The position numbers and the translations under genes were made by a program. Under the pieces are notes generated by a model. That model saw only the letters and a list, made by a program, of their open reading frames with translations, did not search any database and had not been told where the DNA came from. Positions 1 to 64,000 of a stretch of 64,000 nt of DNA are shown here, piece after piece. The DNA comes from Bradyrhizobium sp. Gha (GTDB lineage Bacteria > Pseudomonadota > Alphaproteobacteria > Rhizobiales > Xanthobacteraceae). The stretch lies in NCBI RefSeq assembly GCF_900113735.1, contig NZ_FOQM01000017.1, positions 62,001 through 126,000 of the forward strand, in the 5' to 3' direction. The first letter of the stretch is position 1. Every line of letters begins with the position of its first letter.

Positions 1-1749
1 TGGCTCGGCTATAGCGCGTCGCGCAATGATGATGCGCGCGCGGAGAATGATCGTGCATTTGACGGTGGCACCTCAAAGACCAACGAGGATGCAACACACA
101 CGACATCGGTCCCCGTCGTTGATGTCCGTGGTGGCGAGCTGTCGAACCTGGCGAGCCGGGGTGAGGAAATCCTGGGTGAGGCTGGTGTTCAAATCTTCCA
201 GCGCAGCCGCCAGTTGGTGCGGCCAGTGATTGAGGAGGTTGACGCGACGCGCGGCCGGAAAACCAAAATCTGCCAGCTCATCCCTGTTGTGCCAGACTAC
301 CTGCGTGATCTGCTGTGCCGCCACGCTGACTGGCAGATATATGATGCGCGCAGCAAACAGGATGTGCCGATTGATCCGCCGCGTGGCGTCGCCGCCACTA
401 TCCTGGCGCGCACCGGTGAGTGGCGGCTGTTTCCGGCTGTTTGCGGAGTGACGTCTGCGCCGACGATGCGGCCCGATGGCTCCTTAGTGACGGAGCCGGG
501 CTTTGACCACAAAACGGGGCTTTTGCTGGTCGAGCCGCCGACGATGCCGGACATTCCCGAAAAGCCGACGAAGGCTGACGCAGAGGCCGCCTTGAAGCTG
601 CTGGAAGACCTGCTCGCGGGGTTCCCGTTTGTCGATGAGGTTGCTCGCGCCGGAGCCTTGTCGGCCATTATCACAGCTGTAGCGCGCGGCGCATTCGCTG
701 TGACACCGCTCCACGCCAGTCGCGCCCCGACCGCTGGCTCCGGCAAGAGCTTTCTGTGGGACATAGTGGCAGCCATCATCAGTGGCCATCCCATGCCTGT
801 CATCTCGACCGGCAAAGATGAAATCGAGATGGAGAAGCGTCTCGGCGCTGCTCTCATGACTGGCCAGCCGTTGATCTCGATTGACAATATCACTGGCGAA
901 CTTGGTGGCGACGCCTTGTGCCAGATCATTGAGCGTCCGGTGGTGGACATTCGCGTGTTGGGCCAGTCGAAGAACATGCGGATCGAGGCGCGGGGTACGT
1001 CCGTCTTTGCGACGGGCAACAACTTCACACTGGTGGGCGACATATGCCGCCGCGTCATCACGATCAATCTCGACGCGGGTATGGAGCGGCCTGAGATGCG
1101 TCAGTTTGACTTCGACCCCATCGAGCGCGTGCTCGCGGATCGCGGGAAGTATATCGCGGCGGCGTTGACCATTGTCCGCGCCTACTTCGTTGCAGGTCGT
1201 CCAGACAAGGCACCGAAGCTGGCGTCGTTCGAAGGCTGGAGCGACACGGTGCGCTCTGCATTGATCTGGCTTGGCAAGGAAGACCCGGTGAAATCGATGG
1301 AGTTTGCCCGGCAGGAAGACCCTGAACTCCTCGAATTGGCCGAGATGTTGGAAGCGTGGAGCGAGGTCATGGGCATCGGTGGCGAGAACCGCGCCAAGCT
1401 CTCCGACGTTTTGCTGCGCGCTGATGCGATGAGCCGGGAGAGTGAAGGCGGAGAGCTGACGTCTACGCATGCCCGCTTGAATGCTGCGCTAAAGGTGGTC
1501 GGGCAGCGCTATTTGGGCAAGCCGACACTTCCCGACGCGCGCTTGCTCGGCAAATGGCTGCAGCGCTTTAAGGGGCGTCCTGTTGGCGGCAAGAAATTCA
1601 TGAACCTGCCAGATCCCAAGCACGGTGCACAGTGGTGGGTCGAGGGACCGCAGCAGACGAGCAAGCCTGAGCAGCAGCAGGCTGATGATGATCGGCAGCA
1701 GGATGGCGTCGACTTCAATTCCGCCGAGCCTGAGCGTGAGGGTTCGTGA
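1..1749 (+). CDS. phage/mobile-element P-loop ATPase (replication-type), 5' end outside window
   Basis: The reading frame is open from base 1, so the gene starts upstream of the window; 582 residues are visible. A Walker A motif (GSGKS, about in-window residues 246-250) is followed by a Walker B-like stretch (LISIDN) and an ATGNN sensor-like motif. This order is seen in the helicase/primase-associated ATPases of phages and integrative elements. The C-terminal part contains a region rich in Gln and Asp. A TTG at 214 could serve as a start, but nothing supports it over continuation. It lies upstream of a small-terminase-like gene on the same strand, which fits a phage-derived module. The ATPase fold is visible; the replication role is inferred. 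The stop codon overlaps a long inverted repeat. Confidence 0.6.
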   Translation, partial: WLGYSASRNDDARAENDRAFDGGTSKTNEDATHTTSVPVVDVRGGELSNLASRGEEILGEAGVQIFQRSRQLVRPVIEEVDATRGRKTKICQLIPVVPDYLRDLLCRHADWQIYDARSKQDVPIDPPRGVAATILARTGEWRLFPAVCGVTSAPTMRPDGSLVTEPGFDHKTGLLLVEPPTMPDIPEKPTKADAEAALKLLEDLLAGFPFVDEVARAGALSAIITAVARGAFAVTPLHASRAPTAGSGKSFLWDIVAAIISGHPMPVISTGKDEIEMEKRLGAALMTGQPLISIDNITGELGGDALCQIIERPVVDIRVLGQSKNMRIEARGTSVFATGNNFTLVGDICRRVITINLDAGMERPEMRQFDFDPIERVLADRGKYIAAALTIVRAYFVAGRPDKAPKLASFEGWSDTVRSALIWLGKEDPVKSMEFARQEDPELLELAEMLEAWSEVMGIGGENRAKLSDVLLRADAMSRESEGGELTSTHARLNAALKVVGQRYLGKPTLPDARLLGKWLQRFKGRPVGGKKFMNLPDPKHGAQWWVEGPQQTSKPEQQQADDDRQQDGVDFNSAEPEREGS

Positions 1750-1889
1750 GGGGAAAGATGGGAAAATGGGGGAATGTTCTGTTCGTCGCGCGCGCAGATG
1801 TCAGATGTACCCATCATACTGGTTGTGGGGGTATGTGCCAAATGTGCGGGGAGGAGCACAGCAATCCCCCATTTTCCCATCTTTCCCCT
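1749..1889. repeat. 25-bp perfect inverted repeat around a 91-bp centre
   Basis: Bases 1749-1773 and 1865-1889 are exact reverse complements (25 of 25), separated by 91 bp. The left arm begins at the last base of the ATPase stop codon. The arms are purine-rich on one side and pyrimidine-rich on the other. It could act as a transcription terminator, a processing hairpin or a recognition site of the element. No U-run follows the right arm, so simple intrinsic termination is doubtful. Confidence 0.7.
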
Positions 1890-1989
1890 GGCAGCGTGGA
1901 TAGGTTCTTCCCAACGCCCGGCCAATGCGGTGGTCGCGGACGCGCGGATGGTAGCTAGGGCTAGGTTTTTCTAAGGGGTGTACCTTTGT

Positions 1990-2457
1990 ATGGCTACGAT
2001 TTTGGAAGTTTGTCGCTGGTGCGGCATCAGTCGGACGACCTTCCATGACGCGGTAAGAAGGGGCGTCATCACGAAAAGGCCGCGCGGCGAACATGACGTT
2101 CGGGAGGTCGCGCGCGCTCTGATCAAGGATCGGCAAGCCGTAAAGGGCGGTCATGGCGATCTCGCAACCAAGCTCAAGTTGTCCGAAGCGCGCACCGCGC
2201 TTGCTCGGGAGCAGACGGCCGCCCTCAAACTTAAGAACGCTGTCGCGCGCCGGGAGTATGTCAGTCTCGCGGTCGTCCGGCGGGAGGTGGAGACGATGTT
2301 TGCGATCCTGCGCGAACGGCTCGTGTCGATGCCCCGCAAACTCGCGTCCTCCTGTGGAATGCGCGAGCAGCGGGAGGTGGAGGAAGTCATGCGCGACGAG
2401 GTTTACGAACTGCTCGAAGAACTGAGCAAGCCCATCCCGCTCTTAGACGACACCTGA
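1990..2457 (+). CDS. Nu1-like small terminase / DNA-packaging HTH protein
   Basis: A 155-residue protein with an N-terminal helix-turn-helix of winged MerR/Nu1 type (ILEVCRWCGISRTTFHDAVRRG) and then a charged helical region typical of phage DNA-packaging Nu1-type small terminases. Such proteins bind the packaging site and recruit the large terminase, but no large terminase gene follows in this window. The ATG at 1990 is preferred because AAGGGG ends 11 bases upstream; a GTG at 1978 would overlap that ribosome-binding site. The gene lies between the ATPase and another small HTH gene, so it is probably part of a phage remnant or satellite. The HTH is clear; the packaging role is a family-level inference. 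Confidence 0.6.
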   Translation: MATILEVCRWCGISRTTFHDAVRRGVITKRPRGEHDVREVARALIKDRQAVKGGHGDLATKLKLSEARTALAREQTAALKLKNAVARREYVSLAVVRREVETMFAILRERLVSMPRKLASSCGMREQREVEEVMRDEVYELLEELSKPIPLLDDT

Positions 2458-2471
2458 CAATTGGGGCTTAA

Positions 2472-2765
2472 ATGATGAATAGCTTACCGCACGGCACAGC
2501 TGCTGACACGCCAAACTATGATGACCATCCCGTCATTGCCGATCTCAAGCGCACGGTTGCCCAACTGGAAGCCCGGGTCGCGCAACTCGAACAGCAGCCT
2601 GCACGGTGGTTGCCGCTGAAGGCGGCCGCTCATGACGCTGGCGTCGAATACGAGACCGCCCGCGTGTGGGCGAAGCGCGGCCTGATCGAGGCTCGTCGAG
2701 ACGGCAAGCGATGGTTCGCCAACCTGGTAAGCCTCAAGGCACGCAAGCAGCTCCTCGCGCGTTAA
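2472..2765 (+). CDS. small coiled-coil/HTH protein of the mobile element
   Basis: A 97-residue protein with a short Leu-rich coiled coil (about residues 25-42) followed by a helix-turn-helix-like segment (LKAAAHDAGVEYETARVWAKRG, about residues 49-70). This resembles the excisionase/MerR-type DNA-binding domains of phages and integrative elements. It starts 14 bases after the terminase-like gene with a GGGG-type ribosome-binding site ahead of tandem ATGs, so the two are probably co-transcribed. It could be an excisionase, a repressor or a second packaging accessory; the sequence does not decide. It runs 4 bases into the 3' end of the broken gene on the opposite strand. Confidence 0.5.
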   Translation: MMNSLPHGTAADTPNYDDHPVIADLKRTVAQLEARVAQLEQQPARWLPLKAAAHDAGVEYETARVWAKRGLIEARRDGKRWFANLVSLKARKQLLAR

Positions 2766-3484
2766 GTCTTAGCGCGCGCAGGAGAATATTGCTCCGCCAT
2801 AACTTGTAATTGCTCGGCAGCGTCCTGAAGACACCTAACGTCCAGAAATGCATCAAACACTCCGCGTGACCGAAGGTCCTTGGGCAGTCCCAGGGCAGCG
2901 TGGATAAGCCGAATAGCACCATGCCACTCCTCTTCAGAGAGCGGTCCTTGCATGTCATCTGCATTCACAAAGTACACGAACACCAAGCTGCTCTTCAGGC
3001 CGTTGAGCTGTGTCAGGAAGTAATGATGCGTGAGCCGGTTGGCATATTGGTAGAATAGGTTTGTCCAGATTGCTGTCGCTTTGGGCGCATAGAACCCTCA
3101 CGCTTCACCGAGGCTCTTCTCGATCAGCGCGAATGACTGCGGTGTCGCCTTCGATCCAGGCGAAGCCGCTTCCGGAATATGAGCCTTAGCCTCAACAAAA
3201 ACCGGGATTTGGTCGGTGGTGACGCCAATCGCATCCCAAACCGGTCCGCGCGCTGGCCAGAACTCTGCGAGCGGCTTTCTTAGGCTAGCGATACCCGCTT
3301 TTGTAATAGCAGGCATATCGCGATATTCGCGGAAGCCGTCGCTCTCCAATGGTGACGACCATTTCACCGAAGAATGTGAACCAATCGCCCCACTTAACCG
3401 CAACGCGCCTTCCAGAATGTCAGGCTTCCTATTTACTGCAATCTGTAGCCATCGCTGGCTTCCCGCCGAAGCATAGTCGCTCAT
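2762..3484 (-). pseudogene. nuclease-like gene split by an in-frame TGA
   Basis: Read on the minus strand, a 128-codon ORF ends at TGA (3098-3100). The same frame then continues without another stop for 112 codons to 2762, giving about 240 residues if read through. The first part contains a D-(x13)-ExK pattern (D84, E98, K100; VFVEAKAHI), as in PD-(D/E)XK nuclease folds. The second part (VFVYFVNADDMQGPL onward) reads like the natural continuation of the same protein. The simplest view is one recent nonsense mutation (CGA or TGG to TGA). A sequencing error or readthrough cannot be excluded. The family is not recognised with certainty. Confidence 0.55.
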
Positions 3485-3632
3485 CTGGCTTAAATCCTCT
3501 CTGCTTGTATCTGGCTGGCATCGTATCAGCGGGACGGATATGGGCGTCCCGCGTTTGTAATAATTTGGTTTTCAATGTGTGCGACGCGCGTTGCACCCGC
3601 CTACACTAGTTTCAACTGAAGGAGCTAGACAA

Positions 3633-4292
3633 ATGGCATTATTCAAATCATCGAACCCCGAAAAAGTTTTGCAGCGCGACATCGACGCCGCCAAAGCAAA
3701 TCGCGAGCGTGTTTCGGCGCGGCTTGCCGAGTGTGATCAAGCCGTGGCGCGTCACGCGGCTTCTGCCAAGGACTGCGCGTTGAATGGTGATGACGCTGGC
3801 CTTGACGTGGCGGAGAATTCACTGCGTTCCACCCAGGACCGCGCTGTTTCGCTGCGCGGCGCCTTGGCTGAGATCGACCAACAGATCGCCAATCTGGAAC
3901 GCAACAAGGCCGACATGCTGGACCGCAAATTGCGTGCCCAGACGGCTGCCGAAATCGAACTGCTGGCCCGCAAGCTGACGGAGACTGGCGCAGAGTTCAA
4001 CCGCACGGCAGAGCGCTTGTCGGAGCAGACGCGCTCGGCGGTTCCGCTCGTGTACGAAGCGCTCGGCTTGGATAACTTCACCAAGCTCTGTCTGGCTGAG
4101 GTGCCGCAAGCACTCGACATGGTCAACAAGCTGCTGCGTGCGCATGCCGATGCCGTGGTCGCTGGTACCGCACCGGCTACGTTGCCGCGCGTTGACAATC
4201 AAGCACAGCCGCCCGCCCCCGCTCAGCCGGAGGAGCCGCACTTCCGGTACCTGCCGGTCAAGCCAACCTTCAAGGGTCTGGTGACGCGGTGA
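3633..4292 (+). CDS. coiled-coil protein of unknown function, mobile-element associated
   Basis: A 219-residue protein, mostly helical and highly charged, with long heptad-like stretches (about residues 10-150), a short Pro-rich linker (PPAPAQPEEP) and a conserved-looking tail (YLPVKPTFKGLV). I do not recognise a catalytic motif. The ATG at 3633 is chosen because GAAGGAG lies 8-9 bases upstream; the frame is open further back but has no comparable ribosome-binding site. A small ORF follows 37 bases downstream. Proteins of this layout occur in prophage and integrative-element regions of Bradyrhizobium, but that is recollection of context, not a functional call. Confidence 0.55.
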   Translation: MALFKSSNPEKVLQRDIDAAKANRERVSARLAECDQAVARHAASAKDCALNGDDAGLDVAENSLRSTQDRAVSLRGALAEIDQQIANLERNKADMLDRKLRAQTAAEIELLARKLTETGAEFNRTAERLSEQTRSAVPLVYEALGLDNFTKLCLAEVPQALDMVNKLLRAHADAVVAGTAPATLPRVDNQAQPPAPAQPEEPHFRYLPVKPTFKGLVTR

Positions 4293-4329
4293 TCACGTTG
4301 GAGCCCACTCGCAAACAGGAGGCAACCCC

Positions 4330-4578
4330 ATGAAATTCTCGCCACCCGGCGCTGAACCCTACCGGACGTTGATCAGGCTTGATGGCTGGCTCGGGAGCGA
4401 TCCTACTCATATCCCAAATTCAATTGCAGCGGAGATTGGAGCAGCATTTCCCTCCTTGAATGGCCGCGGCGAAATCGACCGCATTCGGACGCGGATGTTG
4501 GCGCGACAGTTGAAATATGAACGTGCCAAGAAAGTTCGTCTGGCGTGGCGGCGGCGGTTCGGGCTGCTGACGCGGTGA
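4330..4578 (+). CDS. small basic protein of unknown function
   Basis: An 82-residue protein with a strongly basic C-terminus (KKVRLAWRRRFGLLTR). A very good ribosome-binding site (AGGAGG) lies about 8 bases before the ATG, which supports translation. It shares strand and spacing with the coiled-coil gene upstream and may be in the same transcript. No family is recognised. A strong hairpin at 4701-4734 lies downstream and could end the transcript. Confidence 0.45.
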   Translation: MKFSPPGAEPYRTLIRLDGWLGSDPTHIPNSIAAEIGAAFPSLNGRGEIDRIRTRMLARQLKYERAKKVRLAWRRRFGLLTR

Positions 4579-4700
4579 TTGATGCTGCCGGTGGAGGAAA
4601 ACACTCTGGCCAAATCGACCACAGCCTATCTGCCTAGTGGTTTAACCGGCAACATTAGGGATCGGAAGGTCGGGCGGAGGTAACCGGCCTTGTGATCCCG

Positions 4701-4734
4701 AATGGCCCCGACGTGCAGCATCGTCGGGGCCATT
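4701..4734. terminator. strong 13-bp hairpin between convergent genes
   Basis: Bases 4701-4713 and 4722-4734 are perfectly complementary with an 8-base loop. The stem is rich in G and C. It lies between the plus-strand small gene (ending 4578) and the minus-strand DUF2971 gene (ending 4797), so it could serve either direction. The plus-strand tail is only mildly T-rich (CTTGTCTG), so termination is plausible but not certain. Confidence 0.55.
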
Positions 4735-4796
4735 CTTGTCTGCGGTTCAATTCCTTCACCTTGTTCAAACCACCTCGCCAAGGCCATCGCTTCACC

Positions 4797-5565
4797 CTAA
4801 GGGACAGTGTGCTCCACCGGCACGATGCTAAATGACTTGAATGCGAGACGAGCCTTGAAAGCGATGGCCTGAGGTTGATAGGTGCGTAACAACTTTCGCA
4901 CCGCCCGCAACTGCAAAGAGCAACGCGCGCCTATAATTACCTCGTGCAAAATCAGGGAGCTCGAAAACGGACAAAAGCAGAGCGATCCATCCTGGTCCAT
5001 GTCCTTCAAATCGACTAGTCGGCGAACTTCATTCTCGTAAGCCCACGCTTTTGCTTTTGTATAAAGTAGCCGTTCCTGCAATGCTGTCGGTAGCTTCGTT
5101 GGGTCAGGATCATCCTTGGCCAAGTTCTGCCCTCAATCGGCTGTCGTTGTATTCTATCCGCTGAATAGCACTTCGAGGAAGCGTGAACCCCAAACAGATG
5201 CCTTTGTGGCGATCTGCGTAATGGCTCCACATAACGGGATCAATCCAGTTCTCGCTGAAGGACACGAACCCCTTTGTGTTGTCGACCTTGCTCTTGAAGT
5301 AGCGACCGGCCTTCCGTGATTGAGAGGCGTTGAAATTGAGTGCCAGCAGTTCAAACGGATCGTTGCACTCGGAGAAGCGAGCTACCTTCAAACGCCCGCG
5401 CTCGATGTTGCTGTAGGCGTGTTGAGCGGTCGTGAAATGGTAGAGCCGGATGTGATCTGCGCTCGGTGGCAGGCAACACCAAGCGCTTCCCATCCGGTGG
5501 TCGTAGCCGGCTTTGACCCATCGCTGTCGGTATCTTTTGTGCGCCGCCATAATCATGTTTCTCAC
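4797..5565 (-). pseudogene. DUF2971 family protein, frameshifted
   Basis: Two minus-strand frames together encode one DUF2971 protein. The first part (151 codons, from GTG at 5565) carries the family's N-terminal pattern (LYHFTTAQHA..., then NDPFEL and the WSHYADRHKGICLGF block). It stops at 5110-5112. The second frame, open from about 5123 to 4797, gives the expected continuation (LLYTKAKAWAYENEVRRLV). The switch needs one base skipped near 5115-5125, so a single-base insertion is the likely cause. The combined length of about 255 residues fits the family. DUF2971 genes occur often in defence and mobile islands, with no settled function. A sequencing error is possible. Confidence 0.7.
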
Positions 5566-5719
5566 AATGACGCTCGTTGCTATTAACCAAGCTTTGCGTC
5601 ACTAAGCCGAAAGTCGCTTGAACAGTAAGCTTGCTGACCTTCACGAGAGCATTTAGCTTGAACACTTTCATGCGGCATAATGGGTGCGGCACGACAGCCG
5701 AGTAGAGCGGAGCTTTTCG

Positions 5720-6811
5720 ATGGTTCTGTTTGCTGTAAGTCAAAACAAATTGGAGCCGGTTTCTGAGACGTCCTACGTGAACGAGGCAATTCTAGAGCGG
5801 AAACATCTTCAAGGCCTCTTAAAACAACACATTGCCCCGCTTGGTGACGACTTGATGGTCCTATGCGATGAGTTCTCGAATTGGCAGGACAGCTCACGGC
5901 GTATCGACATCCTTTGCCTTACTAAGGAGGCTCAGTTGGCGGTGATCGAACTCAAGCGCACTGAGGATGGTGGGCACATGGAGCTTCAGGCGATCCGCTA
6001 TGCAGCAATGGTGTCTAGCATGACGCTCGATCAAGCCGTGCTCGCGCACTCACATTATTTGAATGACGATCCCGAACGAGCCAAAAAAGAAATCTTGGAA
6101 TTTCTTGAATTCGATACCATCGAGGAAGTTGAGCTTTCTGGGGATGTCCGGATCGTTCTTGCGGCTTCGAATTTTTCAGACGAACTTATTACGTCGGTTA
6201 TGTGGCTGAACAAGAGCGGTCTGGACATCACCTGCATTCGCCTGAAGCCATATAAGCTGGACGGAAAGGTTTTGATCGACGCCACACAGATCGTGCCGCT
6301 GCCCGAGGCCATGGACTACACGATAAAAATTCGCGAGCAAAGTAGAGAGAAGAGTAAGGTCAAAACGGCAAGACAGGAGATATTCAAAAAGTTTTGGGCT
6401 CAGCTCATTGAGCGGTCCATTGCTAAGAAAATCTCGCTACTCGCAAATCGTAGCACATCGACTGACCATTGGATTTCCGCCGGGATCGGTCGAGCCGGCT
6501 TCTGGCTTAGCATTTCTCTCACCGAAGACCGTACCCGAGTGGAATGCTACATCAGTGTGAAGGAAGGCGAACAAGCCAGCCTTGCAGCGTTCAAAAAGCT
6601 TTACGACCAGCGCGAAGCGCTAGAAGCGAAATTTGGAGCATCGCTTGATTGGCAGGAGTTGCCAGGCCGCAAGGGATGCAGGATTTGTCGGGACCTTGAT
6701 GGAGGATGGCGGACGCCTGAAGCTGACTGGCCTGCGATGCAGGATGCGGCACTTGATACGCTTGTTCGGTTGGAGGCAGCCCTGCGTGGACCGATACAAC
6801 AAATTGGATGA
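5720..6811 (+). CDS. DUF4268 protein with nuclease-like N-terminal domain
   Basis: A 363-residue protein. The N-terminal half has a PD-(D/E)XK-like arrangement: D63 in RRIDIL and E77-x-K79 in AVIELKR, resembling the NucS/DUF91 nuclease core. The C-terminal half (about residues 220-355) resembles DUF4268, a domain often attached to such nuclease-like modules. ATG 5720 is preferred over upstream GTG 5684 because GGAG is placed about 7 bases before it. The gene is divergent from the broken DUF2971 gene and stands in a run of defence-type genes, so a restriction-like role is reasonable but unproven. The domains are family recognition by eye; DNA cleavage is inferred. Confidence 0.65.
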   Translation: MVLFAVSQNKLEPVSETSYVNEAILERKHLQGLLKQHIAPLGDDLMVLCDEFSNWQDSSRRIDILCLTKEAQLAVIELKRTEDGGHMELQAIRYAAMVSSMTLDQAVLAHSHYLNDDPERAKKEILEFLEFDTIEEVELSGDVRIVLAASNFSDELITSVMWLNKSGLDITCIRLKPYKLDGKVLIDATQIVPLPEAMDYTIKIREQSREKSKVKTARQEIFKKFWAQLIERSIAKKISLLANRSTSTDHWISAGIGRAGFWLSISLTEDRTRVECYISVKEGEQASLAAFKKLYDQREALEAKFGASLDWQELPGRKGCRICRDLDGGWRTPEADWPAMQDAALDTLVRLEAALRGPIQQIG

Positions 6812-7144
6812 TAAGCAGGCTGTCCCGTGTAGCCGCCCGCAGCCGCTTTCGTGACGCATAGGCGTCAGCCGTGCCACGTTCCGCACCAGATCGGGTAATC
6901 GATAATATGAAGGATTGGAGGGCACGGCGGATGTAGCCGGGCGGATGGCCTTGAGTAGCCTCGACGGAAAGCATTCGTTGAAGCCACTCGCCAAATCTGA
7001 GCGGATGCGCCTAACTGTAACTCTCAACGCGGTTGAGCTTACGGCAATCAAGGTAGAAGTCCGATTGATCAGAACCAAACGGCTCGTCGTTCGGAGTTAC
7101 GCACATTGTCGCCGCTAGTCGCAAGAAATAAGCATCAAAGCAGA
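6812..7144. other. intergenic region, nothing recognised
   Basis: Between the DUF4268 gene and the convergent metallophosphoesterase gene. A 67-codon plus-strand frame (6915-7118) exists but shows no ribosome-binding site or recognisable family. No clear terminator, repeat or RNA was found. It may hold a decayed gene. Confidence 0.3.
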
Positions 7145-8065
7145 CTAACTGGCGGCTGCGTAGACAAGGTTATTTGGAGAGAGGGTCTTTTCGCCAGACC
7201 ATCGATATGCGGTGAGGAAGCCGCCCTTTGCCACGCTGAAATCTAAACAGCATCCATATTCGTTTGAAAGCGCTGGCTTACCGCGCAGCCAGTAGTGGCC
7301 GAAGAAGACTGGCTTCTCGTCTTTGTAGAAGTAATCCCTCGTTAGAGGCAGATCAGGCAAGTCGGCCTCCTTTCCGTCCATACCGAGTGCAGCGCTTCGA
7401 TACGTGACGGCCGCAGGGTCCCACCAGCGAATGCGGACATGGTGGCGCTTGTAGCCATCTTTGTCGAAGAAGAAATGTCCTGGCGGTAGTGGGATTTCAG
7501 GCCCTTTCAGTAGAACCTCGGCTGCCTCATAGGCAGCAGATCCGCGGCGGTTAGCCAGCAAAAATCCCTCTGGAGTGAACCGATGGGAGGCGTCCAGGCA
7601 GCCAGCAAGCGCAGTTTGTGCAGGGGCGTTCCAACAGGCGTGGACCACACGCAAGCCGGGGAGATCGAGCCAGACGGGCAGGCCCCTGAACCAATCCAGC
7701 GCCTGCTTGTGAGCAGGCGAGCCTTCTCCGATCTGTTCAAGAAATTCCTTGGTCTGGTGCTTGTTCTTTTCGTCGTGTGGCCGAAGAAAGCCACCATTTT
7801 CGTCAGGCTCTGCCCAACCGAGCCCGTTGAATTCGTGGTTGCCCATCACGGCCAAGGCAGCTCCCGCATCACACATATCTTTTGCAATGCGCAGCACGTC
7901 GAGCTGTTTGGGACCACGGTCGATGAAATCACCAACGAAGATGACGCGACGGTCCGGATGCCGAAAGGTGCCGTCCTTGTCGCTATAACTCATTCGAGTT
8001 AGCAGCCGCCGAAGCGCGTCTGCGTGGCCATGGATGTCGCCGATGATGTCGAATTTGTCAGGCAT
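7145..8065 (-). CDS. metallophosphoesterase (PrpE/ApaH-like)
   Basis: A 306-residue calcineurin-like phosphoesterase. The metal-binding signatures are complete and in order: GDIHGH (residues 9-14), GDFIDRG (45-51) and GNHEFN (75-80), followed by a VVHACW His motif near residue 165. The layout matches PrpE/ApaH-type enzymes that hydrolyse dinucleoside polyphosphates or phosphoproteins; the exact substrate cannot be read from sequence. The ATG at 8065 directly precedes the first motif at the usual distance. It stands about 90 bases after the HNH gene on the same strand and may be the last gene of the hsd-HNH transcript. A link to defence is suggested only by position. Confidence 0.8.
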   Translation of the reverse strand: MPDKFDIIGDIHGHADALRRLLTRMSYSDKDGTFRHPDRRVIFVGDFIDRGPKQLDVLRIAKDMCDAGAALAVMGNHEFNGLGWAEPDENGGFLRPHDEKNKHQTKEFLEQIGEGSPAHKQALDWFRGLPVWLDLPGLRVVHACWNAPAQTALAGCLDASHRFTPEGFLLANRRGSAAYEAAEVLLKGPEIPLPPGHFFFDKDGYKRHHVRIRWWDPAAVTYRSAALGMDGKEADLPDLPLTRDYFYKDEKPVFFGHYWLRGKPALSNEYGCCLDFSVAKGGFLTAYRWSGEKTLSPNNLVYAAAS

Positions 8066-8154
8066 GTGAGTTCTTACGAGGATGGTTCAGAAATCAATCA
8101 GCGACGCCCTACGAATAGCCGACTACTAGCCTAAGGCGCTGGTTCGGCCGCGAA

Positions 8155-9366
8155 CTATCCGGCAGGGGGAATTAACGTGTCGAGATCGCGGCAGGCACCC
8201 CCTATGTGCACCATGGCGTGGCAGTTCGCGCAGACTATTGCGAGGTCCGCTAGTGTCAGTTTTTTCCCCGACTTCGGGGCCTTGCTAAGTGGCTCTCGAT
8301 GGTGAACGTGGGCATAGTTGCGACCAATGTCACCATACCGACGAAGGAAATCAAAGCCGCAGCCTTTGACCTCGCAAATCAGATGGCCATGATTTTTTGC
8401 AAGAGCTTCTTCGATCTTCTTCGCTCGAAATTTGTGCTCGCGTCTTCGCTGGGTGATTAGCGCTGTGCGCTTCCAAGCCTCACCCTCATGGGCGCTATAC
8501 TCAATCTCCTGGTAGCCTTCGTTCTTTTCCGGCTTCGCCCCACGCTCCAGAAGGTGTTCACCTGTATCAAAGTCATAAGACGTGACCGCCCAAGCGACCT
8601 CGTCAAGAATGCGTCCCTTTGTGCGGTCTTTACCGGCAACGACGACAACCCTAATCGGCAGACCCTGGTTATAAGCCTTCGCGATGTGTTCATCGGCTCT
8701 TTCTGCACGCCTCACGCGTACCGGATGCGGGCTCCTTGATCTCCGGCGATAATTCTTGATCTGAAAAATACGTCCGTTCTCTTCCTCTAACTCATCGTGC
8801 CATAAGCACAAGACCACGAACTTGTCCGGCTTTTCAAATGCCCATTGGTAGCAGTATTTTGGATTTGCAGCGGGCGGCCCTTTATAGTTCGCCCAATCAC
8901 TGACATCGATCTTCAGTTCCTTGAGAATATCAAAGACTAGACGCTTTCGGTCTGGACGAAGCTGTGCAAGTGAGGCAATTTTAGTTCCTAAAATCAACTT
9001 GCGTCCCTTGGGGGTCAGCTCGAAGAGACCCTTACTATTTTTCCGGATTGCCACGCAGCCTGCGTGAAGCATTGCCTTCATCACCCCTCGATCCGGATAC
9101 ATGAACCCGTCTTCAAGAGGAATTCCGGAGCCGTAAAAATGCGGCCCCGCGATTTCAACATACGCAGTTAGATAGGCGATGCTGCGGTCACTATTAAAAG
9201 CCGGTGTCGTGCCCTTTTGTGCCAGCCACCACGCTTCACTGTAGCCATCCCGATTTGGCTCTTTTTTTAATGTCTTGTTCGTTGATGCGGGCTTTTTATC
9301 TATCCGCTGGCAGAATTCATCCAGTATCGATCTCGCCTCGGCAAAGGTCTTAATCTTAAAGGTCAT
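8155..9366 (-). CDS. HNH endonuclease linked to the hsd operon
   Basis: A 403-residue protein with a C-terminal HNH nuclease: a CxxxxC-containing strand (CEVKGCGFDF), then HVHHREPLS and CANCHAMVH, the expected His-His-Asn-His order with zinc-type Cys pairs. The N-terminal 230 residues (including a WAFEKPDKFVVLCLW segment) look like a separate recognition domain that I cannot name. The start at 9366 is preferred over 9390 because GGAG is spaced 8 bases from it. The gene begins 34 bases after hsdR on the same strand, so it is probably co-transcribed with the type I system. It could be a McrA-like modification-dependent enzyme; this is inference. Confidence 0.75.
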   Translation of the reverse strand: MTFKIKTFAEARSILDEFCQRIDKKPASTNKTLKKEPNRDGYSEAWWLAQKGTTPAFNSDRSIAYLTAYVEIAGPHFYGSGIPLEDGFMYPDRGVMKAMLHAGCVAIRKNSKGLFELTPKGRKLILGTKIASLAQLRPDRKRLVFDILKELKIDVSDWANYKGPPAANPKYCYQWAFEKPDKFVVLCLWHDELEEENGRIFQIKNYRRRSRSPHPVRVRRAERADEHIAKAYNQGLPIRVVVVAGKDRTKGRILDEVAWAVTSYDFDTGEHLLERGAKPEKNEGYQEIEYSAHEGEAWKRTALITQRRREHKFRAKKIEEALAKNHGHLICEVKGCGFDFLRRYGDIGRNYAHVHHREPLSKAPKSGKKLTLADLAIVCANCHAMVHIGGACRDLDTLIPPAG

Positions 9367-9400
9367 CGCCGATACTCCACAATAGAACAACTACAGTCCG

Positions 9401-11719
9401 TCATCCGCCTGGTTTTGTCGTGCGCTCATAAAGGTGTCGTTGGAAGCCGACAAAGGCGTCCCGGATCACTCCTACACTGCCGAGTGCAGACGTTGCGTCG
9501 TCAATCGTGTGATACTTCAGTTCGAGCAGGCTCCCCAACTTTTCCTGATCGAGTTCATTCACGCCTTGTTGGACGTACTGCGTCAGAACGAAATCGAGGA
9601 AGGCCTGCAGTTTGGCATCATAGTCCGACATGATGGACAATCGGCGCTCCTGCACTCGGTCCAGCCGCGTGATCGGCGGGAGTGAAAATGCGATGTAGGC
9701 CAACACATCAAACACGTCACTCTTGTCGGCGTTGATCATCCGGCCAACCTCACCCAACTGTTCAGGACCGAAGCCTTTCTCGGTGAGCCCCTGCAGCAAC
9801 GCCTTGCGGGTGTCTGGCTTGCTCCACAAGTTTCGCAGTTCGTCTTCGTCCTTGAACAGTCGCGGCAATTCGCCAAACAACTTCTCGATCATCTGGTTGG
9901 CCGATATCGGCTTGCCGTCAGGGCTCCAGTAGCTCGTCGCCATCATGCTCTGGATGGTTCGTTCCTTCCCGTCCGCCAGCCTGATCTTGATTTGCGCCGG
10001 GCGCTCAGTCTGTTCGCCGCCCTCCTTCTTGTCCCTTTGCTCTTCTCCTTTTGCTTGGGTACTTCCGGCCTCTCGCGCAATCGGCTCACCATCCCATTCC
10101 GGGTCATTGAAGTGCTCGTACGCCTTCACAAAGTCGTAGATCGTGAAATGGTCCTTGCCGTCGAAGAGGCGCGTGCCGCGTCCGATGATCTGCTTGAACT
10201 CGATCATGGTCCCGACCGGCCGCAGCAAGACGATGTTGCGGACGTTGCGTGCGTCGACACCGGTCGACAGCTTCTGCGACGTGGTCAGGATCGTCGGGAT
10301 GGTCTTCTCGTTGTCCTGAAACGTGCGCAGCCATTGATCGCCCAGCGCACCGTCTTCCGCCGTCACACGGACGCAGTAATTCGGATCGCTACTGGTCTTG
10401 ATTTGGTTGATTGCATCGCGAACCACGCGCGCATGCTCCTGCGTGGCGCAAAAGACCAACGTCTTCTCCCGCTGGTCTATCTGGTCCATGAATAGTTTCA
10501 CCCGATAACGCTCTCGCTCCGATATTTCGATAATGCGGTTAAACTGCGTTTCGGTATAACGCTTGCCTTCTTCGACCTCGCCCTCGATGACGGTATCGTC
10601 GGGCGTATAAACATAGTCGTCGAGGGTGGTCGCTATTTGCCTGACCTTGAACGGTGTCAGAAAGCCGTCGTTAATGCCGTCTTTCAGGGAATAGGTGTAA
10701 ACCGGCTCGCCGAAATAGGCGTAGGTATCGACGTTATCCCGTCGCTTCGGCGTAGCCGTGAGGCCAAGCTGCACTGCGGGCGAGAAATAGTTCAGGATGT
10801 CGCGCCAGTTGCTCTCGTCGTTGGCGCCGCCGCGATGGCACTCGTCGATGATGATGAAGTCGAAGAAATCCTTCGGGTAGTCGCCGAAATAAGGTGACGG
10901 TTGACCGTTCTGGTCGGTGCCGCTCATGAAGGTCTGGAAGATCGTGAAGAAGATGCTGGCATTCTTCGGCACGCGGCCCTTCTTGCGAATTTCGTCCGGC
11001 TTGATGCGTGCCAGCGCATCGTCGGGGAAAGCGGAAAATGCGTTGTAGGCTTGATCGGCCAGGATGTTGCGGTCGGCAAGAAACAAGATGCGCGGACGCC
11101 GCTCCGGCTTCCGCGACAGGTTCCAGCGACTTTGGAACAGCGCCCAAGCGATTTGAAAAGCGATAGCTGTCTTGCCGGTGCCGGTGGCGAGCGTCAGCAG
11201 AATGCGCTGCTTGCCTACGGCAATAGCCTCCAGCGCATTCTCTATTGCATTGTGCTGATAATAGCGCGTCTGCCACGCGCCGCCGCGTTCCTCGAAAGGC
11301 ACGGCGGCAAAGCGGTCGCGCCACTCGTTCTTCGTCTTGAAAACCTCGGCCCAGAGTTCATCCGGCGTCGGATAGTTATCGACGTAAGCTTCGGCGCCGG
11401 TCGCCATGTCGACGCGATAGATGCGTCGGCCATTGGTGGAAATGGCAAACCGTGCTTGAAGCCGCTGCGCATATGCCTTCGCCTGCGGAAGACCATCCGT
11501 ATCTCCCTTGTCACGCGCTTTTGCCTCGATCACAGCTAACTTGTGATTTCGGAACGTAAGCACGTAGTCCGCGATCTCGGCCTTGCCTCGTCGTCCCGCC
11601 CCTTCGATCCGACCTGGGCAGATTTCCTCGCGACGGACCCGGCTGTCCGCGACTACGCCCCAGCCCGCTGACCGCAGTGCGGGATCGATTAGCTCGGCCC
11701 GGGTTTCGGCCTCGTTCAC
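9401..11719 (-). CDS. hsdR: type I restriction endonuclease, R subunit (HsdR)
   Basis: A 772-residue motor and nuclease subunit. The N-terminus carries the HSDR_N nuclease core (D51, then E65-x-K67 in VIEAKAR). The helicase part has Walker A ATGTGKT (178-184), DECH box (292-295) and TATP (321-324), followed by the second RecA-like domain with the QIIGRGTRLF motif VI. The C-terminus resembles the EcoEI-type R C-terminal domain. With HsdM and HsdS it would translocate and cut unmodified DNA. It overlaps hsdS by 4 bases, indicating translational coupling. No frameshift or missing motif was seen, so the subunit looks functional. Order and size fit the EcoEI-like subclass. Confidence 0.93.
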   Translation of the reverse strand: MNEAETRAELIDPALRSAGWGVVADSRVRREEICPGRIEGAGRRGKAEIADYVLTFRNHKLAVIEAKARDKGDTDGLPQAKAYAQRLQARFAISTNGRRIYRVDMATGAEAYVDNYPTPDELWAEVFKTKNEWRDRFAAVPFEERGGAWQTRYYQHNAIENALEAIAVGKQRILLTLATGTGKTAIAFQIAWALFQSRWNLSRKPERRPRILFLADRNILADQAYNAFSAFPDDALARIKPDEIRKKGRVPKNASIFFTIFQTFMSGTDQNGQPSPYFGDYPKDFFDFIIIDECHRGGANDESNWRDILNYFSPAVQLGLTATPKRRDNVDTYAYFGEPVYTYSLKDGINDGFLTPFKVRQIATTLDDYVYTPDDTVIEGEVEEGKRYTETQFNRIIEISERERYRVKLFMDQIDQREKTLVFCATQEHARVVRDAINQIKTSSDPNYCVRVTAEDGALGDQWLRTFQDNEKTIPTILTTSQKLSTGVDARNVRNIVLLRPVGTMIEFKQIIGRGTRLFDGKDHFTIYDFVKAYEHFNDPEWDGEPIAREAGSTQAKGEEQRDKKEGGEQTERPAQIKIRLADGKERTIQSMMATSYWSPDGKPISANQMIEKLFGELPRLFKDEDELRNLWSKPDTRKALLQGLTEKGFGPEQLGEVGRMINADKSDVFDVLAYIAFSLPPITRLDRVQERRLSIMSDYDAKLQAFLDFVLTQYVQQGVNELDQEKLGSLLELKYHTIDDATSALGSVGVIRDAFVGFQRHLYERTTKPGG

Positions 11720-12963
11720 TCCGCTGCCTCTTCAAGCGCCTGCGACGGTGGCGAGGTTAGTTCACCGGCGAAAGCCTTATCTAATACGGATCGCTTCAGC
11801 GCAATCAGCTCATTCATCTTCCGCCGATAGGTCTCCTCAAGTCGCGCTGCAAGATGGGCAGTGCTCTCCATTGCGTTTGCTAACGCCTGTTGATCACGGA
11901 TCTTTGGTGGAAATGAAATTGGCACTTGCTTCAACAAGCTTGCTTTAATCCCAACGACCGTCGCGCCGGTGCCGCGTTTGAGTATTTCCGCCTGCGTCGG
12001 ACGCGACATAAGCGCGTACTTAAGGAAAGTACGATCAAGCACCTGATCGTTAGGCTGCATCGTGATCAACCGTTGTCCGATGACGACCGTCTCGTCTGTG
12101 TCGAGCTGCGCAACGTTTCCTAAAGGAGCTTCCGTCGTAAACAGCACATCGCCCCTTCGCGGATAGCCTCTAGTCATCCACTTGTCGTAAACTCCCGGAT
12201 CGATGAATTCCTCCGGATCACGCTGCACACGGTTCATTTTCACGTTTTTTGCTGTTATCAATCGAATGCCCGTTTCCCTTTTTGGGGGCGTTTTCCCTCG
12301 ATAATCCACGAACCTAACTTCTTTCCCTAATTCTGACGTTGTCCATCCAGCGCATTTCTGAGTGAAAACGGAATTGAGATAGCTCTCGAATAGCTCGCCG
12401 GCATTTTTGAGATTTCTCTCGGCGTTGGCAATCGCGGTCGCTAACCCAGCAAATGCCTCGTCCAAAATTGCAACGATACGATGTTGTTCTCTGAGTGCTG
12501 GAAACGGTATTCTGCAATTCTCGATAAATTCTTTTGAAACTCGCTTATGCCCGACGGCGCCGCTCATGGTCCTTTCGCCTTCGGCCCGAAAGCTATCCTG
12601 CGACAGAAAGTAGTAGAGATATTCGCTGCTCAAGCTTTCAGTTGGCCGAAAGACAATGTACTCGCTCGAACCAAAGCCAATTCCATTTGTTAGCCCTTTG
12701 GCGATCCCGAGCTTCCCGTTTTCGAAGCAGGGCGTGATCTTTGCCAGCAACACATCTCCATCTGCGAAGTATGTGTAACTGCCAGCAACCTCGGCGAGCT
12801 TGCGCTCGGCTTTGGGCTCGAGAAATTTCAGGCCAATACAAAGGTCTTCCATCGGAACGAAAGAAACACGATCACCATCGGTTAACTTGCGCTTCGCTTC
12901 GCTCTTTGGCGGCCTAATATTGCAAACTTCACGAAGTGCCTTAGTCGGCCAGAGAGCGCTCAC
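11716..12963 (-). CDS. hsdS: type I restriction-modification specificity subunit (HsdS)
   Basis: A 415-residue specificity subunit with two target-recognition domains: the first about residues 1-165, the second about 210-370 (starting GWTTSELGKEVRF). Each is followed by a helical conserved spacer (LREQHRIVAILDEAFAGL; then the C-terminal ETYRRKMNELIALKRSVLDKAF). This two-TRD plan recognises a bipartite DNA site; the site cannot be predicted here. It overlaps hsdM at 12960-12963 and hsdR at 11716-11719, so the three subunits are coupled in one operon. Local composition is A+T-richer than hsdR, as is common for swapped TRD modules. Confidence 0.92.
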   Translation of the reverse strand: MSALWPTKALREVCNIRPPKSEAKRKLTDGDRVSFVPMEDLCIGLKFLEPKAERKLAEVAGSYTYFADGDVLLAKITPCFENGKLGIAKGLTNGIGFGSSEYIVFRPTESLSSEYLYYFLSQDSFRAEGERTMSGAVGHKRVSKEFIENCRIPFPALREQHRIVAILDEAFAGLATAIANAERNLKNAGELFESYLNSVFTQKCAGWTTSELGKEVRFVDYRGKTPPKRETGIRLITAKNVKMNRVQRDPEEFIDPGVYDKWMTRGYPRRGDVLFTTEAPLGNVAQLDTDETVVIGQRLITMQPNDQVLDRTFLKYALMSRPTQAEILKRGTGATVVGIKASLLKQVPISFPPKIRDQQALANAMESTAHLAARLEETYRRKMNELIALKRSVLDKAFAGELTSPPSQALEEAAE

Positions 12964-14417
12964 AACATCCTCCCAATGTCCTTGAGGATTTCGGCGCTTT
13001 CGACATCAAGTGCAACCATCTCGGCAATGATGTCCTTTGGATCGCGCAGCTCGGCGTCATCGACCTTGTTGGGGTTCTTCACCGCGAGGTCATAGGTTGC
13101 CTTGTCGATAGCCTTGACATCGACCGTCCACGAATTCTCGCTGTCCTTGAGCTTTGCCTGTAATGCGACGAAATCCTTGAGGTCCTCGTCGTTGAGGGGG
13201 TTGGTCTTACCGAGATTGCGGCCGGGATCGAGTTTATAGAACCAGAGTTTACGCGTCGGTGCCCCCTTCTCGAAGAACAGCACCACGGTCTTAACGCCCG
13301 CGCCGAGGAAGGTGCCGCTTGGCATGTCCAGCACCGTGTACAGGTTACAGTTCTCCAGAAGTTCTTTCCGCAGCGCAACCGATGCATTGTCGGTATTCGA
13401 GAGGAATGTGTTCTTGATAACGATGGCGGCACGGCCGCCAGCTTTTAGCGATTTGATGAAGTGTTGAAGAAACAGGAAAGCCGTCTCGCCGGTCTTGATC
13501 GGGAAATTCTGTTGTACTTCTGGACGCTCCTTGCCACCGAAGGGCGGATTGGCCAGCACCACGTCGAAGCGATCCTTGTTTTGGATGTCGCCAATGTTCT
13601 CAGCGAGCGTGTTGGTGTGAATGATGTTTGGCGCCTCAATGCCGTGCAGGATCATGTTCATGATGCCAATCACGTAGGCGAGGCTCTTTTTTTCCTTGCC
13701 GAAGAATGTCTTCTCTTGAAGCGTCTTGAGATCTTTCGTCGATAGTTTGCCGCGCTCGTGGGTTAAATACTCCAACGCCTCACACAGGAACCCAGCCGAA
13801 CCACAGGCACCATCATAGATGCGCTCGCCGATAGCTGGTTTCACGACTTGGATCATGGCGCGGATCAGCGGACGCGGCGTGTAGTATTCGCCGCCATTTC
13901 GACCCGCATTGCCCATGTTGCGGAGCTTCGCTTCGTAGAGATGCGACAGCTCGTGCTTCTCCTGCTGCGACCGGAAGCTGAGTTGGTCGACGAGTTCAAG
14001 CGCGTCGCGCAGCGAATAGCCGCTGCGGAATTTGTTCTCGATCTCGGAGAAGATTTCGCCAATCTTGTATTCGATTGTGTTCGCGCCCTCAGCGCGACTA
14101 CGGAAGCCTTTCAGGTAGGGAAACAGCTTGTCATCGACATACGCAATGAGGTCATCGCCAGTCTTGGCCTTGTCGTGGTCGAACGAGCCATCTTTCTTCT
14201 TGGGCGCGGCCCACACGGACCAGCGGTGTTTTGCGTCAATAATCGGCTGGTATGTCTTGCCTTCGAGCTCGGCCTTCTGCTCGTTGGCCCGCTCAAGATC
14301 ATCAAGATACTTCAGAAACAAGATCCACGAGGTCTGCTCGGTGTAGTCCAGTTCCGTGGCGCACCCGGCTTCCTTCCACAGAACATCGTCGATATTCTTA
14401 AAAGTTTGTTCGAACAC
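12960..14417 (-). CDS. hsdM: type I N6-adenine methyltransferase (HsdM)
   Basis: A 485-residue methyltransferase subunit. The N-terminal helical HsdM domain (about 5-140) is followed by the catalytic domain with GEYYTPR (176-182), the SAM-binding motif DGACGSAGF (202-210) and the N6-adenine motif NPPFGG (290-295). It methylates adenine in the HsdS target to protect host DNA. The GTG start at 14417 gives the standard family N-terminus (MFEQTFKNIDDVLW) and has a GGGGGA ribosome-binding site 8 bases upstream. It is the first gene of the hsdM-hsdS-hsdR run, overlapping hsdS by 4 bases. The promoter must lie in 14418-14732. Confidence 0.94.
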   Translation of the reverse strand: MFEQTFKNIDDVLWKEAGCATELDYTEQTSWILFLKYLDDLERANEQKAELEGKTYQPIIDAKHRWSVWAAPKKKDGSFDHDKAKTGDDLIAYVDDKLFPYLKGFRSRAEGANTIEYKIGEIFSEIENKFRSGYSLRDALELVDQLSFRSQQEKHELSHLYEAKLRNMGNAGRNGGEYYTPRPLIRAMIQVVKPAIGERIYDGACGSAGFLCEALEYLTHERGKLSTKDLKTLQEKTFFGKEKKSLAYVIGIMNMILHGIEAPNIIHTNTLAENIGDIQNKDRFDVVLANPPFGGKERPEVQQNFPIKTGETAFLFLQHFIKSLKAGGRAAIVIKNTFLSNTDNASVALRKELLENCNLYTVLDMPSGTFLGAGVKTVVLFFEKGAPTRKLWFYKLDPGRNLGKTNPLNDEDLKDFVALQAKLKDSENSWTVDVKAIDKATYDLAVKNPNKVDDAELRDPKDIIAEMVALDVESAEILKDIGRML

Positions 14418-14732
14418 GTATTCGGTCCCCCATTTGCGATGCTTCTACCGAAATACCGACAACCAGTCACCATCCGGCGACCGACTGGATCATCGGAAAA
14501 ATAGCGCTCGCAGCCCCGCGCCCCCCGATATGGTCCGGGTACTGCTTGGCAAGAAACTAAACTGGCCGATTTCGGCGGCCTGCTGAGTTTAACTGTGAGA
14601 GCCAACCGAAGCAGAAGCGAAAGAAAGAGATTGTGGATTACGCCGCGTAGCATGCCGCGACCCAGGGCGCCGGTTCAAGATATTCCTTTGTACAATGTAG
14701 ACTTAGGGCGGTGCAGCCTCGAAGGGCGCATA
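14418..14732. other. intergenic region upstream of hsdM
   Basis: A gene-free stretch between the deaminase gene and hsdM, both on the minus strand. It should contain the hsd promoter. Around 14550-14590 there is a GGCC-centred imperfect inverted repeat with outer AAACT/AGTTT arms, a possible operator or the terminator of the deaminase transcript. I could not assign -35/-10 boxes with confidence. Confidence 0.3.
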
Positions 14733-16346
14733 TCATTCTGACTGAGGCGCGGGAGCTTGCGCCGTATTGGCGGCAGATGTTCCTTCCTCAGACTGTGGCT
14801 GCAATGAACCGAATAGCTCGAACCATTCCAGGTTTTCGTTCTCTAAGTAAGCCGTAGAAGCCAACTCAAGCATTGGGGAGGGCGGCTGATTTAGATAATG
14901 AACCGCGGCTCCGCTGCGGCTCTTGCGCCTTCCTTTTTGAAAGATGTCACGATAGCGAAGGGGAGAAATTCCGAGGAATGGCAAAAAAGACACTTTCCCC
15001 GCCGTGATCTTCTCAATCTCAATTTCGTTTTTGTGTAATTCCTTTGCGCGGCTCTTAGGATAAGGCTCCATGTAGACAACGCACTTAATTCCCGCGGCGA
15101 GGATGTGCTTTGTGCAATTGTGACATGGAAATGTGGTTACGAACAGGTTGCTATCCTTTACGCTTCGCCCAAGCCGAGCCGCATCACAGATCGCGCACAT
15201 TTCAGCGTGAACAACTCGTCCGAACTCTGTCAGATCGAGCACGGCGCACCTGGCCAGTGGACCGTCTTTCCCCTCGGTGCCAGGCGCCTTCTTGCGGGTG
15301 AACTCTTCGACCATTTCAGCAGGGTTACCCACCGACATTGCCTTCGCAGACAGTAGTCCCGCCTCACTCATCTTATCAAAAAGCTCTCGCAGGAGTTCTG
15401 TCTTCACGAGATCATTCGGATCGTACCCCAATCTAACGTCGCGAAAATCAGGTTGCTCAAGGTCCCAGTAGGTGCCGCCGTGAGCCTTCGGAACTTCGTT
15501 GCAACCCTGCGTGATTAGTTCGCCATCATCGGTGAAAATTGCTGCGCCCACTTGGCGTGAAAGATCACTAGAGCGCAACGAGGCTGATTTCGCTGCATAC
15601 ATTCCATATTCGGCTTTCGAAGGCGCGATGTCAGTCCGACCAAAAAATGCTTGAATGAAGCGAGTGATTTTCTCTTCCATTTCTGGGCGAGATAGCCCGT
15701 CAATGAAAACGTCGGCGAGGTGAAAAGTCTCGCGAACATTCTGGCCGAATTCTTCGTCGTCTTCTCTGGCGTCCTTTTCAATGAGTTCGAGTGCTTTGCA
15801 GGAAATCTCATAAGCTGGAGTTGCTGGCGGCAAACTGCGTTGGAGGCGCTCTTCCAGCAATCTCTGCCGTTCTTCAGCGGAGCCGTACGCAGAAATTAGA
15901 ACGAACTGTTTGCCATAGACACGACGCAACAGCATGGCTTCGTCTGGGCGTTTTAGTTGCCGCACTACATACGCTATGGCACGGTCAGCTATCTTATTCC
16001 GGTCGCCCGATATTCTCTCTCGCTCATCGCCGATGGCGCGAAGTGCAATCCGCGCCATTGTAGAGAAGTCGGAAAACTCCTTGCAGAGCGCGTTCGCGTA
16101 GTTGATTTTAAAATTTACTTCAGTGTAGAAGTTTTTGTCGGAAGGGACGGGGACAGGGTATCGTTGGAGTTCGTAGCGCTCTTCCCTCAACATCTCTTTC
16201 GTCAGGTGTACGGTGTGTGGCTCGTACCCGACTGCACGGAGTGCAGTTGCTAGGGTTTCGCAAATAGCCTCAACATTGACCCCCATAGGTCCGACAACGC
16301 CGAACACAAGTTCCGGAAGGATTTTTTGTCGTGAAGCGGTCGCCAT
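14733..16346 (-). CDS. antiphage dCTP deaminase (AvcD/DcdV-like)
   Basis: A protein of about 540 residues in two parts. The N-terminal part resembles the P-loop nucleotide-kinase-like domain of the family, with a Gly-rich loop (GVVGPMGVN) lacking the canonical Walker Lys. The C-terminal part is a zinc cytidine-deaminase domain: the HAE motif (VVHAEMCAI, about 383-385, numbered from a GTG at 16355) and PCHNC (410-414), preceded by DLSRQVGAAIFTDDGELI, typical of deoxycytidylate deaminases. Known relatives deaminate dCTP/dCMP on infection and starve phages of nucleotides. Size, domain order and the neighbouring type I RM support this assignment. ATG 16346 is chosen; GTG 16355 is possible. The Vibrio system includes an inhibitory RNA (AvcI) upstream; none is recognised here. 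Confidence 0.8.
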   Translation of the reverse strand: MATASRQKILPELVFGVVGPMGVNVEAICETLATALRAVGYEPHTVHLTKEMLREERYELQRYPVPVPSDKNFYTEVNFKINYANALCKEFSDFSTMARIALRAIGDERERISGDRNKIADRAIAYVVRQLKRPDEAMLLRRVYGKQFVLISAYGSAEERQRLLEERLQRSLPPATPAYEISCKALELIEKDAREDDEEFGQNVRETFHLADVFIDGLSRPEMEEKITRFIQAFFGRTDIAPSKAEYGMYAAKSASLRSSDLSRQVGAAIFTDDGELITQGCNEVPKAHGGTYWDLEQPDFRDVRLGYDPNDLVKTELLRELFDKMSEAGLLSAKAMSVGNPAEMVEEFTRKKAPGTEGKDGPLARCAVLDLTEFGRVVHAEMCAICDAARLGRSVKDSNLFVTTFPCHNCTKHILAAGIKCVVYMEPYPKSRAKELHKNEIEIEKITAGKVSFLPFLGISPLRYRDIFQKGRRKSRSGAAVHYLNQPPSPMLELASTAYLENENLEWFELFGSLQPQSEEGTSAANTAQAPAPQSE

Positions 16347-16420
16347 TAGGAACACAACCTTAGTATTTCAATTGTAGCGGTTAGCTGCGAGAGTGTGCTG
16401 ATTCGCTCCCGGGGGAGAAC

Positions 16421-16600
16421 ATGGCAAAAGTCTCAATTCGCAAAGATGATTATGAGCGCGTCCTAGAAATAGCTGAACGCGCTGCGAAGCGTACCAACTC
16501 AAGGGTTGTTGTTGCGACTGATCGCCTTGATCTCCACGAACCGGCTGAGCGGGATCGTTTCACCAGAGACGATGAAGGCGTGGCGGTGAAGTTCTCGTAA
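16421..16600 (+). CDS. 59-residue protein divergent from the deaminase gene
   Basis: A small ORF (MAKVSIRKDDYERVLEIA... ending VAVKFS) with a strong ribosome-binding site (GGGGGAG about 4-6 bases before the ATG). It is rich in charged residues, with a predicted N-terminal helix (about residues 8-25). No family is recognised. It starts 74 bases from the deaminase start on the opposite strand, so the two share one promoter region. It could be a regulator or partner of the deaminase, an antitoxin-like protein, or an unrelated island gene. Coding status rests on the ribosome-binding site and position only. Confidence 0.45.
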   Translation: MAKVSIRKDDYERVLEIAERAAKRTNSRVVVATDRLDLHEPAERDRFTRDDEGVAVKFS

Positions 16601-17041
16601 GAGGGCATGGCGCGTCCGAACTTACACAACCATCAGACGATTGCCACTAGCTCTTCGCTTTGCCCGATCTTGGCTGCCCAAGGGGGCAGAAGGGGTGTAT
16701 GTGCGGGTGTATGTAACGTCACGCTTATTCATGATTTAGTATATATTACAGGTACTTAGAGTTCTGCTGGGCGGACACTCTCTCCGCCATCTATTATCTG
16801 TCCAGCCCGGACACATAGGTAACGGATCGTACCTGAGACATGGGTGACAACCTCGTGCCGAACGGGTTGTCGAGGGGTTGCAGGGTTTTCTGCTCCAGGT
16901 CGACGTCGGTTCTGGCAGGCCGGCATAGCAGCGCCTTGAGGCCAGCGCGCGGCAGGGCAGTTGTCGCCTATCTCGCGGGTTGCTCAGAATGTGCAGGCCA
17001 CACCGTGATTCACGCGCTTGGGCAGCCGTGGAGGCGCTCAC
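16601..17041. other. junction between island and ABC-transporter region, no intact gene
   Basis: About 440 bases without a convincing gene. It contains a tandem GGGTGTATGT repeat (16693-16702 and 16705-16714), a small palindrome (GGCGGA...TCCGCC, 16770-16788) and a likely insertion-sequence end (16799-16850). G+C content rises sharply after about 16800. This is the best candidate for the right boundary of the island. No tRNA or integrase gene was found here. Confidence 0.45.
16799..16850. mobile_element. probable IS481-type terminal remnant
   Basis: The stretch beginning TGTCCAGCCCGGACAC contains two related tracts, ACATAGGTAAC and ACATGGGTGACA, about 25 bases apart. This pattern resembles the ends of IS481-family elements in Rhizobiales as I remember them. 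No intact transposase is present. Identification is by resemblance only. Confidence 0.35.
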
Positions 17042-18007
17042 CTAAACGTTGTGGCAGGCCAGTGCTCGCTCGTCAGTGCCGGTGGAGCGAAGCTCCGGAA
17101 CATCGATCAGGCAGCGCTCGCTGGCCAGGGGACACCGGGCGGCGTAAGCACAGCCGCTTGGCCGCTTGAAGAGGCTTGGTGGTTCGCTCGTTTCGATCGC
17201 GCCCAGGATCCGCTTCGATGGATCCGGCAGCGGAATGGCTGCGATGAGCGAACGCGTGTAAGGATGCAATGGATGATCCAGGACGGTCCGCGTCCTGCCT
17301 CGCTCCACGATCCGTCCCATATACATCACGACAACGCGGTCGCTGATCTGTCCAATCACGCCGAGGTCGTGGGAAATGAAGAGCATCGACAGCCGCAGCT
17401 GCTCACGCAGGTCCATCATCAGATTCAAGACCTGCGCCTGCACGGATACGTCGAGGGCCGAGACCGGCTCGTCGGCGATGACGATGGACGGCGTGGGCAG
17501 GATGGCGCGGGCGATACCGGCCCGCTGACGCTGCCCGCCGCTCAGCTCATAGGGATAGCGCGCGGCGAAAGACGGATTCAAGCCGACAGCCGCCAGCGTC
17601 TCGGCGACCATGGCGCTTCGCTCGGCACGATCCCTGAAGATGCCGTTGATGTCACCGGCCTCGGCCACCGAATCTCCGATCGTTCGCCGCGGATTGAGCG
17701 ATGCGTAGGGGTCCTGGAAAACCATCCGGACGTTCAGATGCATCGCGCGCCGGCCGGCCCGGCCGGCTCCCATCGCATCGACGCCCTTGAACCTGATGCT
17801 GCCGCCGTTGGCCTGGACCAGGCCGACAATGGCCCTGCCTACGGTGGTCTTGCCGCAACCGGATTCGCCGACGATCCCGAGCACCTCGCCCTCGGCCAAC
17901 GCCAGCGACACACCGTCTACGGCCTGCACCCGGTATTTCCGGCCGGCGCGTCTGACGGCGAAGGAAACCTTGAGATCCCGAACGTCCAGAATGTCGTCCC
18001 CGCTCAC
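17042..18007 (-). CDS. peptide/nickel-type ABC transporter ATPase (DppF/OppF-like)
   Basis: A 321-residue ATPase. It has Walker A GESGCGKT, signature LSGGQRQRAGIARA, Walker B VIADEPVSALD and the H-loop (ISHDLGV). The C-terminal oligopeptide-transporter extension contains the Cys cluster typical of the family (CAYAARCPLASERC). The GTG at 18007 is chosen because it overlaps the TGA of the upstream dppD-like gene (GTGA), a coupled arrangement; the frame is open further upstream but lies inside the other gene. It forms the ATPase pair with its neighbour and is the last gene of a five-gene importer operon on the minus strand. Confidence 0.88.
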   Translation of the reverse strand: MSGDDILDVRDLKVSFAVRRAGRKYRVQAVDGVSLALAEGEVLGIVGESGCGKTTVGRAIVGLVQANGGSIRFKGVDAMGAGRAGRRAMHLNVRMVFQDPYASLNPRRTIGDSVAEAGDINGIFRDRAERSAMVAETLAAVGLNPSFAARYPYELSGGQRQRAGIARAILPTPSIVIADEPVSALDVSVQAQVLNLMMDLREQLRLSMLFISHDLGVIGQISDRVVVMYMGRIVERGRTRTVLDHPLHPYTRSLIAAIPLPDPSKRILGAIETSEPPSLFKRPSGCAYAARCPLASERCLIDVPELRSTGTDERALACHNV

Positions 18008-18972
18008 GCCGGTTCTCCACCGTTCAACGGGAAGGCGCAGAGCACCTCGTGCCCTCGCGAGACCTCGACGCGAGACAGGGTCATCACGTGGCACTGTTCA
18101 CGCGCCGCTCCGCACCGCGGAGCAAAAACGCAGCCCGCCCTTATCGTGCCGGGCGCCGGCGGCTGGCCCGATACGGTTGGCAAGCGACGCGCGCCGGCGT
18201 TTCGCGACGGCATGCAGTCCATCAATCCGCGCGTATAATGGTGACGAGGGCTGCCGAAAACCGCATCGACCGCGGCGGTTTCCACGATCCGGCCGGCATA
18301 CATGACGGCGACGCGGTCCGCGAGTTGCGCAATCACGCCCATGTCGTGGGTGATGAACAAGATCGCCATCTCGAGCCGTCCGCAGAGCTCGCGCAGCAGG
18401 CCCAGAATTTGGACCTGAATGGTGACGTCCAGTGCGGTGGTCGGCTCGTCGGCGATGAGAACCTGCGGCCTGCAGGCCAGCGCGATCGCGATCATGACCC
18501 GTTGGCGCTGACCGCCGGACAATTGGTGCGGATAGGCGGCCAGCTGCATTTCAGGATCGGGCATGCGCACCAGTTCGAGAAGCTCGCGCGCCCGGGCCGC
18601 GGCAGCGGAGACGTCGTCATGCACCCGCACGGCTTCGACGATCTGATCGCCAATCCGGCGAACCGGGTTCAGCGAGGTCATCGGCTCCTGAAAGATCATG
18701 GCCATGCGACCGTGCCCCGCTTCGACGCGCTGCCAGGGCTGCAATTGGGTCACGTCGCGGCCATCGAGCTCGACCCGCCCGGCGCGAACCCGCGGGCCCG
18801 GCTGCGGCAGCAAGCCCATGATCGCGAGCGAGGTCATGCTCTTGCCGCAGCCGGACTCGCCGACGAGGCCGAGGATCTCGCCCTTGGCCACGCCAAAGGA
18901 TACACCCGCGACGATGTCGACCGGTTCGGTCGCTGACCCCGATGATACCGTGAGATCTCGAACCGTCAGCAC
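18004..18972 (-). CDS. peptide/nickel-type ABC transporter ATPase (DppD/OppD-like)
   Basis: A 322-residue ATPase with Walker A GESGCGKS, signature LSGGQRQRVMIAIA, Walker B LIADEPTTALD and H-loop (ITHDMGV). The C-terminal extension ends with the Cys-containing oligopeptide-transporter region (CVFAPRCGAAREQC). It pairs with the DppF-like subunit, with which it overlaps by 4 bases, to power the two permeases encoded upstream. The gap to the DppC-like gene is only 3 bases. Substrate specificity lies with the binding protein and is unknown. Confidence 0.88.
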   Translation of the reverse strand: MLTVRDLTVSSGSATEPVDIVAGVSFGVAKGEILGLVGESGCGKSMTSLAIMGLLPQPGPRVRAGRVELDGRDVTQLQPWQRVEAGHGRMAMIFQEPMTSLNPVRRIGDQIVEAVRVHDDVSAAAARARELLELVRMPDPEMQLAAYPHQLSGGQRQRVMIAIALACRPQVLIADEPTTALDVTIQVQILGLLRELCGRLEMAILFITHDMGVIAQLADRVAVMYAGRIVETAAVDAVFGSPRHHYTRGLMDCMPSRNAGARRLPTVSGQPPAPGTIRAGCVFAPRCGAAREQCHVMTLSRVEVSRGHEVLCAFPLNGGEPA

Positions 18973-18975
18973 GGC

Positions 18976-19836
18976 CTAGCCCTTCTCGCCAAAGACTTGA
19001 CGGAACCGCGGATCGAGCCGGTCGCGCAAGGCGTCGCCGACCAGGTTCAGAGAGAATGCCGTCGCCACGATCATCATGCCCGGGAAAAAAAGCAGCCACG
19101 GAGCGCGCGTGACGAAGGTGCGGGATTCGGCCAGCATGTTGCCCCAGCTCGGAATTTCCGGTGGGGCGCCGAGGCCGAGGAAATCGAGTGACGCCGCGCC
19201 AAGCTGCGCAAAGGCAAAGACGAAGCTCGCCTGGACGAGAAGCGGCGAGATCAGGTTCGGCAGGATGTGCCTGCCGATGAGCCATATCGTCCCGGCGCCC
19301 ATGCTGCGGGATGCCTCGACATAGGTTTCGGCGCGCAGGCGCAGCGTCAGGCCGTAGACGATGCGCGTGGTTGTCGTCATGTAGCCGAGCCCGATGGCGA
19401 GAATGGCATTCGTCAAACTCGGCCCCAGGATGACGATCAGCCCGAGCGCGAGCAGCAGCGTCGGGAACGCCATCAGGACGTCGATCATCCGCATGAGCAC
19501 GTGACCAAGACGGGGGAAAAGGGCCGACAGAATGCCGACCGGCACGCCCGTCGCGAGGGCGAAGAGCACCACGCCAGATCCGATCAGCAGCGCCATCCGC
19601 GCAGAGTGGATGACGCGTGACAGGGTGTCCCTGCCGAACTGGTCGGTTCCGAACCAATGGATCGCGTTCGGCGGCGTCAGGCGGATCACCGGATCGATGG
19701 CATTGGGATCGTAAGGCGACAGCCAGGGTGCAAGGAGCGCAGCGAGCACCGTCGTCAAGAGGATGCCCAGTCCCGCCAGCGCGATCGGCCGGGCGATGAA
19801 TGGCTTCAGCCACAGGATCGCGGCGTCGCGGCTCAT
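18976..19836 (-). CDS. peptide/nickel-type ABC transporter permease (DppC-like)
   Basis: A 286-residue inner-membrane permease. It starts with a single hydrophobic segment (about 15-37), a periplasmic region containing HWFGTDQFGRDTLSRVIHSAR, the hallmark of DppC/OppC proteins, then five further membrane helices with the EAA coupling loop (EASRSMGAGTIWLIGRHILPN). It overlaps the upstream DppB-like gene by 4 bases and forms the channel together with it. Confidence 0.88.
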   Translation of the reverse strand: MSRDAAILWLKPFIARPIALAGLGILLTTVLAALLAPWLSPYDPNAIDPVIRLTPPNAIHWFGTDQFGRDTLSRVIHSARMALLIGSGVVLFALATGVPVGILSALFPRLGHVLMRMIDVLMAFPTLLLALGLIVILGPSLTNAILAIGLGYMTTTTRIVYGLTLRLRAETYVEASRSMGAGTIWLIGRHILPNLISPLLVQASFVFAFAQLGAASLDFLGLGAPPEIPSWGNMLAESRTFVTRAPWLLFFPGMMIVATAFSLNLVGDALRDRLDPRFRQVFGEKG

Positions 19837-20777
19837 TGCAGTTCGACCCTGGGATCGAGCACACGGTAGCTGAGGTCGACAAGCAAGTTGATCAGCAGGT
19901 AGGCGACGACGATGACCAGGATGACGCCCTGAATCACCGGGTAGTCGCGGCGCAGGATCGATTGAACGACGAGGCGACCGATGCCCGGCAGGGCAAACAC
20001 GGTTTCCGTCACCACGGCTTCGGAGAGCAGCGCCGCGAAGGTGAAGCCGAATGCCGAGACGACGGCCAACAGCGCATTGCGCAGGATGTGCCGGCGCACC
20101 ACCTGCCAGGGCCGGATTCCCTTGGCCCGGGCCGTGCGCACGTAATCCTCGCGCGAGACATCCAGCATGCTGGCGCGCGTCAGCCGCAGGATCAGCGCGG
20201 CATTCGGAGCCGCCAGCGCCAGGCTGGGCAGAACGAGATAGCGCAGGTTGATCACGCCGCCTTCGAAGATCGAAGGATAGCCGGAGCTCGGAAACCAGCC
20301 GAGCCGGGCGGCGAAAATCAGGATCAGATAGAGCCCGACCCAGAACGTTGGGATCGAGGCCATCAGCATCGCCGCGCCCGACAGGCCCTGGTCAAGCCAG
20401 GTGCCGTGCCGGACCGCCGCAATCACCCCGACCGGCACCCCGATTAACGCGACCCAGATCATCGTCATGGTGGCGAGCAGGATGCTGGTCTCGGCGCCAT
20501 CGGCGATCACCGAAGTGACGGGCGCCTGGAAGAAGATCGATCGCCCGAGATCGCCCTCGAGCACGTGGCCCGCCCAGGTCAGATATTGCAGGATGATCGG
20601 TTGATCGAGACCGAGCTGATGCCGCAATGCGTCGATCTGGTCGGGCGTCGCGGTGTCGCCGAGCAGAACATAGATGGGGTCGCCGGGCACGACATGGATG
20701 AAGGCGAAAATCATGACGGACGCCGCCACGAGCGTCACCGCCGTCGTTCCCGCGCGCTTGAGTGCAAATGACCACAT
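19833..20777 (-). CDS. peptide/nickel-type ABC transporter permease (DppB-like)
   Basis: A 314-residue permease with the DppB/OppB N-terminus (one helix then FIHVVPGDPIYVLLGD and LGLDQPIILQYLTW) and a C-terminal block of membrane helices. The EAA loop is visible as YVRTARAKGIRPWQVVRRHILRN. It is the first permease gene after the binding protein, 74 bases downstream of it. The family is clear from the conserved N-terminal signature. Confidence 0.88.
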   Translation of the reverse strand: MWSFALKRAGTTAVTLVAASVMIFAFIHVVPGDPIYVLLGDTATPDQIDALRHQLGLDQPIILQYLTWAGHVLEGDLGRSIFFQAPVTSVIADGAETSILLATMTMIWVALIGVPVGVIAAVRHGTWLDQGLSGAAMLMASIPTFWVGLYLILIFAARLGWFPSSGYPSIFEGGVINLRYLVLPSLALAAPNAALILRLTRASMLDVSREDYVRTARAKGIRPWQVVRRHILRNALLAVVSAFGFTFAALLSEAVVTETVFALPGIGRLVVQSILRRDYPVIQGVILVIVVAYLLINLLVDLSYRVLDPRVELQ

Positions 20778-20851
20778 GTGATTGCGCTGCTGATCAACGG
20801 CGACGACGCGTGCCGCTGCCGATCGTCCCCACGGCTTTCGTCCCGCGTTCC

Positions 20852-22393
20852 CTATTTCGCCGATACGTTCCAGAAGGCGGGGCCGTTCGGATTGAGCCCC
20901 TTGAGCTTGGGCGAGGCAATGTCATAGGTGTAGGCATCGCCCACCTTCATGACCGGCACCTGATCATAGATCAGCGCCTGGATCTTGTCCCATGTCGCCT
21001 TGCGTGCGGCCGGCTCGGTCGAGCTGATCAACTCCGTCCGGAGCGAGCTGATCTCGGCGCTGTCCCACCAGCCGGGATAACTCGCATTGAGGAATGTGAG
21101 GAGCAGCGGGTCGGCCGAGAACGAATGGTGGGTGACAAAGATGTCCCATTGTTCGGGTTGGCCCCGCATCTTCAGGAGGGTCGCCCAATCGACGACCATC
21201 ATCTGAACATTGATCCCGGCGTCGGCCAGCTGGCGGGTGAAGACGGAGGCTTCGTCATAGTGCGCCTGGTAGTTCGTGGAGACCAGGAGGCGGATGGGAG
21301 CCCCCGTGTAGCCCGCCTCCTTGGCGAGCTCCGCTGCCTTCTTCGGATCATGAGGGCTGTAGCTGGCGACACCTTCGCTCGAGTACCAGGGCGTGCCCTT
21401 GGGGAAGATCGATCCCTCGGCATTCCAGAGGTCCTTGGGGCCGAACGCCACACGTAGCGCCTGCGACTTGTCCAGCGCGGTCTGGATGGCGCGGCGGAGC
21501 TTGTAATTGTCCTTCAGGATGCCCTGCTTGGAGTTCATGAAGAACAGGCCGAAGATCGGCGCGTTGGTCCGCTGCACCTGGACCGAGGCGTCCTTGCTCA
21601 GCGATTCGTACAGATCGCCGGAGATCATTTCCGCATAGTCATAGTCACCCGCCTGCACGCCGCTGACGCGCGTGCCGACGTCAGGCACCGGGATGAACCG
21701 GATCTTGTCGAACATGGCGACGCGCGCGCAGGCGAAGCCGTCGGCCTTGTCCTTCACCGGCTTGTAGCCGTCGAATCTTTCGACCTCGACGTAACGGTTC
21801 GGCCGCCACTCCACGAACTTATACGGACCGGTGCCGATATAGTCCTTCTGCTCGATCGGTCGATTGCCGGCTTTGCTTGCAATCTCTTCCGGATAGATCG
21901 CGAGCCCGCCATTGACGTCCGCAACGAGTGCCTTCCAGGCGCCATTCGGCGCCGACAATTTCAGCGTGACCTCGTAAGTCCCGGTCGCCTCGACCGAACT
22001 GGCCGTCGCCATCAGGAGCTTGCCCCGTGCGCCGTAGTTACCCCAGCGCGTCATCGAGGCGACGACGTCCTTCGCGGTCATTTCCTTGCCGTTGTGGAAG
22101 AGAACGCCCTCGCGGAGCTTGATGACGATGGTTCGTCCGCCGTCGTCCTCGCGGGCGCTCTCGGCCAGCAGCGGGCGTGGCGTGTAGGTCGAGTCCAGCG
22201 CATACAGCGTCTCGAAGATGTGGCGGCCGATGACGGATGCGACGTCCGCTGTCGTCAACATGACATCGAGTGGCGGCGGCTCTCCAACGGTGGCTTCTCG
22301 AAGCAGTGTGGCGGCGCTCGCCTGCGCCATCAGGAGCAAGGCGGCGGTCATGCCGACGGCGCCACGCGCCAAAACATTGAGAGCGCGTCTCAT
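20852..22393 (-). CDS. ABC transporter substrate-binding protein (SBP_bac_5)
   Basis: A periplasmic binding protein of about 513 residues in the cluster-5 (peptide/nickel/opine) family. A signal peptide is present (MRRALNVLARGAVGMTAALLLMAQASA). The fold signatures include LREGVLFHNGKEMTAKDVVASMTR and a later LRRAIQTALDKSQALRVAFG. The ATG at 22393 has GGGAG 8 bases upstream and places the signal peptide correctly; an upstream GTG at 22426 is less likely. It heads the importer operon and is divergent from the RpiR-type regulator, which probably controls it. The ligand is not predictable; RpiR control hints at a sugar-derived or amino-sugar peptide ligand, but this is weak. Confidence 0.88.
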   Translation of the reverse strand: MRRALNVLARGAVGMTAALLLMAQASAATLLREATVGEPPPLDVMLTTADVASVIGRHIFETLYALDSTYTPRPLLAESAREDDGGRTIVIKLREGVLFHNGKEMTAKDVVASMTRWGNYGARGKLLMATASSVEATGTYEVTLKLSAPNGAWKALVADVNGGLAIYPEEIASKAGNRPIEQKDYIGTGPYKFVEWRPNRYVEVERFDGYKPVKDKADGFACARVAMFDKIRFIPVPDVGTRVSGVQAGDYDYAEMISGDLYESLSKDASVQVQRTNAPIFGLFFMNSKQGILKDNYKLRRAIQTALDKSQALRVAFGPKDLWNAEGSIFPKGTPWYSSEGVASYSPHDPKKAAELAKEAGYTGAPIRLLVSTNYQAHYDEASVFTRQLADAGINVQMMVVDWATLLKMRGQPEQWDIFVTHHSFSADPLLLTFLNASYPGWWDSAEISSLRTELISSTEPAARKATWDKIQALIYDQVPVMKVGDAYTYDIASPKLKGLNPNGPAFWNVSAK

Positions 22394-22478
22394 GTTCACC
22401 ACTCCCGTTTGGTCCACCGCCACCACCGGACAGCGGACATGCTGCGGTCATGGAGACCGCAACACGTTATCCTTTGTT

Positions 22479-22576
22479 TGAAAGCTACAGACAGAATATG
22501 CTAGCTTTCAAGCCTAAAATTGCCTGGATTGTTCGAAAAGCGAACCGCGGCCGGGCCTATTTAGTAAGTTTCTTAC
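22479..22576. promoter_or_regulatory. palindromic operator region between importer and rpiR-type gene
   Basis: Three inverted repeats lie in the divergent intergenic region. TTGAAAGCTA (22479-22488) pairs exactly with TAGCTTTCAA (22503-22512) across 14 bases. GTTCG/CGAAC (22532-22546) and GTAAG/CTTAC (22564-22576) follow. A dimeric regulator such as the adjacent RpiR-type protein would bind such sites. The role is inferred from position and symmetry. Confidence 0.6.
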
Positions 22577-22629
22577 GAGAGCTCCCGGCCAACGGGTGCG
22601 GGTCGATGCGGGGGCGAGGAAGGCGGGCA

Positions 22630-23586
22630 ATGCCGCGCGCGAAGCGAATTCACCCGGCGAGAGCCGCTCGAACTGCGGCAGCGACCCAGCCGAGCCGCGA
22701 GGATTTGGTCCTCGGCGACATCCTCTCCGTCATCAGACAGAGTGCGCCGGGTCTCAGCCCCTCGGAGCAGCGCGTCGCAACGGTAGTGCTGGCTGATGTC
22801 GAATTTGCCATTCACGCGAGCAATTCCGAGCTCGCCCACCGCGCCCGCGTCAGCGAACCCACCGTCACGCGGTTCAGCCGCTCCGTCGGTTGCCGCGGGG
22901 TCCGTGACTTCAAGGTCAGGCTGGCGCAAGCCATGGCGGTTGGCCGGATCTACATCGAGCCACCCCCACATGTCGGGACGGATCTGGCGCGACCGGCGCT
23001 CTGGCGTTCGGTGTTTCAGGAAATCCGCCGCGCCATTGCGGCCGCCGAACAGGGGCTGGCGAAAGAGGATATCGAGAAGGCCGCCGAAGCCATCTCGCGC
23101 TGTTCGAAGCTTGCCGCCTTCGGCGTAGGCGGCGGCTCGACGCTCGCTGCGGCGGAGGTTCAGAATCGGTTCTTTCGCCTTGGCATCGCCGTCTCCCACG
23201 CCTCCGATCCCCGGTTGATGCGCATGATCGCGGCGACGCTCGGCCAGGGCGACGTCGTCGTTGCGATTTCGACGACCGGGATGGCGAAGGAGGTGATCGA
23301 GGCCGCGGCGATCGCCAGGCAATATGGCGCCCTTGTCGTCGCGATCACCAAGCCGCGAAGTCGGCTGGCTTCAATCGCCGATATCGTGCTGGGCGTGCAC
23401 GTGCCCGAGGCGCCTGACGCGCTCAAGCCGACCGCGTCGCGCTATGCCATTCTCGCTGCCATCGACCTGCTCGCCGCCTCGACCGCCTATTGCAAGCCGC
23501 TCGAGGCGCAGGCCCGCATGCGACGGATCAAATACGAGTTGCTGAAGGGCACGGACGGCAACTCGAATGGGCCGCTCGGCGATTGA
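22630..23586 (+). CDS. MurR/RpiR family transcriptional regulator
   Basis: A 318-residue regulator with an N-terminal HTH_6 domain (LSPSEQRVATVVL...SNSELAHRARVSEPTVTRFSRSVGCRGVRDFKVRLAQ, about residues 38-110) and a C-terminal SIS sugar-phosphate-binding domain (AFGVGGGSTLAAAEVQNRF; VVVAISTTGMAKEVIEAA). The ATG at 22630 is chosen since AGGAAGG stands 7 bases upstream; the frame extends to 22450 but that part looks like leader. It is divergent from the peptide-type importer with palindromes in between, so local control of that operon in response to a phosphorylated sugar-like ligand is the likely job. Confidence 0.87.
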   Translation: MPRAKRIHPARAARTAAATQPSREDLVLGDILSVIRQSAPGLSPSEQRVATVVLADVEFAIHASNSELAHRARVSEPTVTRFSRSVGCRGVRDFKVRLAQAMAVGRIYIEPPPHVGTDLARPALWRSVFQEIRRAIAAAEQGLAKEDIEKAAEAISRCSKLAAFGVGGGSTLAAAEVQNRFFRLGIAVSHASDPRLMRMIAATLGQGDVVVAISTTGMAKEVIEAAAIARQYGALVVAITKPRSRLASIADIVLGVHVPEAPDALKPTASRYAILAAIDLLAASTAYCKPLEAQARMRRIKYELLKGTDGNSNGPLGD

Positions 23587-23676
23587 GGTTACGCGGCTGC
23601 CGCCGGTTACGATCGCAATCCGCCTGCAACTCTGAATGCGCTACAAAACAACAAGGCGTCTCATTGGTGGAACGAC

Positions 23677-24567
23677 ATGGATTTGCTGGCACTCGCCGAT
23701 TTCAACCTCGTCGCCCGACACGGAGGCTTCGGGCGAGCCGCCCGGGCGTCTGGACGGCCGAAGGCGACGCTCTCTCGCCGGGTCTCCGAACTGGAGAGCA
23801 GCCTCGACCTGCGTCTCTTCGAGCGCGGAAGGCGCACGTTGAAGCTCACGCAGGAAGGGCGTGCGCTTCATGAGCGGACCGCTGCGTTGCTCGCCGAACT
23901 TGATGACGCGACGGCCTCGATCTCGTCAGGCAGCGACAAGCCGCGAGGCAGGCTGCGGGTCAGTGCACCCCTGCTGTTCTCGCAGACAGCAATGGGAAAG
24001 CTCGCCGCCGCCTTCGCGCTGAAATACCCCGATGTCCGGCTCGAGGTCACGACGGAGGATCGTTCCGTCGACATGATCGAGGAAGGCTACGACCTGGTGA
24101 TCAGGGTCAATCCGGATCCGGATGAAACACTCGTCGGACGGGTTCTGATGCGAGACCGGCTGGTGGTCGTCGCCGGCCCCGACCTGAGGAGGCCGAAAGC
24201 CGATCGCGCCGTTCCGGCCGTCGTGCGGGGGGCAGGTGATCTGAACCCTGCCTGGGACGTGACTGCACGGGGCAGGAAAGTCCGGATCACGACCACTCCG
24301 GTGCTTCGCCTGTCGTCGCTCATCATGGTTCGCGATGCCGTACGCGCCGGCGTCGGCGCCGCGCGCCTTCCGGCGTCGCTCGTCAGTCACGATCTGAGCG
24401 CCGGCAGGCTCATCCATTGGGGCGATGTCGAGGGACCGGAAATCGCGCTCTGGGCGCTTTACCCGTCACGCAGATTGCTGAGCGCCCGCGTATCGGCGTT
24501 TCTCGATTTCTTGAAGAATGCCTTCCCCTCCGGCACGCCCGAGGAACTCGCGGCTTTCATCGATTAG
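23677..24567 (+). CDS. LysR family transcriptional regulator
   Basis: A 296-residue regulator. The N-terminal winged HTH (about residues 1-60) has the LysR pattern FNLVARHGGFGRAARASG...KATLSRRVSELESSL and the LFERGRRTLKLTQEG wing. The effector domain follows from about residue 88 (GRLRVSAPLLFSQTAMGKL). It resembles the group that typically represses a divergent quinone or oxidoreductase gene, but no such neighbour exists here: upstream is rpiR and downstream is metY on the same strand. The target is unknown. Start at ATG 23677 is consistent with family length. Confidence 0.87.
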   Translation: MDLLALADFNLVARHGGFGRAARASGRPKATLSRRVSELESSLDLRLFERGRRTLKLTQEGRALHERTAALLAELDDATASISSGSDKPRGRLRVSAPLLFSQTAMGKLAAAFALKYPDVRLEVTTEDRSVDMIEEGYDLVIRVNPDPDETLVGRVLMRDRLVVVAGPDLRRPKADRAVPAVVRGAGDLNPAWDVTARGRKVRITTTPVLRLSSLIMVRDAVRAGVGAARLPASLVSHDLSAGRLIHWGDVEGPEIALWALYPSRRLLSARVSAFLDFLKNAFPSGTPEELAAFID

Positions 24568-24753
24568 CACGCGGCCCTGCCCGCGGCATCTCAGCCCGAT
24601 GAAACGGCATCAATTGTTTGGAAACGCACGGCTGGTTGAACAGTTGGAACATCACGCCGGGATCATTGGTTCCCATTTAATCCAAATTGACTCAGATTTT
24701 AGCCAATTCACCAACAATCGTTAGGGTTACTTCCTCGATCTCTAAGCGAATTA

Positions 24754-24799
24754 TTGTCCGCTTTACCCCCCGCCTCTAACACGGAGAAGGGACGGACAA
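24754..24799 (+). promoter_or_regulatory. inverted repeat in the metY leader
   Basis: TTGTCCG (24754-24760) can pair with CGGACAA (24793-24799), enclosing 32 bases, about 55 bases before the metY start. It could close a structured leader. Alphaproteobacterial metY/metA genes often have SAM-II riboswitches, but I could not find the SAM-II core (for example GCUAAA), so riboswitch identity is not claimed. Confidence 0.3.
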
Positions 24800-24855
24800 C
24801 GCACATGCCCCATACAGGCCAATGAGTGCGGCCCGCTCCATGCGGAGGTGGTACG

Positions 24856-26157
24856 ATGCGCAACGAGACGATCGCTATTCACGCCGGCTATGAGCCCGAA
24901 GCCACCACGCACGCGGTCGCCGTGCCGATCTACCAGACCGCCGCCTACGCCTTCGACAGCGCCGACCACGGCGCGGCGCTCTTCAATCTCGAGGCCGAAG
25001 GTTTCCGTTACAGCCGCATCGCCAATCCGACCAGCGCCGTGCTCGAGAAGCGCATCGCACAGCTCGAAGGTGGCGTCGGCGCACTCGCGGTCGCGACCGG
25101 CCAGGCAGCGCTGCACTTCGCCCTCGTCAATGTCGCCGATCACGGCGGCAACATCGTCTCCGTGCCGCAGCTCTACGGCACCACGCACACGCTGCTCTCC
25201 CACATTCTCCCGCGCCAGGGCATCACGGGCCGCTTCGCCGAGAGCGACGCGCCTGATGCGATCGCAAAGCTGATCGACGAGAACACCCGCGCCGTGTTCG
25301 CAGAGAGCATCGGCAATCCCGCCGGCAATGTTTGCGACATCGAGGCGCTGGCCAAAGTCGCGCATGCGCATGGCGTGCCGCTGATCGTCGACAACACGGT
25401 TGCCACGCCCATCCTGCTCAAGCCGTTCGATTACGGTGCGGACATCGCCGTGCACTCGCTGACCAAGTTCCTGGGCGGCCACGGCACCACGCTCGGCGGG
25501 GCGATCGTCGATTCCGGCAACTTCCCCTGGGCTGCGCATGCTGACCGCTTCCCGGCCTACAATACGCCGGACGCCTCCTATCACGGCCTCGTCTATGCCG
25601 AGCGCTTCGGCAAGACCGCGTATATCGAGCGCGCGCGCAGCGTCTATCAGCGCACCATGGGTTCGGTGCTGTCGCCGTTCAACGCCTTCCTGCTGCTCCA
25701 GGGCATCGAGACCGTGGCGCTGCGCATGGAGCGCCACTGCGAGAACGCCCGCAAGGTCGCCGAATTCCTGCGTAAGGATCCCCGCGTCGCCTGGGTGAAC
25801 TACACGGGCTTCCCGGACAGCCCATACTATCCGCTGGTCCAGAAATACCTCGGCGGAAATGCTTCATCGCTGTTCACGTTCGGCATCAAGGGTGGCATGG
25901 AAGCCGGCAAGACCTTTTATGACGCGCTGAAGCTGATCACTCGCCTCGTCAACATTGGTGATGCCAAGTCTTTGGCCTGCCACCCGGCTTCGACCACGCA
26001 CCGGCAAATGCCGCCGGAGCATCAGCGCATTGCCGGTGTGCTGCCCGAAACCATCCGCCTCTCGATCGGGATCGAGCATGCCTCCGACATCATCGAGGAC
26101 ATCGACCAAGCCCTGGAAAAGGCCTGCCCGGCTGCGCGTCTCCAGGCCGCGGAGTAG
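24856..26157 (+). CDS. metY: O-acetylhomoserine sulfhydrylase (MetY)
   Basis: A 433-residue PLP enzyme of the Cys/Met metabolism family. The PLP lysine lies in SLTKFLGGHG; other family blocks are YSRIANPTSAVLEKRIAQLEGG, the ATGQAALHFAL loop and the C-terminal HPASTTHRQM...IRLSIGIEH. It makes homocysteine from an O-acylhomoserine and sulfide. Length and motifs fit the long MetY type rather than the shorter MetZ. ATG 24856 has GGAGG about 8 bases upstream. metA follows after 11 bases, so the two consecutive steps of methionine synthesis are encoded together. Confidence 0.9.
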   Translation: MRNETIAIHAGYEPEATTHAVAVPIYQTAAYAFDSADHGAALFNLEAEGFRYSRIANPTSAVLEKRIAQLEGGVGALAVATGQAALHFALVNVADHGGNIVSVPQLYGTTHTLLSHILPRQGITGRFAESDAPDAIAKLIDENTRAVFAESIGNPAGNVCDIEALAKVAHAHGVPLIVDNTVATPILLKPFDYGADIAVHSLTKFLGGHGTTLGGAIVDSGNFPWAAHADRFPAYNTPDASYHGLVYAERFGKTAYIERARSVYQRTMGSVLSPFNAFLLLQGIETVALRMERHCENARKVAEFLRKDPRVAWVNYTGFPDSPYYPLVQKYLGGNASSLFTFGIKGGMEAGKTFYDALKLITRLVNIGDAKSLACHPASTTHRQMPPEHQRIAGVLPETIRLSIGIEHASDIIEDIDQALEKACPAARLQAAE

Positions 26158-26168
26158 GCACACGGGCC

Positions 26169-27170
26169 ATGAGCGTCTTGATCGCCAAGGATCAAGGTAT
26201 CGCAAGCCCGGCGCTCGTTCCGGCAGAGGGTGATCTCGCGCGCGATCGCGGCGGCGCCGAACTGACCATCGGGCTGATCAACAATATGCCCGATCCGGCG
26301 CTGAAGGCGACCGAGCGGCAGTTCATGAGACTGCTCCAGGCTGCCGCAGGGCCGCACCGCATCCGCTTCCGCTGCTTTTCGTTGCCGTCGGTCAAGCGCT
26401 CGCCGGAAGCGAAATGGCATGTCGAGAGCGAATATTGCGATCTCTCCGATCTCAAGCGTCAGAAATTCGACGGGCTGATCGTGACTGGCGCCGAGCCGGT
26501 CGCACCTGAGCTCGACCAGGAGCCGTACTGGCGCGATCTCACCGAACTGATCGACTGGGCCAGGATCAACACGCGTTCGACGATCTGGTCATGCCTCGCC
26601 GCCCATGCGGCGGTGCTGCATCTTGATCGCATCGGACGACGGCGGCTGCCGTCCAAATGTCACGGCATCTTCGACTGCGAGACGGTGAACGGTGACGCAT
26701 TGACGCGCAATGCGCCGGCGCCGCTCAAGGTCTCGCATTCACGCTTGAACGAAGTCACGGAGCACGATCTCGCGCAGGCGGGCTATCAGGTGCTGACCCG
26801 GTCCGCCCTTGCCGGCGTCGACATCTTCGTCAGGCAATACGCCAGCCGGTTCGTGTTCTTCCAGGGCCACCCTGAGTATGACGCGCTCTCGCTGCAGCGG
26901 GAATATCTGCGTGACATCGGCCGCTACCTGGCCCGAGAGCGCGAGGTCTATCCCACGCTGCCGGTGGGCTATTTTGACGCAGCGACCGAAGAGAAGCTGG
27001 CGCGCTTCGAAAAGCGTGCCAAGCACCAGCGCCATCCTGCACTGACCAACGACCTGCCCGCACTGACTTTGCGTACCGATATTGCCGCAGGCAGCGCCGC
27101 CGCAGCGCTTTTCCGCAATTGGCTGCATTATCTCGGTGCGGACACGGATGCTCCGCTGCTCGCGCGCTGA
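26169..27170 (+). CDS. metA: homoserine O-acyltransferase, MetA type
   Basis: A 333-residue enzyme of the MetA/MetAS (glutamine-amidotransferase-like) family. The nucleophile Cys is in STIWSCLAAHA, and the His and Glu partners lie in FFQGHPEYDALSLQREYLRD. LTIGLINNMPDPALKATERQFMRLL is the family N-terminal signature. It activates homoserine with succinyl- or acetyl-CoA; the choice cannot be told reliably by eye. It is the immediate downstream partner of metY and almost certainly co-transcribed with it. Confidence 0.87.
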   Translation: MSVLIAKDQGIASPALVPAEGDLARDRGGAELTIGLINNMPDPALKATERQFMRLLQAAAGPHRIRFRCFSLPSVKRSPEAKWHVESEYCDLSDLKRQKFDGLIVTGAEPVAPELDQEPYWRDLTELIDWARINTRSTIWSCLAAHAAVLHLDRIGRRRLPSKCHGIFDCETVNGDALTRNAPAPLKVSHSRLNEVTEHDLAQAGYQVLTRSALAGVDIFVRQYASRFVFFQGHPEYDALSLQREYLRDIGRYLAREREVYPTLPVGYFDAATEEKLARFEKRAKHQRHPALTNDLPALTLRTDIAAGSAAAALFRNWLHYLGADTDAPLLAR

Positions 27171-27252
27171 TTTCGGGCCGTTGGTTCCGCGGTGGAATCA
27201 GGTTCCGCGTTAGGATTACTCAAGCGTTCAGCTTGCCTTGGATGGCGCGCAA

Positions 27253-28038
27253 ATGTTTCAGTATGGAAATATCGGAATCACAGGGAATGTACCCGTGCTG
27301 TCGACTCTCAACGGACGCTTGAGCAATCGGCTGGCTCGGCATTTCCACGCCGCGCCGCACCGTTTGCCGGCGCACGCGCCGATGGTGAGCTTCACGTTCG
27401 ATGATGCCCCCGATAGTGCGGCAGCCGAGGGCGCCGCGATGCTGGAATCGCATGGTGGGTACGGCACGTTCTATCTCGCCGGCAGCCTGATTGATCAGCC
27501 TGGAGATCATTGGCGCGGCCTGTCGAGCGATGCGATCGTTCGGTTGCATCGCAGCGGTCACGAGATCGGCTGCCATACGTATTCGCATCTGCGCGCGGTC
27601 GATCTCGACGAGAGCGCGATGGCGCGCGAGATCGAACGCAACCGCAGCTATCTTCTCGGCATCGAGTCCTCGATCCGGCTCGAGAATTTCGCTTATCCCT
27701 ATGGTCTCGCCTCGGTCTGGCGAAAGCCGCAACTCGCCAGGATATTCCGCTCGGCGCGCGGTATTCTTCCCGGCGTCAACAGCAACGTGATCGATCTCCA
27801 GTTCCTGCGTGCTTCGCCGCTGATCAATTGCGAGATCGATACTGATGGCGTCGACCGCTATTTTGACGAGGCGGTCGCAAGCGGCGGCTGGCTGATCTTT
27901 TACGGCCATGATGTCGTCGACGCACCGAGCCCCTATGGCTGCACCCCGGGGCTGCTGCGTCATGCGCTGAAGGCCGCCGTGACGCGCAGCATGCCGATCG
28001 TGACGGTCGCCGAGGCCCTGCGCAGGATCGGGGCGTAG
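27253..28038 (+). CDS. polysaccharide deacetylase family protein
   Basis: A carbohydrate esterase family 4 (NodB-like) protein of about 261 residues. The first metal/catalytic motif is SFTFDDAPDS, with the second Asp in place; the His pair motif is HEIGCHTYSHLRAVD. No signal peptide is seen, suggesting a cytoplasmic location or a substrate on a lipid carrier. Starts at ATG 27253 and TTG 27238 are both possible; ATG is given. It follows metA by about 80 bases on the same strand with no obvious functional link. It is not a nodulation gene by context. The substrate is unknown. Confidence 0.8.
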   Translation: MFQYGNIGITGNVPVLSTLNGRLSNRLARHFHAAPHRLPAHAPMVSFTFDDAPDSAAAEGAAMLESHGGYGTFYLAGSLIDQPGDHWRGLSSDAIVRLHRSGHEIGCHTYSHLRAVDLDESAMAREIERNRSYLLGIESSIRLENFAYPYGLASVWRKPQLARIFRSARGILPGVNSNVIDLQFLRASPLINCEIDTDGVDRYFDEAVASGGWLIFYGHDVVDAPSPYGCTPGLLRHALKAAVTRSMPIVTVAEALRRIGA

Positions 28039-28140
28039 CTTTTCGCCTTTCCCCTCTCGGGGAAGAGGATGGACTTGCAACGCCAGCCCCGCCATGCGAC
28101 TGGCGTTGTGACGAATCTCTTGAAACCCCGCGACGCGCCC

Positions 28141-30000
28141 ATGTCCTCCTCTTCAACCGCGCCCGCGCCGGCCGATGGCCGCGATGTGCTGTCCGTGCTG
28201 CATTCGGTGTTCGGCCTGCCGGGCTTTCGCGGGGCACAGGGCGAGATTGTCAGGCACGTCACCGATGGCGGCAATTGTCTGGTGCTGATGCCGACCGGCG
28301 GCGGCAAGTCGCTATGCTATCAATTGCCGTCGCTGTTGCGCGAAGGCTGCGGCATCGTGGTCTCGCCGCTGATCGCGCTGATGCGCGACCAGGTCGCGGG
28401 CCTCATCGAAGCCGGCGTCAACGCCGCCGCGCTGAATTCGTCGTTATCATTGCAGGAAGCCTCGGACGTCGAGCGTCGCCTGATTGCGGGCGATCTCGAC
28501 CTGCTCTACGTCGCGCCGGAACGTCTGGTGACGCCGCGCTGCCTCTCGATGTTGGCGCAGGCCAAGGTGGCGCTGTTTGCGATTGACGAGGCGCATTGCG
28601 TCTCGCAATGGGGCCACGACTTCCGGCCCGAATATGTCGGCCTCTCGATCATCGCAGAGCGCTTTCCCGACGTGCCGCGGATCGCGCTGACCGCGACCGC
28701 CGACGAATTGACGCGCAAGGAGATCGTCCAGCGGCTCCAGCTGACGGATAGCCCGCAATTCGTCTCGAGCTTCGACCGGCCCAACATCCGTTACGAGATC
28801 GTCGACAAGCGCAATGCGGTATCGCAGCTGAAGGAGTTCATCCGGGAGCGCCATGCCGGCGATGCCGGTGTGGTCTATTGCCTCTCCCGCAATCGCGTCG
28901 AGGAGGTCGCCGCCGCGCTGGTTGACGCCGGTATTGCAGCGCTGCCCTATCACGCCGGACTGGACGGCGGTGTGCGCTCGCGCAACCAGGATCGCTTCCT
29001 CAACGAGGACGGCATCGTCATCGTCGCCACGATCGCCTTCGGCATGGGCATCGACAAGCCGGACGTGCGGTTCGTCGCCCATCTCGACCTGCCCAAGAGC
29101 ATCGAGGCCTATTATCAGGAGACCGGGCGCGCGGGGCGCGACGGCAAGCCGTCCGCAGCCTGGATGGCCTATGGCCTCTCCGACATCGTGCAGCAACGCC
29201 GGATGATCGATGAGTCCAGTGGGTCCGATGACTTCAAGCGCGTGTCGATCGGCAAGCTCGATGCGCTGGTCGGTCTCGCCGAGACCGCCCAGTGCCGGCG
29301 CAGACGGCTGCTTGCCTATTTCGGCGAAACCCAGCATGGCGAGAGCTGCGGGAATTGCGACAACTGCCTGACGCCGCCAAAGATGCGCGACGGCAAGGTG
29401 CTGGCGCAGAAGCTCCTGTCCTGCGCCTACCGCACCGGACAACGTTTCGGCGCGATGCACCTGATCGACGTGCTGGTCGGACGCCTGACCGAGAAGGTGA
29501 CGCAGTTCGGCCACGACAAGCTGTCGGTGTTCGGTATCGGGCGCGAGCTCAACGAGAAGCAATGGCGCACCGTGCTGCGACAGCTGGTGGCGATGGGGCA
29601 TTTGCGGGCCGACAGCGAGGCCTTTGGCGCGCTCAAGTTGACCGACTCTGCGCGCGGCGTCCTGCGCGGCGAGACCGAGGTCTGGCTACGCGAGGAGGTG
29701 CCCGCCACGCGCGTTCGCGCCGGCCGCACGAAGTCGCGCCGCGGCGATTTGGCGCCTGCGGCGAGTGCGTCGAAGGGCGATGTCGATCCGGAATTGCGCG
29801 CGCGCTTGCGGTCCTGGCGTTCGGATGTGGCGCGCGAGCGCGGCGTGCCTGCCTATGTCGTGCTGCACGATGCCACCATCGATGGCATCGTCCGGGCCTG
29901 GCCGACCACGCTCGACGAGCTGCGCAATATCCCTGGGATCGGCGACAAGAAGCTCGAGCACTACGGTGACGAGCTGCTGCAGATCGTCCGGACGCGGTAG
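28141..30000 (+). CDS. recQ: ATP-dependent DNA helicase RecQ
   Basis: A 619-residue RecQ helicase. Motif 0 ([14 protein letters not shown]), Walker [19 protein letters not shown]-type box ([19 protein letters not shown]), motif IV-VI ([25 protein letters not shown]), the RecQ zinc-binding Cys set ([12 protein letters not shown]...CGNCDNC), the RQC winged-helix region and a C-terminal HRDC domain ([25 protein letters not shown]...[13 protein letters not shown]) are all present in order. It acts in recombination and stalled-fork repair. An upstream ATG at 28069 in the same frame is also possible. No frameshift was seen. Confidence 0.92.
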
Positions 30001-30020
30001 GGCACGCCAACAACTCCGCC

Positions 30021-30160
30021 GTCATCCCGGACAAGCGTAAGCGCAGATCCGGGATCCATACCGCGTGATCCATCTTAGGGCACACGCGACGACGTTCTTC
30101 GCCAAACGGCTCCCTGGGGTTATGGGTCCCGGGTCTGCGCTTACGCTTGCCCGGGACGAC
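30021..30160. repeat. dispersed palindromic extragenic element, copy 1
   Basis: About 40-base arms (30021-30060 and 30121-30160) are near-perfect reverse complements around a 60-base core. The reverse complement of the core shares the tract ACCCCAGGGAGC followed by GTTT and GCGAAG with the element at 59941-60071, so both belong to one repeat family in opposite orientation. It sits between recQ and acdS, which converge, and may also work as a bidirectional terminator. Confidence 0.75.
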
Positions 30161-30189
30161 AGCGGTGGGGAGGCGCGGGCTGGGCTACC

Positions 30190-31206
30190 CTAGCCGTTCC
30201 TGAAGGCGTAGCCATAGCCGTTGAGTGCCGGCGCGCCGCCGAGATGGGCGTACAGGATCTTCGCGCCCTTCTCGAAATGGTTCTTCTTGACGAGGTCAAT
30301 CAGGCCCTGCATCGATTTGCCTTCGTAGACAGGGTCGGTGATCATCGCCTCAAGGCGGGCGGTGAGACGGATCGCTTCCTTGGTTTCTTCCGACGGCACA
30401 CCATAGGCGGGATAGGCGTAGTCTTCGATCAGCACGACGTCGTCTGCAACGATCTCCTTGCCCAGTTCGACGAGCTTTGCGGTGTTCTGTGCGATCGAGA
30501 GCACCTGCGCTTTCGTCTGCGCAGGCGTGAACGACGCATCGATGCCGATCACCTTTCGCGCACGGCCGTCGGCGGCAAAGCCGACCAGCATGCCGCCATG
30601 GGTCGAGCCGGTGACGGTGCAGACGATGATGTAGTCGAACTTGAAGCCGAGCTCTTTCTCCTGCTTCCGCACTTCCTCGGCGAAGCCGACATAGCCGAGG
30701 CCGCCAAACTTGTGCACGGAGGCGCCGGCCGGGATCGCGTAGGGCTTGCCGCCGGCGGCCTTCACTTCCTCGATCGCCTGCTCCCAGCTCTTGCGGATGC
30801 CGATGTCGAAACCGTCGTCGACCAGGCGCACGTCGGCGCCCATGATGCGCGACAGCATGATGTTTCCGACGCGGTCATAGACGGCGTCCTCGTGCGGCAC
30901 CCAGGCTTCCTGCACCAGGCGGCACTTCATGCCGATCTTGGCCGCGACAGCCGCGATCATGCGGGTGTGGTTCGACTGCACCCCGCCGATCGAGACCAGC
31001 GTGTCGGCATTCGAGGCGATCGCGTCGGGGATGATGTATTCGAGCTTGCGCAGCTTGTTGCCGCCATAGGCGAGACCCGAATTGCAGTCCTCGCGCTTGG
31101 CGTAGATCTCGACATTGCCGCCGAGATGTTTCGACAGCCGCTCCAGCTTCTCGATGGGCGTCGGGCCGAAGGTGAGCGGATAGCGCGCGAATTTGTCCAG
31201 GTTCAT
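30190..31206 (-). CDS. acdS: 1-aminocyclopropane-1-carboxylate deaminase
   Basis: A 338-residue PLP enzyme matching AcdS length. The PLP lysine is in [11 protein letters not shown]; other family blocks are [19 protein letters not shown] and [10 protein letters not shown]. It breaks the ethylene precursor ACC into ammonia and 2-oxobutyrate, helping plant-associated bacteria lower plant ethylene. ATG 31206 gives the standard [19 protein letters not shown] start; the frame is open further upstream without support. It is divergent from an Lrp-type regulator, the classic acdS-acdR arrangement in Bradyrhizobium and other rhizobia. D-cysteine desulfhydrase is the nearest alternative family, but the gene pairing favours AcdS. 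Confidence 0.9.
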
Positions 31207-31245
31207 GGGTTCATCCCTGATGGCGTTGTGTCGGGATGTGCTAGC

Positions 31246-31291
31246 ATTGCGCCATAAAAAGGTGCTCTCGAATATTGCGCTCATATTGCGC
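31246..31291. promoter_or_regulatory. repeated ATTGCGC boxes between acdS and acdR
   Basis: ATTGCGC occurs three times: 31246-31252, 31274-31280 and 31285-31291. The last two, within ATATTGCGC units, are spaced 11 bases apart, close to one helical turn, as expected for an Lrp-family octamer binding one DNA face. They are probable AcdR/Lrp sites controlling acdS. Binding is inferred. Confidence 0.5.
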
Positions 31292-31363
31292 GCGATCTTG
31301 CAGTAATTGAGTTTTCTAATAAGATTTCTTCCGGATTAGCACTGATTTACGGAAGCTTCTTCC

Positions 31364-31828
31364 ATGTCCGGACGTCTCGACCGTATCGACCTCAAGATGT
31401 TGAGATTGCTGCAAAATAACGGCAGGCTGAGCAACGCCGAGCTGGCCGAAACCGTTGCGATCAGCCCCGCCACCTGCCATCGCCGCACCCAGCGCCTGTT
31501 CGAGGACGGCTTTATCGCTGCCGTCCGTGCCATGGTCGCGCCGAAGAAAGTGGCGAAGGGGACGCTGGTGATGGTCGGCGTGGTGCTCGACCGCTCCACG
31601 CCGGAGAGCTTCGCCACCTTCGAGCAGGCCATCGCCAGGCTGAAATGCGTGCTCGACTGCCACCTCGTCGCCGGCGATTTCGACTACTTCCTCAAGATCC
31701 GCGTCGGCGACATGGAAGATTTCAACCGTATCCATGGCGAGCAGCTCATTGCACTGCCCGGCGTCCGGCAGACCCGCACCTTTTTCGTGATGAAAGAGGT
31801 CGTCGACAACGCGCCACTGGAGTTCTGA
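31364..31828 (+). CDS. acdR: Lrp/AsnC family regulator of ACC deaminase
   Basis: A 154-residue Lrp-type protein. The N-terminal HTH (LDRIDLKMLRLLQNNGRLSNAELAETVAISPATCHRRTQRL) is followed by the AsnC-type ligand-binding domain (VLDCHLVAGDFDYFLKIRVGDMEDF). It is divergent from acdS with repeated boxes between. AcdR in other bacteria activates acdS when ACC is present. Symbol is assigned from this pairing; the protein alone would only say Lrp family. Confidence 0.83.
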   Translation: MSGRLDRIDLKMLRLLQNNGRLSNAELAETVAISPATCHRRTQRLFEDGFIAAVRAMVAPKKVAKGTLVMVGVVLDRSTPESFATFEQAIARLKCVLDCHLVAGDFDYFLKIRVGDMEDFNRIHGEQLIALPGVRQTRTFFVMKEVVDNAPLEF

Positions 31829-31895
31829 GCGGTCTGGACGATCGAGGACGGCGCCTGCTGTAAGTCAGGCGCGGACCGCCAGGCAGCTCCGACAA

Positions 31896-33479
31896 TCACT
31901 CCGCCGCCTTGCTCGCGGGCGGCGGGGGTTTCCAGGCGACGCAGCGATTGCGGCCTTCGGCTTTGGCCTGATAGAGCGCCTGATCGGCTGCGCCCATCAG
32001 TGCGTCGATGCCGGACATGCTGACGGAGGCCTCCGCAATGCCGATGCTCACGGTGACACCGAACTGCGCCTGATGAGCGCTTAGCCGGGCCGCCATCGCC
32101 TGCTTGCGAATTCGTTCGGCGACGAGCTTGGCCCGGGACAGGCTGGTCTCGGGCAGCAGAACCGCGAACTCCTCGCCACCGATGCGGCCGACGAGATCGG
32201 ATTTGCGCTTGCCCTCGTTGCATGCAGCTGCAACAGCCTTGATCGCTTCGTCGCCGACCGCGTGACCGTAGCGGTCGTTGACCGACTTGAAATGATCGAT
32301 ATCGAGCATCAGGACGGAGACCGAGCGGTAGTAGCGCTGGAAGCGGCTCCATTCCGCATCGAGCGAACCCAGGAAGTGCCGGCGGTTGTACAGGCCCGTG
32401 AGCGGATCGGTGGTCGCCAGCCGCTCCAGCATGGTGGCTTTGTCGTTGAGATCGGTGATGTCGACATAGGTCAGCATGCGGCCGCCGTTGGACATCGTGG
32501 TGCAATGGGCCCTGATGCGTCGGCCGTCCAGCGTCGCGAGGTCGCGCACATGATCGCCGGCCTTGACCTCTTCGACGCGCCGCGCCGGAAATTTCGCCAG
32601 TTCGTTCGCCGGCAGATTGGGAGCGCTGGCGCGGTGCACGCGCCGCACCAGCGACGAATAGGCCGGCCGGCTCGCCGCCTCGTCTTCACTGACATCCCAA
32701 AAGCGCCGCATGCGCCTGTTCATGAAGGTGGCGTTCAGATCGGCATCGAGAAGCAGGACGCCATCCTGGACATTCTCCAGCGCGTCCCGCAGCTGCTTCA
32801 ACTCGTCCGAGGCGCGCACGATGTCGGTCACCGGCGTATAGGTCAGCATGCGTCCGCCGTCCGGCAATGGCGTCACCTGCACGCGCACGACATCACCATT
32901 GGTTCGACGCACATCGACCGGAGCCGGGTCGCCTGCCTCGACCACGCGAACTCGTTCTTTGATGTGCGCATCGAGAGCGGGGTCCGGCACCTCGTACGCT
33001 CCGATGTTGCGTCCATGGAGGAGGAGGGTGATGATGGATGGATTGCTATCGGCAACCTCGTCGGGCAGGTGCCACATTTGACGAAACGATCGGTTGATGA
33101 GGCGCGCCCTGAGGCTTGGATCGAGCAGCACGATGCCGGTCGGCACATGATCGAGGGCGGCACGCAGAGCCAGCATCTGGGCGCGCATCAGCGAGTCGGA
33201 TGAGCGCTCCTGTTCGTCGCCGGCGGCGCGCCCCACGCTCTCAGGCTGTTCAAAGGCGACCCCCACCTGGCGGTCCGATCGCCAGACCATGCGGCAGCTC
33301 TGGATAGCGCGTCCCTCGAGTCTGAGCTGGAAGCGATCGGGCACGCCGAGGCCGCTTTGCATCTCCAGCGTCGCGGCCTCCTGGGATAACCGCCGCACGA
33401 CGCAATCGATGGTCGACTGGCCGTAATTGAAGATGATCTTCCCGGCCAGGAACGTCCGTTCCGGCACCAAGCGGGACAT
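31896..33479 (-). CDS. diguanylate cyclase with PAS domains
   Basis: A protein of about 527 residues. The C-terminal GGDEF domain has the active variant GGEEF (GRIGGEEFAVLLPE) and an upstream inhibitory site RxxD (RKSD, five residues before GGEEF), so it should make cyclic di-GMP with product inhibition. Two PAS-like domains precede it, each containing a GGRMLTY strand. The first about 90 residues (RTFLAGKIIFNYGQSTIDCVVRRLS) look like a degenerate PilZ domain. No membrane segments are seen, so it is probably cytoplasmic. ATG 33479 is preferred (GGAGA just upstream) over TTG 33548. The signal sensed is unknown. Confidence 0.87.
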   Translation of the reverse strand: MSRLVPERTFLAGKIIFNYGQSTIDCVVRRLSQEAATLEMQSGLGVPDRFQLRLEGRAIQSCRMVWRSDRQVGVAFEQPESVGRAAGDEQERSSDSLMRAQMLALRAALDHVPTGIVLLDPSLRARLINRSFRQMWHLPDEVADSNPSIITLLLHGRNIGAYEVPDPALDAHIKERVRVVEAGDPAPVDVRRTNGDVVRVQVTPLPDGGRMLTYTPVTDIVRASDELKQLRDALENVQDGVLLLDADLNATFMNRRMRRFWDVSEDEAASRPAYSSLVRRVHRASAPNLPANELAKFPARRVEEVKAGDHVRDLATLDGRRIRAHCTTMSNGGRMLTYVDITDLNDKATMLERLATTDPLTGLYNRRHFLGSLDAEWSRFQRYYRSVSVLMLDIDHFKSVNDRYGHAVGDEAIKAVAAACNEGKRKSDLVGRIGGEEFAVLLPETSLSRAKLVAERIRKQAMAARLSAHQAQFGVTVSIGIAEASVSMSGIDALMGAADQALYQAKAEGRNRCVAWKPPPPASKAAE

Positions 33480-33680
33480 TCGCAGTCTCCAAGGCTGAAC
33501 AGCATGCGACGATGCCGCCTCAATGTCGCGCAAGGTTCCTTGCGACAATCTAACGCGTTTGATGTTTTTGGATGAAGATTAACAATTGGTTGACGCACAA
33601 AGCCGATGGATTGTTGCGACAGCACTCCACCCGCGAGCCGTCAGAACGCTGCCGCTGAGTGGATTCCGCCACGACGGCAC

Positions 33681-34586
33681 TCAGTTGCGCACGGCATACA
33701 GCGGCGTGCGCAGCGTGATCCGATAGGATGGCTTCGGCATCCACGCGATCTGCCCCGTGATCCCGAACAGGCGGTTGTCATTGTCGTCCATGCGGTCGAT
33801 GTCGAGCCGCAGGATCGGCTGGGTGAAGGACTCCGCCAGCGTCCGGCCCGCGATCTGCGCGCCGCCAAACGATTGCACGCCCAAGCGTCCCGTGAACTTC
33901 CAGTTGCTCGGCCATTGATAGTAGCCGCCGGCATAGAGAATCGTGTTCGGCTTGATCCGGGCAACCGGGCTGGCGATGTCGGTGTGGGTGTATTGCACGC
34001 CGGCCAGCCAGCCGCGCGTCTCGTCCTCGTCCAGCGCGTAATCGAATTCCAGGATATTGTTGAACGAATTCGTCATGTCCTGTTCGTTCGGCACCGATTG
34101 CGTCAAGGTGGATTGCAGTGTGATGGTTGGAATCTTGCCGCCGTTCTGTTTGTAGAGGTCAGCCTGCACGCCGATATTCCAGCTCGTGATGTCGAACGCC
34201 GACCAGCCTCCGCCGACGTCCGTCGTCGAGCCCGACACGCCACCATAGAGCGACACGCGATCGCTGACGTCGACGGTCAGCGGCAGGTCGACGGCGATCG
34301 ATTTCGCACTCGGCAAGCCGTTCGGCAACGTCACGCCACGTCGCACTGCAAGCGCTTCGAAGGCTGCTGACAACGAGGTGCCGCCGAAGCCGAGTCCGAG
34401 CGTGCCTGCCGGGATCGTCGCATAGGTCGTACGGAGATCGAGATAGATGTTCGGGACGGCGGGCTTGGACGGTGCGTCCTTGTCATCGTCGGCGGCGAAG
34501 GCCGCCCCCGCCGACATCGTCAGACAAAGCAATCCCTTCGCGACACCGCGCAAAGCTGAGCGGGATGATTGGCTGCGATGGGACAC
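33681..34586 (-). CDS. putative outer-membrane beta-barrel protein
   Basis: A secreted protein of about 301 residues with a signal peptide (GVAKGLLCLTMSAGAAFA|ADD). The mature part alternates short amphipathic strands (for example VSLYGGVSGSTTDVG, GWLAGVQYTHTDIA, LYAGGYYQWPSNWKF), as in transporters and porin-like barrels, and ends ITLRTPLYAVRN. No named family is recognised. The GTG at 34586 gives a normal-length signal peptide; upstream in-frame TTG at 34664 would make it unusually long. Location and function are inferred from strand pattern only. Confidence 0.55.
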   Translation of the reverse strand: MSHRSQSSRSALRGVAKGLLCLTMSAGAAFAADDDKDAPSKPAVPNIYLDLRTTYATIPAGTLGLGFGGTSLSAAFEALAVRRGVTLPNGLPSAKSIAVDLPLTVDVSDRVSLYGGVSGSTTDVGGGWSAFDITSWNIGVQADLYKQNGGKIPTITLQSTLTQSVPNEQDMTNSFNNILEFDYALDEDETRGWLAGVQYTHTDIASPVARIKPNTILYAGGYYQWPSNWKFTGRLGVQSFGGAQIAGRTLAESFTQPILRLDIDRMDDNDNRLFGITGQIAWMPKPSYRITLRTPLYAVRN

Positions 34587-34713
34587 GTGACGATCCGACG
34601 CGTTGATGGCACTGCCGTTGATAGATGGAACGTGATCGGTTCCGTGGTCAAGTGCTATCCGCAAGCAATGGACGACGCATACCGGGCTCGACGCGCGCGT
34701 GTGATCTGCGCCC

Positions 34714-35649
34714 TTATTTCTCTACCGCTCGCCGCACCTGCTCGCCGATCTGCGACAGCACGAGCTGAGCCTGCGGCAGGATCGCACCCATGGCGTGGAA
34801 ATTGTGGACCATCCCCTCGTGGCAGACGTGCTCGACCGGCACGCCGGCGGCGAGCAGCTTGCGCGCATAGGCGTTGCCTTCGTCGCGCATCGGGTCGAAC
34901 TCGGCGGTATGGATGATTGCGGTCGGCAGCCCCGTGAGCCGCGTCGCGCGCAAGGGCGAGATGCGGGGATCGGCGGCATCGAGGCCCTTGGACAGATAAT
35001 CCGACAGATCGGCCTCGATGGTGGCGCGGTCGATCAGATGCCCTTCGGCGAAGGCCTCGCGCGAGGGTGAAGTCTCCTCGAAATCCAGCACCGGGCAGAT
35101 CAGGCATTGTGCGACGATGGAGAGACCGGCGCTTTGCGCCGCCTCCTGGCACACGATCGCGGCCAACGTAGCGCCTGCGGAATCGCCGCCGAGCACAAGC
35201 CGTTCGGCATCGATGCCGAGTGTTTCAGCCTCGCGCGCCACCCATTCGGTCGCCGCGATCGCGTCGTCCACGGCGGCGGGATATTTGTGTTCGGGCGCCA
35301 GCCGGTAGTCGATCGAGACGAGGCGGCAGCCCGTCGCATGCGCGAGTGCCGCTGCAATGCGGTCATGCGTCGCAATACTGCCGGCCACGAGGCCGCCGCC
35401 ATGAAAGAACACGAAACCCGGCGCGCGCGCTCCGGCGGACGCGGGCGAATAGAGCCGATAGGGCAGCTCTCCGCCGGGGCCGGGCAGCATACCGTCTGAC
35501 GTGGTCACGTCAGGCGCCTCGGCACGCGCGAACTGCATCAGCTTGGCCAGCGATTGACGCCGCGCCTCGACGCTCGGCCGGCTGCGCGCCTGCGGCGCGG
35601 CCGCAGCCATCATTGTCAACAAGCGCTTGGCGAGTGGATCGAGCGGCAT
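34714..35649 (-). CDS. alpha/beta hydrolase (hormone-sensitive-lipase type)
   Basis: A 311-residue esterase/lipase. The oxyanion motif HGGG (FVFFHGGGLVAGS) and the nucleophile elbow GDSAG (LVLGGDSAGATLAA) mark the HSL family IV. The catalytic Asp (around AEFDPMRDEGNAYA) and His (EGMVHNFHAM) follow in order. It should hydrolyse short-chain or aromatic esters. No signal peptide, so cytoplasmic. It stands alone between unrelated genes. Confidence 0.87.
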   Translation of the reverse strand: MPLDPLAKRLLTMMAAAAPQARSRPSVEARRQSLAKLMQFARAEAPDVTTSDGMLPGPGGELPYRLYSPASAGARAPGFVFFHGGGLVAGSIATHDRIAAALAHATGCRLVSIDYRLAPEHKYPAAVDDAIAATEWVAREAETLGIDAERLVLGGDSAGATLAAIVCQEAAQSAGLSIVAQCLICPVLDFEETSPSREAFAEGHLIDRATIEADLSDYLSKGLDAADPRISPLRATRLTGLPTAIIHTAEFDPMRDEGNAYARKLLAAGVPVEHVCHEGMVHNFHAMGAILPQAQLVLSQIGEQVRRAVEK

Positions 35650-35801
35650 GGGAAACTCCGTGACCTGGCCGAAACTATAACCTGTTTGGACGAGATGTCG
35701 TCCTAACCTTCCTGCGAGGGGGAGAGTTGATGCTTCGCCGCAGCAAATCGTTTAGAAGTCGGGACAATAGTACCCGGAAATTTCTCGAGGGGAGGCCTGG
35801 T

Positions 35802-36689
35802 ATGGCCGAGATCACGAAACCGATCGACTATTCGCCGAGCTGGACCTTCTTCGAAGGCAAATGGCACGACGGCAACGTGCCGATCATGGGACCGCGCACG
35901 CATGGGGCCTGGCTCGGCTCGGTGGTGTTCGATGGTGCGCGCGCGTTCGAAGGCGTCGCGCCCGATCTCGACCGTCACATCGCCCGCGCCAATCAATCCG
36001 CGATCAATTTCGGCCTGAAGCCGGTGGTCGATGCCGACACCTGGATGACGCTCGCAAACGACGGCATTGCACGCTTTGCGCCGAATGCCGAGCTCTATGT
36101 CCGCCCGATGTACTGGGCCCAGCACGGTGCGGGTGGCGGCGTGCTGTTCGATCCCGAGACCACCAATTGGTGCCTGTGCATCTACGAGGCGCCGATGCCG
36201 AAGCCGACAGGCAATGCGATCACACTGTCGCCGTTTCGCAGGCCCACGGCCGAATGCGCGCCCGTCGAGGCCAAAGCGGCCTGCCTCTATCCGAACAATT
36301 CGCGCGCGCTGGCGGAAGCGGCCTCGCGCGGCTTCCAGAATGCGCTGATGCTCGACATGCTCGGTAATGTCGCGGAGTTCGGCAATTCGAACGTGTTCAT
36401 GGCCAAGGACGGCGTGGTCTTCACGCCGGTGCCGAACGGTACCTTCCTCAACGGCATCACCCGCCAGCGCGTCATCAGCCTGCTCCGGGGCGATGGCGTC
36501 ACCGTGGTCGAGAAGACGCTGCGCTATGCGGATTTCCTTGCCGCAGACGAGATCTTCTCCACCGGCAATTTTGCGAAGGTGGCGCCGGTGATTCGCATCG
36601 ACGCACGCGAGCTGAAGCCGGGCCCGCTCTACAGCAAGGCGCGAAAGCTCTATTGGGATTTTGCCCATGCGTCGCAGCTGGCGGCCTGA
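35802..36689 (+). CDS. ilvE: branched-chain amino acid aminotransferase family (class IV)
   Basis: A 295-residue fold-type IV PLP aminotransferase. Family blocks include FFEGKWHDGNVPIMGPRTHG, the PLP-lysine region EAKAACLYPNNSRALAEA and the phosphate-binding NSNVFMAKDG and GITRQRVI segments. It interconverts branched-chain amino acids and their keto acids. ATG 35802 follows a GGGGAGG ribosome-binding site; the longer frame from 35727 lacks one. Bradyrhizobium genomes carry several class IV paralogues, so the precise substrate is uncertain. Confidence 0.82.
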   Translation: MAEITKPIDYSPSWTFFEGKWHDGNVPIMGPRTHGAWLGSVVFDGARAFEGVAPDLDRHIARANQSAINFGLKPVVDADTWMTLANDGIARFAPNAELYVRPMYWAQHGAGGGVLFDPETTNWCLCIYEAPMPKPTGNAITLSPFRRPTAECAPVEAKAACLYPNNSRALAEAASRGFQNALMLDMLGNVAEFGNSNVFMAKDGVVFTPVPNGTFLNGITRQRVISLLRGDGVTVVEKTLRYADFLAADEIFSTGNFAKVAPVIRIDARELKPGPLYSKARKLYWDFAHASQLAA

Positions 36690-36691
36690 CG

Positions 36692-37312
36692 CTAGCCGGC
36701 CCGCCGACGAAAGCGGCTGAACTGAAACGCCTGCGTCGAATGCCACGGCGTGCGATGGGTATCGCCGCGCGTCTCGACCAGCTCGAACTCCGGCCCGAGC
36801 TCCCTTGAAAGGCTCGTGCTGTCGTGTCGCTGCACCGGCAGGCCGCTGCATGTCTGCGGACCATCGGGCGCGAAGGTGGCGATGATGACCTGTCCGTCCG
36901 CCGCAATCGCCGATCGCAGACGCTCGACGTAAGCGGCCCTGTCGCGCGGATCGGTCAGGAAGTGAAACGCGGCACGATCATGCCAGACGTCGTAGGCCTT
37001 CACCGGGCGCCACGTGGTCACGTCGGCAACGATCCAGTCGACCGCCGATGCGGCTGCACCGATTCGCTTCCTCGCTGCATCAAGGGCGTTGGCAGAGAGG
37101 TCCAGCACGGCGAGATTGCGGTAATTGTCCTGAAGCAGTGCGTCGGCCAGCCGCGATGCCCCGCCGCCGATATCAATGATGGCCGCGTCGCGATCCGGAT
37201 TGGCGGCGCGAATCATCTCGATCGAGAGCGCCGGGCTATCCTGAAACCAGCTGACCTCGGCCTCGCCCTTGGTGGCGTAGACGTTGTCCCAATGCGTGGT
37301 GCGGTCGGACAT
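36692..37312 (-). CDS. class I SAM-dependent methyltransferase
   Basis: A 206-residue methyltransferase with motif I DIGGGASRL and a following acidic residue in LAVLDLSANAL. The N-terminus (TTHWDNVYATKGEAEVSWFQ) is typical of small methyltransferases of unknown substrate related to the thiopurine/tellurite resistance group. ATG 37312 has GGAG close upstream. It converges with ilvE, leaving 2 bases between stops. Confidence 0.8.
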   Translation of the reverse strand: MSDRTTHWDNVYATKGEAEVSWFQDSPALSIEMIRAANPDRDAAIIDIGGGASRLADALLQDNYRNLAVLDLSANALDAARKRIGAAASAVDWIVADVTTWRPVKAYDVWHDRAAFHFLTDPRDRAAYVERLRSAIAADGQVIIATFAPDGPQTCSGLPVQRHDSTSLSRELGPEFELVETRGDTHRTPWHSTQAFQFSRFRRRAG

Positions 37313-37414
37313 GGCAGCTCCGGCCTTCGCCGGGACGGCACCGCGCAAAGGCAATGCCGCAATCAAACTGGCAGTTCGCGCGCCCGCCGCATGCGGACGC
37401 GTCGGTGCGGAGGT

Positions 37415-38011
37415 CTACTCGTCCTTCTTCGACATGCGCTCGAGGCGTTCCTGCATGTCCTTCATCTGCTGGCGCAGGTCGTCGATATTGCTGTCCGTCG
37501 CCGCCGGGGCGTTGGCATCGGGCTCCGGCTCCGGGGTCGTTGCCGGTCGGCCCGCATTGGGAGCAAACGGCTTGAACATCGAGAAGGTCTGCTGAAACAG
37601 CTCCATGTTGCGGCGGACCTGTTCTTCCAGCGGGGCGAAGGGCGTGCCCGACAGCGTGTTGGCGATCTGCTTGCGGAACTTCTCCTGCTCCTGGGTCAGT
37701 GTCGCGATCGACTGCTCCAGATATTTCGGCACCACCATCTGCATGCTGTCGCCGTAGAAGCGGATCAGCTGGCGCAGGAAGGTGGTCGGCAACAGGTTCT
37801 GGCCGGCCTTGTTCTCCTGCTCGAAGATGATCTGGGCAAGCACCGAGCGGGTGATGTCGTCGCCGGTCTTGGCATCGTAGACCAGGAAATCTTCGCCATC
37901 TTTGACCATGGCGGCGAGGTCTTCCAGCGTCACATAGGTGCTCGTCCCGGTGTTATAGAGCCGGCGGTTCGCGTATTTCTTGATCGTGGTGGGTTGGTCT
38001 GATTTCGCCAT
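37415..38011 (-). CDS. phaR: polyhydroxyalkanoate synthesis repressor PhaR
   Basis: A 198-residue PhaR. The N-terminal DNA-binding domain (IKKYANRRLYNTGTSTYVTLEDLAAMVKDGEDFLVYDAKTGDDITRSVLAQIIFEQE) and the middle PHB accumulation domain (LLPTTFLRQLIRFYGDSMQMVVPKYLEQSI) are complete. The C-terminal part is a Pro/Ala linker and a coiled coil. PhaR represses phasin genes and senses PHA granules. It is divergent from phaA with a 300-base region between, which may hold PhaR sites. Confidence 0.92.
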   Translation of the reverse strand: MAKSDQPTTIKKYANRRLYNTGTSTYVTLEDLAAMVKDGEDFLVYDAKTGDDITRSVLAQIIFEQENKAGQNLLPTTFLRQLIRFYGDSMQMVVPKYLEQSIATLTQEQEKFRKQIANTLSGTPFAPLEEQVRRNMELFQQTFSMFKPFAPNAGRPATTPEPEPDANAPAATDSNIDDLRQQMKDMQERLERMSKKDE

Positions 38012-38314
38012 GGGCTCTCACTTGCAGCACTGAGAACGGGAACCTGCGGGGCCAATGCCGCAGGGCGGGAAGAGTACGCAACGCAACAAAGTAAGCATTT
38101 TCAAAGGGGGCACGCTACCGTTTTGTGCGGCACGGTTAATCGCACAGCAAAAACGTGCTTGCGAAATGGCCAAGAACGCTATTTTGAATGCGCTGCGGGA
38201 TGAATTCGGCGACCTTCCGATTGACATGCCGCAATGACGTTAACAGGATGCCATCCGAGACTGGCGAGCCGTTTCCCAGCCCCGTCTGCCCCCTTTGAAC
38301 CCCAGGAGATGCCC
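38012..38314. promoter_or_regulatory. divergent phaR-phaA promoter region
   Basis: About 300 bases between the divergent phaR and phaA genes. It contains both promoters and GTGC/GCAC-rich tracts around 38105-38160 (TTTGTGCGGCAC, then CGCACAGC and CGTGC) that could be PhaR targets. A 60-codon frame (38055-38237) lacks a ribosome-binding site and is not called as a gene. Confidence 0.35.
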
Positions 38315-39493
38315 ATGTCAGACGATGTCGTCATCGTCAGCGCCGCCCGCACCCCGGTCGGAAGCTTCAACGGAGCCTTCGCGACCCTTCCCGCCCACGA
38401 TCTTGGTGCGATCGCCATCAAGGCCGCGCTGGAGCGCGGCGGCATTGAGCCCGGCCGGGTCTCCGAGGTCATCATGGGCCAGATCCTGACTGCTGCTCAG
38501 GGTCAGAACCCGGCCCGCCAGGCCTCGATCGGCGCCGGCATTCCGGTGGAAAGCCCGGCCTGGGGCGTGAACCAGCTTTGCGGCTCTGGCCTGCGCACGG
38601 TCGCGCTTGGCTATCAGGCGCTGCTCAACGGCGATTCCGAGATCGTGGTTGCCGGCGGCCAGGAATCCATGAGCATGGCCCCGCACGCCCAGTATCTTCG
38701 CGGCGGCGTCAAGATGGGCGCGGTCGAGTTCGTCGACACCATGATCAAGGACGGCCTGTGGGATGCCTTCAATGGCTACCATATGGGCAACACCGCCGAG
38801 AACGTCGCACGGCAGTGGCAGATCACGCGTGCCCAGCAGGATGAGTTCGCGGTCGCCTCGCAGCAGAAGGCTGAAGCTGCGCAGAAGGCCGGCAAGTTCA
38901 ACGACGAGATCGTCCCCGTCACGATCAAGGGCCGCAAGGGCGATACCGTCGTCAGCGCCGACGAATATCCGCGTCATGGCGCCACGCTCGATGCGATGGC
39001 GAAGCTCCGTCCGGCTTTCGAGAAGGACGGCACCGTCACCGCAGGCTCGGCCTCCGGCATCAATGACGGCGCTGCCGCCGTGGTGCTGATGACCGCGAAG
39101 CAGGCCGCCAAGGAAGGCAAGAAGCCGCTCGCGCGTATCGTGTCGTGGGCGCAGGCCGGCGTCGATCCGAAGATCATGGGCTCGGGCCCGATCCCGGCCT
39201 CGCGCGCGGCGCTGAAGAAGGCCGGCTGGAACGTCGGCGATCTCGACCTGATCGAGGCCAACGAGGCCTTCGCGGCGCAGGCTTGTGCCGTCAACAAGGA
39301 TCTCGGCTGGGATACGTCGAAGGTCAACGTCAATGGCGGGGCGATCGCGATCGGCCATCCGGTCGGCGCGTCCGGCGCGCGCGTGCTGGTGACGCTGCTG
39401 CACGAAATGCAGAAGCGCGATTCGAAGAAGGGCCTCGCCACGCTGTGCATCGGCGGCGGCATGGGTATCGCGATGTGTCTGGCGCGCGACTGA
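38315..39493 (+). CDS. phaA: acetyl-CoA C-acetyltransferase (PhaA, beta-ketothiolase)
   Basis: A 392-residue thiolase. The acyl-accepting Cys is in [16 protein letters not shown], and the second set [11 protein letters not shown] and [10 protein letters not shown] carries the catalytic His and Cys. It joins two acetyl-CoA into acetoacetyl-CoA, the first step of polyhydroxybutyrate synthesis. ATG 38315 is chosen: AGGAG lies 6 bases upstream and the protein then begins [13 protein letters not shown] as usual. phaB follows about 245 bases downstream after a terminator hairpin. Confidence 0.93.
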
Positions 39494-39620
39494 AGCTGAC
39501 GTCTGACTGATGAACCAGCGCGTGCGCTGCACACCGCCACTGAGTGCGTTGCACGCGACCAAAAAAGCAGCGGTTGCAAATCAAATATTCTTCGCAACCG
39601 CGCAAGCTTCGACTAAATAC

Positions 39621-39654
39621 AAACGCCCGGCTCAACGCCGGGCGTTTTGTTCTT
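39621..39654 (+). terminator. intrinsic terminator after phaA
   Basis: An 11-bp stem (39621-39631 with 39637-39647) with a 5-base loop is followed by TGTTCTT. It lies between phaA and phaB, so phaB probably has its own promoter or receives partial readthrough. Confidence 0.8.
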
Positions 39655-39738
39655 GATGTCCGTCAAACCAACCGCATAATCCGTATCTAAAAAGCATCAC
39701 TCAGAAACGTCCGCAGAGTCCAAGGGAAGGAATACGAT

Positions 39739-40464
39739 ATGGCACGAGTTGCATTGGTCACGGGTGGTACGCGCGGCATCGGAGCTGCGATCAGCAAGGC
39801 GCTGAAGGCGGCCGGCTACAAGGTCGCGGCGAGCTATGCCGGCAATGATGCGGCGGCGGAGAAGTTCAAGGCCGAGACCGGCATCTCCGTCTACAAGTGG
39901 GACGTCAGCAATTTCGATGCCTGTGCCGAAGGCGTGAAGAAGGTCGAGGCCGAGCTCGGCCCCGTCGACATCCTCGTCAACAATGCCGGCATCACCCGCG
40001 ACACCGCCTTCCACAAGATGACGCTCGAACAGTGGAACGCCGTGATCAACACCAATCTCGGCTCGCTGTTCAACATGACGCGACAGGTGATCGAGGGCAT
40101 GCGCGCCCGCAAGTTCGGCCGCGTCATCTCGATCTCGTCGATCAACGGCCAGAAGGGGCAGTTCGGCCAGGTCAATTATTCCGCGGCGAAGGCCGGCGAC
40201 ATCGGCTTCACCAAGGCGCTGGCGCTCGAGAACGCCAAGGGCGGCATCACCGTCAACGTGATCGCGCCGGGTTACATCAACACCGAGATGGTGCAGGCAG
40301 TGCCGAAGGACGTTCTGGAAAAGAACGTGATCCCGCAGATCCCGGTCAACCGGCTCGGCGAGCCGGAAGAGATTGCGCGCGCGGTCGTGTTCCTGGCAGC
40401 CGAGGAAGCCGGCTTTATCACCGGCTCGACCCTGACCATCAACGGTGGTCAGTACCACGCCTGA
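39739..40464 (+). CDS. phaB: acetoacetyl-CoA reductase (PhaB)
   Basis: A 241-residue short-chain dehydrogenase. The NADP(H) motif TGGTRGIG is at residues 8-15, the NNAG motif follows, and the catalytic Ser-Tyr-Lys set is seen in ISISSING and NYSAAKAG. It reduces acetoacetyl-CoA to (R)-3-hydroxybutyryl-CoA. Position after phaA and the YSAAKAGDIGFTKALA context separate it from FabG paralogues. The ATG follows an AAGGAAGG ribosome-binding site. Confidence 0.92.
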   Translation: MARVALVTGGTRGIGAAISKALKAAGYKVAASYAGNDAAAEKFKAETGISVYKWDVSNFDACAEGVKKVEAELGPVDILVNNAGITRDTAFHKMTLEQWNAVINTNLGSLFNMTRQVIEGMRARKFGRVISISSINGQKGQFGQVNYSAAKAGDIGFTKALALENAKGGITVNVIAPGYINTEMVQAVPKDVLEKNVIPQIPVNRLGEPEEIARAVVFLAAEEAGFITGSTLTINGGQYHA

Positions 40465-40563
40465 TCGGCCGCCAAGCAGGTAGCGTCAGGCGCGACAAGA
40501 CGATAATGAAGGCGCAATGCCCGGCCCCGTGCCGGGCATAAGCGTCCTCAGAGCCTCTCATCC

Positions 40564-41433
40564 ATGAATCCGCGCAGTGCAACCCTGGTCGGACTGACCG
40601 CGATCCTGATGTGGTCGCTGCTGTCGGTGATGACGGTGGCCACCGGCAAGATCCCGGCGTTTCAGCTCGCTGCGATGACCTTTGCGATCGGCGGTCTCGT
40701 CGGTCTGCTGACCTGGATCGGCCGCGGCGACGCGGCGAAGAGCCTGCGTCAGCCTCTGGTCGTATGGGTGGTCGGCGTCGGTGGTTTGTTCGGCTATCAC
40801 GCGCTGTATTTCCTCGCGCTGCGATTCGCGCCGCCGGCCGAAGCCGGCCTCCTGAATTACATGTGGCCGCTGCTGATCGTGCTGTTCTCGTCCTTTCTGC
40901 CGGGCGAGCGGCTGGCGGTGCATCACATCATCGGCGCCGTGCTCGGCCTCGTCGGTACCGTGCTGCTGTTTGCCGGTAGCACCACGGGCTTCGCGCCGGG
41001 CCAGATGCCGGGACTGATTGCCGCGCTCATCGCGGCCTTCGTCTGGGCCGCCTATTCGGTGCTGTCACGGCGATTGAAGGCGGTGCCGACCGATGCGGTC
41101 GCGGGCTTCTGCCTCGCCACGTCAGTGCTGGCCGCGTTGATGCACGGCCTGCTGGAAACAACGGTGTGGCCTGAGACCACCTTGCAGTGGCTCTCGGTCG
41201 TCGCGCTTGGCATCGGTCCCGTCGGGGCGGCCTTCTACGCCTGGGACATCGGCATGAAGCGCGGCGACATTCGCGTGCTTGGCGCCGCTTCTTATGCGAC
41301 GCCGCTATTGTCGACCGGGTTCCTGATCGCTGCCGGCTTTGCAAAGGCCAGCGCCAACATCGCCATCGCCGCGATCCTGATCGCCGGCGGCGGCCTGATC
41401 GCGGCGAAGGACATGGTGCTGCGGAAGCGTTGA
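40564..41433 (+). CDS. EamA/DMT-family transporter
   Basis: A 289-residue inner-membrane protein with ten predicted helices in two EamA repeats. The segments LRFAPPAEAGLLNYMWPLLIVLFSSFLPGER and FYAWDIGMKRGDIRVLGAASYATPLLS are strongly like the aromatic amino acid exporter YddG group. Export of amino acids is plausible but not shown. It ends 7 bases before the convergent flavin-reductase gene. Confidence 0.83.
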   Translation: MNPRSATLVGLTAILMWSLLSVMTVATGKIPAFQLAAMTFAIGGLVGLLTWIGRGDAAKSLRQPLVVWVVGVGGLFGYHALYFLALRFAPPAEAGLLNYMWPLLIVLFSSFLPGERLAVHHIIGAVLGLVGTVLLFAGSTTGFAPGQMPGLIAALIAAFVWAAYSVLSRRLKAVPTDAVAGFCLATSVLAALMHGLLETTVWPETTLQWLSVVALGIGPVGAAFYAWDIGMKRGDIRVLGAASYATPLLSTGFLIAAGFAKASANIAIAAILIAGGGLIAAKDMVLRKR

Positions 41434-41440
41434 GGCGCGA

Positions 41441-42124
41441 TCAGAGCGCCGGCTGCCAGCCCGGCGGCCGATACGTCGCTTCCGGAATCCGCCCGAGCTC
41501 GGAGCGCTGCAAGCGTTGCGACGTCAGGCCATAGAACTCCTGGAAGCTCATGATCAGCGGCCGCCATCGGTCTGGATCGATGCGATTCGGCACGCCATCC
41601 ATCATGATATGGGGATGCGCGTGCACGCGGGTGACGCGGACCTCGATCGCGGTGAGATTGCCGCCCCAGGCCGCATCGTCCTGCGCCATCTCATGCACAT
41701 AAGCGACCTTGGCTTCGATCTGCACCGGGCACTCGGCCACACGCGGCGCGCTGACCGTTTCGCTTGCCAACGCCGTCAGACCGCTGAGTTCGAACTTGTC
41801 CTTCTCGTGCCGATAGCCGCGATAGAGTTTTCCTGGCGGCACGGGATCCGAGCCCGTGGTGCGAGCAAGGCGGTCGACGGCGCCGACAAGATGGGCCGAG
41901 GGCAGATTGAGCACGCATTCGCCGCTGCGAATCATGTTCTCGGTGGTCTTCGAGTTGCGCGCGAGCCCAAGCATGCAGCGCCAGCCGACCCACCATGCCG
42001 AGGACATCGGTGCGAGATTGTGAGTGCCGTCGTCGTTGGTCGATCCGATCAGGACGACCGGCGTTCCAAAATATAAAATGGCCGGGTCGATCTGGACGGC
42101 GGCGGGACCGTGTGTTCCGTGCAT
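41441..42124 (-). CDS. flavin reductase-like, FMN-binding split-barrel protein
   Basis: A 227-residue protein of the flavin-reductase-like FMN-binding family. The N-terminal strand set (YFGTPVVLIGSTNDDGTHNLAPMSSAWWVGW) and the NMIRSGECVLNLPS block are typical. Such proteins bind FMN and either act as flavin reductases or as oxidoreductases of unknown substrate. No partner monooxygenase gene is adjacent. Start at ATG 42124. Confidence 0.78.
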   Translation of the reverse strand: MHGTHGPAAVQIDPAILYFGTPVVLIGSTNDDGTHNLAPMSSAWWVGWRCMLGLARNSKTTENMIRSGECVLNLPSAHLVGAVDRLARTTGSDPVPPGKLYRGYRHEKDKFELSGLTALASETVSAPRVAECPVQIEAKVAYVHEMAQDDAAWGGNLTAIEVRVTRVHAHPHIMMDGVPNRIDPDRWRPLIMSFQEFYGLTSQRLQRSELGRIPEATYRPPGWQPAL

Positions 42125-42199
42125 CGTACGCTCCTGTTGACTGGAAGCGCAGTCCTAGTGGGGGAAGTTAATCGAACCCACCCGATTCCGGATAGCAGA

Positions 42200-42237
42200 G
42201 CGTTTTCGGTGGATACCGGTTCGCGTGAAGAAAACGC
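42200..42237. repeat. short palindromic repeat common in Bradyrhizobium
   Basis: GCGTTTTC (42200-42207) pairs with GAAAACGC (42230-42237) around an inner ACCGGT. I recall this GATACCGGTTCGCGTGAAG-type unit as a frequent extragenic repeat in Bradyrhizobium genomes. It lies in the gap between the flavin-reductase and cupin genes. Confidence 0.5.
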
Positions 42238-42253
42238 GTCAAAACAAGAATCT

Positions 42254-42676
42254 CTACGGTTGCCAACCCTTGGGCGCGAGTTCGAATTTTGCAAACTCGA
42301 AGGCGGGTGCCACGGTGCAGCCGACCAGCGTCCACTCGCCTGACGTCTCCGCCATCTGCCACGCGTCTGCCGGCACGATCGCCTGTGGCCGTTCGCCGCT
42401 CACAAGGTCCGTGCCGAGCCGCACCTCGTGCTGGGAGCAGCCCTCGTGGGCGATACGGAGCATCAAGGGGCTGCCGGCGTAGAAGTGCCAGGTCTCGACC
42501 GCATCGATGCGATGCCAGTGCGAGCGCTCGTTGCGCGCGAGCAGGTAATAGATCGAGGTCGACCGCGACCGGCCGTTGGCGTCGGTGGTCTGGTCGCGAA
42601 AGGTTTCGCGGTAATGCCCGCCCTCGGGATGCGGGCGGAGTTCGAGGCGCGCGATGATCTCGGCTGCGGTCGGCAT
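42254..42676 (-). CDS. cupin family protein (DUF985)
   Basis: A 140-residue cupin of the DUF985 type. The N-terminal signature LELRPHPEGGHYRETFRD and the strand ERSHWHRIDAVETWHFYAGSPL, with the cupin metal-site His residues, are clear. The biochemical function of the family is not well defined. It is the last gene before gloB on the same strand with a 37-base gap. Confidence 0.82.
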   Translation of the reverse strand: MPTAAEIIARLELRPHPEGGHYRETFRDQTTDANGRSRSTSIYYLLARNERSHWHRIDAVETWHFYAGSPLMLRIAHEGCSQHEVRLGTDLVSGERPQAIVPADAWQMAETSGEWTLVGCTVAPAFEFAKFELAPKGWQP

Positions 42677-42713
42677 CGATCCCCGTCAGGGCTTGTTCTT
42701 GAGGACTTGGTCT

Positions 42714-43481
42714 TCAGTACTTGTTTTTGCGCTCGCGCAATTCGCCGAACACCGCGGCGGCCTCTGCACCCTTCATGTGTAGCCTGGCTGCGATCGAGGG
42801 TTCATCCGCACGCAGGAACACGTTTGCTCGCTTCTCTTCACCAAGCACTGAGGGGATGGTCGGCTTGTTGTCCGCCCGCAGCTTCGCGACCTCCGCCGCG
42901 CGCGCCTGGAGCGCCGCATTGTCGGGATCGACGGTAAGCGCGAACTTGACGTTGGACGCCGTGTATTCGTGGCCGCAATAGAGCTTGAAATCGTCGGGCA
43001 GGGCTCGCAGTTTCAACAGCGAGTCCCACATCATCGGATAGGTACCCTCGAACACGCGGCCGCAGCCGATCGAGAACAACGTGTCGGCGGCGAACAGCGT
43101 CTTCTCAGTGTCGAATACGTAGGAGATGTGATCGAGCGTATGGCCGGGGGTCTCGAGCACGCGCCCCAGCAGCGTACCGACCTTGACCACATCGCCATTG
43201 GCGACGCGCAAATCGACGTCAGCGATTTTGGCCGACTTGTCGTGCGGCGCGACGACGCGGCAATTGTATTTCTGCTTGAGTTCGGCGACCCCGCCGACAT
43301 GATCGCCATGGTGATGGGTGATCAGGATGTCGGTGAGCTGCCAACCCTCGCGCTCCAGCGCCTGGATGATGGGACCGGCTTCCGGCGCATCGATCGATGC
43401 GGTGGCCCTGGTTTCCACATCGTGGATCAGGTAACCGAAATTGTCGTTTAAACAGCTGAAAGTACGAATTTCGGCGGCCAT
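42714..43481 (-). CDS. gloB: hydroxyacylglutathione hydrolase (glyoxalase II)
   Basis: A 255-residue metallo-beta-lactamase-fold enzyme of the GloB family. The THHHGDHVGG motif, the later GHTLDH and the CGHEY motif supply the metal ligands. The C-terminal HAGH domain (NKPTIPSVLGEEKRANVFLR) is complete. It hydrolyses S-lactoylglutathione in methylglyoxal detoxification. ATG 43481 with GGAG upstream gives the usual MAAEIRTFSCLNDNFGYL start; the longer open frame runs antisense through the next gene and is rejected. Confidence 0.92.
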   Translation of the reverse strand: MAAEIRTFSCLNDNFGYLIHDVETRATASIDAPEAGPIIQALEREGWQLTDILITHHHGDHVGGVAELKQKYNCRVVAPHDKSAKIADVDLRVANGDVVKVGTLLGRVLETPGHTLDHISYVFDTEKTLFAADTLFSIGCGRVFEGTYPMMWDSLLKLRALPDDFKLYCGHEYTASNVKFALTVDPDNAALQARAAEVAKLRADNKPTIPSVLGEEKRANVFLRADEPSIAARLHMKGAEAAAVFGELRERKNKY

Positions 43482-43589
43482 GACATCTCCATCGCGCTCA
43501 GCCCCGCCAGACAAATATGGCGTTAACGTTGCGCAGGCAATGCAATATTCCGCGCACAGCCGCCACCTTGTGCATGTTACATTGCCGCC

Positions 43590-44330
43590 ATGAGCATCGA
43601 TGTCGTCGACCTCCGCGAGTTCTATTCCCGTCGCCTGGGGATTGTGGCGCGGCAAATGATCAATCGCGGCATAAGAGAGCGCTGGCCGAATGCCGCGGGT
43701 CAGCGCGTGCTCGGCATCGGCTACCCCACGCCCTATCTCGGGCTGTTCCGCGAGGACGCCGAGCGCTGCATCGCCTTCATGCCGGCGGCCCAGGGCGTGC
43801 TGAAATGGCCGACCGGGAGACCGGCGCTCGCCACACTGGTCGACGAGTTCTCGCTGCCACTTCCCGAAGCCGCGGTGGACCGCATCCTGCTGGTCCATGC
43901 GCTCGAAATGTCGGACGATCCGGCCGCGCTGCTGCGTGAGGTCTGGCGGGTGCTGTCGCCGTCCGGCCGCGTCATTGCCGTGATCCCGAACCGGCGCGGG
44001 GTCTGGACTCGCAGCGACAACACGCCTTTCGGCCACGGCCGTCCCTATTCACGCTCGCAGATCACGGATCTGCTGCGTCAGACCTGGTTCACGCCGACCG
44101 CCTGGGGCGAGGCGTTGTTCATGCCGCCTTATGCGGGCCGCTGGGTCCTGAAATCGGCGCAGATGTGGGAGCGCGCCGGCGCGGCGCTGTCATTGCCTTT
44201 TGCCGGTGTCCATATCGTCGAAGCGACCAAGCAGGTCTATCGTGCGATCCCCGCCAAGCGCGAACGGGCGCGGCTGATTCCCTCGTTGAAGCCGGTGCTG
44301 GTGCCGTCCTCGACGGTGACCCGGACCTAG
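43590..44330 (+). CDS. SAM-dependent methyltransferase divergent from gloB
   Basis: A 246-residue class I methyltransferase-like protein. The SAM motif is degenerate (VLGIGYPTPYLGLF), but the later block (RILLVHALEMSDDPAALLREVWRVLSPSGRVIAVIPNR) is typical. The pairing with gloB is common in alphaproteobacteria, which suggests but does not prove a shared role. Start at ATG 43590, 108 bases from gloB. The substrate is unknown. Confidence 0.8.
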   Translation: MSIDVVDLREFYSRRLGIVARQMINRGIRERWPNAAGQRVLGIGYPTPYLGLFREDAERCIAFMPAAQGVLKWPTGRPALATLVDEFSLPLPEAAVDRILLVHALEMSDDPAALLREVWRVLSPSGRVIAVIPNRRGVWTRSDNTPFGHGRPYSRSQITDLLRQTWFTPTAWGEALFMPPYAGRWVLKSAQMWERAGAALSLPFAGVHIVEATKQVYRAIPAKRERARLIPSLKPVLVPSSTVTRT

Positions 44331-44400
44331 CTTCCCCTCTCGGTGCTCGGCAGAGGCGAACTGTGCCTGTCGCTGCCGTCGATTCCGCCAATTTGAAGCT

Positions 44401-44436
44401 TCAAAAACAAATCGTCCCGGCGAGGCCGGGACGATT
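44401..44436 (-). terminator. intrinsic terminator for the DUF4167 gene
   Basis: A perfect 12-bp stem (44410-44421 with 44425-44436) with a 3-base loop. On the minus strand it is followed by TTGTTTTTGA, a U-rich tract, 34 bases after the DUF4167 stop codon. A terminator for the minus-strand transcript is the clear reading. Confidence 0.85.
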
Positions 44437-44469
44437 GAAGTCCATGACAATCAGTACCTTTGCTGCGCC

Positions 44470-45258
44470 TTACTCGCCGGGGGCGAGGTCGTCGCTGGTC
44501 GCGGCCGGAGCCGCCTCGCGCTCGGGGCGCGGGCCATTATGGGGCCGGCGACGGCGCCGCGGATAGCGCTCGCCACCGCCGGGATTGCCACCCTCAAAGC
44601 CGCCCGGAGCCGGATTCGTCTGGGGCTGCGCACCGGTGATGAAGGACGGCAGGCGATCGACGTTGCCGGCATCGGCAACGACGGGCTGCGGCTGGTTCTG
44701 CGGTTGCGGCTGCTGATGATATTGCGGTTGCGGACGATGGTCGCGTTCGCGGTGCTCGCGCGGCTGCTGCTGATCGCGCTGATAGGGCTGCTGGTTATCG
44801 CGCTGCTGGTAGTCGCGCTGATGATCGCGCTGGCCGTCGCGGTCACGCATGAAGGGCTGCTGTTGCGGCGGCTGTGGAACGAAGCCCGGCTCCTGGCCGA
44901 AATTCGAGAAATTCTCGCCGTCGTCCTCGCCATCGTCGCCGCTGCTGGTGCTGATCGGCTCGTCGCCGCGGGGCTGCTGATTCTGGCGGAACTGTTCCTG
45001 GGCCGCTGCGATCAACCGAAAATAGTGCTCGGCGTGCTGATAGTAGTTTTCGGCGGCAACCGGGTCACCCGAGGAGCGCGCGTCACGCGCAAGCTGAAGA
45101 TATTTTTCGGCGATGTGCGAGGCGGTACCGCGGATCTTGATGTCGGGTCCGTTCGATTCATAGACCCGGGTCATCGGGTTCTGGCCGCGCCGGTTATTGT
45201 TGTTGTTATTGTTGTTGTTGCGGTTGCGCATCCGCTGCTTGTTCTGACCGTTTCTCAT
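44470..45258 (-). CDS. DUF4167 domain protein with low-complexity tail
   Basis: A 262-residue protein. The DUF4167 core (about residues 28-95) contains the family signature RVYESNGPDIKIRGTASHIAEKYLQLARDARSSGDPVAAENYYQHAEHYFRLI. The N-terminus has nine Asn in a row (residues 14-22); the C-terminal half is rich in Gln, Arg, Pro and Gly and is probably disordered. Function is not established. Disordered tails with Arg/Gln runs hint at RNA binding, which is speculation. It follows prmC on the same strand, as in many Rhizobiales, after an unusually long 460-base gap. Confidence 0.83.
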   Translation of the reverse strand: MRNGQNKQRMRNRNNNNNNNNNRRGQNPMTRVYESNGPDIKIRGTASHIAEKYLQLARDARSSGDPVAAENYYQHAEHYFRLIAAAQEQFRQNQQPRGDEPISTSSGDDGEDDGENFSNFGQEPGFVPQPPQQQPFMRDRDGQRDHQRDYQQRDNQQPYQRDQQQPREHRERDHRPQPQYHQQPQPQNQPQPVVADAGNVDRLPSFITGAQPQTNPAPGGFEGGNPGGGERYPRRRRRPHNGPRPEREAAPAATSDDLAPGE

Positions 45259-45720
45259 GTCCTGCCTTTAATTCCAGCCCTAAAGGTTGCACGCATTACC
45301 GATTGCAGAGAGTGACGCGATGACAGCGGTTCACATCTCTCACGCGCACCGCGCGCAAGAGCGAATTACACCCTGCCGATGTTCGTCGACCGTCGCGTTC
45401 AACAAAGACGCGTTCCCCACCCGCCAGCATTCATTGCCAGCGAACCCACTCATATCACCTGCCGAAACAAGCCCAGCTTTGTTGCGTAAGTCTTCAAGCG
45501 CAATATCAGGCTTTCGTTCACTTTGCGGTCGGTAAGCAGCGCAGCTTGACTAGCTATCGCGCTCAACAGGACCTGCGGCTTGGAACCTTTAATCAGTAAA
45601 GCTCTCGCCCGAGAGCCCGGCTTTCCTCCGTAGGTCTACGGGGCCGGTACCGATGTGTTGACCGGAACGTAGTCGTTCCCACGGGATATTCCAAGAGGTT
45701 TTTAGCGCCCAATCCGGCTT
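45259..45720. other. structured intergenic region, possible leader RNA or small ORF
   Basis: No standard gene was found. Bases 45600-45700 hold a run of short palindromes: GCTCTCG/CGAGAGC, CCGTAG/CTACGG, CCGGT/ACCGG, AACG/CGTT and TCC/GGA. On the minus strand a short frame here reads LEYPVGTTTFRSTHRYRPRRP... and stops in the GCTCTCG hairpin. It could be an unrecognised small RNA, a long DUF4167 leader, or a small gene. A partial match to the RNase P core (GGAAAG-CCGGGCTC) was considered and rejected. Confidence 0.35.
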
Positions 45721-46629
45721 TTATGGGGGCATTTTTCGGGCCGAGACGGCCCTGGGAATGCCCGCCAGGTCCGATCTGGGCGGCCTGTCGATCGATAACG
45801 CGGCGGCGGCCATCAAGGTTTCAATATCTCCGACCTGGCCTCGGCCGACCTCGACGATCAGGGCGCCGCCGGGCACGAGCCGTTCGGCGGCCTGCGGGAT
45901 CAGGGCGCGATAGGCGTCATAGCCATCATTCCCGCCGTCGAGCGCCAGATGCGGATCGTGCTTGCGCACCTCGATGCTCAGCTTCGGAATTTCCCCCGCC
46001 GGAATGTAGGGCGGATTCGACACGATCAGGTCGAACGGGCCACCAAGCGCCGACGCATAGGAGCAGGCGACGAAGGCGGCGCGATCGGCCAGGCCGAGGG
46101 CATCCGCGTTGCCTCTGGCGGTGTCGAGGGCGCTGAGGCTGAGATCGGTGCCGACGCCAAATGCGTCCGGGATCTCGTGCAGCAGTGCGAGCAGAATGGC
46201 GCCGGATCCGGTGCCGATGTCGGCGATGCGCGGGCGCCGTCCCGAGATCGTGCGTTCGCGAAATATCTCGAGCGCCAGCTCGACCACGGTCTCGGTATCC
46301 GGCCGCGGTACCAGCGTCGCCTCGGACAGCCGGAATGGCAGCCCCCAGAATTCCCTGACGCCGAGAATGCGGGCGACCGGTTCATGCGCGAGCCTTCGCT
46401 GCGCGTATCCTTCGAGCCGCGTAGCCTCCTCCGGCGTGAGGTATCGCGCTGCCTGCGTGATCAGGCCGGTCAGATCCAGCCCCAGCACGGCGCCGACAAG
46501 CAGGCGCGCATCGAGAGACGGCTCCTCGATGCCGGCCGCCTGCAGCCGCGCCGTGAGCGCGCGCCGCGCGCTCTCGATGCTGTGTCCGGACTCGAAGCCT
46601 GTCGCCAATGGAACCATCCTGCCTGGCAT
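45721..46629 (-). CDS. prmC: peptide chain release factor methyltransferase PrmC
   Basis: A 302-residue methyltransferase with the SAM motif DIGTGSGAILLAL, the N5-glutamine motif NPPY (LIVSNPPYIPAGEI) and the N-terminal helical PrmC domain (RLLVGAVLGLDLTGLITQ). It methylates the Gln of the GGQ motif in release factors. Normally prfA precedes it directly; here prfA lies 6.8 kb away with other genes in between. The start is uncertain among ATG 46629 and ATG 46617. Confidence 0.9.
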   Translation of the reverse strand: MPGRMVPLATGFESGHSIESARRALTARLQAAGIEEPSLDARLLVGAVLGLDLTGLITQAARYLTPEEATRLEGYAQRRLAHEPVARILGVREFWGLPFRLSEATLVPRPDTETVVELALEIFRERTISGRRPRIADIGTGSGAILLALLHEIPDAFGVGTDLSLSALDTARGNADALGLADRAAFVACSYASALGGPFDLIVSNPPYIPAGEIPKLSIEVRKHDPHLALDGGNDGYDAYRALIPQAAERLVPGGALIVEVGRGQVGDIETLMAAAALSIDRPPRSDLAGIPRAVSARKMPP

Positions 46630-46707
46630 CGTGGATAGATCGGCGACCTTGCTTGCGTCAACGGAAAGGAGCGCGTTTGATTACCGCGCAGCGAAGGGAG
46701 GACATCC

Positions 46708-47133
46708 ATGACGGCCTATGACGATCAGAATGTCTTCGCAAAGATCCTGCGCGGCGAGATCCCCTGCTTCGAGGTGTTCAGGGACGAGCGCAGCTTCGCA
46801 TTCCTCGACATCATGCCGCGCTCGCCCGGCCATACGCTGGTCATTCCGAGGGCGCCGGCGCGTGGCATCCTCGACATCGCCGACGATGATCTCGCCGCAG
46901 TCGCGCGGACCGCGAAGCGGATCGCGGTCGCGGCCATGAAGGCGTTCGAGGCGGAGGGCATCATCCTGCAGCAGTTCAGCGAGCCGGCGAGTGGGCAGGT
47001 GGTGCTTCACCTCCACATGCACGTCATGCCGGTCAGGGCCGGCGTCGAGCTGCTGCCGGCGCAGACGCGCAAGGAGGACATGGCCGTCCTTGCCGATCAT
47101 GCCAAGCGGATGATCGCGGCGCTGCGCGGCTGA
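46708..47133 (+). CDS. HIT family hydrolase
   Basis: A 141-residue histidine-triad protein. The active motif is HLHMHVMP, and the N-terminal strand (FAKILRGEIPCFEVFRDERSFAFLDIMPRSPGHTLVIPR) is standard. It belongs to the HINT branch, which hydrolyses purine nucleoside phosphoramidates. It is divergent from prmC and its stop abuts the stop of livF on the other strand. Confidence 0.9.
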   Translation: MTAYDDQNVFAKILRGEIPCFEVFRDERSFAFLDIMPRSPGHTLVIPRAPARGILDIADDDLAAVARTAKRIAVAAMKAFEAEGIILQQFSEPASGQVVLHLHMHVMPVRAGVELLPAQTRKEDMAVLADHAKRMIAALRG

Positions 47134-47832
47134 TCAAACGCCGAGATAGCGCTGTAGCAGCTCCGGCTGAGCCTTGAGCTCGTTCGCAGGGCCTTCGTGC
47201 ACGATGTGGCCATTGTTGATGATGTAGATCCGGCTCGCCAGCGCCAGCGTCGCAGCCAGATTCTGCTCGACCAGCACGATGGTCTGCCCGGCAGCCGCGA
47301 GCTCGCGGCAGGCCTTGACGAGGTCGTGGACGATGACCGGCGCGAGCCCCTCGAACGGCTCGTCCAGCAGCACGATCTTGGGATCGCGCACCAGCGCCCG
47401 CGCGATCGCCAGCATCTGCTGCTCGCCGCCGGAGAGCTCGGTCCCGCGGTTGTTGCGCCGCTCCTTCAGCCGCGGAAACATCTCGTAGATGCGTCCGAGC
47501 GGCCAGCGTTTCGGCGCGGTGATCCCGGCGAGGAGGATGTTCTCCTCCACCGAGAGGCTGCCGAAGATGCGGCGCTCCTCGTGGACGAGCTGCATGCCCG
47601 CTTGCGCGATCTTGTGGCTCCTGCGTCCGGCGATGTCGATACCCTCGAACTTCACGCTGCCGCTGCGCGGCGTCACCACGCCCATCAGGCTCTTCAGCGT
47701 CGTGCTCTTGCCGGCGCCGTTGCGGCCGAGCAGTGCCACCACCTCGTGCTGCTCGACGCGCATGGCGACGTCGAACAGGATGTGGGAGTCCCCGTAATAG
47801 CTGTTCAGGCCGTTCACCTCGATCAGGCTCAT
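47134..47832 (-). CDS. livF: branched-chain amino acid ABC transporter ATPase (LivF)
   Basis: A 232-residue ATPase. It has Walker A GRNGAGKST, signature LSGGEQQMLAIARAL and Walker B VLLDEPFEGLAPV, all as in LivF. It overlaps the livM-livG fusion by 4 bases and is the last gene of the importer operon (binding protein, livH, livMG, livF). Its pairing with the ATPase domain of the fusion supplies the second nucleotide-binding site. Confidence 0.9.
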   Translation of the reverse strand: MSLIEVNGLNSYYGDSHILFDVAMRVEQHEVVALLGRNGAGKSTTLKSLMGVVTPRSGSVKFEGIDIAGRRSHKIAQAGMQLVHEERRIFGSLSVEENILLAGITAPKRWPLGRIYEMFPRLKERRNNRGTELSGGEQQMLAIARALVRDPKIVLLDEPFEGLAPVIVHDLVKACRELAAAGQTIVLVEQNLAATLALASRIYIINNGHIVHEGPANELKAQPELLQRYLGV

Positions 47833-49673
47833 GCGGCGATCTCTCCGTGCACGCCGCCGAGATAGGCTTCCTGCACCGCGGCGTTGGTCTTGATTTCCTC
47901 AGGGCTCCCGGAGACCAGCACGCGGCCTTCCTGCAGCACCGTCACGCGTTCGACCAGCTCGAACAGCGAATCCATGTCGTGGTCGATGATGATCATGGTG
48001 CGGCCGCGCGCGATCGATTTGAGCAGCTTGACCGTTTCGACACGCTCGCGCGGGCTCATGCCGGCGAGCGGCTCGTCGAGCAGCAACAGGCGGGGCGAGG
48101 TGGCGAGCGCAAGCCCGATCTCCAGCCTGCGCTTCTCGCCATAGGCGAGCTCGGCGACCTGCGTGTCGGCACGGCGCGTCAGGTTGACCAGCGCCAGCGT
48201 GTGCTCCACCTGTTCCGTCAGGCCCTTGACGCCCGAGAGCGAGCGGAACAGGTCGAGCCGGAACTTTCCGCGTAGCTCGGCGAGTGCTGCGATCGTCAGG
48301 TTCTGCCGCACCGTGAGGCCGGTGAAGAGCTGATTGACCTGGTAGCTCTTGGTCAGTCCGAGCTGGCAGACGTCAGTGACCTTCAATCCCGTGATGTCGC
48401 GCCCCTCGAACACGATCCGGCCGGAGGTCGGCGGGATCTCGCAGGTCAGCATCTTGAAGAAGGTCGATTTGCCGGCGCCGTTGGGCCCGATGATGCCGCG
48501 CAGCTCGCCTTGATCGACGCTGAAATCGATGTCGCTGTTGGCGACGAGGCCGCCATAGCGCTTGGTGAGACCGGTGGCTTTCAGGATCGGCCCGGAATAG
48601 GCGGGGTGCTGGACCTCCTTGGCCTGCATCGGCGCGGGCGGCGCCTCCAATGCAAACCCGGCTTCCGCCTCCCTCTCCTCCCTCTCCGCGACCTTCCGAC
48701 GCCTGCCGGAGAAGAGGCCGTAGAGATCGACGAGGCCGCCGACGATGCCGCCGCGCAGGAAGCAGACCAGCAGCACGAACACGACGCCGAGCACGAGCTT
48801 CCAGGCCGCGCCCAAGCCCAGCGCGGACTGCAGGAAATCCTGCAGGAAGAGCCAGACGGTTGCGCCAACCAGCGGCCCGAACAGCGTGCCGCGGCCGCCA
48901 ATGGCCGTCTGCATCACGAGCTGGCCTGATGTGTCGAAGGTGAAGGCGTCGGGCGGCATGAAGGCCTGAAGCACGCCGAGCAGGCCACCGGCGAAGCCGG
49001 CGTAAGCGGCGGCGATCACGAAGGCGGTCAGCTTGTAGCCGTGGATGTTGTGACCCACGGCCGTGGCGCGCAGCGGGTTGTCCCTGATGGCGCTGAAGAT
49101 CGCCCCGACCGGCGATCGCACGATCCTGAGCGCGATGATGACGCCGATGAAATAGCACAGCGCGATGAACTGATAGAGCGACCAGCCATCGGTGAAGTGG
49201 AGGGTCGTGAAGCCGAGATTGAAGCTCGGCGTCGGCACGCCCGGCAGGCCGTTCTCTCCGCCGGTGAAATCGGAGAGCGGATTGAACTCGACGAAGAAGA
49301 ACACCTCCGCGATCGCCACCGTGATCATGGCGAAGTAGATGCCGGTACGTCGCAGCGCGATCAGTCCGATCAGGTAGCCGGTCGCTGCCGCCGCGATCAT
49401 GCCGATGACCAGCGCGCCGAGCACGTTGCTGAAGCCGGCGCGGGTCAGGAGGTAGGCCGCGACGAAGCCGCCGGTGCCGTAGAAGGCGGATTGGCCGAAC
49501 GACAACAGGCCGGTGAAGCCGAACAGGATGTCGAAGCCGAGGCCGAACAGGCCCCAGACCAGGATCCGGTTCACGGTGTTCGGCGCGAAGCCGAGATGGG
49601 GCAGCACGAAGGGAGCCAGGATCAGGCCGATGGCCGTCAGCGTCTCGATCAGGAACGGGCGTTGCTTGAGCAT
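47829..49673 (-). CDS. fused permease-ATPase (LivM-LivG) of a branched-chain-type importer
   Basis: A 614-residue fusion. Residues 1-320 are a LivM permease (RILVWGLFGLGFDILFGFTGLLSFGQSAFYG; EAA-type loop AIRDNPLRATAVGHNIHGYKLTAF). A charged linker (about 322-360) follows, then a complete LivG ATPase: Walker A GPNGAGKST (396-404), signature LAYGEKRRLEIGLALA, Walker B LLLDEPLAGMSP. The ATG at 49673 lies 11 bases after the livH stop; the open frame further upstream overlaps livH and is rejected. Fused LivM-LivG proteins are known in alphaproteobacteria. The substrate may be an amino acid, amide or urea-like compound. Confidence 0.87.
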   Translation of the reverse strand: MLKQRPFLIETLTAIGLILAPFVLPHLGFAPNTVNRILVWGLFGLGFDILFGFTGLLSFGQSAFYGTGGFVAAYLLTRAGFSNVLGALVIGMIAAAATGYLIGLIALRRTGIYFAMITVAIAEVFFFVEFNPLSDFTGGENGLPGVPTPSFNLGFTTLHFTDGWSLYQFIALCYFIGVIIALRIVRSPVGAIFSAIRDNPLRATAVGHNIHGYKLTAFVIAAAYAGFAGGLLGVLQAFMPPDAFTFDTSGQLVMQTAIGGRGTLFGPLVGATVWLFLQDFLQSALGLGAAWKLVLGVVFVLLVCFLRGGIVGGLVDLYGLFSGRRRKVAEREEREAEAGFALEAPPAPMQAKEVQHPAYSGPILKATGLTKRYGGLVANSDIDFSVDQGELRGIIGPNGAGKSTFFKMLTCEIPPTSGRIVFEGRDITGLKVTDVCQLGLTKSYQVNQLFTGLTVRQNLTIAALAELRGKFRLDLFRSLSGVKGLTEQVEHTLALVNLTRRADTQVAELAYGEKRRLEIGLALATSPRLLLLDEPLAGMSPRERVETVKLLKSIARGRTMIIIDHDMDSLFELVERVTVLQEGRVLVSGSPEEIKTNAAVQEAYLGGVHGEIAA

Positions 49674-49684
49674 CAGCGGATCAC

Positions 49685-50560
49685 TTACTCGCGGCCCTGG
49701 ACGCCGAGCAAGCCATGCGGTCGCACCACGAGCACGATCGTCATCGCCGCAAACAGCATCACATAGGCATAGCCGGGGTTGAACATGGAGGTGACGCTGA
49801 TGATCTCCCCGGCGATCAGGCCGCCGAGAATCGCGCCGGGGAACGAGCCGACGCCGCCGATCACCACCACCACGAAGGTCTGGACCAGGATGTCGTCGCC
49901 GATACCGGGTGTCAGCGAAACCACCGGCGCGTTGACGATGCCGGCGAAGCCCGCGGCCATTGCGCCGATGCCGAATACGATCATGAAGACGCGGTAGACG
50001 TTGATGCCGAGCGAATCGACCATCACCGAATCCTCGATGCCGGCGCGCACGATCATGCCGAGCCGGGTCCGGTAGAGGATGATGAACAGCGCGCCAAGCG
50101 CGATCGCGACGATGCCGACGACCGCGAGGCGGTAGGTCGGATAGAACATGAAGCCGAGATTGGTGATGCCCTGGAACAGTGCCGGCGGCGGCACGATCTG
50201 CGACTGGCTGGAGAAGATCAGCCGGATGATCTCGACGAAGCAGATGCCGAGCCCGAAGGTGACGAGCAACTGGTCCTCGTGGGGCCGATGATAGAAATGC
50301 CGAATGATGGTTCTTTCCATCACCACGCCGAGCAGCATCACGAACAGCGAGCCCGCGATCACGGCGAGGATGAACGAACCCGTGTACTGGTAGGTGACGA
50401 AGCCGGCATAGCCGCCGATCATGAACATCGCGCCATGCGCGAGGTTGAGCACGCCGAGCGTGCCGTAGATGATGGTCAGGCCGGAGCTGATCAGCGCAAG
50501 CAGGGCGCCGAGCGCGAGCCCGTTGAAAAGCTGCGAAACGAGATTGGGCCAACTTATCAT
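49685..50560 (-). CDS. livH: branched-chain-type ABC transporter permease (LivH)
   Basis: A 291-residue inner-membrane permease with eight or so helices. LivH signatures are NGLALGALLALISSGLTIIYGTLGVLNLAHGAMFMIGGYAG and the C-terminal GDDILVQTFVVVVIGGVGSFPGAILGGLIAGE. It lies 100 bases after the binding-protein gene, beyond a terminator-like hairpin, and 11 bases before the fusion gene. Confidence 0.9.
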   Translation of the reverse strand: MISWPNLVSQLFNGLALGALLALISSGLTIIYGTLGVLNLAHGAMFMIGGYAGFVTYQYTGSFILAVIAGSLFVMLLGVVMERTIIRHFYHRPHEDQLLVTFGLGICFVEIIRLIFSSQSQIVPPPALFQGITNLGFMFYPTYRLAVVGIVAIALGALFIILYRTRLGMIVRAGIEDSVMVDSLGINVYRVFMIVFGIGAMAAGFAGIVNAPVVSLTPGIGDDILVQTFVVVVIGGVGSFPGAILGGLIAGEIISVTSMFNPGYAYVMLFAAMTIVLVVRPHGLLGVQGRE

Positions 50561-50601
50561 GCGGCGACCGCTGTTGTGACGCGCGAAGAGCTTGCGTCAA
50601 A

Positions 50602-50641
50602 AAGGCGACGCCGCAGGTCCAGAGTCGAGGCCTGCGGCGTC
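50602..50641 (-). terminator. terminator/attenuator after the binding-protein gene
   Basis: An 11-bp perfect stem (50607-50617 with 50631-50641) with a 13-base loop. On the minus strand it is followed by GCCTTTTTGAC. It lies just after the binding-protein stop and before livH. It would let the binding protein be made in excess over the membrane parts by partial termination. Confidence 0.75.
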
Positions 50642-50660
50642 ACAGGGGGTTAGCGCGGGC

Positions 50661-51995
50661 TCAGGTGTAGTCGCCGAGATGGCAGCCGAAGGCGTCGGGC
50701 TTCTGCATCAGGCTCTCACCCGGGACGATCTCGACGACGTCGTACCAGTCTTCCTTGTTCTTCATGTCCTTCTGCTGCTTGCCCTTGACGATGATGACGG
50801 GGCGGACGCACTGGTGATCCTCGGGGCGGTAGTGCACGTCGCCGACGAGCGAGGGGATGGTCTCGCCCTTCTCATAGGCCTTGATCACGTCGGGCGGATT
50901 GAAGCTGCCGGCCTCCTCGCACATGCGGGCCCAATGGGCGAAGCTGACATAGGCGTTCTCGGCGCCCCATTCCGGCTTGTAGCCGTATTTCTTCTCGAAG
51001 GCCTCGTTGAACATCTTGGCCAGCGGGAACTTGTCCTCGATCGTCCACCAATAATCGGTCGCGGCATAGACGCCCTGCATCAGGCCGCCGGTTTCGCGCG
51101 CGATGAAGGGCACCTGGTAGGGCACGACCAGCTTCATCTTGTCGAGCACGCCGAACTGCTTCGCTTGCTGGGTCGACAGCACCGCATCGTGGCCCCAATT
51201 GACGTTGATGAGCACGTCGGCGCCGGAATTGGCGACGTTGAGCAGATATGAGGAATAGTCGGGCGCACCGAGCGGGGCGACCTGGTTGGTCGCGGTGGTC
51301 CAGCCGGCAGTGGCGAGGAAGTCCTGCATCGACTTGGTGACGGTATGGCCGTAGGTGTAGTCAGGCGTCAGATAGGCGGCCTTCTTGCCCTTGCCGAACT
51401 CCCGCACCATCACCGGCCCGATCGCCGCAGCCGCAGTCTGGCCGAAGAAATTCTGGCGGAAGCCGTAACGCACGCAATCCTTGCCGGTGGTGTCGTTCGA
51501 GCCGGAAATGCCGCACACGAAGATCACATGCTCGCGCTGGGCGAGCTTGTTGAGCGCGACCGCGACGGCGCTCGAGGTGCCGCCGGTGATCATGATCGCC
51601 TTGTTCTCGCTGATGAAGCGCTGCTGCGCCTGCACCGCCTCATTGGGCTTGGCCGCGGAGTCGGCAACGCCGAACTTCAGCTCCTTGCCGAGCACGCCCT
51701 TGCTGGTCTTGGGCGAGATCTTCTTGATCAACTCGTGGCCTTCGTTGATGTGCTCGATCGCGAGCTGATAGCCCTTGAGCTCGTCCTCGCCCTGCACGGC
51801 GTAGGTTCCCGTGCGCGGCACGGAGATGCCGATGAAGGCGGTGGAACCCGATACGCCCGCGGGATAGGTGCCAATCGCCGGCTTGTCGTCGGCAAATGCC
51901 GGCATCGCCGGCAGCATCGAGCCGCCGATCAGGCCCGCGGTGGTCTGGAGCAGGCCACGGCGCGAGAGACCGCGGCGGATGAGATCGTCAGTCAT
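50661..51995 (-). CDS. branched-chain-type ABC transporter substrate-binding protein
   Basis: A periplasmic binding protein of about 444 residues (Peripla_BP_6 type). The signal peptide contains a twin-arginine-like motif (RRGLSRRGLLQTTAGLIGG). Family blocks are the N-terminal GISVPRTGTYAVQGEDELKGYQLAIEHIN and the middle MITGGTSSAVAVALNKLA. A CG and a disulfide-capable Cys pair (VFVCGISGS...GKDCVRYGF) are present, as in urea/amide-type members. ATG 51995 follows a GGAGG site; frame upstream to 52013 is not needed. It heads the minus-strand importer operon and is divergent from the alpha-CTD-like gene. Confidence 0.87.
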   Translation of the reverse strand: MTDDLIRRGLSRRGLLQTTAGLIGGSMLPAMPAFADDKPAIGTYPAGVSGSTAFIGISVPRTGTYAVQGEDELKGYQLAIEHINEGHELIKKISPKTSKGVLGKELKFGVADSAAKPNEAVQAQQRFISENKAIMITGGTSSAVAVALNKLAQREHVIFVCGISGSNDTTGKDCVRYGFRQNFFGQTAAAAIGPVMVREFGKGKKAAYLTPDYTYGHTVTKSMQDFLATAGWTTATNQVAPLGAPDYSSYLLNVANSGADVLINVNWGHDAVLSTQQAKQFGVLDKMKLVVPYQVPFIARETGGLMQGVYAATDYWWTIEDKFPLAKMFNEAFEKKYGYKPEWGAENAYVSFAHWARMCEEAGSFNPPDVIKAYEKGETIPSLVGDVHYRPEDHQCVRPVIIVKGKQQKDMKNKEDWYDVVEIVPGESLMQKPDAFGCHLGDYT

Positions 51996-52157
51996 GGTGG
52001 TTCCTCCGAACATCGTTCTTGTTTGCAGGCAAACACGACTTATCCGGCGGCGGCCGGCCCCATGGGCCTGCCCGCGCCGGGCACGTCACATCCGCGTGTA
52101 GCTCTTGGACATAAGCATTGCTTGTGAAGGCCGTCTGTCAATTTCGCCTTTGGTCGA

Positions 52158-52199
52158 ACGACGAAAATTATGTCGTGAAAACATATCGGAGAGCGATAT
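52158..52199. promoter_or_regulatory. two palindromes between the importer and alpha-CTD-like genes
   Basis: ACGAC/GTCGT (52158-52162 and 52172-52176) and ATATCG/CGATAT (52183-52188 and 52194-52199) lie side by side. The MarR-type protein encoded at 52975 or another dimeric regulator could bind them. The second repeat is 12 bases before the proposed start of the alpha-CTD-like gene, so a binder would block its transcription or translation start. Confidence 0.45.
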
Positions 52200-52211
52200 A
52201 TATTAGTCTTT

Positions 52212-52862
52212 GTGAGTATGAAGCTGGCGGGTTCGGCGAGAGAAATGGCGCGGCAGACGACAGTGGCAGGTGCCGAAAAGCGACGATCCTGGCCGCAAGA
52301 GGCGGAGCGGCAGGCCGCCGCGCGGCCTTCCGGCGAGGGCATCGACCAGCGCGTCCCGGCTCAATCCGGCGATGCCTCCAGATCGTCCGAGCCACGCAAT
52401 CGGCCAACCGGCGAGCGCGGACCGGCCGTCGGATCGGTTCAGGCGAAGCGCGCGCCGGTGCCGATGAAGCGACTGAGCGTGCGGGCCCAGAATGTGCTGA
52501 AGGAGCTCGCAGTCGAGCTCACCGGCGAGCAGCCGCCGAAAGGGAACTGGTCGCCCTCGCGCGATCTGCTGCGCGCGCTGACCGCCGAGCGCCTTGCGAC
52601 CGCGCGCAATTGCGGTCCGCACACCATGCGGGAGATCGTCGATTGGGCGCAGGGATCCGGCGTCACCATCAAGCCGGTGCTTCCAGCGGGCGGCTCGCTG
52701 TCGCAGATGTGGGCAGAGCTGATCAACAATGCGTCGGCCGGCAGCCTGAGCGGGGCCGAGATCGTCGGCGCACTTCAGCGTTCGATCCGGCGAAAGAGCG
52801 TCCGCATCCCGATCGCGTTTCAGGTCATCCTGGTGAAAATCCTGCTGTCCAGCTTCGAATGA
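52212..52862 (+). CDS. protein with an RNA polymerase alpha-CTD-like domain
   Basis: A protein of up to 216 residues. The N-terminal 80 residues are low-complexity and rich in Arg, Ala and Pro. Residues about 85-155 read LSVRAQNVLKELAVEL...LLRALTAERLATARNCGPHTMREIVDWAQGSGVTI. This matches the helix-hairpin-helix pattern of the RpoA C-terminal domain (LSVRxxNxLK ... NFGxKSLxEI). The last 60 residues have no known match. It could contact DNA or regulators as the polymerase domain does; function is inferred. The start is uncertain (GTG 52212, ATG 52218 or ATG 52245). Confidence 0.55.
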   Translation: MSMKLAGSAREMARQTTVAGAEKRRSWPQEAERQAAARPSGEGIDQRVPAQSGDASRSSEPRNRPTGERGPAVGSVQAKRAPVPMKRLSVRAQNVLKELAVELTGEQPPKGNWSPSRDLLRALTAERLATARNCGPHTMREIVDWAQGSGVTIKPVLPAGGSLSQMWAELINNASAGSLSGAEIVGALQRSIRRKSVRIPIAFQVILVKILLSSFE

Positions 52863-52974
52863 GGCACCTGGGATAGCTGTGCATCGACGAATCCGGCCGG
52901 TTGGTCCGGCGGCGGTCGCTTGCTACTTTGGGCTAAGTCTCCCCGTCGCGGCGGGTGGCATGGTCGAGGTGGGC

Positions 52975-53454
52975 ATGGTTCAGGCGAAGAAGGCGCAGCG
53001 GTCCAGTGTGGTGACCTCAACCGGGCGCGCCGGCAGCGCGATGCGTGCTTCCGATTACGCAGCGCTGGCTCAGTTCCGCTACCAGATCCGAAGCTTTCTG
53101 GCATTCAGCGAGGCGGCGGCCGCCGAGCAGGGATTGACCCCGACGCAGCACCAGGCGCTCCTCGGCATCAAGGGTTTTGTCCGTCCCGGTCCCGCAACTG
53201 TCGGGGATGTCGCGAAGTTTCTGCTGATCCGGCATCACTCCGCTGTCGAGCTGATCAATCGGATCGAAAAACTGGGCTTGGTGAGTCGCGTTGCTGATCG
53301 CGAAGATGCCAGGCGCGTCCATCTCAAGCTGACGAAGAAAGGCGAGCAGAAGCTCCAGGCGCTCTCGCGGAAGAACCTCGAAGAACTTCGCCGTGCCGCC
53401 AGTCCGGCTCTGAGCCGCCTTTTGAAGTCGTTCGGCGAGTCCAGCGGGGTGTGA
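52975..53454 (+). CDS. MarR family transcriptional regulator
   Basis: A 159-residue winged-HTH protein. The core reads FLAFSEAAAAEQGLTPTQHQALLGIKG...ATVGDVAKFLLIRHHSAVELINRIEKLGLVSRVADREDARRVHLKLTKKGEQKL, a clear MarR domain. ATG 52975 has GAGG upstream; the frame is open to 52879. It follows the alpha-CTD-like gene on the same strand after about 110 bases and may share its transcript. The target may be the importer operon or itself. Confidence 0.82.
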   Translation: MVQAKKAQRSSVVTSTGRAGSAMRASDYAALAQFRYQIRSFLAFSEAAAAEQGLTPTQHQALLGIKGFVRPGPATVGDVAKFLLIRHHSAVELINRIEKLGLVSRVADREDARRVHLKLTKKGEQKLQALSRKNLEELRRAASPALSRLLKSFGESSGV

Positions 53455-53469
53455 GCGACGAGCTGCCGG

Positions 53470-54555
53470 TCAAGCCCCGGCTCCTTGCGCGGCGAGCTGT
53501 GCCGCCTGATGCTCGGTGGTCAGCGCATCGGTCAATTCGCCGAGCGCTTCGCCCGCGATCACCTGCGGCAGCTTGTAGAGCGTCAGGTTGATGCGGTGGT
53601 CGGTGACGCGCCCTTGCGGAAAATTATAGGTGCGGATGCGCTCGCTGCGATCGCCGGAGCCGACCTTCTCCTTGCGCTCGGCCGAGCGCGCGGCATCGAC
53701 GCGTTGCCGTTCGGCGTCGTAGATGCGCGAGCGCAGGATGTTCATGGCGGAGGCGCGGTTCTTATGCTGCGAGCGGCTGTCTTGCATCATCACCACGATG
53801 CCGGTCGGGATATGGGTGATGCGAATCGCCGATTCGGTCTTGTTGACGTGCTGGCCGCCGGCGCCTTGCGCGCGCATGGTCTCGATCCGCAAATCGTCGT
53901 TCTTGATCTCGACGTCGACGTCCTCGACCTCGGGCAGCACCGCGACCGTTGCAGCGGATGTATGGATGCGCCCCTGTGTCTCGGTGTCGGGCACGCGTTG
54001 CACCCGATGCACGCCGGACTCGAACTTCAGCTTGGAGAACGCACCGCGGCCCTGTACCTCCGCGATGATTTCCTTGAAGCCGCCGACGGTGCCTTCGCTC
54101 GCCGAGATCACTTCGACCTTCCAGCCCTGCAAGCTCGCAAAGCGCTCGTACATCCGGAACAGATCCCCGGCGAACAGCGACGCCTCGTCGCCGCCGGTGC
54201 CGGCGCGGATTTCCAGCACCACGTTGCGGTCGTCCATCGCATCCTTGGGCAGCAGTGCGACGCGGATCTTCTGGACGAGGTCCTCGATCTTCGAATTGAG
54301 CTCGTCGCGCTCGGCTTCCGCCATGCTGCGCATCTCGGAATCGGTGGCGGGATCTGATATCAGCGCCTCGGTGTCGGCGAGCTCCTTCACCGCGGAACGA
54401 TAGGTCTTCACCGCCTCGATCAGCGGATTGATCTCGGCGAGCTCGCGCGTGACCTGCACATAGCGCTCGGAGGAGAGCTGCCCCAGCGATTCGGCCTCGA
54501 GCGAGGCGTGGTGCGCGAGCAGGACATCCAGTTTGGCTTCGGGGAGTGACGACAT
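53470..54555 (-). CDS. prfA: peptide chain release factor 1
   Basis: A 361-residue class I release factor. The GGQ motif ([13 protein letters not shown]) and the codon-reading PxT motif ([15 protein letters not shown]) are present, with RSxGAGGQ context (MRAQGAGGQ). It releases the nascent chain at UAA and UAG. ATG 54555 is chosen (GAGAG upstream); the longer frame overlaps intergenic sequence. ptsP and lysC lie upstream on the same strand. The usual downstream neighbour prmC is displaced. Confidence 0.93.
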
Positions 54556-54613
54556 CGGTTTGCTCTCAAAAGGCGGAGGGAAGTGAGGCGGCGAAGAACG
54601 AGCGGCAGGTCCG

Positions 54614-56881
54614 CTACAACGCCAAGCCTTCGGCCTCGGCAAATTCCGTCAGCTTCTGCCGGATCGAGACGCTTCCCGTCGGCGCATCCAGCAGCGGGCC
54701 GAGCATCGCTTCGGCCTTCCTGGCGTCGAGGTCGATCACCATCGCCTTCACCGGGCCGAGCGCGGTGGCCGACAGCGACAGCGAGCGGTAGCCCATCGCG
54801 ATCAGCGCCAGCGCGCCGATCGGCTTCGAGGCCATCTCACCGCAGAGCGACAGTGATTTCTTCGCAGCCTGCGATTTTTGCGCGATGTCGCGCAGCGCAC
54901 GCAGGATCGGCGTCGACATGGTGTCGAAGCGCTCGGAGACCTTGGGATTGCCGCGATCGACCGCGAACAGGAACTGGAACAGATCGTTGGAACCCACCGA
55001 GATGAAGTCGACCTTCTTCAGGAGTTCGTCCATCTGATAGAGCAGCGCCGGCACCTCGACCATGGTGCCGATGTCGATGCGCTCCGGCAGCGTATGGCCG
55101 TGCTGGCGCAGATAGGTCAGCTCGCGCTCGACCAGCGCCTTCGCCGAATCGAACTCGGCGACCTCCGAGATCATCGGGAACATGATCCGCAGCGCACGGC
55201 CGCCGCCGGCGCGCAACAGCGCGCGGATCTGGCCGCGCAACAGGCCGGGACGGTCGAGCCCGAGCCGGATCGCGCGCCAGCCGAGCGCGGGATTCTCCTC
55301 GATCACCGTCTCCATATAGGGCAGCGCCTTGTCGCCCCCGATGTCGAGGGTGCGGAAGGTGACGGGCTTGCTGCCCGCGGCATCCAGCACGGCGCGATAC
55401 AGCGCGAGCTGGTCGCTGGTGCGCGGCAGGCTCTGGCCGACCATGAATTGCAGCTCGGTGCGGAACAGGCCGATGCCGGCGCTGCCGGTGTCCTCGATAT
55501 GCGGCAGGTCGATCGCAAGCCCCGCATTGATCAGCAGCTCGACCTTCTGGCCGTCCTTGGTGACGCAAGGGCGGTCACGCAGGGCCAGATATTGCGCCTG
55601 ACGGCGGGCGCGGAAGCGCACGCGTTCGGCATAGGCGGCCTCGACTTCCTGCGAAGGCCGCACATAGATCGCGCCCGACGTGCCGTCGACGATGATGGCG
55701 TCGCCGGGGTCGGCAATGCCGGGTGCGTTCGGCACCTCGCCGACGGCGGGAATGCCGAGCGCGCGCGCCACGATCGAGACGTGCGAGTTGGCGGTGCCTT
55801 CCTCCAGCACGATGCCGCGCAGGCGCTTGCGGTCGTAGTCGAGCAGCGCGGCCGGCCCCATCGCGCGCGCGATCACGATGGCGTTGTCGGGCATCTGCTC
55901 GCGCGAGGGCGCATGGTCCTGGCCGACCAGCTGCCGCATCAGGCGGTACCCGAGATCCTCGAGATCGTGCAGCCGGTCACGCAAGTAGGGATCGGTGACG
56001 CGCAGCATGCGGGCGCGGGTGTCGGACTGGACGCGCTCGACTGCGGCCTCCGCCGTGAGGCCGGTGGCCACCGCCTCGTGCAGCTTGTGCGACCAGCCCT
56101 GGTCGTTGGCGAACATGCGATAGGCTTCGAGCACGTCGCGATGCTCGCCGCCTTCGGCGACGTCGCCGCGCTCCAGCATGCGGTCGAGATCCGAGCGCAG
56201 CTTGGCGAGCGCGGTGTCGAGCCGCTTGATTTCCTTCGGCAGGTCCTCGGCGATGTAGTCCTTGATGACGACGCGCGGCTCGTGCAGCACGACATGGCCG
56301 AGCGCGATGCCTTCCGAGAGGATGGCGCCGGCCTTCTGCGTCGAATGGCGTGCCGCCGGCTCCATGCCGGGTTGGGCCAGTGCGGACAATTCGCCTGATG
56401 CGATCAGCTCCGCCAGAACCATGGCGGTGGTCTGCAGCGCCTCGAGCTCTTCCTCGACATAGGTGCGCTTGGCGCGGTTCTGCACCACCAGCACGCCGAG
56501 CGTGTTGCCGGCACGCAGGATCGGCACGCCGAGGAAGGAGTGGTAGATTTCTTCGCCGGTCTCCGGGCGGAACGAGAAGGCCGGGTGGCTCTGGGCGTCG
56601 TTCAAATTGAGCGGCGTCGCCTCGCTGGCAACGAGGCCGACCAGACCCTCATGGGCGCTGAGCACGGTATGGTGCACGGCCTCGCGGTTGAGGCCTTCGG
56701 TGGCGTAGAGCTCGAGGGTGTTGTCGATGCGCAGCACATAAACCGAGCACACCTCGGCCACCATGTTGGCGGCGATCAGCACCACGATCTTGTCCAGCCG
56801 CTCCTGGGCCGAGACTTGCTCCGCCATGGTTTCGCGGAGCCGTCTCAACAAGACGCGGGGACCTCCCGACGCGCTCCGCAT
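54614..56881 (-). CDS. ptsP: phosphoenolpyruvate-protein phosphotransferase, nitrogen PTS (EI-Ntr)
   Basis: A 755-residue EI-Ntr. The N-terminal GAF domain (about residues 20-165) is followed by the enzyme I phosphotransfer domain with the active His (H367 in [17 protein letters not shown]) and the C-terminal PEP-binding barrel ([31 protein letters not shown]). It starts the nitrogen phosphotransferase relay that senses nitrogen status. ATG 56881 has a GGAGGAG site about 9 bases upstream. It lies 58 bases before prfA and 354 bases after lysC, with a terminator in that gap. Confidence 0.93.
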
Positions 56882-57153
56882 GAACCGTCAATCTCCTCCG
56901 TCTGCCGGGCCCGGCGATATTGGCCGGCGGCTGGCCTAAAACTCCAGAAAAACAATCAAATTGTTTGTCCGGCGCAGGCGCAAACCACAGCTTGCGCCGA
57001 ATCAGCGGCCTGAACTGGGACACAGTCTGCGGCAGCCCACCCTGTTCGCCGTATAGCGAATTGAGGCTTGTTTTGCCAAGCAAAACGCCTGCCAAACGCG
57101 AAGGTGTGTACACACCAGCGTTTGCTGCGACCGCTAAGAGAAAATTCGTCCAC

Positions 57154-57198
57154 GCATGGTCCGGAAAACTGCGAGGCGGTTTTCCGGAAAGACCATGC
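57154..57198. repeat. Rhizobiales-type palindromic element upstream of ptsP
   Basis: A long hairpin: GCATGGT plus CCGGAAAAC on the left pairs with GTTTTCCGGA plus GACCATGC on the right, with a two-base bulge and a 9-base loop. Units with a TTTTCCGG core flanked by CATG are frequent in Rhizobiales intergenic regions, as I recall. Confidence 0.6.
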
Positions 57199-57200
57199 TT

Positions 57201-57240
57201 AAGCAAGAACCTGAAGCGCGACTTACGGTCGCGCTTCAGG
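57201..57240 (-). terminator. intrinsic terminator overlapping the lysC stop codon
   Basis: A perfect 13-bp stem (57210-57222 with 57228-57240) and 5-base loop. On the minus strand it is followed by TTCTTGCTTA. The stem includes the lysC stop codon (57236-57238), so termination occurs right at the gene end. Confidence 0.75.
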
Positions 57241-58492
57241 CCCGATCGAGGCCGTAGAGCGTGTGCAGCGTGCGCACTGCGAGCTCGGTATAGGCGGTGT
57301 CGATCAAAACCGAGAATTTGATCTCGGAGGTTGTAATGGCCCGGATGTTGATATTCCGCCTGGCGAGCGCCGAAAACGCCTGGGCGGCGACGCCGGCGTG
57401 GCTGCGCATGCCGCTGCCGATCACCGAGATCTTGGCGACGTCAGTCGCGGTATCCAGCCGTGCATACCCGATCGTGCCCTTGGCGGCGGTAATCGTGTCC
57501 TTGGCCCTGGCGTAGTCGGCGGCCGGCACCGTGAAGGTGAGGTCGGTGGTCTTGCCGTCCTCGGACACGTTCTGGACGATCATGTCGACGTTGATATTGG
57601 CGTCCGCCAGCGGGCCGAAGATCGATGCCGCGACGCCAGGCTTGTCCTCGACCTGACGGACCGAGATCTGGGCCTCGTCCTTCGAAAAGGCGATGCCGGT
57701 GACGACGTGATTTTCCATGATCTCCTCCTCGCCGCAGATCAGCGTGCCGGGCGGCTGGTTGGCATGCGGGTCGATATCCTCGGGCTTGTCGAAGCTGGAG
57801 CGGACGAAGATCGGCATGTTGTGGACCATGCCGAGTTCCACCGAACGAACCTGGAGCACCTTGGCGCCTTGGGAAGCCAGTTCCAGCATGTCTTCGAACG
57901 CGATCTTGTCGAGCCTCTTGGCCTTCGGCACGATTCGCGGGTCGGTGGTGTAGACGCCGTCGACGTCGGTATAGATGTCGCAGCGGTCCGCCTTCACCGC
58001 CGCGGCGACGGCCACGGCCGAGGTATCGGAACCGCCACGGCCGAGCGTGGTGATGCGATTTGTCCTGGGATCGATGCCCTGGAAGCCGGCGATGACGGCG
58101 ACCTCCTTGCGATCCCTAAAACGGGAGATGATCTCGCTGCCGTCGATGTCCTCGATCCGGGCCGAGGCATGGGCGTCGCTGGTCTTGATCGGGATCTGCC
58201 AGCCCTGCCAGGAGCGGGCCTGGATACCCATGCCCTGGAGCACAATGGCCAGCAGGCCCGAGGTCACCTGTTCGCCGGAGGCGACGACGGCGTCGTATTC
58301 GCGCGCGTCGTGCATCGGCGAGGCCTCGGTGCACCAGGCCACCAGCTCGTTGGTCTTGCCCGACATCGCCGAGACGACCACTGCCACTTCATGGCCGGCG
58401 TCCACCTCACGCTTCACATGGCGTGCGACGTTGCGGATACGTTCGATGTTGGCGACGGACGTGCCGCCGAATTTCATCACGAGGCGGCTCAT
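57236..58492 (-). CDS. lysC: aspartate kinase
   Basis: A 418-residue aspartokinase. The N-terminal KFGGTSVANIERI and the catalytic GFQGIDPRTNRITTLGRGGSDTSAVA block are intact; the C-terminal regulatory part has two ACT domains (ISVRQVEDKPGVAASIFGPLADANINVDMIVQNV and ISVIGSGMRSHAGVAAQAFSALARRNINIRAITTSE). It starts the lysine/threonine/methionine branch and is expected to be feedback-inhibited through the ACT domains. It heads the minus-strand lysC-ptsP-prfA series but has its own terminator. It diverges from the PH-domain gene. Confidence 0.95.
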   Translation of the reverse strand: MSRLVMKFGGTSVANIERIRNVARHVKREVDAGHEVAVVVSAMSGKTNELVAWCTEASPMHDAREYDAVVASGEQVTSGLLAIVLQGMGIQARSWQGWQIPIKTSDAHASARIEDIDGSEIISRFRDRKEVAVIAGFQGIDPRTNRITTLGRGGSDTSAVAVAAAVKADRCDIYTDVDGVYTTDPRIVPKAKRLDKIAFEDMLELASQGAKVLQVRSVELGMVHNMPIFVRSSFDKPEDIDPHANQPPGTLICGEEEIMENHVVTGIAFSKDEAQISVRQVEDKPGVAASIFGPLADANINVDMIVQNVSEDGKTTDLTFTVPAADYARAKDTITAAKGTIGYARLDTATDVAKISVIGSGMRSHAGVAAQAFSALARRNINIRAITTSEIKFSVLIDTAYTELAVRTLHTLYGLDRA

Positions 58493-58644
58493 GACGACGC
58501 GTGCATTCCCTCTTGAGGATCAGTATGGTGACCCGCGCCGGACGGATGCCCTGGGGGATACCGACCGCGCGTATACAGAGGGGCGGGGCCGGGGGCAAGC
58601 GGGTTCCTGCAAGGCCTACTGCGGGCAATGGGTTATCAGAGGTC

Positions 58645-59112
58645 ATGGCGCGCTATATTGACGAAATCCTGCAGCCCGGCGAGCGGGTGCTGTATTCGAC
58701 CAATGCGCACTGGATCTTCTATTTCCCGGCCATTTTGGCCTGGATCGTGGCCCTTGGTTTCCTGGTCGCCTCGCGTATGACCACCATCGACGGGATCGTC
58801 TTGTTGTGTCTGATCGCCGCGGGCGTGGTGGCCCTGGCCGCGCTGTTCTGGACCCTGAAGGGCTGGTTCCATCGCTTCACCACGGAGACCGACGTCACCA
58901 ATCTCAGGGTTGTGCATAAGACCGGCTTCATCAAGCGCCGCACCTTTGAAATGGCGCTTGATAAGGTCGAGAGTGTCGATGTCGACCAGACGATTCTTGG
59001 ACGAATTCTCAACTATGGCGACGTGACCATTCGCGGCGTCGGCGAGGGGATCGAGACGATCAAGACCATCGCCTCTCCGCTCGCTTTCCGTAGTTCGATC
59101 ACCACGCGGTAG
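58645..59112 (+). CDS. PH-domain (bacterial PH2) membrane protein
   Basis: A 155-residue protein. Two membrane helices (about residues 22-68) precede a bacterial PH domain (RFTTETDVTNLRVVHKTGFIKRRTFEMALDKVESVDVDQTILGRILNYGDVTIRG). This is the YdbT/YdbS-like family, with no known enzyme function. ATG 58645 follows AGAGG; the longer open frame from 58501 lacks support. ubiG follows after 14 bases on the same strand. Confidence 0.83.
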   Translation: MARYIDEILQPGERVLYSTNAHWIFYFPAILAWIVALGFLVASRMTTIDGIVLLCLIAAGVVALAALFWTLKGWFHRFTTETDVTNLRVVHKTGFIKRRTFEMALDKVESVDVDQTILGRILNYGDVTIRGVGEGIETIKTIASPLAFRSSITTR

Positions 59113-59126
59113 GACCGCGCCCAGCC

Positions 59127-59900
59127 ATGAGCATGCAGCAAGATAGTTCCGCGACCGCCACCGCCCAGCCGGGCTCGACCGTCGACGCCGCCGAGATCGT
59201 GAAATTTTCAAAGCTCTCGGCCGAGTGGTGGGATCCGAAAGGCAAGATGGCGCCGCTGCACCGGATCAATCCGCTGCGGCTCGGCTACATCCGCGACGCC
59301 GCCTGCCGCAAGTTCGAGCGCAATGTGCGCAGCCTCAACTGCCTCGGTGGCCTCCGCGTGCTCGACATCGGCTGCGGCGCCGGCCTGTTGTGCGAACCGC
59401 TGTCGCGGCTGGGCGCGCAGGTGATCGGCGTCGATCCCTCGGTGAGCAACATTGCCGCGGCGAAGCTGCATGCCGGCAAGAGCCATCTGTCGATCGACTA
59501 TCGCTGCACCACGGTGGAAGAGATCGATCCGCGCGAGCGTTTCGACATCGTGCTGGCGATGGAAGTGGTCGAGCACGTCGTCGACGTCGGCGTCTTCCTG
59601 AAGCGCTGCGCCGCGATGCTGAAGCCGAACGGGCTGATGGTGGTCTCGACGCTGAACAGGAACTGGAAGAGCTTTGCCCTCGCCATCGTCGGCGCCGAAT
59701 ACGTCCTGCGCTGGCTGCCGCGCGGCACCCACGAGTGGAACAAGTTCGTCACGCCCGACGAACTGGCCAAGCACCTCCTCGACAACCGGCTCGTCATCAC
59801 CGAGCAGACCGGCGTCGTCTACTCCCCATTCGCCGACAAATGGACGCTCTCGTCGGACATGGATGTGAACTACATGGTGGTGGCGGAAGGGATGGTATGA
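59127..59900 (+). CDS. ubiG: ubiquinone biosynthesis O-methyltransferase UbiG
   Basis: A 257-residue methyltransferase. The SAM motif is VLDIGCGAGLLCEPLSRLGAQVIGVD; UbiG-specific blocks are FSKLSAEWWDPKGKMAPLHRINPLRLGYI, EVVEHVVDVGVFLK and NRNWKSFALAIVGAEYVLRWLPRGTHEWNKFV. It carries out both O-methylations in ubiquinone synthesis at the inner membrane face. Length fits the family. Confidence 0.93.
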   Translation: MSMQQDSSATATAQPGSTVDAAEIVKFSKLSAEWWDPKGKMAPLHRINPLRLGYIRDAACRKFERNVRSLNCLGGLRVLDIGCGAGLLCEPLSRLGAQVIGVDPSVSNIAAAKLHAGKSHLSIDYRCTTVEEIDPRERFDIVLAMEVVEHVVDVGVFLKRCAAMLKPNGLMVVSTLNRNWKSFALAIVGAEYVLRWLPRGTHEWNKFVTPDELAKHLLDNRLVITEQTGVVYSPFADKWTLSSDMDVNYMVVAEGMV

Positions 59901-59940
59901 ACGGGCATCAGTGAGATGCGTGCTCTTACTTCCCGGGCGG

Positions 59941-60071
59941 TGTCGTCCCTGCGAACGCAGGGACCCATAACCCCAGGGAGCAGTTTTGCGAAGGCTGCCG
60001 ACCCGCGCATCTCACACCGCGTCGCACCGACAGATTCCGCGGTATGGGTCCCTGCGTTCGCAGGGACGACA
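59941..60071. repeat. dispersed palindromic extragenic element, copy 2
   Basis: Two 29-base arms (59941-59969 and 60043-60071) are exact reverse complements around a 73-base core. The core starts ACCCCAGGGAGC and continues with GTTTTGCGAAG, matching the reverse complement of the core of the element at 30021-30160. It lies between ubiG and the EamA gene, on which it would sit in the 5' region. Confidence 0.8.
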
Positions 60072-60174
60072 GCGTACGTGTGGCAGGAGCATCGCTCCTA
60101 TGACGTCAGTGTGATTGACCTGTTGCCGCGGCGTCGGCACTTTGCATCAACACTCCCGTAGCAGTCCCCCCGCC

Positions 60175-61074
60175 ATGTTCACCGTCACCAGCCTCTGGAT
60201 TCCGTTCACCATCGTTGCTGCGCTCGGCCAGGTCGCGCGCAATGCGATGCAGCGGTCGCTGACCAAGCCGCTGGGGACGTGGGGTGCGACCAATATCCGC
60301 TTCCTGTTCGGCTTCCCGTTCTCGCTCCTTTTCTTGGGGCTGGTGCTCGTCGCAACCGGCGATCGTCTCGGCGTGCCGCCATCGATGTTCTGGCCATGGC
60401 TGTTGCTGGGTGCGCTCAGCCAGATCATCGGCACCGGGTTGATGCTGCTCGCGATGAACGACCGCTCTTTCGTGGTGACCACGGCCTATCTGAAGACCGA
60501 GGCGATCCAGACCGCGATCTTCGGCTTCGTCTTCCTCGGCGATCACCTGACCTGGCTGAAAGTGCTGGCGATCGTGATTGCCACCGTGGGCGTCGTCATC
60601 ACCGCGTTGCGCCCCGGCGGCGAGAAGAGCTTTGCGGAGCTGAAGCCGACCATCACCGGCCTCGTCGCCGCGGCGGCGTTCGCGCTCTCTGCGGTCGGGT
60701 TTCGCGGCGCGATCATCAACGTTCACGGCGTCACCTTCGTGACCGCGGCCTCGTTCACCCTGGTGCTCGGCCTGTTCGTGCAGACGCTGATCCTGACGGT
60801 CTATCTGCTCTGGCGCGCGCCAAAGGTGCTTCAGTCGATCCTGGGGCTGTGGAAGCCGTCGCTGCTCGCCGGCTTCACGGGCGCCTTCGCCTCGCAGTTC
60901 TGGTTTCTCGCGTTCGCATTGACGGCCGCGGCCAATGTCCGCACGCTCGCGTTGATCGAGGTGCTGTTCGCGCAGGGCGTGGCGTATTACTCGTTCAAGC
61001 AGCCGATCGCGGCGCGCGAGCTTGCAGGCATCGCGCTGATCATTGTCGGCGTGGCGGTGCTGGTGGGGACCTAG
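60175..61074 (+). CDS. EamA/DMT-family transporter
   Basis: A 299-residue inner-membrane protein with ten predicted helices and two EamA repeats. The first ends FLGDHLTWLKVLAIVIATVGVVITAL, typical of DMT carriers. The substrate is unknown. The start at ATG 60175 lacks a strong ribosome-binding site. The stop overlaps the stop of the convergent DUF1178 gene by 4 bases. Confidence 0.8.
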   Translation: MFTVTSLWIPFTIVAALGQVARNAMQRSLTKPLGTWGATNIRFLFGFPFSLLFLGLVLVATGDRLGVPPSMFWPWLLLGALSQIIGTGLMLLAMNDRSFVVTTAYLKTEAIQTAIFGFVFLGDHLTWLKVLAIVIATVGVVITALRPGGEKSFAELKPTITGLVAAAAFALSAVGFRGAIINVHGVTFVTAASFTLVLGLFVQTLILTVYLLWRAPKVLQSILGLWKPSLLAGFTGAFASQFWFLAFALTAAANVRTLALIEVLFAQGVAYYSFKQPIAARELAGIALIIVGVAVLVGT

Positions 61075-61544
61075 TTCCGGTCTTCCGGCAAGGTCGGCAG
61101 CGGCGACACCTCGATGCCTTCGTCGATCAGCGACCTTGCCTCGTCGGGCGAGGCCTCGCCGTAGATCGGGCGGTGCTCCTTGTCGCCGTAATGCATCGCA
61201 CGGGCTTCGTGGGCAAAGCGCTCGCCGACATTGTCGGCATTCTTCACGATGTGATCGCGCAGCTCTTTCAGCTTGGCGCGCAGCTCTTTCTCTTGCGCCA
61301 TCATCAGCGAGGCCGGTCCTGCTGCTGCAATATCGGGCGGCGCGGCGGTCGGCTCCGGCGTTGCGCGGCCGCGGCCCTTCTTGCCGACGATGCGCGGCGC
61401 CATGATCGCCTTTTCGATCTTGTCCGAGCCGCAGACCGGGCAGGTCACGAGCTTGCGCTTCACCTGCGAATCGTAAGCCGACGAACTCTGGAACCAGCTC
61501 TCGAAAGCGTGGTCGCGGTCGCAATGGAGCGCGTAGCGGATCAT
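61071..61544 (-). CDS. DUF1178 family protein
   Basis: A 157-residue protein. The N-terminus carries a zinc-ribbon-like region (MIRYALHCDRDHAFESWFQSSSAYDSQVKRKLVTCPVCGSDKIEKAIMAPRI) that defines DUF1178; the rest is helical. Function is unknown. The ATG overlaps the upstream nitrilase stop (ATGA), so the two are translationally coupled, and the cluster with nitrilase, glutaredoxin and comF is widespread in Rhizobiales. Confidence 0.87.
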   Translation of the reverse strand: MIRYALHCDRDHAFESWFQSSSAYDSQVKRKLVTCPVCGSDKIEKAIMAPRIVGKKGRGRATPEPTAAPPDIAAAGPASLMMAQEKELRAKLKELRDHIVKNADNVGERFAHEARAMHYGDKEHRPIYGEASPDEARSLIDEGIEVSPLPTLPEDRN

Positions 61545-62428
61545 GCCGATCCCCGCACGAGGTGTAGATGATCCGGCCCGGCCTTGGGGTCGGCGACACC
61601 GAAGCGGCGGCCATGCTGGAGCGAGGGGATCGCGCGGCGCGCCGTCTCGACCCTGGCCGGATCGATCCGGGCCATGATGATGCCGGGCTCGACATCGCCC
61701 TCGGCGAGGATCTCGCCCCAGGGATCGATGATCAGCGAATGGCCATAGGTCTCGCGCTTGTTCTCGTGGGTGCCGGCCTGCGCGGCTGCGAAGATGAAGC
61801 AGCCGGTCTCGATCGCGCGCGCGCGCAACAGGATGTGCCAGTGCGCCTCGCCGGTCTTGCGGGTGAAGGCGGACGGCACCGTGATGAAAGAAGCTCCGCT
61901 TTCGGCCAGCGCGCGGTAGAGCGCGGGGAAGCGGACGTCGTAGCAGATCGTCAGGCCGACGCGGCCCCAGGGCAGGTCGGAGATCACCGCGGTCTCGCCC
62001 GGCTGGTAGTTGGCTGATTCGCGATAGCTCTCGCCGTCCGGCAGGACGATGTCGAACATGTGGATCTTGTCGTAGCTTGCGAGAAGCTGGCCCTCGGGTC
62101 CGATCAGGAAGGAGCGGTTCACCGCTTTTTCTTCCGAGAAGCGCAGCGCCAGCGAGCCGACATGGATGTGGATCTTCAGCTCCGCCGCGAGTGCCCGATA
62201 GGCCTTCAGCGAAGTGTCGTCTTCTTCGCTCTGGAGATGCTCGAACAGCGCCGTGCGGTTCAGCTGCATCATGTTGCTGACCTCGGGGGTCTGCACGTAG
62301 TCCGCGCCATTGGCCGCAGCCTGCCGGATCAGCCTGGTGGCCTGCGCGAGGCTCGGCTCGGGCAGCAACCCGGTGCGCATCTGCACCATGGCGGCGGTGA
62401 AGGTCCTGTCTTGGCCGTGATGGCTCAT
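61541..62428 (-). CDS. carbon-nitrogen hydrolase (Nit/omega-amidase-like)
   Basis: A 295-residue nitrilase-superfamily enzyme with the Glu-Lys-Cys triad: E in QTPEVSNM, K in YDKIHMFD and C in ICYDVRFP. The sequence GSLALRFSEEKAVNRSFLIGPEG and HWHILLRARAIETGCFIFAAAQ match the Nit1/Nit2 group, which removes deaminated glutathione or omega-amides. It overlaps grxC by 4 bases and the DUF1178 gene by 4 bases, so the three form one coupled unit. Confidence 0.87.
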   Translation of the reverse strand: MSHHGQDRTFTAAMVQMRTGLLPEPSLAQATRLIRQAAANGADYVQTPEVSNMMQLNRTALFEHLQSEEDDTSLKAYRALAAELKIHIHVGSLALRFSEEKAVNRSFLIGPEGQLLASYDKIHMFDIVLPDGESYRESANYQPGETAVISDLPWGRVGLTICYDVRFPALYRALAESGASFITVPSAFTRKTGEAHWHILLRARAIETGCFIFAAAQAGTHENKRETYGHSLIIDPWGEILAEGDVEPGIIMARIDPARVETARRAIPSLQHGRRFGVADPKAGPDHLHLVRGSA

Positions 62429-62700
62429 GAGACCGCCTTGACGCTTTCGAGCAGGCCGTCGAGCTTGCCTTCGCGATCGAGCGCGTAGAGCTCGTCACAG
62501 CCGCCGACATGGGTGCCGCCGATCCAGATCTGCGGGAAGGTCGAGCCCTCGCCGGCGCGGTCGTACATCTCATCGCGCCAGGACGGGTTCTTGGCGACGT
62601 CGAATTCCGTGAAGGTCGCCTTCTTGCGGGTCAGAAGCGACCTGGCGGCGGAACAATAGCCGCATCCCGGCCTGGTATAGATCTCGACAGCAGCGGTCAT
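62425..62700 (-). CDS. grxC: glutaredoxin 3
   Basis: A 91-residue glutaredoxin. The redox motif is CGYC (TRPGCGYCSAARSLL); the TFPQIWIGG cis-Pro loop and GGCDELYALD glutathione-binding region are present. It reduces disulfides using glutathione. ATG 62700 gives the usual MTAAVEIYTRPGCGYC start; ATG 62718 in the same frame is possible. It overlaps the nitrilase gene by 4 bases. Confidence 0.92.
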   Translation of the reverse strand: MTAAVEIYTRPGCGYCSAARSLLTRKKATFTEFDVAKNPSWRDEMYDRAGEGSTFPQIWIGGTHVGGCDELYALDREGKLDGLLESVKAVS

Positions 62701-62747
62701 GGTTTCAAGCGCTCTCATGTCATGAATTTATTGAATTATATGGGAGT

Positions 62748-63545
62748 TTACCTGATCTCGACAACCCGGGCGAACACCAGGACGTCGACCTGTTCGGCCC
62801 TGGCGCGGAGCAGCGCGCGTGCGCAGGCGTCGATTGTCGCACCCGAGGTCAGGACATCGTCGATCAGGATGATGCGCCGGCCCTGGACCTCGGCCTGACG
62901 GTCAGGGGATACCTGAAATGCCCCCTGCACATTGGTCGCGCGCTGGGCCCGCGACAGGCCGATCTGCTGCTCGGTGGCGCGCACCCGGCGCAGCACCTCA
63001 GCCTTCACCTTCACCCCGCTCTGCCGCGCGATGATCTGCGCCAGGGCGCCGGATTGGTTGTAGCGCCGCCGCCAGGCCCGGCGCCAATGCAGGGGCACCG
63101 GCACCAGCATGTCGGCGGTCGCGAGCAGCTCGCCGCCCGCGCGCGCCATCCAGCGGCCCATGGCGGGCGCGAGGTCGGTGCGGTCCTGGTATTTCAGCGC
63201 GTGCACCAGCGTGCGCGCGACATCGTCATAGCGCACCGCCGCGCGCGCTCGCTGGTAGGCGGGCGGGCTCGCGATCGCCTCCATCGACAGCATGTCCGGG
63301 CCGGGGTCATAGACGAAGGGAATGCCGAGCCGCGGGCAATAAGGCCGCTCAATGAACGACAGCTTGGCCCAGCACGCCGCGCACACGCGCTCGCCATCGA
63401 CAGGCTCGCGGCAGGACACGCAGAGCGTCGGCAACGCGACGTCGAGCGCGAGCTTTGCCACATGCGACAGAACGTGGCGGCCAGCCGTCCATGCGGCACG
63501 CAAGGGGGCAACAATGGAGCGGGTGGGGTCGGCGTCGACGTCCAT
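62748..63545 (-). CDS. ComF family phosphoribosyltransferase
   Basis: A 265-residue ComF-type protein. The N-terminal zinc-finger-like Cys set (CVSCREPVDGERVCAACW) and the C-terminal PRPP loop (RRIILIDDVLTSGATIDACARAL) are typical. ComF takes part in DNA uptake in competent bacteria and is conserved in many non-competent ones. It is the first gene of the grxC-nitrilase-DUF1178 run and divergent from the methyltransferase at the window end. Confidence 0.88.
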   Translation of the reverse strand: MDVDADPTRSIVAPLRAAWTAGRHVLSHVAKLALDVALPTLCVSCREPVDGERVCAACWAKLSFIERPYCPRLGIPFVYDPGPDMLSMEAIASPPAYQRARAAVRYDDVARTLVHALKYQDRTDLAPAMGRWMARAGGELLATADMLVPVPLHWRRAWRRRYNQSGALAQIIARQSGVKVKAEVLRRVRATEQQIGLSRAQRATNVQGAFQVSPDRQAEVQGRRIILIDDVLTSGATIDACARALLRARAEQVDVLVFARVVEIR

Positions 63546-63609
63546 GAGGGGAGGCTAGCGCCGCATGTGGCGGATTGCCAGAACCGTCATGATCGGCGTA
63601 ACCAGCGGC

Positions 63610-64000
63610 ATGGCTCAGACCCCGCAAACCCCGCCCGCTCTGTTCGACCGTGCCTTGCTGCATGCGCGGCAGCGGCGTGCGCAGGCGCAAGGCGCCGTGA
63701 GCTTTCTGCTCGACCGGGTCGCCGAGGACATGGCCGACCGGCTGGCGGCCGTGATGCGCGAGTTTCACGCGCCGGTCGATCTCTGGACGTCAGGTGAGGG
63801 ACTCCGGGGGCTGCGGGGCCGGCTGCCTGCGATCCAACGGATTGCGCTCGATGCGGCCGGCTCGGAGACATTGCCTTTTGCGCCTGAAAGCCTCGATCTC
63901 GTGGTCTCGGCGCTGGCGCTGCAATTCGTCAACGATCTGCCTGGCGTGCTTGCGCAGATCCGTCGCGCGCTGAAGCCGGACGGGCTGCTGCTCGCCGCGA
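63610..64000 (+). CDS. SAM-dependent methyltransferase, 3' end outside window
   Basis: The first 130 residues are visible. They read ALFDRALLHARQRRAQAQG and later LPFAPESLDLVVSALALQFVNDLPGVLAQIRRALKPDG, as in BioC/NDUFAF5-type methyltransferases (assembly factor of respiratory complex I). Position next to comF and grxC is shared with many Rhizobiales, supporting the NDUFAF5-like reading. ATG 63610 or ATG 63589 may be the start. The gene continues beyond base 64000. Confidence 0.75.
   Translation, partial: MAQTPQTPPALFDRALLHARQRRAQAQGAVSFLLDRVAEDMADRLAAVMREFHAPVDLWTSGEGLRGLRGRLPAIQRIALDAAGSETLPFAPESLDLVVSALALQFVNDLPGVLAQIRRALKPDGLLLAA

Follow-up and report, generated by a model that had tools for sequence, protein, structure and literature searches.

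The 64,000-nucleotide stretch of Bradyrhizobium sp. Gha DNA analysed here (the window) encodes a predicted anti-phage dCTP deaminase, a small gene transcribed divergently from it and, directly downstream of the deaminase, type I restriction genes (Table 1). The earlier note had placed the deaminase at the correct coordinates, and the gene lies on the minus strand. Read on the plus strand, this segment is full of stops, whereas the minus strand is a single open frame of 537 aa. The ORF is real and far from a chance occurrence. The protein has 537 aa when read from the ATG, or 540 aa from an alternative GTG upstream, at 16355.

Table 1. Features at the deaminase locus and elsewhere in the island, in window coordinates.
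Feature	Position	Strand	Evidence or remark
Anti-phage dCTP deaminase (AvcD/DcdV family), predicted; 537 aa, ATG start	14733..16346	-	Reading frame, Pfam, PADLOC, NCBIfam, family alignment
P-loop-like GVVGPMGVN, residues 16–24, without Walker lysine	16275..16301	-	Alignment, 57 members
Zinc motif HAE (H380, E382)	15201..15209	-	Invariant in 57/57
Zinc motif PCHNC (C408, C411)	15114..15128	-	P407, C408 and C411 invariant in 57/57
Divergent intergenic region between small gene and deaminase, 74 bp	16347..16420		
TGATTCG, a GANTC (CcrM) site (GANTC 16400–16404) in extended GcrA-type form, small-gene sense	16399..16405	+	Starts 22 nt upstream of the ATG
Shine–Dalgarno sequence GGGGGAG of the small gene	16411..16417	+	ATG 3 bases after
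Small gene transcribed divergently, 59 aa (partner of type A); may inhibit or regulate the deaminase	16421..16600	+	Stop codon 16598–16600
Right attachment-like repeat CACTCTCTCCGCCA, 14 bp	16776..16789		Identical to the 3' end of tRNA-Ser(GGA)
HsdM type I methyltransferase	12960..14417	-	Pfam, PADLOC
HsdS specificity subunit	11716..12963	-	Pfam, PADLOC
HsdR (EcoAI family)	9401..11719	-	Pfam, NCBIfam
HNH endonuclease protein	8155–9390	-	Directly downstream of hsdR
Metallophosphatase	7145–8065	-	
DUF4268 protein	5684–6811	+	
Weak DUF2971 match	5110–5565	-	

The main Pfam match of the deaminase is the PF00383 deaminase domain (6.6e-17), and a second deaminase model, PF14437, is barely over its cut-off. 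The PADLOC dCTPase model matches at 2.8e-152, and the NCBIfam equivalog NF041025, 'anti-phage dCTP deaminase', exceeds its cut-off of 400 with 428 bits and covers residues 12–473. NF041025 matches twice more in this genome, but only at 29.8 bits over 49 positions and at 25.8 bits over 62 positions. The AvcD/DcdV-like identity proposed earlier is thus upheld by two curated profile libraries, as well as by zinc-motif residues that are invariant throughout the family (see below). On this sequence evidence the assignment as an anti-phage dCTP deaminase is supported, with deamination of dCTP/dCMP and protection against phage as its predicted functions; dCTP is the presumed substrate of the window enzyme. 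When solved structures were searched by sequence, the best matches were dCMP deaminases over approximately 55 residues (2.9e-9) and no full-length match was found. An AlphaFold model built from three sequences had a pLDDT of 37.

A housekeeping dCMP deaminase of the ComEB type, with no role in defence, would have in common with this protein the PF00383 catalytic fold and the zinc motifs of the C-terminal domain. ComEB-type enzymes, whose model is 151 positions long, are not known to have an N-terminal P-loop-like domain. The ComEB model gives only 56.5 bits on the window deaminase, far under its cut-off of 219.45, against the 428 bits obtained with the anti-phage equivalog. A closer relation to housekeeping dCMP deaminases had been named in the earlier note as the finding that would speak against its reading, and these scores point the other way. 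The distribution of the family is also patchy, with genes that pass the NF041025 cut-off present in 16 of the 195 genomes searched from the genus, in 23 of the 397 from the order and in 11 of the 398 from the phylum (overlapping sets, in each of which the genome under study is counted). Such a pattern matches the expectation for defence genes. Moreover, the gene lies inside an integrative island alongside restriction genes. We regard a housekeeping enzyme as extremely improbable.

The family alignment comprises 57 rows, namely the window, two named genome loci, 46 other genome loci, seven plasmid records and one record from a phage collection. Duplicates were removed before counting (L052 and L099, taken as L004; L001 and L098, taken as the window). 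Partial or split loci (L022–L026, L057–L060 and L075–L079) lie outside the alignment, two of them, L022 and L024, having later re-entered the analysis as L101 and L102. Loci with housekeeping-type matches only (L002, L003, L027–L035, L061–L063 and L080–L089) were left out, as was the partial one (L006) of the three loci retrieved by a profile search of genome contigs. Rows L071–L074 are included, although they score under the NF041025 cut-off. H380, A381, E382, P407, C408 and C411 are invariant in all 57 deaminases. The HAE and PCHNC motifs described previously are indeed present, and the residues then given as H383, E385, C411 and C414 are H380, E382, C408 and C411 counted on the 540-aa form. 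The GVVGPMGVN loop had been correctly described as lacking the Walker lysine, but this is no peculiarity of the protein: G22, the glycine before the would-be lysine, is found in 57/57 rows, and lysine occupies neither of the two following positions in any of them (0/57). With the lysine missing from every member, a loss specific to this branch was rejected.

The closest named relative of the deaminase is encoded by Bradyrhizobium sp. 149 (locus L004, 85% identity), and the Microvirga lupini protein is 62–63% identical. In a maximum-likelihood tree, the window deaminase falls within a clade of 22 rows (support 100/99). A second, quicker tree, to which eleven rows were added and from which the far rows L072–L074 were left out, recovered this clade with 24 rows and a support of 0.998; Zymomonas (L092) branches deepest in it.

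The left end of the island is marked by a tRNA-Ser(GGA) gene located outside the window (contig C57, 58518–58607) and followed by a tyrosine integrase. The 14-bp copy of the tRNA 3' end near the small gene has an E-value of only 0.07 when taken alone, but it sits right at the module edge, and the G+C content near it rises from 54% to 65% between adjacent kilobases. The repeat and the rise in G+C thus place the deaminase and the small gene at the right end of an integrative island of approximately 20 kb, inserted at tRNA-Ser and carrying a type I restriction system. The defence-island setting claimed previously is confirmed by the restriction genes, which lie directly downstream of the deaminase and inside the integrative island. 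The DUF4268, DUF2971-like, metallophosphatase and HNH genes of the island are possibly further defence genes. In Bradyrhizobium sp. 149, a tRNA-Ser(CGA) gene (2488–2577 of locus L004) is found near the small gene, and the module may thus be carried by mobile elements that target tRNA-Ser sites.

The small gene is kept across nearly all of the deaminase clade. Under a strict rule (ATG start, 40–110 aa, a Shine–Dalgarno match of at least 4 bases and a start no more than 230 nt away), a divergent small ORF was detected in 19 of the 22 clade rows, in one of the 35 rows outside (L056) and in 405 of 2200 Markov-shuffled upstream regions. The rule was defined only once the small ORFs were known from a survey upstream of all members, and the Fisher p of 4e-11 for clade versus outside is therefore purely descriptive. 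When GTG and TTG starts were allowed, the counts became 20/22 and 7/35. Since 18 of the 35 outside rows share genus, family or order with the window, the small gene tracks the deaminase clade and not host taxonomy. Two of the clade rows missed by the strict rule, L004 and L005, have the small gene with a weaker ribosome-binding site. The other, Zymomonas (L092), has instead a different divergent ORF of 95 aa, whose cysteine/histidine cluster resembles, in our judgement, a SWIM-type zinc finger. Nine loci were added later. Two of these (L101 and L105) belong to the clade and both have the small gene, while L102 retains a match to no more than residues 1–11 of the small protein; among the remaining six, L110, outside the clade, has an unrelated ORF that satisfies the strict rule, and L117 complies only if a GTG start is allowed. 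In Pararhizobium gei, the small gene is annotated as a hypothetical protein.

Codon comparisons demonstrate that the small ORF is a real gene under protein-level constraint. The start codon was picked by eye in each of 23 loci. The only unsaturated pair, L012/L014, gave a dN/dS of 0.11, and 17 of its 27 differences fell at third positions (p 1.5e-3). Third-position differences were likewise in excess between the window and L004 (34/62, p 4e-4; pN/pS 0.27) and between the window and L017 (40/72, p 9e-5). In nine other pairs synonymous sites were saturated, and the most distant pair, L018/L020, had no third-position excess.

A shallow AlphaFold model of the small protein (pLDDT 69.7) predicts a strand at residues 4–7, a helix at 8–25, a second strand at 36–39 and a disordered tail, and Foldseek retrieved no match to it at E<=0.001. 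None of the four small proteins queried matched Pfam or PADLOC, and Rfam gave no match. No PHROGs match was obtained for the two clade small proteins queried, no relative was found in the viral contigs scanned, and no antitoxin or DNA-binding domain was recognisable in the small proteins queried. Two candidate resemblances were rejected as likely chance. One was to the YhbY/CRM RNA-binding family (17.8 bits against a cut-off of 78.5, E 0.0035), whose NCBIfam model matches only two of four type A members at all; the other was to huntingtin-interacting protein K (E 0.039).

Four sequence types of the small protein (A, B, C and D) can be distinguished. There is no clear homology between them, and a single common mechanism is therefore an assumption. 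The type of the small protein follows the sequence of the deaminase. All 20 small-protein pairs detected at E<0.01 were within a type and none was between types, the one cross-type match being at E 0.033. Because the types were partly drawn from sequence, the fairer test is the Mantel correlation between deaminase identity and small-protein score, which was 0.694 over 21 loci (near-copies L014 and L004 excluded), a value reached in none of 5000 shuffles. A type A profile searched against 265 genomes of the genus retrieved six matches at E<=0.01: four beside a deaminase, one beside a deaminase relic (G093) and one in G996. The last (E 0.006), within a 266-aa frame at a locus with no deaminase match, was taken as chance.

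Damaged loci bear on the pairing as well. In G093 (L129) a broken copy of the small gene adjoins the deaminase relic, and in G143 (L102) the deaminase is split and the small ORF is recognisable over its first 11 residues only. Such joint breakage suggests that the two genes are lost as a pair. G073 (L101), whose type A match is one of the four beside a deaminase, speaks against this, as the small gene is intact whereas the deaminase match stops at residue 381–394, within a frame of 459 aa. The broken deaminases L023, L025 and L026 had no type A small-protein match.

GANTC, the CcrM motif, occurs between the small gene and the deaminase in 19 of 23 loci, against 8.7 loci expected from Markov shuffles. 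Its density is 12.4 per kb in these intergenic regions and 2.28 in the flanks, a ratio of 5.45. The AT-rich motif TANTA had an even higher ratio (6.5), and other divergent intergenic regions of the genome under study were therefore taken as the control. GANTC was found in four of 20 such regions (p 5e-5), a control that covers parts of one genome and relies on a home-made gene caller, and in 14 of 43 upstream windows of deaminases outside the clade (Fisher p 2e-4). One study reports that GANTC is over-represented at least 1.5-fold in the intergenic regions of most alphaproteobacteria and proposes that GcrA acts at YGAKTCK (PMC7987155). This extended form is present in the small-gene direction in 10 of 23 loci and in the opposite direction in three of 23; the expectation of 0.71 loci is optimistic because the flanks used are mostly coding. 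Four matches in the genome exceed the GcrA cut-off. One protein with a RAMA domain, a domain also borne by CcrM, is taken to be of the CcrM kind. A consensus scan of 16200–16800 found no sigma-70-type promoter. From these motifs we infer GcrA/CcrM control of the small-gene promoter, as a lead.

The earlier note had supposed that this branch may be controlled differently from the Vibrio system, and the conserved divergent small gene, which it did not mention, supports that view. In Vibrio, AvcD is inhibited by AvcI, a noncoding RNA that is encoded beside it and binds it, and is freed when phage stops host transcription; it is active if made without its partner (PMC10511110, PMC12409362 and PMC9455884). 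With this published precedent, a cognate inhibitor is the simplest reading of a small protein that co-varies with its deaminase. By analogy, we consider it somewhat probable that the small protein is such an inhibitor, a protein antitoxin that replaces the AvcI RNA. The deaminase and the divergently transcribed gene for a protein of approximately 60 aa would then form, in this clade, a two-gene module. In healthy cells the small protein, a labile cognate inhibitor, would keep the enzyme off. Phage shut-down of host transcription would lead to loss of the inhibitor and free the deaminase. The enzyme would then deaminate dCTP, and probably also dCMP, to dU nucleotides and starve phage DNA synthesis. 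The logic would be that of AvcI/AvcD, but with a protein encoded on the opposite strand in place of a co-oriented RNA. Against the antitoxin reading stand the lack of a detected antitoxin fold, the divergent arrangement of the genes, the absence of such a gene in L092 and the breakage in G073, which is not joint.

A transcriptional regulator would account for some of these features. The small protein could be an autorepressor or activator of a common divergent promoter, with the deaminase controlled by its expression level or by a phage trigger. The divergent layout itself, the roughly 63–148 nt that separate the genes in the 23 loci and the enrichment of the GANTC/GcrA-type motif between them are consistent with this, as is the fairly well-predicted helix of the modelled small protein. 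However, partner type tracks the deaminase sequence although the intergenic DNA diverges, and both the search for DNA-binding domains and the Foldseek search of the small-protein model came back empty; regulation of this kind seems to us unlikely. The Vibrio precedent itself would favour control by RNA, in which the transcript of the small gene, or an RNA from the deaminase strand, would be the AvcI-like antitoxin and the ORF incidental. This has a low probability in view of the third-position excess and the dN/dS of 0.11, which indicate constraint on the protein, and of the location of the conserved gene on the strand opposite to that of AvcI. Furthermore, the RNA upstream on the deaminase strand shows no unusual structure (z -1.51, with equal or greater stability in 14 of 200 shuffles), and Rfam detected no AvcI-like RNA in the window at E<=1, a weak negative as we know of no Rfam family for AvcI.

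Pairing and co-variation suit an activator as well as an inhibitor, and the small protein might be an accessory sensor that switches the deaminase on at infection. We consider this very unlikely, given that the published AvcD is active alone and inhibited by its partner (PMC9455884 and PMC12409362). In addition, an intact small gene beside a shortened deaminase, as in G073, is more easily tolerated if the small protein is an inhibitor.

The proposed inhibitor can be set beside known systems. The AvcID system of Vibrio, which pairs AvcD with the AvcI RNA antitoxin and has been called a type III toxin–antitoxin system, uses the same enzyme family and likewise has its partner element upstream; its partner is a co-oriented RNA, whereas that of the window deaminase is a divergently transcribed protein gene. 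Our comparison rests on the Vibrio plasmid members L094 and L095 rather than on the published V. cholerae and V. parahaemolyticus proteins. Both have the two-domain layout, lysine-less P-loop and zinc motifs of the window deaminase, which nevertheless belongs to a clade apart from them (35% and 31% identity, respectively). The Escherichia coli proteins L091 (IncI plasmid, annotated as deoxycytidylate deaminase) and L090 (4.6-kb plasmid, annotated as anti-phage dCTP deaminase) also have the same zinc and P-loop motifs, at 32% and 30% identity. Upstream of each lies a small ORF in the same orientation, with a C-terminal [KS]-[IL]-x-W tail, whereas that of the window is divergent. Type II toxin–antitoxin systems likewise combine a potentially toxic enzyme with a small, fast-changing partner protein under coding constraint. 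Type II antitoxins usually share one operon with their toxin, while the window pair is divergent and has no known antitoxin fold.

The off-switch that keeps nucleotide-depleting deaminases inactive in healthy cells has so far been described, in the literature accessible to us, only as the RNA antitoxin of Vibrio. Among the open-access matches listed, judged by title, start of the abstract and term counts, none was found to deal with a protein that partners dCTP deaminases, which does not prove absence. If true, protein-based control from the opposite strand, conserved across a clade of the enzyme, would mean that the switch has been swapped and the weapon left unchanged. The CcrM/GcrA-type motif, if functional, would couple the switch of a phage defence to DNA methylation and the cell cycle in the host.

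Small ORFs were also observed at the AvcI position itself, in the AvcID-like part of the family. In L064, L066, L090, L091 and L095, a co-oriented ORF of 57–74 aa ends in a C-terminal [KS]-[IL]-x-W motif. The ORFs of E. coli L118 and Klebsiella L123 have the same end, and those of E. coli L119 and L120 and of L065 do not. The co-oriented ORF pair of L090 and L123 gave a dN/dS of 0.29, and third positions account for 33 of the 67 differences (p 5e-3). The ORF rule alone is unspecific, being satisfied by 12 of 42 loci outside the small-gene clade and six of 24 inside it, and the result draws on the common tail and this one codon comparison. These data suggest that a peptide may also be made from the ORF at the AvcI position, which would be compatible with RNA-based inhibition. 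One could go further and suppose that dCTP-deaminase defence is generally run by small partner proteins. In the present clade the partner would be a divergently encoded protein antitoxin, with GcrA reading its promoter through CcrM methylation, and defence would thereby be linked to the state of the host chromosome, both its methylation and its replication. In AvcID-like systems the co-oriented ORF ending in [KS]-[IL]-x-W would likewise encode a protein that functions in addition to the RNA or in its place. We hold this wider scheme to be doubtful.

Small plasmids carry members of the family as well. Plasmids L090, L122 and L123 of E. coli and Klebsiella, of approximately 4.6 kb and with three to six annotated features each, encode an anti-phage dCTP deaminase, and the upstream small ORF was seen in L090 and L123. 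A total of 25 Klebsiella plasmid records match, with sizes of 4.6–9.3 kb among the matches listed.
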